Notes under the pieces: generated by a model
What the model was told of the DNA's origin: nothing
What the model saw: the letters and a program-made list of their open reading frames with translations, nothing else
Database searches by the model: none
IMG/VR virus record: IMGVR_UViG_3300046543_000241
Location: 1 to 24,810 of that record
Reading direction: 5' to 3' (one strand)
Source: a virus
Length of the DNA stretch: 24,810 nucleotides
Translations under genes and position numbers: made by a program
Shown: one piece after another, positions 1 to 24,810 of the stretch
Numbering within the stretch: the first letter of the stretch is position 1
How the letters are laid out: the number at the start of each line of letters is the position of its first letter

Positions 1-1
1 T

Positions 2-1153
2 GACAAGGCGAATCCCTCCAACGAAGACAACGCCGCTTTCGACGCCCTGATGGAAAAGGGCGACGAGATCAAGGCGCAGATTGACCGCATCGAACGCGCC
101 GAACTGCTCGACGCCGAAATGTCGGTCGTCATCGGCAACCGCGCCCGCGTTTCCGGCGTCTCTATCGATCAGGCCGAGCATGAAGCCGAAATCGAAAACT
201 CTGCCTTCAACAAGTTCATGCGCTTCGGAGCTTCGTCCCTGAATGACGCCGAACGCGCCGTTTCGCGCAAGTCGTTCCAGAACGCGCAGAGCACCACGAC
301 CACGGCGGGCGGCTACACCGTCCCGACCGGCTTCTATCGCAAACTGATCGACGCGCAGCTTGCTTACGGCGGAATGCTGGCTGTTTCGGAAGTGCTCGAC
401 ACCGATTCCGGCCAGAGCCTGCCGATCCCGACCGATAATGATACCGCCAACGTCGGCGCGATCATCTCGGAAAACACCCAGGTCGCCAACCAAGACATCA
501 CCTTCGGCCAGGTGACGCTCGGTGCGTTTATGTACAGCTCCAAGGCTGTCCTCATCTCCTTGCAGCTTTTGCAGGATTCGGCGTTCGACCTCGATGCGTT
601 CATCGCCAACAAGCTGGCGACCCGCATTGCGAGAATCACGAACACGCACTTCACGACCGGCGCCGGAACCACGGTTCCCCGTGGCGTCGTTCTCGATGCG
701 ACATCGGGCAAGGTCGGCCTGACCGGCCAGACCACATCGATCATCTATGATGATTTGATCGATCTGGAACATTCGGTGGACCCGGCCTATCGCCAGAACG
801 CGCGCTTCATGATGAACGATTCGTCGCTCAAAGTGATCAAGAAGCTCAAGGATAGCTACGGCCGCCCGCTGTGGCTCGCTGGCCTCGCCTCGAACGACCC
901 GGACACCATCAACGGCTATCCCTATGTGATCAACCAGCAGGTTGCGAGCATGGCGGCCAACGCCAAGTCCGTGCTGTTCGGCGACTTTAAGAACTACTAC
1001 ATCCGCCGCGTCAACGGCGCTGTGGCTATGCGCTTGACCGAGCGTTACGCCGATTATGCTCAGGTTGGCTTCATGCTCTGGCAGCGTTTCGACGGCGCCC
1101 TTGTGGACGCCGGCACGCATCCCATCGCCTATTACGCCAACTCCGCGACCTAA
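2..1153 (+). CDS. Major capsid protein, HK97 fold (5' partial)
   Basis: This is the main shell protein of the phage head. The reading frame is open from base 2, so the true start lies left of the window; the Met at base 50 is internal. What is visible is a charged N-terminal segment, which in HK97-type capsids is the scaffold (delta) region. A typical transition into the shell domain follows (TTAGGYTVPTGF, about residues 100-112), then a long alpha/beta body ending in a DYAQVGFMLWQRFDGALV-type C-terminus, as in the Phage_capsid family. The visible 383 residues fit a normal HK97-family length. It is the first gene of the visible late unit and is followed at once by a hairpin terminator. Family membership is judged from sequence style, not from a search. 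Confidence 0.93.
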   Translation, partial: DKANPSNEDNAAFDALMEKGDEIKAQIDRIERAELLDAEMSVVIGNRARVSGVSIDQAEHEAEIENSAFNKFMRFGASSLNDAERAVSRKSFQNAQSTTTTAGGYTVPTGFYRKLIDAQLAYGGMLAVSEVLDTDSGQSLPIPTDNDTANVGAIISENTQVANQDITFGQVTLGAFMYSSKAVLISLQLLQDSAFDLDAFIANKLATRIARITNTHFTTGAGTTVPRGVVLDATSGKVGLTGQTTSIIYDDLIDLEHSVDPAYRQNARFMMNDSSLKVIKKLKDSYGRPLWLAGLASNDPDTINGYPYVINQQVASMAANAKSVLFGDFKNYYIRRVNGAVAMRLTERYADYAQVGFMLWQRFDGALVDAGTHPIAYYANSAT

Positions 1154-1161
1154 TCGCGCAC

Positions 1162-1195
1162 GGGCGCCGGGATCACTTCCGGCGCCCTTTCTTTC
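1162..1195 (+). terminator. Rho-independent terminator/attenuator after the capsid gene
   Basis: A perfect 9-bp stem (GGGCGCCGG at 1162-1170 with CCGGCGCCC at 1179-1187) encloses an 8-base loop and is followed by TTTCTTTCT. It begins 9 bases after the capsid stop. Partial termination here would give more capsid transcript than connector transcript, a common arrangement in phage late operons; that role is inferred. Confidence 0.8.
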
Positions 1196-1211
1196 TGAAC
1201 GGGAGGCTTTC

Positions 1212-1379
1212 ATGCTGGTCATTAATCTTGTCGCATGGGCGGGCCTCGATTTTAGCTACGATCACGGCGCTGTTATCGATCTGCCGGATGATGTGGCGAA
1301 AGCCCGCATCGTCGCGGGGATGGCTGAACCGGCTCCGGTCGAAAAACCAAAGCGCGGCAAGACCGGCGAGCGCGCCTGA
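1212..1379 (+). CDS. Small head-region phage protein (55 aa)
   Basis: A 55-residue protein starting at the ATG at 1212, which has a good ribosome binding site (GGGAGG at 1201-1206). A longer reading of the same frame would overlap the capsid gene and has no such site. The sequence has a hydrophobic start, an acidic middle with VIDLPDDVAKARIVAGMAEP, and a basic Pro/Lys-rich tail. Short proteins of this pattern sit between capsid and connector genes in many siphophages; no function is assigned. Its stop overlaps the next start (ATGA), which suggests translational coupling. Confidence 0.7.
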   Translation: MLVINLVAWAGLDFSYDHGAVIDLPDDVAKARIVAGMAEPAPVEKPKRGKTGERA

Positions 1380-2074
1380 TGCTGACCATCATCACGCCGG
1401 CCGACTCAACGGCCTTGACGACCTTCGCCAATTTTCAGGCGCGGTTTTCGGATGTGACTTCCGCGCAGTCGGCGCTGGTCGGCGCGCTGATCAATGAGGC
1501 GTCCAACCGCATCGCCACCTATTGCCAGCGGGCGGCCGGCGCGCAGGCGTTCGGCCTTCGCAGTCTGCAACAGACGCTCCGACCGGCCTTCTCATCTTAT
1601 TCGATGTATGACCCACTCATGCCGGGCATCATGTATCGCGAGCCTGCGGCGCTGGTTCTCGACGACCCCGGCCCCATTGTTTCGGTTGACTCGCTGCAAG
1701 TGCGCGACGCCGGAACCGGCAATATGATCACGCTGGTTCAGGACGAGGATTACGAACTCGACGGCCTGCGCATTTTCCGCTTGTTCAACGACATGCGAGT
1801 GTTTTGGACGTACCGCAAAATCGTGATTTCATTCACGACCGGCTATGTCCTGCCCGGCGATACCGGAACGCCGAACCTCCCCGGCGCCATCGAATCAGCC
1901 TGCATTGACCTGGTTCGCCTCGGACTGGCGGCGATCAAGCGCGACCCGAACGTCTCCAAGGAAACGCTCTTTGGCGTGGCGCAAGTCGAATATGCGACGC
2001 CAGCCATGAATGGCGGATTGCCGCACGACATAGCCGAAAGGCTTAACCCCTACGTCTTTCGGGCTGTCGAATAA
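1379..2074 (+). CDS. Head-tail connector protein, gp6-like
   Basis: A 231-residue protein likely to form the adaptor ring below the portal. The N-terminal part (about residues 10-45) is helical, with an LVGALINEASNRIATYCQR helix typical of gp6-like (HK97 gp6/SPP1 gp15) adaptors, which carry short helical bundles. The middle has a beta-rich insertion (about 75-155) that includes YREPAALVLDDPGPIVSVDSL. The C-terminus returns to a helix, IESACIDLVRLGLAAIKRDP. Length and position directly after the capsid genes support the call. Start and stop overlap both neighbours by a few bases, so the connector genes are probably translated as a coupled set. Confidence 0.75.
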   Translation: MLTIITPADSTALTTFANFQARFSDVTSAQSALVGALINEASNRIATYCQRAAGAQAFGLRSLQQTLRPAFSSYSMYDPLMPGIMYREPAALVLDDPGPIVSVDSLQVRDAGTGNMITLVQDEDYELDGLRIFRLFNDMRVFWTYRKIVISFTTGYVLPGDTGTPNLPGAIESACIDLVRLGLAAIKRDPNVSKETLFGVAQVEYATPAMNGGLPHDIAERLNPYVFRAVE

Positions 2075-2460
2075 TGGACGTGCAGGGGATCACCGCGCGA
2101 GGGATGGCGAAGCTTTACGCCGATGCTGGATCGCTGATGACGTTCCGCCACCCGACCACGCGAACAAGCGTCTCTCTGGCTGCTGTTGATCGCTCGTCCG
2201 TCACCATTATCAAGGAAGATGCGCTGGAGGTCTCGGCGGTCAAGCCGTGCTGCACGGTGCTGAATTCCGATCTCGCGGCGCTGAACGTTTCTCCCGCGCA
2301 AATGGCCGACGTGTCTATTTCGCTTGGCGGAGTCTCCTATCGCATCCTTTCGGTTCACGACAAGCCAGACCCGTCATTTCGTGTCGTTGCTGACCAACTC
2401 AGGCCGACTCAGAACTGGCAGGCGCGCGGCGAAATCCTCTTTGTGCTGATGGGGCTGTAA
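2074..2460 (+). CDS. Putative head-closure (stopper) / neck protein
   Basis: A 128-residue, mostly beta protein (residues 20-125 alternate beta strands and loops, for example VSISLGGVSYRILSV). It lies between the gp6-like connector and the tail-terminator candidate, where siphophages encode the head-closure protein (HK97 gp7/SPP1 gp16 type). The assignment rests on order, size and beta content; no diagnostic motif is visible. Its start overlaps the previous stop and its TAA overlaps the next ATG (TAATG). Confidence 0.55.
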   Translation: MDVQGITARGMAKLYADAGSLMTFRHPTTRTSVSLAAVDRSSVTIIKEDALEVSAVKPCCTVLNSDLAALNVSPAQMADVSISLGGVSYRILSVHDKPDPSFRVVADQLRPTQNWQARGEILFVLMGL

Positions 2461-2903
2461 TGGACCGTCGCGAAGAGATCCTGGCGCAACTGCTGACCGT
2501 GCTGCAGAGCCTTCCCGACTTTGCGGCGGTCTATCGTAATCGGCCGATGAACGCGCAAACCGCCCTGCGCCCGGCTGTGTTCCTCTTCGACGCTGACGAA
2601 GATCGTGACCCCAATCAAGGGGATGTCTGGCAGTCGCACGGCATCACCTTGATGCGGATGACGCCCGAAATCGTCGTGTCGCTCGCAGCGGCGCCGGAAG
2701 ACGTTGGAACGACGCTCAACGGCTTGAGGACCGAAATCATGAAAGCGGTTTTTGCCGACACGACGTTGCAAACCCTGCTGACGGAAAACGGCCAAATCAT
2801 TTTCGAAAAGACGAAGACGGGGCTGACAATGGCGTCAGGCGTCGAAGGCAAAATGTTGCTTTCCCTGACCTTCCTTTACCCGGTCATTCCAAGCGAATTC
2901 TGA
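2460..2903 (+). CDS. Putative tail terminator / tail completion protein
   Basis: A 147-residue protein with an amphipathic N-terminal helix (REEILAQLLTVLQSLPDF) followed by beta strands that include RPAVFLFDADEDRD and a closing LLSLTFLYPV strand. This matches the outline of tail-terminator proteins (lambda gpU, DUF3168-like), which cap the tail tube at the neck. Position just before the major tail protein supports this. The call is structural inference; a minor tail protein of another type is possible. Confidence 0.55.
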   Translation: MDRREEILAQLLTVLQSLPDFAAVYRNRPMNAQTALRPAVFLFDADEDRDPNQGDVWQSHGITLMRMTPEIVVSLAAAPEDVGTTLNGLRTEIMKAVFADTTLQTLLTENGQIIFEKTKTGLTMASGVEGKMLLSLTFLYPVIPSEF

Positions 2904-2904
2904 C

Positions 2905-2918
2905 CTCTCGCAAGAGAG
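2905..2918 (+). other. Short GNRA-loop hairpin before the major tail gene
   Basis: CTCTC-GCAA-GAGAG forms a 5-bp stem with a GCAA tetraloop two bases after the stop of the tail-terminator candidate, inside the 96-base spacer before the major tail gene. There is no T-tract, so it is not a Rho-independent terminator. It could protect or separate the tail-protein mRNA; that is conjecture. Confidence 0.35.
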
Positions 2919-2999
2919 CGGAACGCCCAATCTGGTCCTTAGGCAAGACCATTCCGGCCCGTCGTGATGACGCGCCATTCCCCTGATGGAGCCTCACAA

Positions 3000-3659
3000 A
3001 TGGCCTCTCCCGCCAACTATATGATTGGTAAGGGCATCGTATCCGTACGAGCCTATTCCGCCGCCCCTAGCCTCTGGACCGCAACCACGCCGGTTCTGGT
3101 CGGGCAGTCCCTCATGACTGTCGCTGGCGCTATTTACAACGTCACCACGGGCGGGACGACCAGCGCCACGGCGCCAACCGGCACCACGTCCAGCGTGACG
3201 GACGGAACCGCGACGCTCGCCTATATCAATTGGGTGGACATCGGCAACTGCCCGAAATTCGAGTTCAAGCCCGACCTGAAGACGCTCGACCATTATACCT
3301 CGCGCTCGTTCTCGATGACGCAGGACGCCAAGGTTATCACCCAGGTTGGCGGCAAGGTCACTGTCGTCTGCGACGAAATCACCACCTACAATCTGGCGAT
3401 TGGCGTTCTCGGCACCACCACCGGAACGGTCGGAACCCAGGTGACGCAAGTCCTCGCCCGCGCCGGCTTTCAGTGTCAGATCAAACTCACGCAGACCAAC
3501 AGCGTTGGCCTTCGTCACGAGTGGATCTTCACCAACGTCCTGTGCATCCCCGACAAAGCGATTTCGATCATCGACACCAAATTTGCCGAGATTGAACTGA
3601 CCGGCGATACGCTGATCGATCCGAATGGCTCATTCGGTACCGTGACGGAAATCGCCTAA
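3000..3659 (+). CDS. Major tail (tube) protein
   Basis: A 219-residue protein expected to polymerise into the tail tube. The start at 3000 is chosen because TGGAG (2987-2991) lies 8 bases upstream; the in-frame ATGs at 2964 and 2967 have no clear binding site. A Gly/Thr/Ser-rich insert at about residues 32-75 ends in SVTDGTATLAYINWVDIG and resembles the DGTxxW modules of the hub protein. The rest (LDHYTSRSFSMTQDAKVITQVGG, then HEWIFTNV, then FAEIELTGD) has the pattern of siphophage tube proteins. It is followed by the chaperone pair and tape measure, as in most siphophages, and its stop overlaps the next start (TAATG). Confidence 0.85.
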   Translation: MASPANYMIGKGIVSVRAYSAAPSLWTATTPVLVGQSLMTVAGAIYNVTTGGTTSATAPTGTTSSVTDGTATLAYINWVDIGNCPKFEFKPDLKTLDHYTSRSFSMTQDAKVITQVGGKVTVVCDEITTYNLAIGVLGTTTGTVGTQVTQVLARAGFQCQIKLTQTNSVGLRHEWIFTNVLCIPDKAISIIDTKFAEIELTGDTLIDPNGSFGTVTEIA

Positions 3660-4069
3660 TGGCCGGCCTTCTCGATATTGTCCCGGCATCGGCTTCGGTC
3701 GATGTCGGCGGCGTCTCTGTCACGGTTTCGGGCGTCACCGCGAAGGGAATTGCTTCCCTTATCGCGCGGTTTCCTGACATTCAAGCGGCCTTGACCGGCG
3801 AAGGGATCACGGCTGAAAAGCTGATTTCCCTCGCGCCGGATGCTGTGGCGGCGATCATCGCGGCGGGCTGCGGCTTTCCCGGCAACGCCAAGCATGAGGC
3901 GGCGGCCGAGCGGCTGACCATTGGCGCGCAGATCGACTTCCTCTCGGCCATCATCACTGCGACGTTGCCGAGAGGCGTCGGCCCTTTGGTGGATCAGGTC
4001 AAGGCACTCTCGGGGAGCCTCGGCCTGTCGAATACCGACCAAGGTTCAAAGAGTTCGGATACGAACTAG
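3659..4069 (+). CDS. Tail assembly chaperone, short form (gpG-like)
   Basis: A 136-residue, helix-rich protein in the invariant slot between tube and tape-measure genes. By analogy with lambda gpG it coats the tape measure before tube assembly. It has a beta N-terminus (VDVGGVSVTVSGVTAKG), then helices (IASLIARFPDIQAAL; LISLAPDAVAAIIAAG), and a polar disordered tail that ends at TAG 4067-4069. The -1 frame is open from 3898 past this stop up to the tape measure, and a textbook slip heptamer lies at 3982-3988, so a fraction of ribosomes should make a longer product. The start overlaps the stop of the tube gene. Confidence 0.82.
   Translation: MAGLLDIVPASASVDVGGVSVTVSGVTAKGIASLIARFPDIQAALTGEGITAEKLISLAPDAVAAIIAAGCGFPGNAKHEAAAERLTIGAQIDFLSAIITATLPRGVGPLVDQVKALSGSLGLSNTDQGSKSSDTN
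3982..3988 (+). promoter_or_regulatory. -1 programmed ribosomal frameshift slippery site
   Basis: CCCTTTG lies in exactly the X XXY YYZ phase of the chaperone frame (codons GGC CCT TTG), so both tRNAs can re-pair one base back as CCC and TTT. A possible stimulatory stem-loop lies downstream at 4002-4020 (AGGC pairs with GCCT, plus an inner CTC/GGG stem containing one G-T pair), 13 bases after the heptamer. Position upstream of the tape measure matches the conserved G/GT frameshift of siphophages. Confidence 0.8.
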
Positions 4070-4281
4070 CCTTCGCCATCGAATGGCTGATCGTCGTCGG
4101 GCATCACTCGCCCGCCTCGGTCTGGAATTATACGCCGCGCGAGATTTCCGGCCACATGGATTTTGCGCGGCGGGTTCTAAAACTCGAAAAAGCCGATCAG
4201 TTGTCGCTCGCGGCTATCGCGGCGCGCGGCGAAGGCTCGGATATCGAGTCAAGGCACAAAGACCTTTTGCGGGGCGTGTAA
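3988..4281 (+). CDS. Tail assembly chaperone, frameshift extension (gpT-like domain)
   Basis: This -1 frame segment has no suitable start of its own and is expected only as the C-terminal 97 residues of a 207-residue fusion that begins at 3659. After a protein-like Gly-rich linker it reads RFKEFGYELAFAIEWLIVVG, then SPASVWNYTPREISGHMDFA and LSLAAIAARGEG. This resembles the tail-chaperone T domains that recruit tube subunits to the tape measure. The stop TAA (4279-4281) touches the tape-measure ATG at 4282. The segment would be lost in a plain ATG-to-stop annotation, because its frame has only an internal Met. The existence of the fusion is inferred; the open frame and slip site are seen directly. 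Confidence 0.78.
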   Translation, partial: GGSGQGTLGEPRPVEYRPRFKEFGYELAFAIEWLIVVGHHSPASVWNYTPREISGHMDFARRVLKLEKADQLSLAAIAARGEGSDIESRHKDLLRGV

Positions 4282-7200
4282 ATGAAGAGCAATCCCTTTA
4301 CACGGAGCGTCACGCTTGACGGGGCTGATAAAGTAAAATCGTCGCTGTCTGATCTCGCAAAGTTCGGAAAAGACGCCTTCGACCAAATCGGCAAGGCGGG
4401 CAAGGACGCCTTCGACAATATCGGTAAATCTGTCGGTGAAGTCGGCAAAGCGAGCGGCGAAGTCTCGAAAAAGCTGTCCGAAATCGGCACGACCGGCCGG
4501 GGGGCTTTCGATCAAATCCGACAGGCGGCGGCTAATGCCGGATCCACGGAGCTAACCTCCGGCCTGTCGTCTGTCTCGACGATGCTTAGTGAGGTTTCCG
4601 ATAAGGCGAATGCCGCTGGATCATCCCTGTCGCGTTCGCTTGCTTCGGTCGGCAATTTCGGACGCGGACTGGTCCCGACCATTGGCACGGTCGGAATTAT
4701 CGTCGGGTCCGTTCTCGCGCTCAAAAGCGCGCTGACGGCTGTCGGCGCAGCCTCGGCTGATACCGCTGCTAAGATCATGGATACCGCCAAGTCGGCGGGC
4801 ATGACAACGGAAGCCTATCAGCGTTTCGTTCTTGCCGGCGAGAAGGCTGGGCTTTCGTCCGAGCAGATCGCGGCGGGCCTCGCTGCGATCAAAAGGGCCA
4901 CGGATGATGCCGCAGCCGGGTCTACGGTTCTCGGGGCCAATTTCCGCAAACTTGGCGACGCCACTTCGGGCGTGACGACGTTCTACGCCGGGGCAGGCGT
5001 CAGTATAACCAAGTTCGGCGGCGCAATTTCTGGCGCTGGGGCAAAAGCCGAGCATTTCAAAACCGTGTTCGGCGGCGTGCAGCGCAACGTCGAATCTACG
5101 GCGGATTATATCAAGACGCTTTCGGCGGCGCTCGACGCCATGCCTGACGGCGCACAAAAGACCAAGGTTTTAGAAGACCTAAGCAAGAAATTTGGCGACG
5201 AGTTTGTCCAAAGCCTAAGCCTGATCGCCAGCGGCGTTGAGGAAACAAGCGATCTATTCGACAAGCTTGGGCTGAAGTTATCCGAAACGGACGAAGCGGC
5301 TGTCACGGCGCAGCAGACATCCTTGGTGCGGATGAAGGCGGGCCTTGATAATCAAGGACAAATTATCTCAAAAGCCGTTGGCGGCATCCGGCTGCAACTC
5401 GGCCTTATTTTTACGCCGCTCGCCACATCGTCTCAAGACTCGATTTCTAATTTTATCGATGCGCACAAGACGGCGATCGAGGACTTCATTGGCGGGTACG
5501 TCACCCCGGCCATTCGCGCGACCAAGGAATTCGTTGCCAGCCTTGGCGAGGAAGGCGGCGCACTGGATCAGGCGCGAACGGCGTTCGCCGCGCTGTGGGA
5601 AGACATCAAAGATAACGCCTTAAATGCGTTCCTATTCATTCAGGACATTGCCGGAAACACTTTCGCTTCAATAGGAGAATTGCTGTCCGGCAAGGATGTC
5701 GTTTCATGGGAAGGCGTCAAGAAATCGGCTTCGTCCGCTGCTGAATGGATTTCTGGAAAATGGAAAGCGGCGGCAGTATCAATTTCCGCCGGGTGGAACG
5801 ATATCAAGCTTGGCGCGGATTTCCAGCTTGATATTGCTCAAATCGCAATCGGCTCTGAAACCACATTTCAGAAGGTTCAAGCCTATGCATCGGCGGCGTT
5901 TGATTACATCACATTCCAGATTGCGCAAGTTGTTCCGCAATGGGCCGGAAAGCTGGTGCTCCTAAACCAATTCATCCGCGATCTTTTGAACGGCGTACCA
6001 GAAGCCGCAGCGAACGCCTTGAGCGGAATTTCCGACGTTGTATCGGCTGGATATGAGTCTATCAAGACCGCGGCTTTAGAGGCGTTCCCTGACCTTGCTG
6101 ATATGTGGAATTCATTCGAGGCTATGGGCCGCGATGCATTCGCGGCTCTTGGTCAGGTCTCTGGTGCAACATGGCTTGAAATCGGCATTGGAGCCGTCGC
6201 AACTGCGGTCCTATTTGGTGGAGGCTTTACAGCTATAGGGCTTGCTGGCGCGGCTATGTGGCGCGGATTGCTTGAAGGCGCGATTGAGATTTCCCCCGGT
6301 CTGAGCGCAGAATGGGCGGCGCTTCGGATTGCGGCCTCTGCTAGCTTCGAATGGGTTTCTCTGGTCGCTCGCACGGCATGGGATTACATCCTTACACTTT
6401 TCAATAGCGACAAGGCTTTGCAGGCATCCGCATGGGATCTGCTCAAGGCGTCGGCGTCTGCTGCGTGGGAATCGATCCTAATCACATTCGGCGCTGGATG
6501 GACGGCTGTTCGTTCCAGCATCCTCTCGGCGGCTCCGTGGCTGCGTGGCCCATGGAAAGCCATAGAAGATGCGGTTAAATCCGCATGGACCGCGATCAAG
6601 AATGAACACAGCGCAGGCTTCCCGGCCATCAAAGGCATATGGGATAACCTTGTCGCCATTTGGAAAGGCGTCGAAACTGCTGCCGGGCTGGTTGCGAAGG
6701 CAATCAACCTCATTTTCGGAACCAGCCTGACGGGCAAGGATGTGATCATCCTCGCCGTGTTCGCGCAGATGCTAGGAATTATGCCGGCCGTGATCGGCGG
6801 GCTAACGCTCGTCGCGGTCACTATCGGAATCGTTTCTGCTGCGTTCGGCGCCGCGACATCTATTGTTAAATTTGGGCTGCTGCTGGCGTCGCTCGGCCCG
6901 GAAGGCCTGCTTATCATCGCCGTTATTGGCGCAATCGGCGTCGCGCTTTACGAATTGTATATCCATTGGGACGACATCAAGGCCGCAGCAAGCGCCGCAT
7001 GGGAGGCCATGAAGAATGGAGCCTCCTCGGCGTGGCAATGGATCAAAACCACGGCAGGCGATTTCTTCGCATGGGTCGGCGGCAAATTTGACGCTCTCAA
7101 ATCGCTGGCTGGCGGCGCATGGGATGGCATGAAATCCGCCGCGCAGTCGGCAATGGATTTTATGAGTTCGGGCCTTGGGAAGATTGAGAGCGCGGCGGCG

Positions 7201-7503
7201 CGGGCGTGGGCGGCGCTGAAAGGTTCTGTTTCGGCGGTTGGCTCCGTGGTCTCTGGCGCGGCATCCGGGGCGGCTAGCGCCGTCATGGGTGGCATCCAGC
7301 CGGCCGCTATGGTCCCGGCATTCTCTGGATCAGGCGCGGGAGGAGCATCGCGCTCGGCAGGGTTGATCGCCTTCCCGTTGGGCATTGGCGGAAGCCAGTT
7401 CGATGTTTACGGCTCCGACGAAGTGGTGGCCGATCTTCGCCGCCTCGCCGCCGACATTCAATCGTCGAAGACGCTCAAGAATAATCCAAGCTGGGATAAA
7501 TAA
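4282..7503 (+). CDS. Tape measure protein
   Basis: At 1073 residues this is the largest protein of the window. It sets tail length and occupies the tube lumen, and may help DNA cross the host membrane. The N-terminus (about residues 25-80) repeats a K-DAFD-IGK unit (FGKDAFDQIGKAGKDAFDNIGK). Long helices and several hydrophobic stretches follow at about 130-155, 625-655 and 815-890 (for example VIILAVFAQMLGIMPAVIGG). The second half repeats Ala/Trp-rich AW..I/M..A units (SAAWEAMKNGASSAWQWIK), typical of tape measures. Using the usual 1.5 Angstrom per residue, the tail would be about 160 nm long; that figure is an estimate. It follows the frameshifted chaperone gene directly. Confidence 0.93.
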   Translation: MKSNPFTRSVTLDGADKVKSSLSDLAKFGKDAFDQIGKAGKDAFDNIGKSVGEVGKASGEVSKKLSEIGTTGRGAFDQIRQAAANAGSTELTSGLSSVSTMLSEVSDKANAAGSSLSRSLASVGNFGRGLVPTIGTVGIIVGSVLALKSALTAVGAASADTAAKIMDTAKSAGMTTEAYQRFVLAGEKAGLSSEQIAAGLAAIKRATDDAAAGSTVLGANFRKLGDATSGVTTFYAGAGVSITKFGGAISGAGAKAEHFKTVFGGVQRNVESTADYIKTLSAALDAMPDGAQKTKVLEDLSKKFGDEFVQSLSLIASGVEETSDLFDKLGLKLSETDEAAVTAQQTSLVRMKAGLDNQGQIISKAVGGIRLQLGLIFTPLATSSQDSISNFIDAHKTAIEDFIGGYVTPAIRATKEFVASLGEEGGALDQARTAFAALWEDIKDNALNAFLFIQDIAGNTFASIGELLSGKDVVSWEGVKKSASSAAEWISGKWKAAAVSISAGWNDIKLGADFQLDIAQIAIGSETTFQKVQAYASAAFDYITFQIAQVVPQWAGKLVLLNQFIRDLLNGVPEAAANALSGISDVVSAGYESIKTAALEAFPDLADMWNSFEAMGRDAFAALGQVSGATWLEIGIGAVATAVLFGGGFTAIGLAGAAMWRGLLEGAIEISPGLSAEWAALRIAASASFEWVSLVARTAWDYILTLFNSDKALQASAWDLLKASASAAWESILITFGAGWTAVRSSILSAAPWLRGPWKAIEDAVKSAWTAIKNEHSAGFPAIKGIWDNLVAIWKGVETAAGLVAKAINLIFGTSLTGKDVIILAVFAQMLGIMPAVIGGLTLVAVTIGIVSAAFGAATSIVKFGLLLASLGPEGLLIIAVIGAIGVALYELYIHWDDIKAAASAAWEAMKNGASSAWQWIKTTAGDFFAWVGGKFDALKSLAGGAWDGMKSAAQSAMDFMSSGLGKIESAAARAWAALKGSVSAVGSVVSGAASGAASAVMGGIQPAAMVPAFSGSGAGGASRSAGLIAFPLGIGGSQFDVYGSDEVVADLRRLAADIQSSKTLKNNPSWDK

Positions 7504-7505
7504 TC

Positions 7506-7958
7506 ATGGCGCTCCCAGCTTCTGGAACCCTGCTTGTTTTGGCGAGCGGGTCAACCGATCTTGTCACGCTCTATTCGTCGCGCGGATTGACGCAGACGCT
7601 TGAGCCGATTGGCGCATCAAACAATTCGCGGCGCACGATCAATTTTGGCCTTGTCGATCTGTCGTTTGCCGCGTCCAGGAAGTACAAATCGTCGATTAAA
7701 TGCCGCGATCAGCATCCCCCCGCGCTCGACGGTATTTTCCCTGGACAGGTTTTGACCGTCTCGTGCGTGGCTGAGTTGTCATATCTGACGAGCGGCGGAA
7801 CGCCTGCGAAAACTGTGGTTTCCGGCTCGTCCTATGTGGTGGGAAATTACACCTTCTATCGGCCGCAGATCACCATGATGGTCAAGGCGCCCCCGACAAT
7901 TTCCATTGAGGAATATCCCGGCCAGTCAAGCTGGTCCTTGGAGCTTGAGGAGGTATGA
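7506..7958 (+). CDS. Distal-tail-type minor tail protein, unassigned (150 aa)
   Basis: A 150-residue beta-rich protein between the tape measure and the large hub protein, the slot that often holds the distal tail protein or a minor tail protein. Visible features are an N-terminal LVLASGSTDLVTLYSS segment and a basic central region (SRKYKSSIKCRDQHPPALDG). Tyrosine-rich strands follow (SSYVVGNYTFYRPQITMMV), then an acidic C-terminus. No family motif is recognised. The start is two bases after the tape-measure stop with only a weak binding site; the stop overlaps the next start (ATGA). Confidence 0.6.
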   Translation: MALPASGTLLVLASGSTDLVTLYSSRGLTQTLEPIGASNNSRRTINFGLVDLSFAASRKYKSSIKCRDQHPPALDGIFPGQVLTVSCVAELSYLTSGGTPAKTVVSGSSYVVGNYTFYRPQITMMVKAPPTISIEEYPGQSSWSLELEEV

Positions 7959-10591
7959 GCGGGCCGGGACCGGGATCGGGCGGGCCGTTCTATTTCCATT
8001 ATGTCATCGACTCGGCGGTGGCATTTTCGGAAGCCTGTTACACTCTCGATGAGGCGATTTTCGCGTTTTCGATCCAGCACGACGAATCGCAAATTCCCAC
8101 GCTCGAAATCGAGATCGCCAACCCCGGCGTCGGGCTGTTGTCTGCTGGGCGCAAGCAATGGGCGTGGTTTTCCTATTGGAACGGCTCGACGGTCGTCCCG
8201 CTATTCTTCGGGCGCCTTGACGGCATCCCGTCCGATCTGTTTCGCCAAGTCATCAAGATCAAGTTTCGCGCGCGCGCGCCGGATTATATATCGAAGAAGC
8301 AGGCGCTTGCCGAGACGTTGAAGATCTCGCCCTATTACGACCCGGTCCTTTTGGATGACGCGCACCGCTCCGACCTTGAAGCCATCCTTGAAGGATGGTC
8401 AGCAACCCCGCATGTTGATCGCACGACGCTGGCATGGTCGATCTCCGATATTCTGCTAGGCGAAGACGGAACGGTCGTTTTTGACGGCGACACCGCCTTC
8501 TATGACAGCCTCGAATTCCGCGTAGATCAGCCTCCATTTACCGCCATTCGTCTCGACCTTACGGCGCAATGGTCGCAGACCTCGGCGGGCGGCAGCATCA
8601 AGCTTGGGCCGTTCAATATCAAAACGTACACCGGCCAGAGCCTCATGAACGAATGGCCCAAGGCGGGCGCGTCCATCGGCGGCGGCTGGACCGCGCAGGC
8701 GTCTACGTTTCTCGATATTCACGGCATCTCGACGGCACAAACGATCTCGACCAGTTATTCGTGGCATAACGCCGGAAAAACCCATTCCGAGGGCGATACG
8801 ATGTCGCTTTCCGTGTCGCAGTCGCAGCCCTATTTCTCGGCGCCTTATATCCAAATCCTGCTGACGCAGGTAATCAAAAACGGGGGCATCATCGACGGCG
8901 AGGGCGATCCCAACGGCTATGTTCACGAGACTTATTTGTGGGTTCCCGAATGGACCATTCAGGCGTCGCTTGACCTTCAATATAAGGCGGATCGGCCGCG
9001 CACCGAATATGCAACAATACTGTTGCAGAGTGATCTCCAGCCGGTTTTGACCGACCCGGATGTTCAGCAAGATTCGGAAGTCATCAAAATCAGCACGGTC
9101 GATCTCGGCTTGCCCATGATTGACGCGCGGGCGTGGACGATCCTCGCAGGGCAATCGGTCGCGCTCGGACAAATCTGTCTGCCAAATAATCCGAGCCTTC
9201 CGGGCGGAACATCCTATCAAGTCATCGTGACGCCCGGCGTTTGCGGGACCACGGAGCCGACATTTTCGGACGTTCCCGGCGATACCACTTCGGACGGCTC
9301 GGCGGTTTGGGCGTGCATTGGCGAAAGCCTTCCCACCATTGGCGATTGGAAACCCTCGACGGTTGCGGCGCTCGGAACGATCATCGCGCCGACGACGCCA
9401 ACGTGGATCTATTACTCGTCGCTGCTGCCGCCGGTCATCCCCTATCGCACGTCTGGAGCACAAGTCTCTGAAGGCATGATCATTCGGACGGATGACAACC
9501 TTTCGTTTCAGCAATGCACCCAAGGCGGGACGACGCAATATCTGACCAAGCCCGCCTTCTCGCCGGTCTACGGCGTGACGACGAACGACGGCACTGCGCA
9601 ATGGACGAGCCTTGGCCCGAGATTGCCGGCCGGATCGTTTCAGATCGCGGTACAGTCCGGCCTGTCGGCTTTGCAAATCCCTCCGCCGTGGTCGGCAATA
9701 TCGGGCGATCAGGTCACGGACGGAACGATCATTTGGACAAGCCTTGGCGCGGGCGGCCCGTCCATCTCGATCCCGGCCGGTGGATTGGTCGGCAATGTCA
9801 CGCGGCGCAGTTATTTCCCTACGGCGCGCGGAATACAGACGGTCGAAGCAGCATTGATGAAAGCCCGGGCCCACCTTCGCAAGCGGGCGCGATGCGTTGA
9901 AATTGGATGGGAAGCTCCGTTCTCAACGGGCGTCGGCCTGTCCTGCCGGATGAACGCGACGATCATCGACCCGAACGAAAATCCGCGCATTCCGGGCGGC
10001 ACGGCGACGGGAAAAATCACGTCCTATTCGCTGACCGGCAACGGCGACAGCGGCGTATTTTTGACCAAGGTCAAAATTGGCTGCGCGGTGGGTAATGGCG
10101 GAACCGTCTCGGCTGTGGCGGGAACGGGTTCTTATGCAGCGTCGGGCGTGTTCGCTCCGGGCGTCCAGCAAATGACCGGAGCAATCGTGCTGCCGTCCTC
10201 TGGCGACGTAGGCTATGGACCGCCGCTCGACAATCCGAACGACGACGGGCTGACATTCCCCTTATCCGCAAGCCAGATCGTTTTGAACCAGTCGATTACC
10301 GGCTCGTTGGCTACGCAAAAATCAGCGATAGAAGCTGCGATCCCGATCATTCAGAAAGAGGCCGCCCTGCAACAGAATACGGTTCCCGGCGACGCCCAGG
10401 CGCAATTGGACATGCAAAAGCAGTTGGCCGCGCTCGGCAACGTAACCGTGGACTCGATTTTGGCGCAGGCGGGAAATTCGATTTATCTCGATCTGCAATT
10501 GAGCCCCGTTACCGGCGCGGGGTTCACGACCGTCTACAAGATCAGCACCACCAAACTGCAAATCCCGAAACAGATTGATTTGGGGGCGTAA
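7955..10591 (+). CDS. Large tail hub / tip protein with DGTxxW modules
   Basis: An 878-residue protein, probably the central tail-tip component. The N-terminal part (about 1-110) has IPTLEIEIANPG, WAWFSYWNGS and FFGRLDGIPSDLFRQVIKIKFRA, the sort of beta/ring domain seen in hub proteins. The middle (about 390-600) contains three Gly/Thr-rich modules, each ending in a DG-x-x-x-W signature: DGSAVWACIG, DGTAQWTSLG and DGTIIWTSLG. Such modules in phage tail proteins are often taken to bind surfaces or sugars. After about residue 605 an RSYFPTARGIQTVEAALMKAR segment resumes the hub-like domain. A C-terminal helical/Gly-rich tail follows. The start overlaps the previous stop. The exact tail role is inferred from size and order. 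Confidence 0.7.
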   Translation: MSGPGPGSGGPFYFHYVIDSAVAFSEACYTLDEAIFAFSIQHDESQIPTLEIEIANPGVGLLSAGRKQWAWFSYWNGSTVVPLFFGRLDGIPSDLFRQVIKIKFRARAPDYISKKQALAETLKISPYYDPVLLDDAHRSDLEAILEGWSATPHVDRTTLAWSISDILLGEDGTVVFDGDTAFYDSLEFRVDQPPFTAIRLDLTAQWSQTSAGGSIKLGPFNIKTYTGQSLMNEWPKAGASIGGGWTAQASTFLDIHGISTAQTISTSYSWHNAGKTHSEGDTMSLSVSQSQPYFSAPYIQILLTQVIKNGGIIDGEGDPNGYVHETYLWVPEWTIQASLDLQYKADRPRTEYATILLQSDLQPVLTDPDVQQDSEVIKISTVDLGLPMIDARAWTILAGQSVALGQICLPNNPSLPGGTSYQVIVTPGVCGTTEPTFSDVPGDTTSDGSAVWACIGESLPTIGDWKPSTVAALGTIIAPTTPTWIYYSSLLPPVIPYRTSGAQVSEGMIIRTDDNLSFQQCTQGGTTQYLTKPAFSPVYGVTTNDGTAQWTSLGPRLPAGSFQIAVQSGLSALQIPPPWSAISGDQVTDGTIIWTSLGAGGPSISIPAGGLVGNVTRRSYFPTARGIQTVEAALMKARAHLRKRARCVEIGWEAPFSTGVGLSCRMNATIIDPNENPRIPGGTATGKITSYSLTGNGDSGVFLTKVKIGCAVGNGGTVSAVAGTGSYAASGVFAPGVQQMTGAIVLPSSGDVGYGPPLDNPNDDGLTFPLSASQIVLNQSITGSLATQKSAIEAAIPIIQKEAALQQNTVPGDAQAQLDMQKQLAALGNVTVDSILAQAGNSIYLDLQLSPVTGAGFTTVYKISTTKLQIPKQIDLGA

Positions 10592-10594
10592 CCG

Positions 10595-10801
10595 ATGGGC
10601 TTTGAACGCTTCGTAAGGCCATTCCAGACGCAGGACGTAACGCCGCCGAAGATGATGGCGCAGGCGGGGTTTTCGCAGAGCAGCGCGCCCGTCCGCTTGC
10701 GGTGGGGCTTGGTCGGAGCGGCTAAGACGTTTCACGCATCCTATTCGGCGGACACGTCCGTTTATGTGATCAAACGCCCCAAGGAAAAGCAGACGGCATA
10801 A
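10595..10801 (+). CDS. Small tail-region protein, unknown (68 aa)
   Basis: A 68-residue protein with a purine-rich GGGGG 9 bases before its ATG, set in the tail gene series. It begins MGFERFVRPFQTQDVTPP, is rich in aromatic and basic residues, and ends YVIKRPKEKQTA. No membrane helix, signal peptide or known motif is visible. Location between the hub and the first fibre gene suggests a virion or tail-assembly role, which is conjecture. Confidence 0.6.
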   Translation: MGFERFVRPFQTQDVTPPKMMAQAGFSQSSAPVRLRWGLVGAAKTFHASYSADTSVYVIKRPKEKQTA

Positions 10802-10838
10802 CCGTGCTTTTCGCCTGGAAATCCAAGGATAAAATCGA

Positions 10839-11879
10839 ATGACGGTTACGGTTCCCCATTACGTGACGACGGACGGCTCTGGCCGCTGGACCGGCACGGG
10901 CGCCCCGTTGTCAGCGGCGTATTTCGATGAGGACATTTACACGCTCCAAGCCGCGATCAATGCCATATCGCTGACGCCCGGCGTCGGCGTGGCCTCGATC
11001 TCGCAGCCAACGGCCGGCACGATCTTGTTCACCATGACTGACGCCACTACAGCAGGGCCGTTCGTTCTGCCGGCGGGGGCGCAGTGGAATTTCCGGGGCA
11101 ATTGGTCCGCCTTGACCGCCTACGCCGTCGATGACATTTTCGAGCAAAACGGCACGATTTACGCGGTCATATGGGCGCACACTTCGGCATCAACATTTTC
11201 GTCCGGCGCCAACGATGGCCTTGGACATAATTATTACATCGTTAGGTTCAACCTTCCGAGCGACGTGCTGCCGTCTGGCGGGACGACCGGGCAGGCGCTA
11301 GTTAAGGCCAGTGGGACCGATTACGATTGCGGATGGGCGACGCTGCTCAAGGCGTCGAACAATCTCTCGGACGTGGCCTCAGCCGCGACCGCGCGCACTA
11401 ATCTTGGCCTAGGCGCCCTCGCTACGCTGGCATCGGTTGATCTCACTAGCCTGGTAACGGGGATTCTGCCGCTCGCTAATGGCGGAACCGGGACCGCGAC
11501 CCCCGGCCTCGTGCCGGGCGCGAATATCGCAGTTTCAGGCGCATGGCCTAACCAGACCGTCGCCTCGGCTAATGCGCCGCTTGTCGTGTCTGCGCTGTCG
11601 GCAACCACAGGGACGGTCAGTCTTGACCTTTCGACTTGCGACATTGCAACCGTCACGCCTACCGGAAACATCACAATCAACGCCGCCTCGGCTCTCGCCA
11701 AAACGGCTTCGCTGATCGTCACCACGTCAGGCACGACATCCTATACCATCACGTTTGGCACGAACTTCAAGTCATCGGGGACGCTCGCCACCGGCACGGT
11801 TTCCGGCAAATCCTTCATCGTCAAATTCGATGGGAACGGCGTGAATTTTTATGAATTCGCCCGCTCGGCGGCGCTATAA
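10839..11879 (+). CDS. Tail fibre protein
   Basis: A 346-residue fibre component likely to take part in host attachment. The first 80 residues are a beta N-terminal domain. A carbohydrate-binding-module-like segment follows at about 88-140 (W at the start, Y-x3-D, then NGTIYAVIWAH). The middle has the widely recurring fibre motif NLSDVASAATARTNLGLG and then LANGGTGTATPG (about 178-225), found in many caudovirus fibres. The C-terminal part (about 245-346) is Thr/Ser/Ala-rich beta, ending FIVKFDGNGVNFYEFARS, a pattern also common in virion tail proteins. AAGGA lies 9 bases upstream of the ATG. The stop is followed three bases later by the next start. Confidence 0.82.
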   Translation: MTVTVPHYVTTDGSGRWTGTGAPLSAAYFDEDIYTLQAAINAISLTPGVGVASISQPTAGTILFTMTDATTAGPFVLPAGAQWNFRGNWSALTAYAVDDIFEQNGTIYAVIWAHTSASTFSSGANDGLGHNYYIVRFNLPSDVLPSGGTTGQALVKASGTDYDCGWATLLKASNNLSDVASAATARTNLGLGALATLASVDLTSLVTGILPLANGGTGTATPGLVPGANIAVSGAWPNQTVASANAPLVVSALSATTGTVSLDLSTCDIATVTPTGNITINAASALAKTASLIVTTSGTTSYTITFGTNFKSSGTLATGTVSGKSFIVKFDGNGVNFYEFARSAAL

Positions 11880-11881
11880 TC

Positions 11882-13972
11882 ATGGCGACGGAAGCCGACC
11901 GCACAACCTCCGTCCGGGGCATCAAGAACCCCGACGATGCGAGCATGTTCGTCCCGCTGAAAGTCATTGATCGCATTTCGTTCATTGACAATTCCGACCG
12001 TGGGCAAGAGACGCAATGGACGCTCAACAACGGCTCCGATGACAACCGCCAAGTGCATGTCAAGGCGATTGATGCGACAGACGGCGCGTCCAAACTCGAC
12101 GCTGAGCGCATCGACGTGTTCAGCGTCAAAGACGATTCCGACCGGGGCCAAGAGACGCAATATACGCTCGACAGTTCCGAGCCTCCGAAGCACCTCGCCT
12201 CGCATGAAGCCACGGTTTATTCGGAAGATGGCGGATCGTGGCTCAAGCTGAAACGCACCGACAAAATGGCCGTCGTCGATAAGGGCGGCCAAGAGACGAT
12301 CCTTGAATTGACATGGGTCGATGACGACACCGCCAACCCGCCCGCTCCGCTCCCGCCTCCGGTCACGACATGGGATGGAACCGACATCAATCCACCGTGG
12401 CGGATCGATCCGTTTCAATGCATCATCGATGTGAGTTGGGGCGGAAAATATCTACTGGTCGCCCATAGCGGCAACAAAATCGCCGCATGGCCGATGTCGA
12501 AACTCGCCAGCGTCGCGCCGATGGGGGCAGCGAGCTACACGGCGACGCTGACCGGCAGTTCGTGGATGAACGACCGCGCGGGCATCACCCGCATGGCGTT
12601 ATGTCAGCTTAAATTATCGGACGTGTTCGCGCCGATCATGGCGCCGTTTACCGTCACAGCAGGCGCCCCCGACCCAGTGACGGGCGTCAAGCCCCTAACG
12701 ATCACAGTCACCCCGAAGTGGCAATGCTTCAACATGTCGGGCGCGCGCAAGTTAAGCGACGGCTCGGCGGCGTCCAGTATTTCCAATTTTACCGATGCCA
12801 TGCAGGGAAGCACGGTTTCCGGCGTCCAGGTCGAAGCGTCCGACCCGATCATCAACGGCGCGGGCAACAAGGTCTATTTCTGCGGTGAAACCTTCACCGC
12901 CGACACCTACGGCAACGTTAGCGTCTCATCTAACTCGCTCGCCTATGAGACATGGCGGGCGATTGATTACAACGACACCGGCCATACGCCGACAAACCAA
13001 GTCCCCGATTTTCCGACCAAAACCGGAGACTATTACTGGGGCGTCAAGGCGATCAATTTCGGCGGCGGGTCGCTGATCATATCGAGCGGCACTGGCGGCT
13101 ATTCTTGGTCGGATACGATTGAAAATAATATCCTGAGCGTCTGGCAAAACGTCGTCCAGACCGCTTCGTGGGGCGATGAATTCATTCCGATCTCGCCCTT
13201 CGGCCAAGAGGGATCGGGGCCGATCATCCTGGCCTTCACCATCGGGCCGGGCGACACGGCAGGCATCCCCGCGATTGGCTCAACATCCTATCATTCCGAT
13301 GGAACGTTAAGCGGAGGCGGCGGCGGGGCGTCAGGAACGTCGAATTATATCAGCAACACCAGCGGCGATTATAGCCTTAGTTCTTGCCCGATCTTGGTGT
13401 TTTCGCAAGTTGGCGGCTTCGATAAGCTGGATTTGCAGACGATAGCCCTAAGCGGGTCAATGCTGCTTGATATAAGCCAGTCGGCCACATGGACGACACC
13501 GGCGCATAAAACTTGGACATGGGATTTTGACTGTTCGTTCAGTTATTCTATCGCTGGATTTTCGGGTTCGAACTCGATTGTAACCGCAGGCTCAGGGGCA
13601 ACCCTTCCGAACAGGTTCCTCGACCCGGAATATGTCGCCATCAGCTATTTCCCATATCCGACCGGAACCACGGCGGGTCATGGTGTTTGGGCGGGGCAAT
13701 ATGTCTCGCATACGTCCACCTATAATATTTCCACCGCGTTTGGTCCTGCAACCTATACGACCACATCGACGTGGGGCTGGACGCCGTGGCTGCATTGCTC
13801 GAACGGCGCGCACCACATTCAAGCTGCGACGCTGCACAACCAATACCCGCACATCTTCCTTGATGGCGCCGATTGGGGTTCGACCCTCGCCGCCGCCGTG
13901 GGCGTGTCGCTCGACAATATCGACTGGATGCTGATGGACGTTTCGCTGTCCGACATCAAGGCGCTGAAATAA
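11882..13972 (+). CDS. Large tail appendage protein with three RGQET-type repeats
   Basis: A 696-residue protein of unknown exact role in the fibre block. The N-terminal 150 residues hold three repeats: RISFIDNSDRGQETQWTL (31-48), RIDVF...DDSDRGQETQYTL (76-96) and RTDKM...GGQETILEL (125-143). A Pro-rich hinge at about 153-160 (PPAPLPPP) follows. The remaining roughly 530 residues are Gly/Ser/Thr/aromatic-rich beta sequence with many Trp and Tyr, and no catalytic motif. Such composition fits a receptor-binding or baseplate-attached appendage. The sequence ends in a WMLMDVSLSDIKALK helix. The only starts nearby place the ATG at 11882, right after the fibre stop. Function is inferred from context only. 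Confidence 0.6.
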   Translation: MATEADRTTSVRGIKNPDDASMFVPLKVIDRISFIDNSDRGQETQWTLNNGSDDNRQVHVKAIDATDGASKLDAERIDVFSVKDDSDRGQETQYTLDSSEPPKHLASHEATVYSEDGGSWLKLKRTDKMAVVDKGGQETILELTWVDDDTANPPAPLPPPVTTWDGTDINPPWRIDPFQCIIDVSWGGKYLLVAHSGNKIAAWPMSKLASVAPMGAASYTATLTGSSWMNDRAGITRMALCQLKLSDVFAPIMAPFTVTAGAPDPVTGVKPLTITVTPKWQCFNMSGARKLSDGSAASSISNFTDAMQGSTVSGVQVEASDPIINGAGNKVYFCGETFTADTYGNVSVSSNSLAYETWRAIDYNDTGHTPTNQVPDFPTKTGDYYWGVKAINFGGGSLIISSGTGGYSWSDTIENNILSVWQNVVQTASWGDEFIPISPFGQEGSGPIILAFTIGPGDTAGIPAIGSTSYHSDGTLSGGGGGASGTSNYISNTSGDYSLSSCPILVFSQVGGFDKLDLQTIALSGSMLLDISQSATWTTPAHKTWTWDFDCSFSYSIAGFSGSNSIVTAGSGATLPNRFLDPEYVAISYFPYPTGTTAGHGVWAGQYVSHTSTYNISTAFGPATYTTTSTWGWTPWLHCSNGAHHIQAATLHNQYPHIFLDGADWGSTLAAAVGVSLDNIDWMLMDVSLSDIKALK

Positions 13973-14026
13973 CGCGCGACCGTTTTACCTTCCCGAAAAT
14001 CCCCCATCATCAAAAGGAACTGACCT

Positions 14027-14452
14027 ATGGCCGTGACCTATCAAGCCGCGTTGAAAACCGCTCGTCTCCAAGACGTTGCCGATCTGATCGCCAGCAAGAC
14101 GATTGCTTCCGCCACAGGAACCGCGCTCGCAGGCCAACTTGTCATCGGAACGTCGGCGCTCTCTGGCGCAACCGGCGTTCTCGCCACCATTGCGCTCCCC
14201 GCCACCGCGGCGACCGTGTCGGGTTCTGTTTTGACGCTGGCGGGCGTTCCCCTATCTGTCGCGGCCTCCGCAGGCGGCACGGCGGCTTTGGCCGAATTCC
14301 GCAACAACGCCGGAACCACGATTGTATCTGGCCTGACGGTCGGCGGTACGGCGGAAGGAACCGCGTCCGGCAAAGACATCGTCCTTGCTGCCTCGACCAT
14401 TTCGAGCGGTGTTACCGTGACGATCACGGCCGGCACGATCACCCACGCCTGA
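14027..14452 (+). CDS. Ala/Thr/Gly-rich virion-associated protein, unknown (141 aa)
   Basis: A 141-residue low-complexity beta protein rich in Ala, Thr, Gly and Ser, with a short N-terminal helix (YQAALKTARLQDVADLIASK) and then repeated short strands (VSGSVLTLAGVPLSVAASAGGT). It has an AAAAGGAA binding site ahead of the ATG. It lies between two fibre-type genes, so a structural or fibre-tip role is likely but unproven. No cysteine, membrane helix or enzymatic motif is visible. Confidence 0.6.
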   Translation: MAVTYQAALKTARLQDVADLIASKTIASATGTALAGQLVIGTSALSGATGVLATIALPATAATVSGSVLTLAGVPLSVAASAGGTAALAEFRNNAGTTIVSGLTVGGTAEGTASGKDIVLAASTISSGVTVTITAGTITHA

Positions 14453-14483
14453 TTAATCCTGATCAACGCCGAAGGGGAGCGCA

Positions 14484-15677
14484 ATGGCAATAGTTTTCGC
14501 TGATCTCGTTCAAGAAACCACCGCGACGACCGGGACCGCAACGCTGGCGCTTGCGGGGGCGGTAGCGCAACGTCAAACATTCGTTGCCGGTATCGGCAGC
14601 GGAAACTCATGCTATTACACCTTGCTGTCAGGCAACGGAACCGATTGGGAAGTGGGTATAGGGCCGGTAACCTCCGGTTCGCCGGATACGTTGGCGCGCA
14701 CGACCATCCTCAAGTCGTCGAACTCTAACGCCGCGATTTCCCTGTCTGGAACCAGCACGGTTATTTGCTCGATGCCAGCAGAATACATGGTTAATGCGCA
14801 ATTCTCGCGCTACGTTGCCAAGACCACAACCTATACCGCCGTTGCCGGTGATCAAATCCTTGCCGATACATCCGGTGGTGCGTGGACCCTAACATTGCCC
14901 GCGTCACCTGCGATCAATGACACGATTGAAGTCGTCGACGCGCTACAATGCTTTAGCGCCCGTAACCTGACTATTTCCCCGAACAGCCTGAAGATACAGG
15001 GCGTATCGAACAACAATCTGGTGCTGGCCGAAGATTGCGCCAATGCCATCCTAACTTATACCGGAACAACCTACGGCTGGGTGGTCTCGCTATCCAAGGG
15101 GGCTTCGTCCGCGACGACGTGGGACGTTAACAACAGCAGCCCCAACGTCACTACTGCCCTCATCCCCCTTGCACCTAACGGCCGTAGGCTATACGGAACT
15201 GGGGTGGCAGGGTCAACCAGCCAGAACAGCAGCATCAAATCGACCACCTCACGGTCCGCAGGCAAACTCTATTTTGAGGTCAAGCTGGAAGGTGTTGCGA
15301 CTAACCTGTGCATCGTAGGCATAGCAGCGGCATCCACGGCTACAACCGGCTACCCCGGAGCTGACTCTGTAAGCTGGGGCATCGTGGCTGGCGGCGGAGC
15401 CGTGTACAATAATGCCGGTGTTCTCGGAACAGCCTCGCCCGTACCAATTAGCGGTAATACGCTCGGCGTCGCGGTAGATTTCACAGCGTCCACTGGGTCG
15501 ATTAAGTTCTACGCAGCCAACAGCCTAGGATATACCGTCTCGAGTCTGACGCTCGGTGCGAGCTATATCATGGCAGGGTATAGCTGCGCCGCGACGGCGC
15601 AGAAGGTGTTGCTCTGCACCACCGCACAGCAATGCGCATATACCCCGCCTTCCGGCTATTCCTATTGGGATAGCTGA
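14484..15677 (+). CDS. Tail fibre / tip protein with SPRY-like C-terminal domain
   Basis: A 397-residue modular protein. Residues 1-100 match a common phage fibre N-terminal domain (ADLVQETTATTGTATLALAG, later WEVGIGPVTSG and LARTTILKSSNSNAAI), believed to anchor fibres to the tail. Residues about 115-205 resemble the GD-ILADTSGGAWTLTLPASP beta module of many phage tails. Residues about 215-395 resemble a SPRY/B30.2-type concanavalin-like fold: GKLYFEVKLEG, then VGIAAAS, DSVSWGIVAGGGAVYNN, LGVAVDF, and GSIKFYAAN. SPRY domains bind proteins or glycans, so this may be a receptor-binding tip. GGGGAG stands 5 bases before the start. Domain assignment is by pattern and unsearched. Confidence 0.72.
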   Translation: MAIVFADLVQETTATTGTATLALAGAVAQRQTFVAGIGSGNSCYYTLLSGNGTDWEVGIGPVTSGSPDTLARTTILKSSNSNAAISLSGTSTVICSMPAEYMVNAQFSRYVAKTTTYTAVAGDQILADTSGGAWTLTLPASPAINDTIEVVDALQCFSARNLTISPNSLKIQGVSNNNLVLAEDCANAILTYTGTTYGWVVSLSKGASSATTWDVNNSSPNVTTALIPLAPNGRRLYGTGVAGSTSQNSSIKSTTSRSAGKLYFEVKLEGVATNLCIVGIAAASTATTGYPGADSVSWGIVAGGGAVYNNAGVLGTASPVPISGNTLGVAVDFTASTGSIKFYAANSLGYTVSSLTLGASYIMAGYSCAATAQKVLLCTTAQQCAYTPPSGYSYWDS

Positions 15678-15679
15678 TC

Positions 15680-16387
15680 ATGTCTGGCGCGTTAGGCGCG
15701 GACGCCATTGGCCTCAGCGCGATTGCTGCCGAAAGCACCTCAGCATCTCCGTCCGCATCGGGGGCGCTGGCGACGACGGAAAGCGCAGACGGCGCCGCTT
15801 TTGCCGGGAGTATTTCCACAAGCGCCGCGCTGGCGACGACGGAAGCTTCCGACACGGCGGCGGCGGCGGGTTCCGTCGCGTCCTCTGGCGCGATTTCGGC
15901 AACGGAGGCGTCGGACGCGGCGGCGCTTGCGGGTTCGTCCGCCTCAAGCGGGGCGCTGGCGTCCAATGAGGCACAAGACGCGGCGGCCATAGCCGGAACC
16001 ACTGGAGGCACGACGGCGGGCACGCTGGCGGCGACGGAGGCGGCGGACGCGGCCGGCCTATCCGGTTCAATCAGTTCGACCGGTTCAGTGGGCGCGACCG
16101 AAGGGCAAGATGGCGCCGCGCTTTCCGGCAATGTGGCGATACCTGGCGCGCTGTCGGCAACGGATCAACCTGACACGGCCTCGCTTACGGGTGGCGTGTC
16201 TTTATCCGGCGCCCTTGCCGCATCTGAATCGCCCGACATCGCCGCCATATCCGTGGCGGTCAGCCAACCCCAATCGCGGCTTGTTATCGTCCCCGGCGTA
16301 TGGCCGCCGCAATCCGCCACCGTCAAGGGCGTCTATTCCAAAACCATCACGACGCCCGGCTTGTTCGGGATCAGAAAGGCAAGTTGA
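15680..16387 (+). CDS. Ala-rich repeat protein of the tail region (8 x about 21 aa)
   Basis: A 235-residue protein in which residues 27-196 are eight tandem units of about 21 residues (one of 23), with consensus near SGALAATEA-D-AALAGS. Each unit holds a conserved Ala-Thr-Glu, an Asp and a small-residue stretch. The C-terminal 39 residues are different and positively charged (LVIVPGVWPPQSATVKGVYS), and may dock to the virion. Similar repeats occur, as far as I recall, in other alphaproteobacterial phage proteins, but no function is known to me. The start is two bases after the previous stop, and the stop overlaps the next ATG. A flexible stalk or spacer in the fibre complex is a guess. Confidence 0.7.
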   Translation: MSGALGADAIGLSAIAAESTSASPSASGALATTESADGAAFAGSISTSAALATTEASDTAAAAGSVASSGAISATEASDAAALAGSSASSGALASNEAQDAAAIAGTTGGTTAGTLAATEAADAAGLSGSISSTGSVGATEGQDGAALSGNVAIPGALSATDQPDTASLTGGVSLSGALAASESPDIAAISVAVSQPQSRLVIVPGVWPPQSATVKGVYSKTITTPGLFGIRKAS

Positions 16388-16758
16388 TGACGGACCTCTC
16401 ACAGCGCCCGATCTATCAGGGAGACACCATAGACCTGGAAATCCCGATTTACGCCACCGGGACGACACCGGCAGTTTTGACCGCGCCGACTGGGGTTTAC
16501 ATCATTGCGGCGTCGTCCTCGTCAGAGACGGCGTTCGTTAAAAAGGTCGGGGCGTTCACCCAAGACGGACCTTCGCAACTGTGGACGATGTCTGTCGCGC
16601 TGTCGTCATCTGATACGGCGGCTCTGCCAGTCATTCCGGCCGGTGTTTACCATCAAGCGCGCGTCAATGACTCGGATGGGTCGAGTGAAATTGTGGTGGC
16701 CGGCGCCCTCAAGATCCGCGCATCAGTCCCTGATGCAGCGACGGTTGAGGCACCTTAA
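16387..16758 (+). CDS. Beta-rich phage structural protein, unknown (123 aa)
   Basis: The start at 16387 is chosen because it overlaps the previous stop (TGATG); the longer frame from 16300 lies inside that gene. The 123-residue product begins MTDLSQRPIYQGDTIDLEIP and looks like an Ig- or BppU-type beta sandwich. That fold recurs in baseplate or fibre accessory proteins of temperate phages, with strands such as LWTMSVALSSSDTAALP and AGVYHQARVNDSDGSSEIVV. Function is unknown; location at the end of the fibre block suggests an appendage subunit. Confidence 0.65.
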   Translation: MTDLSQRPIYQGDTIDLEIPIYATGTTPAVLTAPTGVYIIAASSSSETAFVKKVGAFTQDGPSQLWTMSVALSSSDTAALPVIPAGVYHQARVNDSDGSSEIVVAGALKIRASVPDAATVEAP

Positions 16759-16798
16759 GCGGCGTCAACATAATCAAGCCCCATCGAAAGGCTCTGTC

Positions 16799-16948
16799 AT
16801 GCCTCTGAGATTGACGCTTCTCGTCGTCTTCTCGCCGCTCATTGTCGGCGCTGTCATCGCCTTCGCGGCCGTTCTCGCGCTGCAACTGGCGTGTGGCCCT
16901 GTTTTCGACGCTATCGCCGGCTGTACGCAATGGCAGAGGATTGACTGA
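16799..16948 (+). CDS. Small single-pass membrane protein of the lysis cassette (49 aa)
   Basis: A 49-residue protein starting at 16799, with GAAAGG at 16786-16791 as its binding site. Residues about 4-31 form one hydrophobic helix (LTLLVVFSPLIVGAVIAFAA), with a positively charged N-terminus and a short polar C-terminus containing two Cys. It directly precedes the endolysin, and its TGA overlaps the endolysin ATG. It may be a holin-like or lysis-regulating peptide. A real three-helix holin is encoded two genes later, so it could be an accessory or antiholin; this is inference. Confidence 0.55.
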   Translation: MPLRLTLLVVFSPLIVGAVIAFAAVLALQLACGPVFDAIAGCTQWQRID

Positions 16949-17727
16949 TGGATTACGAAAAGATCATTCTCGCTATCGCGCCCAACAGCAAAGCGGCGAT
17001 CCGCTCCGGGTTCGCGGCATCGATGGCCGATTGTATCACGCGCGCTGATCTTTCGAGCAAACTGCGGTTGGCGCATTTCATTTCCCAGTGCGCGCACGAA
17101 TCGGCCGGCATTACGACCACGACCGAATTCGCGAGCGGCCGCGCCTATGAGGGGCGAAAAGACCTCGGCAACATCATTGCGGGCGATGGCCCTGCATTCA
17201 AGGGGCGCGGATTAATTCAAAATACTGGAAGGGCCAACTATTCCAGGCTCGCCAAAGTCTTCGGCGTCGATTTCGTCTCGCAACCCGCCAAGATGGCGAC
17301 CTTCCCTTGGGCCGCGACCACGGCGGCGCAATACTGGAAAGATCGCAGTCTTAACGTCTCGGCCGATAAGGACGACATCCGTGCCGTGACATTGCGCGTC
17401 AATGGCGGTTACAACGGCCTCGCCTCGCGCCAAGCTTATCTCGCCAAGGCTAAGCACGCCTTATCCGACCTCAAGGGCTCGCTAATCGCAGGCGCTGCCG
17501 TCGAGACACAGAAAGCCATGACCAAGGCCAAGGTCGCGGTTGCGCCCGCTACGGCGTCAGCCGCCTCGCTCGCCAGCCTGCATCCAGCCGCACAAAGCCC
17601 CGTCCCGTCTATCGTGATCGTCGCGCTGGTCGCGGCCTGCGTTGGATGCGCCGTCGCGCTCGTCGTCGCCATCAATCGTCACAACAGAACCGCTGCTGAA
17701 TTGACCACCGCCGCAAACGGAGTTTGA
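16948..17727 (+). CDS. GH19-type endolysin with C-terminal transmembrane helix
   Basis: The enzyme is expected to cut the glycan strands of peptidoglycan at the end of infection. Residues 1-175 match phage GH19 (chitinase-like) lysins: an AHESAG site with H50/E51 (likely catalytic acid), a second Glu in AYEGRKDLGN (E68), and the signature GRGLIQNTGRANY (86-98), followed by a substrate-cleft region ending in VNGGYNGLASRQAYL. No N-terminal signal peptide is visible. An Ala-rich linker (about 185-218) leads to a single hydrophobic helix at about 219-243 (SIVIVALVAACVGCAVALVV) and a short polar end. The C-terminal anchor is atypical for a holin-dependent endolysin. Confidence 0.85.
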   Translation: MDYEKIILAIAPNSKAAIRSGFAASMADCITRADLSSKLRLAHFISQCAHESAGITTTTEFASGRAYEGRKDLGNIIAGDGPAFKGRGLIQNTGRANYSRLAKVFGVDFVSQPAKMATFPWAATTAAQYWKDRSLNVSADKDDIRAVTLRVNGGYNGLASRQAYLAKAKHALSDLKGSLIAGAAVETQKAMTKAKVAVAPATASAASLASLHPAAQSPVPSIVIVALVAACVGCAVALVVAINRHNRTAAELTTAANGV

Positions 17728-17730
17728 TCT

Positions 17731-18264
17731 ATGGCATTTGATATTTCAACCCTTGCTCCGGTTGCTGAGGCCCTGGCGAAAGCTGGCGCGCCGATCCTGT
17801 CAAAGCTCGTCGGAACCGTTCTCCCCTTCCCGGCCAATTTGATCGCCTCGACCGTCATCAATGGGCTGTCATCGGCATTTGGGGCATCGGCGGATGATCC
17901 TGGCGCTCTCGCGGACGCCATCAACAAAGACCCGGATGCTGTCGCCAAGGTTAACAGCGTGGCGCAAGCCCATGCTGACGACATTGCCGCAGCCCTCGCC
18001 GCCGACAAGCAGCAAACCGATATTAACGCCAAGGAAGCGGAAAGCCCGTCTCTATTCATTGCCGGATGGAGGCCGAGTCTCGGCTGGTCGCTTGGCGCGA
18101 TGGTCACTTGGCAGTGGGTGGCTACGATGTGGCACGGCCCATTGATCGAGGCATCAGTATATAATGTGTCGTTGGGCATCCTCGGAACGCTGATCGGCGC
18201 ACGCACCATCGAAAAATGGAAGGGCGTAGCAACGCCGGCAATCGCCGCAATCCACAAGAAGTAA
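17731..18264 (+). CDS. Holin, three-transmembrane GTA type
   Basis: A 177-residue protein resembling the GTA_holin_3TM family, which permeabilises the inner membrane to release endolysin in alphaproteobacterial phages and gene transfer agents. A hydrophobic segment lies at about 22-50, followed by a polar, Asp/Ala-rich middle (52-105). The family-typical AGWRPSLGW stands at 111-119, with membrane segments at about 116-135 and 144-158. The C-terminus is basic (IEKWKGVATPAIAAIHKK). It begins 3 bases after the endolysin stop. The motif and topology make this call fairly secure. Confidence 0.85.
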   Translation: MAFDISTLAPVAEALAKAGAPILSKLVGTVLPFPANLIASTVINGLSSAFGASADDPGALADAINKDPDAVAKVNSVAQAHADDIAAALAADKQQTDINAKEAESPSLFIAGWRPSLGWSLGAMVTWQWVATMWHGPLIEASVYNVSLGILGTLIGARTIEKWKGVATPAIAAIHKK

Positions 18265-18266
18265 GC

Positions 18267-18301
18267 GAGACGCGCCGATCTTCGCAGGGCCGGCGCGCCT
18301 C
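18267..18301 (+). other. Stem-loop after the holin gene, no T-tract
   Basis: GAG-A-CGCGCCG (18267-18277) pairs with CGGCGCG-C-CTC (18291-18301): a 7-bp GC stem extended by 3 bp beyond an A/C mismatch, with a 13-base loop. No run of T follows, so intrinsic termination is not expected. It may stabilise the lysis mRNA or limit read-through into the next gene. Confidence 0.45.
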
Positions 18302-18331
18302 TGACCCTCTGGCTTGGAAGGACCGAACCAA

Positions 18332-18388
18332 ATGGCTGTGCAAGAGCATATTCCCGACCCGTTAATTTTTCATCTTCGCGTTTCGTAG
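18332..18388 (+). CDS. Possible 18-aa leader peptide
   Basis: An 18-codon frame (MAVQEHIPDPLIFHLRVS) has a strong binding site, GGAAGGA at 18315-18321, 10 bases before the ATG. Its TAG (18386-18388) overlaps the AGGGG that appears to serve the next gene at 18401. The layout would fit translational coupling from a leader. Such a short frame can occur by chance, so only the arrangement is firm. Confidence 0.35.
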   Translation: MAVQEHIPDPLIFHLRVS

Positions 18389-18400
18389 GGGATGCCCGGA

Positions 18401-18784
18401 ATGAACCCCTCATCCGCCTCGGAAATCGGCCGCATATTGGACAATGCGTCCGATATTGGGCGGCTCAAGGAACAATCTGACGCCTCCAAACAAGATAGGC
18501 GCGATATTTGGGAAAGCATCGGGGCATTGCGTAATATTGCGGCGCAAAACGGCCTTATCTTGTCGAAAATCACCGACTTGAGCCACGGACAAGAGGCTTT
18601 GACTGAAAAGTTGACGGCGCACGAAAACAAGATCGACCAGCGACTGACTGCGCTTGAGCGTCGTGATGAGCGCGGCAAGGGCGCGATGGCGGTACTGCTA
18701 GTCATCGCCGGGGCATTCGGATCGGGATTCGCCATCGTCGCGCAATGGGCCTTGAGCCATTTCTGGCCGAGTCACAATCAATAA
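18401..18784 (+). CDS. Coiled-coil protein with C-terminal membrane anchor (XhlA-like outline)
   Basis: A 127-residue protein from the ATG at 18401; the in-frame ATG at 18392 touches the AGGGG (18387-18391), whereas 18401 lies 9 bases beyond it, so the second is preferred. Residues about 5-90 are polar helix with heptad character (ITDLSHGQEALTEKLTAHEN, IDQRLTALERRDER). One hydrophobic helix follows at about 93-115 (AVLLVIAGAFGSGFAIVAQW), then a short tail. This coiled-coil/anchor layout resembles XhlA- or DUF1515-type phage proteins near holins. A lysis-accessory role is inferred from order. Confidence 0.65.
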   Translation: MNPSSASEIGRILDNASDIGRLKEQSDASKQDRRDIWESIGALRNIAAQNGLILSKITDLSHGQEALTEKLTAHENKIDQRLTALERRDERGKGAMAVLLVIAGAFGSGFAIVAQWALSHFWPSHNQ

Positions 18785-18833
18785 GCATTTCCCGCGCCCC
18801 AGGCCATAGGCCGCAACCCCGAGAGGGGGACGC

Positions 18834-20102
18834 ATGACCGGAATAGCCCTTACTGACGAACAGATCGCCGAAACCCTCGCCGCCATTGAAGCAACCCGCA
18901 ACCCTGACGGGTCGATCAATAAATCCGCCGCTGCACGGCATCTCAACGATATGCGCCGAACTACCCTGCAAAGCCGGTTGAAAAACATCGCGGCCAAGGG
19001 GCTTTTGGGCTTCGCGCCGGTCATGCCCGGATTTGAAGTCTCGCGGGTTTCGAGCCAACTCGATGCCGATGGCGAGGTGCAAAAGACATTCGTCCAGCAA
19101 AAGCGCGAGGCCGGCGAAAAGTTCGCGCTCCCACAGGGCCATATCGTCAAGGGCGTTTCAAGCCTTGTGGACGCCGAAGGCCGCGTCGTCCAGTCTTGGG
19201 TCAAGACGCGCGATGGCATCAACCCGCGCCTATTCGTTGATGATCTGGCTGCGCATTTCGCCAACTTCAAGCCATGCGCTCAGCCGACAAGGGCGCCGGC
19301 CGCAAAATACGAGGATTTGCTTGCACTATACCCTTGGGGCGATCCGCATTTCGGCGTTCATTGCTGGGAGGGAGACGCTGCCGAAAACTGGGATTTGAAA
19401 ATTGGCGCCCGCGTCATGCTTGAGACGTTCGGCAAGGTCGCAGATCGGACGCCGAAAACGGAACGGGCGATCCTTTTAATCGGGGGCGACACCCTCCACG
19501 CAGATTCAAACGAAAACAAAACCGCGCGCAGCGGAAATGCTCTGCAAGTCGATGGCCGTTACCCAAAGGTTCTGTTAAAAGCCTGCGACACGATTGTTGA
19601 AGTCGCAAATTTGCTATTGCAAAACCATCGTATTATCGAAATAATCACGCTTCCAGGTAATCACGACGAGCACGCAAGTTACGCAATTTCGTTTTTTCTT
19701 CATGCGTGGTTCCGAAATGATCCGCGCGTTATTGTTGATATTTCTCCAGCGATCCACCGTTACCGCCTTTTTGGGAGGGTAATGCTTGGAATGACACACA
19801 CGCACACGACCAAGCTTAAGGACATGCCGGGCGTTATGGCTGCGCGTGAGCCTGAAATGTGGGGACTTGCCAGACACCGCTTCGCCCACGGCTTCCATAA
19901 GCACATAACGCAAGTCGGCATCACCGAAGGCCGGGGATGCATTACGGAATGTCATCAGATCATGGCGCCCGGCGACGCTTGGCATTGGGGAGAGGGCTAC
20001 GACGCAGGACGCTCGCTTAAGTCGATCATCTATGACCGCGAGGGCGGCGAGGACGGGCGGTCCACCGTGACCGTCTTGCCCGCGAGGAAGAACGCCGCGT
20101 GA
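18834..20102 (+). CDS. Winged-helix plus metallophosphoesterase-fold phage protein
   Basis: A 422-residue two-part protein. Residues about 5-60 resemble a helix-turn-helix (AETLAAIEATRN...KSAAARHLNDMRRTTLQSRLK). The C-terminal half carries the calcineurin-like phosphoesterase pattern: GDPHFG (169-174), GGDTLHAD (217-224), GNHDEH (275-280), then THTH (321-324) and HGFHKH (352-357), which may supply the later metal-binding histidines. The enzyme should bind two metal ions and cut phosphoesters; substrate is unknown, and a nucleic-acid substrate is plausible given the HTH. Related genes in alphaproteobacterial prophages are often called phosphoesterase or hypothetical. GAGAGGGG lies before the ATG. 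Confidence 0.78.
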   Translation: MTGIALTDEQIAETLAAIEATRNPDGSINKSAAARHLNDMRRTTLQSRLKNIAAKGLLGFAPVMPGFEVSRVSSQLDADGEVQKTFVQQKREAGEKFALPQGHIVKGVSSLVDAEGRVVQSWVKTRDGINPRLFVDDLAAHFANFKPCAQPTRAPAAKYEDLLALYPWGDPHFGVHCWEGDAAENWDLKIGARVMLETFGKVADRTPKTERAILLIGGDTLHADSNENKTARSGNALQVDGRYPKVLLKACDTIVEVANLLLQNHRIIEIITLPGNHDEHASYAISFFLHAWFRNDPRVIVDISPAIHRYRLFGRVMLGMTHTHTTKLKDMPGVMAAREPEMWGLARHRFAHGFHKHITQVGITEGRGCITECHQIMAPGDAWHWGEGYDAGRSLKSIIYDREGGEDGRSTVTVLPARKNAA

Positions 20103-20105
20103 TCA

Positions 20106-20282
20106 ATGCAGGACGATTCCATTGTGTTCTTTAAATATGTGCGGCGCGACGACGTTCCGCGATACCTAGAGGCTGGCTGGATCGTCTGCCAGATAACCAG
20201 CGTCTGCCACCATGATTTTTATGCCGTAGCAATGGAATGGGCGCAGCCTGGCGAGCCGCCCGCAATGGACGAGATTAAATGA
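20106..20282 (+). CDS. Small phage protein, unknown (58 aa)
   Basis: A 58-residue frame starting 3 bases after the phosphoesterase stop and ending in an ATGA overlap with the next gene, so it is firmly embedded in the operon. The sequence has FFKYVRRDDVPRYLEAGW, then CHHDFYAVAMEW. The GW...HH..Y...M.W pattern recurs in short proteins of rhizobial and other phages. No catalytic role is known; the paired histidines and cysteines could bind a metal, but this is a guess. Confidence 0.7.
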   Translation: MQDDSIVFFKYVRRDDVPRYLEAGWIVCQITSVCHHDFYAVAMEWAQPGEPPAMDEIK

Positions 20283-20557
20283 CGAGCAAACACGATGTTT
20301 TGGACATGGCGAAAGCGGCTGTTGGCGACCGCGGGCTGAACTATGGCCGACCGGAAGCAAACTTTGATCGTGTCGCCGCCCGCTGGCGGGTTCACCTGTC
20401 CAACCGATTCGGCGTCGATGTCGCGATTGATGGCGCATCTGTCGCCCTGATGATGGTGGATCTCAAGATCGCCAGGCTTGAGAACGCGCCTGCGCATCTC
20501 GATAGCTGGGTGGACGGGGCGGGATATTTCGCATGTGGCGCGGAGATCGCAACATAA
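20279..20557 (+). CDS. DUF6378-like phage protein (92 aa)
   Basis: A 92-residue protein with the pattern of the DUF6378 family found in many phages: DRGLNYGRPEANFDRVAARW near residues 17-36, then a central VALMMVDLKIARL helix, and a closing HLDSWVDGAGYFACGAEIA. The function of that family is not known to me. It overlaps the previous stop by four bases (ATGA) and is the last well supported gene before the late terminator. Confidence 0.75.
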   Translation: MTSKHDVLDMAKAAVGDRGLNYGRPEANFDRVAARWRVHLSNRFGVDVAIDGASVALMMVDLKIARLENAPAHLDSWVDGAGYFACGAEIAT

Positions 20558-20567
20558 GGGGCAGCCA

Positions 20568-20699
20568 ATGGATGACGCTTACGAATGCTCACCTTCGGCG
20601 GAAATTGCCGAGGCGGCTTGCGCCGTAGCCGCTCAATACTCCGCGCTCGGCCCGCCTCGGTTCACGCCGGGGCGGTTTTTTTTGCGTTCACGTGCCTAA
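20568..20699 (+). CDS. Possible 43-aa protein running through the terminator
   Basis: An ATG at 20568 follows AAGGGG (20556-20561) at good spacing and opens a 43-codon frame (MDDAYECSPSAEIAEAACAV...). The last third is encoded by the terminator stem and its T-run (the FFL in GRFFLRS), and it ends in the convergent - strand gene. The start signal is convincing, but the C-terminus looks accidental, so the frame may be real, decaying, or a translated 3' leader. Confidence 0.4.
   Translation: MDDAYECSPSAEIAEAACAVAAQYSALGPPRFTPGRFFLRSRA
20652..20683 (+). terminator. Strong Rho-independent terminator of the late operon
   Basis: CCGCCTCGG (20652-20660) pairs over 9 bp, with one T-G pair, with CCGGGGCGG (20667-20675) around a TTCACG loop, followed by eight T (20676-20683). 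On the - strand no T-run follows, so it acts rightward only. It closes the structural/lysis transcript just before the convergent accessory operon. Confidence 0.93.
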
Positions 20700-20939
20700 T
20701 GCCCATGTTGCTTCTACTCGTTCCAGCCTTGCCGTCTCTAGCCTATTGAGAAGATCGAATGCGTCTTGCGGGCTAATCGCCGCTTTCGCTTCCTCATAGG
20801 CGGCGATGGCGGCGCGGGCCTGCTCCCTGAGTTTGTCTTTAATATATGCCGGCTGCATCTCGAACGGGAACGCAGGCTGCCAGGCTTCCCACATCACAGC
20901 TGCAACCTTATCCACAATCCCCGTGTCAATCTCGCTCAT
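20688..20939 (-). CDS. MSEID-family small accessory protein A (83 aa)
   Basis: The start is set at 20939 because the neighbouring paralogue begins with the same sequence; the longer frame reaching 21038 only reads the neighbour out of frame. The 83-residue protein has an N-terminal MSEIDTGIVDKVAAVMWEAW helix, a linker, an ARAAIAAYEEAKAA helix (about 45-58), and a LLNRLETARLERVE helix. This MS/TEI-...-A-AAI/LAAY pattern is typical of many small uncharacterised proteins in alphaproteobacterial phages. It is the last gene of a leftward operon and overlaps its neighbour by 14 bases. Confidence 0.68.
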   Translation of the reverse strand: MSEIDTGIVDKVAAVMWEAWQPAFPFEMQPAYIKDKLREQARAAIAAYEEAKAAISPQDAFDLLNRLETARLERVEATWALGT

Positions 20940-21231
20940 GGCGCTCAACTTTCTGCGTCGCGCGGGCGCGGATGGCGGCGGCAACTTGGCGGCAAGCAAA
21001 CCGCTCCCTGAATGATGATAAGGGCTGCTCCGTCTCATAATGCAGGCTTAGGAAATCCGATTCCAGCCGTTCAGCCGCCTTCGCACATTCATCCCTCTCG
21101 GCAAGAACATAGAATGATTTATAGGCGGCGATAGCGGCGTGGGCGAGTTCAGGGATTGAAATTTCATTGTTTATCCCCTCCCTGATGATATCCACGACCT
21201 TCTCCACAATCCCCGCGTCAATCTCGCTCAT
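20926..21231 (-). CDS. MSEID-family small accessory protein B (101 aa)
   Basis: A 101-residue paralogue of the next gene. Both begin MSEIDxGIVxKV, and both carry an A-AAIAAY helix (here HAAIAAYKSF). The C-terminal half differs: AERDECAKAAERLESDFLSL, then RERFACRQVAAAIRARAT. That half resembles other small phage proteins that end in an AAxIRA helix. The first 35 bases of the two genes are nearly identical, which points to duplication. Start and stop overlap both neighbours, consistent with coupled translation. Function unknown. Confidence 0.7.
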   Translation of the reverse strand: MSEIDAGIVEKVVDIIREGINNEISIPELAHAAIAAYKSFYVLAERDECAKAAERLESDFLSLHYETEQPLSSFRERFACRQVAAAIRARATQKVERHERD

Positions 21232-21395
21232 TTCGCAGCCTTTCTCTTTTCCCTATCTTGCGCGTCGGCCAAATTCAGACCAGCCATGCGGAGCCACGCC
21301 GACACGGTCAGGCCCTTTTCGCGGGCTGCGGATTGATACCGCGCGAACTCATCGGGGTTCACGCGGATCGTTATTGGCTTGCGGGGTTCGGTCAT
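21228..21395 (-). CDS. Ribbon-helix-helix protein, CopG/MobC-like (55 aa)
   Basis: A 55-residue protein, easily missed because it is short. It begins MTEPRKPITIRVNPDEFARY: a basic beta strand (ITIRVN) followed by two helices (DEFARYQSAAREKG; TVSAWLRMAGLNL) and a Lys-rich tail. The strand-helix-helix layout with the TVSAWLRMA helix matches small ribbon-helix-helix DNA-binding proteins and the N-terminal region of MobC. It overlaps both neighbours by ATGA, so it lies in the operon with the MSEID proteins. It could regulate this operon or bind the nearby palindrome; that is inferred. Confidence 0.75.
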   Translation of the reverse strand: MTEPRKPITIRVNPDEFARYQSAAREKGLTVSAWLRMAGLNLADAQDREKRKAAK

Positions 21396-21652
21396 TGGGC
21401 GGCAATCGTCTTAACGATCTTTTCCGAAATGGAAAGTTTGCGAGCGCCTTTCGGCGTGAAGCGCGGCTTGCTTTCAAGCCGAAGAACACGCGCGTCTGTC
21501 ATGCTGATCGGATTGCCGTTGTCGTCTTCGGTAACGAGTAAAAGCGCTCGGGCTTCCTCCTCCGCCTGCTCTTGCGTCGCAAACCTCCCAATAGGGCCAA
21601 ACCAATCGTTAAGGTCTGAATGGAAAACCTGAAGGAAATAATGGACAGACAT
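21392..21652 (-). CDS. Small accessory protein, unknown (86 aa)
   Basis: The ATG at 21652 is chosen because GGAG and AAGG lie just upstream on this strand (GGAGTAAGGTA-ATG); the 12-codon longer form would need a TTG start with no site. The 86-residue product starts MSVHYFLQVFHSDLNDWFGP, with an acidic helical middle (FATQEQAEEEARALLLVTED). It ends with a basic segment and the helix KLSISEKIVKTIAAQ. It looks like a small cytoplasmic protein of a phage early operon. First gene of the leftward operon 21652-20688. Confidence 0.7.
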   Translation of the reverse strand: MSVHYFLQVFHSDLNDWFGPIGRFATQEQAEEEARALLLVTEDDNGNPISMTDARVLRLESKPRFTPKGARKLSISEKIVKTIAAQ

Positions 21653-21676
21653 TACCTTACTCCGTTTCGATGATTC

Positions 21677-21705
21677 AATATGCCGCAAAACGTAATACGA
21701 AGCAA
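21677..21705 (-). promoter_or_regulatory. Candidate sigma-70-like promoter for the leftward accessory operon
   Basis: On the - strand TTGCTT (21705-21700) and CATATT (21682-21677) are separated by 17 bases, and the start codon at 21652 lies about 25 bases beyond the -10. The boxes match the consensus at only three to four positions each. Rated as possible; alphaproteobacterial promoters diverge, so this is weak evidence. Confidence 0.3.
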
Positions 21706-21734
21706 GCGTTATCTTGAACCCTCCATCCGAAAGT

Positions 21735-21759
21735 CAGGTTCATATGAACCTCAGAGCAC
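21735..21759. repeat. Palindromic repeat, copy 1 (left of att core)
   Basis: Contains the perfect 16-bp palindrome AGGTTCATATGAACCT (21736-21751), extended by TCAGAGCAC. The 25-base unit matches the copy at 21930-21954 at 22 of 25 positions. It stands 40 bases from the att core, so it is a candidate integrase/excisionase arm site or an operator for the ribbon-helix-helix protein. Confidence 0.7.
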
Positions 21760-21790
21760 ATTATTTTTCGGGAGAAAATCGTTTGTTTTC

Positions 21791-21835
21791 TGGTGCTGCG
21801 AGAGAGGATTGAACTCTCGACCTCTCCATTACCAA
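21791..21835 (-). other. Phage attachment-site core: 3' part of tRNA-Thr(GGT)
   Basis: Reading the - strand, 21835 to 21791 gives a tRNA 3' portion: anticodon loop TTGGTAA (anticodon GGT), the 3' anticodon strand TGGAG, variable AGGTC, a perfect T arm GAGAG-TTCAATC-CTCTC, the acceptor 3' strand TCGCAGC and the ACCA end. The 5' anticodon strand does not pair fully, and no complete D arm or 5' acceptor strand is present. It is therefore a fragment of about 45 bases, not a working tRNA gene. This is the usual form of a tRNA-targeting attP/attL core. The integrase gene lies about 400 bases away. Exact core limits cannot be set without the host tRNA gene. Confidence 0.85.
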
Positions 21836-21865
21836 AAGAGCTATCCGGCCTTTATTCACGCTATG

Positions 21866-21930
21866 TTTGCGCCATGTGCGCTTTGTGTTCATGTATCAGC
21901 GCCATCTAAATGGCTTTGCGCCATGTGCGC
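21866..21930. repeat. Direct repeats TTTGCGCCATGTGCGC (putative arm-type sites)
   Basis: The 16-mer occurs identically at 21866-21881 and 21915-21930, a 49-base period, with an extra GCGCCAT between them (21899-21905). Spacing is close to five helical turns, so bound proteins could face the same side of the DNA. The second copy abuts the second palindrome. Integrase arm binding is the leading interpretation, unproven. Confidence 0.7.
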
Positions 21931-21954
21931 AGGTTCAAGTGAACCTCAGATCAC
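21930..21954. repeat. Palindromic repeat, copy 2 (right of att core)
   Basis: AGGTTCAAGTGAACCT (21931-21946) matches the left palindrome except at its two central bases, and both are followed by TCAGAxCAC. It lies just past the stop of the gene at 21951-22223, and its last bases overlap that stop. Confidence 0.7.
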
Positions 21955-22223
21955 TCCATATTTCCTTCGATCTGGATTACGGTCGCAAATGGGTTTTCAA
22001 GACCAAGGCCAATATGCGGGCCAAATGTGCTCATCAAGTCCCAAAGCTGCCATCTTGACCAACTACCCTCGTCTTCGTTTGGGAGGTTCGGACCGTTCAA
22101 TTTCGGGAATGATTTTTTCAAATTCGCAAAATTCTCCCGTATGATTTCCCTTCCGTGATCGGTCAGTTGCACAAGAACATAATTATTTATGTTGAATGTT
22201 GTCCACGCCTTAGTCTTACTCAT
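21951..22223 (-). CDS. Conserved small phage protein, unknown (90 aa)
   Basis: The ATG at 22223 is preferred over a TTG two codons earlier because GAGGG lies 7 bases before it. The 90-residue product reads MSKTKAWTTFNINNYVLVQL, then LTDHGREIIRENF, then WSRWQLWDLMSTFGPHIGLG and ENPFATVIQIE. The NNYV..QLTDHGR and W-QLWDLM--FGPHI motifs recur in a widespread family of small phage proteins whose role is not known to me. It follows the integrase by 10 bases on the same strand. Confidence 0.75.
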   Translation of the reverse strand: MSKTKAWTTFNINNYVLVQLTDHGREIIRENFANLKKSFPKLNGPNLPNEDEGSWSRWQLWDLMSTFGPHIGLGLENPFATVIQIEGNME

Positions 22224-22233
22224 ATCCAATCCC

Positions 22234-23232
22234 TCACTTAAAAATCTTCATTTCCAAACTTGCACTCGCCGTGCGCAAATGATCCGGCGCCCACTTCGCA
22301 TAGACACGCTCCGTGATCGCTGAATCCGCATGGCCCAACAGCGCAGCAATCTGGCTCATTGGAACACCATCCTCAGCCATCCAGACCGCAGCCGTATGGC
22401 GAAAGACATGCGGGGTGCAGCCATTGACGCCGGCCCGGCGTGCGGCCTCCGCGACGCCCTTCTTGGCCGACTTGATCGGGGCGCCGCCATGCTCGATCAC
22501 ATATTCAGTTCGCGCGCCTTCCCTGGCTGATGATAGCGCGGCCCGGGCCGTGTTGGTCATCGGGACCGTCGCCCGGCCCTTCTGGCGCATCGTCCGGTCA
22601 GGATCTCCAAGCACGATCAACCCGCGCTCAAAGTCGATCCGGTCCCATTTTAGCTCTAGCAGAGCTGTCGCCCGCGCGGCGGTCGAAATCGCCAGCACGA
22701 TAAACAAGCGCACATGCGGCGCGACAGCGGCGTTAATGACGCGCTCAGCCTCCGAGCGCGCGAGGTGGCGCTCGCACGGAGGCGGAAGTTGCGGGCGCTC
22801 GATGTGCGGCGCCTCTCGGATCATGCGGGACTTGACAGCCCACGCCAGACACACGCGAAGGTGCGCAAGTTCGGTGCAGATCGTGCCAGCCTGGCGCCCG
22901 GACGCCTTGCGGGCCTTGGCATAAGCGCGGCAATCCTTCGACGTGATCGACATAGGCTTCATCGCGCCGAACACCGGCAAGATCGCGCGCCCGCTCCATT
23001 CCATATTCTCAGCAATGCGCCGGCCCGCCCGATCCGCACGATACGCCGCCCAAATCTCGGCAATGGCCGGGTCTATGGGCTTGCCGGCGTCCGCGACGAT
23101 TTCGGCAAATTCGATTGCCGCCGCCGCTGCATCGCCAGCGTCAAGCTGGCGGCGGCTGATACGGGTTCCGCCTTCATAGGCGGCGATGCACCATCCGCCG
23201 CGCAGTCGCTGGAGTTTGTATTCGATGGGCAT
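22234..23232 (-). CDS. int: Tyrosine-type integrase
   Basis: A 332-residue phage integrase that should recombine attP with a host tRNA-Thr gene. The N-terminal part (1-60) is a basic arm-type domain (KLQRLRGGWCIAAYEGGTR), and about 65-150 is the core-binding helical domain. The catalytic domain shows R187 (in STAARATALLELKW), K218 (RQKGR), H275-x-x-R278 (HVFRHTAA), H301 (LLGHAD) and the nucleophile Y311 (ERVYAKWAP), so all active-site residues are present. Translation is helped by GGAGG just upstream of the ATG. Its first about 160 bases overlap the end of the HTH gene. Orientation places it on the side of attP away from the late genes. Confidence 0.95.
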   Translation of the reverse strand: MPIEYKLQRLRGGWCIAAYEGGTRISRRQLDAGDAAAAAIEFAEIVADAGKPIDPAIAEIWAAYRADRAGRRIAENMEWSGRAILPVFGAMKPMSITSKDCRAYAKARKASGRQAGTICTELAHLRVCLAWAVKSRMIREAPHIERPQLPPPCERHLARSEAERVINAAVAPHVRLFIVLAISTAARATALLELKWDRIDFERGLIVLGDPDRTMRQKGRATVPMTNTARAALSSAREGARTEYVIEHGGAPIKSAKKGVAEAARRAGVNGCTPHVFRHTAAVWMAEDGVPMSQIAALLGHADSAITERVYAKWAPDHLRTASASLEMKIFK

Positions 23233-23390
23233 AGCATGGCCTCCAGATCGGACGCACGGATTCTAAGCAGTTTCCCGCCCAATCGGAAAGCAGGGATTTC
23301 ACCGCGTCCGATCATAGCGCGGACATGGGCGGGCGAGCACTTGAGGGCAAGCGCCGCTTCGTCGGGCGTGTAAACCAGAGGGCGGCTCAT
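23073..23390 (-). CDS. Excisionase-family helix-turn-helix protein
   Basis: A 105-residue frame with a MerR/HTH_17-type DNA-binding domain in residues 1-57: LVYTPDEAALALKCSPAHVR, then MIGRGEIPAFRLGGKLLRIR and ASDLEAML. Such domains occur in phage excisionases next to integrases, and this position fits. The C-terminal half (after about residue 57) overlaps the integrase start in another frame, and its Ala/Arg-rich composition may simply follow from that overlap. GGAG lies 5 bases before the ATG. A role as excisionase or as directional regulator is inferred. Confidence 0.78.
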   Translation of the reverse strand: MSRPLVYTPDEAALALKCSPAHVRAMIGRGEIPAFRLGGKLLRIRASDLEAMLCPSNTNSSDCAADGASPPMKAEPVSAAASLTLAMQRRRQSNLPKSSRTPASP

Positions 23391-23617
23391 GGCGTCTCCA
23401 CCTTTTCAACGTTAACGCTAAATTCGCGTGACGTTCCGTCATCGAAAGAATTTACGCCATCCAGATAGCCGTGGATCACGACCGGGATGCGCAAATCTTC
23501 CGGGCAAAGTCCGCATGGAGGTCGCGCATCAAAATGCTTGGCGAGCGCACGGCGGCCAGATGTCACGTCGAGGATAGCGAAGCCTGACGATTTGAACTTG
23601 ATCTTGCGCTCGCTCAT
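23387..23617 (-). CDS. Small early protein, unknown (76 aa)
   Basis: A 76-residue protein, MSERKIKFKSSGFAILDVTS..., with a central CGLCPEDLRIPVVIHGYLDG and an acidic C-terminus. The two Cys two residues apart (CGLC) might bind a metal, but no second pair is visible. AAGGAAGGG lies about 9 bases upstream, and the stop overlaps the HTH start (ATGA). The VNSFDDGTSREFSVNV strand pattern suggests a small beta protein. No family recognised. Confidence 0.62.
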   Translation of the reverse strand: MSERKIKFKSSGFAILDVTSGRRALAKHFDARPPCGLCPEDLRIPVVIHGYLDGVNSFDDGTSREFSVNVEKVETP

Positions 23618-23895
23618 TCGCTCGGCCCTTCCTTGATGAGGGCGCGGATGGCGGCGGCAGAATATTCGTGGACGCCCATTTTATCGCGGCAAAGCCTGTT
23701 CGATCCGTTGGCAAACGGGTCTTTTCCTTGGCGCTCGCAATAGGCGTCGTTTTCCTCGATCTGCTTTTGCAGGCGCTCGATTTCGGCGTCATGAATGGAC
23801 GCAGCCTCGCGCAGACCCGCCTGTCTGCCGCGCTCGGTGGCGGCAGATAGGGCTTCCCGCCATTTCTCGGCCTCGATTTTTTGGTGGTCGCTCAT
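23614..23895 (-). CDS. Coiled-coil small early protein (93 aa)
   Basis: A 93-residue protein with a long charged helix (KWREALSAATERGRQAGLRE, then IHDAEIERLQKQIEEND), a Cys/Asp-containing middle and a closing HEYSAAAIRALIKEG helix. GGAAGG lies upstream at a slightly long distance. The AAAIRALI ending is a frequent feature of small phage proteins of this kind. Overlaps the next start by ATGA. No function assigned. Confidence 0.65.
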   Translation of the reverse strand: MSDHQKIEAEKWREALSAATERGRQAGLREAASIHDAEIERLQKQIEENDAYCERQGKDPFANGSNRLCRDKMGVHEYSAAAIRALIKEGPSE

Positions 23896-23898
23896 CGT

Positions 23899-24396
23899 TC
23901 ATTCACCTTCCGCGGGAGTGGAGAGAAGACCGCAAAACTGTTCTTCAATTTCAGCCGCAGCAGCCTCGATAACTCCATCGCTCTGCAGTTCTGACCCTGG
24001 AGCTAGGTGCCAGCCACAAGCGCGCATGACCGCATGGGCTTCTCCGATCAGCTTGCGGGACACGAATACCCCCTCTCCCTCGGCAGGAGTCGGGGCGGCG
24101 GGGCTGGCGGAGAACGTGGGCGACGCATCAATCATGGCGCGGTAGATTTCGACAATCTGTTTGTCATAAATCGGCTCGTCGGCCATTTCCTCGGCGGCAT
24201 CGGCAATCATTACGGCATCTGGTTCAAGCGGAACTAATTTCCAACCTGCAAGATTTGTTTGCAGGTTCGTACCCGCCACTCGCGCAGCCTCGGCAAGGGC
24301 CAATCGGGCGATTTCCGTCGAGTTAAATGACCTATCGCGCATATCAGAGATTACCAGCGCGGCCTCCACGACCATCGCATCGGTGATTTCAGTCAT
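23899..24396 (-). CDS. MTEIT-family accessory protein (165 aa)
   Basis: The start at 24396 is chosen because it has GAAGGA 8 bases upstream and begins MTEIT, as the preceding gene does; the 16-codon longer form lies within that gene. Residues 1-40 hold an N-terminal VVEAALVISDMRD helix and an ARLALAEAARVAG helix, the same two-helix outline as the MSEID proteins. A variable acidic middle follows (ADAAEEMADEPIYDKQIVEI), and a last segment, CGWHLAPGSELQSDGVIEAA. Function unknown. The first 8 bases overlap the previous stop. Confidence 0.65.
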   Translation of the reverse strand: MTEITDAMVVEAALVISDMRDRSFNSTEIARLALAEAARVAGTNLQTNLAGWKLVPLEPDAVMIADAAEEMADEPIYDKQIVEIYRAMIDASPTFSASPAAPTPAEGEGVFVSRKLIGEAHAVMRACGWHLAPGSELQSDGVIEAAAAEIEEQFCGLLSTPAEGE

Positions 24397-24583
24397 TGGT
24401 GCCGTCCTTCTGAGTAATGCGGACAACGAAACGGGCGCCGTCATCCGTGATTGCTATCAAGTTTGAGGGGCTGGCATTGTCGATAGAGGCGATCAAATAC
24501 CTCCCGGCATTTTCGGGGTCTTCGAGCTCCCGCAATGCGCGGACCACCTCGGCGCTAATATAGTCTGCGGTGATTTCAGTCAT
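24389..24583 (-). CDS. MTEIT-family short accessory protein (64 aa)
   Basis: A 64-residue protein starting at 24583, where AAGGA lies 8 bases upstream; the longer frame to 24793 is out of phase with the real gene there. It begins MTEITADYISAEVVRALREL, followed by GRYLIASIDNAS and LIAITDDGARFVVRITQKDG, a likely beta hairpin. Its end overlaps the next gene start by 8 bases, and its own start overlaps the previous stop in the same way. Function unknown. Confidence 0.62.
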   Translation of the reverse strand: MTEITADYISAEVVRALRELEDPENAGRYLIASIDNASPSNLIAITDDGARFVVRITQKDGTND

Positions 24584-24810
24584 TGGGCGCGTCCTTGGTG
24601 AGAGCGGCGCGGGTTGAGTTGTCAAGCAATCCTTGACGGCTGAGCGCGCTAGATGCGACGCAATGCGCCCATCCGGTTGTTTCGTCTTTGATGTCTTGTA
24701 GGGCGGCGAGCAACTCGTCCCGCTCGGCAATGGCCGCGTCGCGCTGCATGGTGAGGATAACGGACGCTTCAAGGGCGGCGGCTTTGTCGGCAATGGCCGC
24801 GTCGCGCTCG
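24576..24810 (-). CDS. Coiled-coil phage protein, 5' partial at window edge
   Basis: An open frame enters from the right edge (first whole codon at 24809) and ends at TGA 24578-24576. The 77 visible residues start with a heptad-rich coil containing two copies of RDAAIA 21 residues apart (ERDAAIADKAAALEAS and QRDAAIAERDELLAAL), then QDIKDETTGWAHCVAS and a TRAALTKDAPND ending. It resembles the coiled-coil plus TRAAL tail of many small phage early proteins. The start lies outside the window. Codon pattern and an 8-base overlap with the next gene support it as real. Confidence 0.65.
   Translation of the reverse strand, partial: ERDAAIADKAAALEASVILTMQRDAAIAERDELLAALQDIKDETTGWAHCVASSALSRQGLLDNSTRAALTKDAPND
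24724..24808 (-). repeat. 22-base direct repeat inside the coiled-coil gene
   Basis: An identical 22-base segment occurs at 24724-24745 and 24787-24808, 63 bases apart (21 codons, three heptads). It encodes the repeated RDAAIA coil segment. The spacing in whole heptads fits internal duplication that lengthened the coiled coil without breaking phase. Confidence 0.8.

Follow-up and report, generated by a model that had tools for sequence, protein, structure and literature searches.

What does this virus encode in the interval separating its major tail protein gene from its tape measure gene, and does the open reading frame found there yield one product or two? The window (the whole stretch of DNA analysed, 24,810 nucleotides, positions 1 to 24,810 of IMG/VR record IMGVR_UViG_3300046543_000241) had been read, in a preliminary description made from the letters alone, as carrying a tail chaperone fusion of the G/GT type produced by a programmed -1 frameshift. 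The G/GT chaperone arrangement of the lambda type is well known. We found this reading to be supported by a conserved slip site, a conserved T frame, membership of G in the Pre_tape_measure family and the position of the gene, and we consider it very probable that the locus encodes tail assembly chaperones of the lambda G/GT type, with GT made through programmed -1 ribosomal frameshifting.

Anatomy of the locus

The features used below, in window coordinates, are:

3000..3659, plus strand: major tail protein gene (ATG at 3000; the ORF is listed from GTG 2964); phrog_807, Ig-like domain, E 1e-13.
3659..4069, plus strand: G, the zero-frame ORF of the predicted tail assembly chaperone, 136 aa; ORF list, PF23789, phrog_5260 and predicted fold.
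3982..3988, plus strand: slippery heptamer C CCT TTG, phased as X XXY YYZ; sequence, and conservation in homologues.
3982..4281, plus strand: T, the -1-frame extension; startless open frame, homologous peptide, dN/dS and phrog_13355.
3995..4027, plus strand: stem-loop, 3995-4009 pairing with 4013-4027; folding, and pairing in six relatives.
4282..7503, plus strand: tape measure protein gene, 1073 aa; phrog_1535 and other tail length tape measure families, E down to 5e-16.
22234-23390, minus strand: tyrosine integrase (Pfam PF00589), preceded by an excisionase-like protein.

G is flanked by the major tail protein gene upstream and the tape measure gene downstream; its ATG (3659) sits within the stop of the former, and it runs to a TAG at 4067-4069. 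Against Pfam PF23789 (Pre_tape_measure) it scored 61.3 bits, for a cut-off of 27, and the same family was matched by 56 of 57 aligned G members at E 0.01; G also matched the tail protein family phrog_5260 (E 4e-11). The best solved matches of the predicted G fold (pLDDT 74) were the HK97 chaperone 2ob9 (Z 6.4 over 88 residues) and YqbN 3klu (Z 5.8 over 89 residues), which, with Z under 8, is only suggestive of a chaperone-like fold. Foldseek returned no significant match for the G model, and a PDB sequence search with the G and T profiles gave nothing convincing. The window also encodes a major capsid protein (50-1153), a head-tail adaptor, a tail terminator and an endolysin. It is part of a tailed phage, which is probably temperate in view of the tyrosine integrase and the excisionase-like protein. 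A separate ORF at 15680-16387 contains imperfect Ala/Ser-rich repeats (SGALAATEASDAAALAG-like) and has no family match.

A slippery X XXY YYZ heptamer was found inside the overlap of G with an open -1 frame. The zero-frame codons there are GGC CCT TTG (C3982, CCT 3983-85, TTG 3986-88), so that CCCTTTG matches the X XXY YYZ phase exactly. From 3898 on the -1 frame runs open, the T peptide occupies 3982-4278 and the stop, TAA, falls at 4279-4281; as the tape measure ATG is at 4282, T and the tape measure gene abut. The predicted G-T fusion comprises 110 zero-frame and 97 -1-frame residues (207 aa), with the junction PL-GGSG. Ahead of the zero-frame stop, the -1 frame holds no ATG, GTG or TTG, both in the window and in the whole window clade. 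Of these points, the preliminary description had claimed the phase of CCCTTTG, a -1 frame open over 3898-4281 past the zero-frame stop and ending at the tape measure gene, the PL-GGSG junction, products of 136 and 207 residues and a T half that lacks a usable start, and each was reproduced here, the two lengths being those of predicted products. In-frame heptamers of this 3-3 kind occur 13 times per 5968 codon steps in the main ORFs of the window (about 1 per 460), so that 0.12 would be expected within the -1-open portion of G. When the window G gene was resampled with synonymous codons, a CCC(TTT/AAA) site appeared in 2.8% of resamplings.

The slip site, the T frame and the downstream stem are conserved

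The homologue set consisted of 73 distinct loci with an intact G, drawn from IMG/VR scans. An in-frame CCCTTTN or CCCAAAN together with an open -1 T frame was present in 72/73 (CCCAAAC in 43, CCCTTTC in 13, CCCTTTG in 8, CCCAAAT in 4, CCCAAAA in 2, CCCTTTT in 1, and one two-site locus). Synonymous codon resampling (500 trials) predicted 11.4 +/- 3.1 homologues with a site, with a maximum of 21, although the homologous loci are mutually related and therefore not independent. The zero-frame stop shifts freely among these loci, from 369 to 495 nt after the G start, without any break in the T frame. The Pro codon of the slip site is invariant: all 22/22 TTT-type loci have CCT, which ranks first among 94 columns in synonymous constraint, and all 50/50 AAA-type loci have CCA, which ranks third among 131. 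A distant member found later, and thus out-of-sample (L124), carries an in-phase CCCTTTC, with T again in the -1 frame. Relatives whose -1 frame is broken by stops had been named beforehand as evidence against the frameshift; the frame was open in 72/72 heptamer-bearing loci. Judged from these alignments, conservation throughout a deep family extends to the slip site, to the -1 reading frame and to the peptide encoded in it. Searching 50,697 phage records by tblastn with G and with T gave no match, the tape measure protein found weak matches at best in phage records, and two scans of genome contigs found no relative.

We also considered a +1 shift and rejected it: the conserved T peptide sits in the -1 frame, and the +1 frame near the G stop is mostly closed or not kept. 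One further locus (L013:2501-2886, the same contig as L005) has a deletion in G that disrupts the zero frame, although the heptamer and the T frame after it are intact; this may be either real decay or an assembly error.

Both deep groups of the family share a conserved T peptide, encoded in the -1 frame. For the coding constraint on T, dN/dS was taken past the zero-frame stop, leaving out the doubly read overlap, which is hard to interpret. It was 0.136 for T vs 0.158 for G in the window clade, and about 0.30 for T in the other groups, close to the values for G itself, which ranged from 0.16 to 0.26. These ratios indicate purifying selection on the part of T that follows the zero-frame stop, with dN/dS near 0.14 in the window clade. 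The 58-aa family phrog_13355 matches the second half of T only. The predicted T model consists of helices, with a linker of low confidence following the slip, and gave no informative solved relative and no significant Foldseek match. In seven loci (L035, L036, L037, L038, L039, L068 and L070), T stops soon after a TPRQI motif and its second half is thus missing.

The stem of the window begins 6 nt after the heptamer. A stem-loop had been noticed before, but placed 13 nt downstream; its presence holds, whereas its extent does not, as that stem is the apical half of the one at 3995-4009/4013-4027. Its energy (-18.9 kcal/mol, z -1.25) is ordinary for the composition, with 19/200 shuffles equally good. 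Across six close relatives it pairs in 89% of cells vs at most 56% when slid, with a single compensatory pair (C-G to A-U in L012). AAA-type relatives carry a 10-bp stem 7 nt after the heptamer, in which 87% of cells are paired vs at most 55% when slid, and this stem covaries: its 10 double-change cells exceeded every one of 500 shuffles. From this pairing pattern, the stem at 3995-4027 is a likely stimulator of slippage.

Slip positions, exceptional loci and other possible routes to T

In the protein alignment, TTT-type sites fall at GP(F/L), whereas those of the AAA type precede this position by five codons and coincide with FPN or LPK; the stem sits 6-7 nt behind the heptamer in both types. 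The tree shows two deep groups, one nearly all AAA and the other nearly all TTT, with L048, L058 and L062 as AAA members inside the TTT group; a minimum of 4 changes of slip type is needed on the tree, of which well-supported branches require only 1-2. In L048 and L058 the slip site is the upstream one, and the downstream position reads CCC CTT instead of CCT TT. One locus (L069:2818-2839) has both sites in phase, CCCAAAC and then CCCTTTC five codons on, and is a possible intermediate between the two arrangements. Another (L063:2501-3111) is the sole intact homologue without a 3-3 heptamer, yet it retains T in the -1 frame; since AAGGA lies upstream of its G stop and possible CTG/TTG starts lie nearby, T may come there from a stop-restart or an unusual slip. 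No heptamer-less kin of L063 were found, as the other relatives already in the set carry a heptamer and so does L124. It is possible, though less likely than not, that the frameshift signal moved by five codons within one chaperone family, possibly via double-site states such as that of L069, and that the heptamer was lost in at least one lineage (L063). If true, the moved and lost slip sites form a natural record of the turnover of a programmed frameshift site. This comparative picture, with two slip positions five codons apart, one relative with both and one with neither, is the mildly new part of the work.

The same loci bear on whether T could be a protein in its own right, for which ribosomes would start by translational coupling or re-initiate close to where G ends, without any frameshift. 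L063 itself would fit such a route, as would the restriction of phrog_13355 to the second half of T. In most AAA-type relatives, moreover, a T-frame ATG overlaps the zero-frame stop as ATGA (e.g. L033:2475-2480 and L066:2960-2965), which might also permit a free short T by re-initiation in those loci. But the T frame of the window clade has neither the ATGA nor any of the three starts before the zero-frame stop; the first residues of the conserved T peptide are encoded before the ATGA and, in the window clade, even before the zero-frame stop; and the invariant heptamer and Pro codon would be left unexplained. We therefore regard a separate T as very unlikely. A G-T fusion would likewise arise if RNA polymerase stuttered at the site (transcriptional slippage). 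Stuttering requires longer homopolymer runs, whereas the window site has three C and three T only, and the relatives retain an in-phase 3-3 motif with a downstream RNA stem, which leaves this route with next to no probability. A heptamer that matches by chance, next to a -1 frame that is merely a remnant or an artefact of sequencing, could be entertained for a single GC-rich metagenomic contig, given how often 3-3 heptamers fall in frame, but with heptamer, frame, peptide and stem conserved in 72/73 homologues from many samples, the comparative data in practice refute it and we give it almost no weight.

Proposed mechanism and comparison with known systems

Under programmed -1 frameshifting, most ribosomes would translate G and stop at 4069. 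A minority would slip at C CCT TTG, probably aided by the stem-loop, the P-site tRNA-Pro exchanging its pairing with CCT for one with CCC, and the A-site tRNA-Leu its pairing with TTG for one with TTT; these ribosomes would then read the -1 frame to 4281 and produce the 207-aa fusion. The sequences themselves demonstrate the layout of the locus, its conservation, the constraint on T as coding sequence and the conserved stem. By analogy with lambda, we infer that slippage occurs, how often it does, and what G and GT do: G would be expected to bind the tape measure protein and T to recruit the major tail protein, neither chaperone product remaining in the virion.

For a large family of environmental tailed phages, this reading corrects the annotation: the T half is currently missed, or filed without its first half as the short phrog_13355 protein of no known function. 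The comparative set, with its silent changes, two slip positions and double-site relative, also provides a test bed for slip-site requirements in phage tail genes.

Among solved structures, the HK97 chaperone (2ob9) and YqbN (3klu) are the top two matches of the predicted G model, but share only 10-16% identity with G. Phage AH2 has a predicted slip site of AAAAAAG, not CCCTTTN (PMC3483164), and in the literature searched we found no paper in which a phage slip site reads CCCTTTG. The G of BcepNazgul is weakly homologous to the window G (E 1.4e-5), and its G-T is already annotated as a joined CDS, ending at record position 35975. A slip at its in-phase CCCAAAA gives 133 + 110 = 243 aa, equal to the recorded length, and also ends at 35975. 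As in the window, BcepNazgul G adjoins a major tail protein with an Ig-like domain, whereas its T has no detectable similarity to the T profile. With respect to lambda, the window differs in its heptamer, CCCTTTG instead of GGGAAAG. It is alike in having a chaperone gene flanked by those for the major tail protein and the tape measure, a short and a long product (here predicted), a 3-3 heptamer in frame close to the 3' end of G and a -1 extension, T, without a start of its own, the arrangement behind the -1 frameshift of lambda gpG/gpGT (reviewed in PMC5009743, which cites Xu, Hendrix and Duda 2004).
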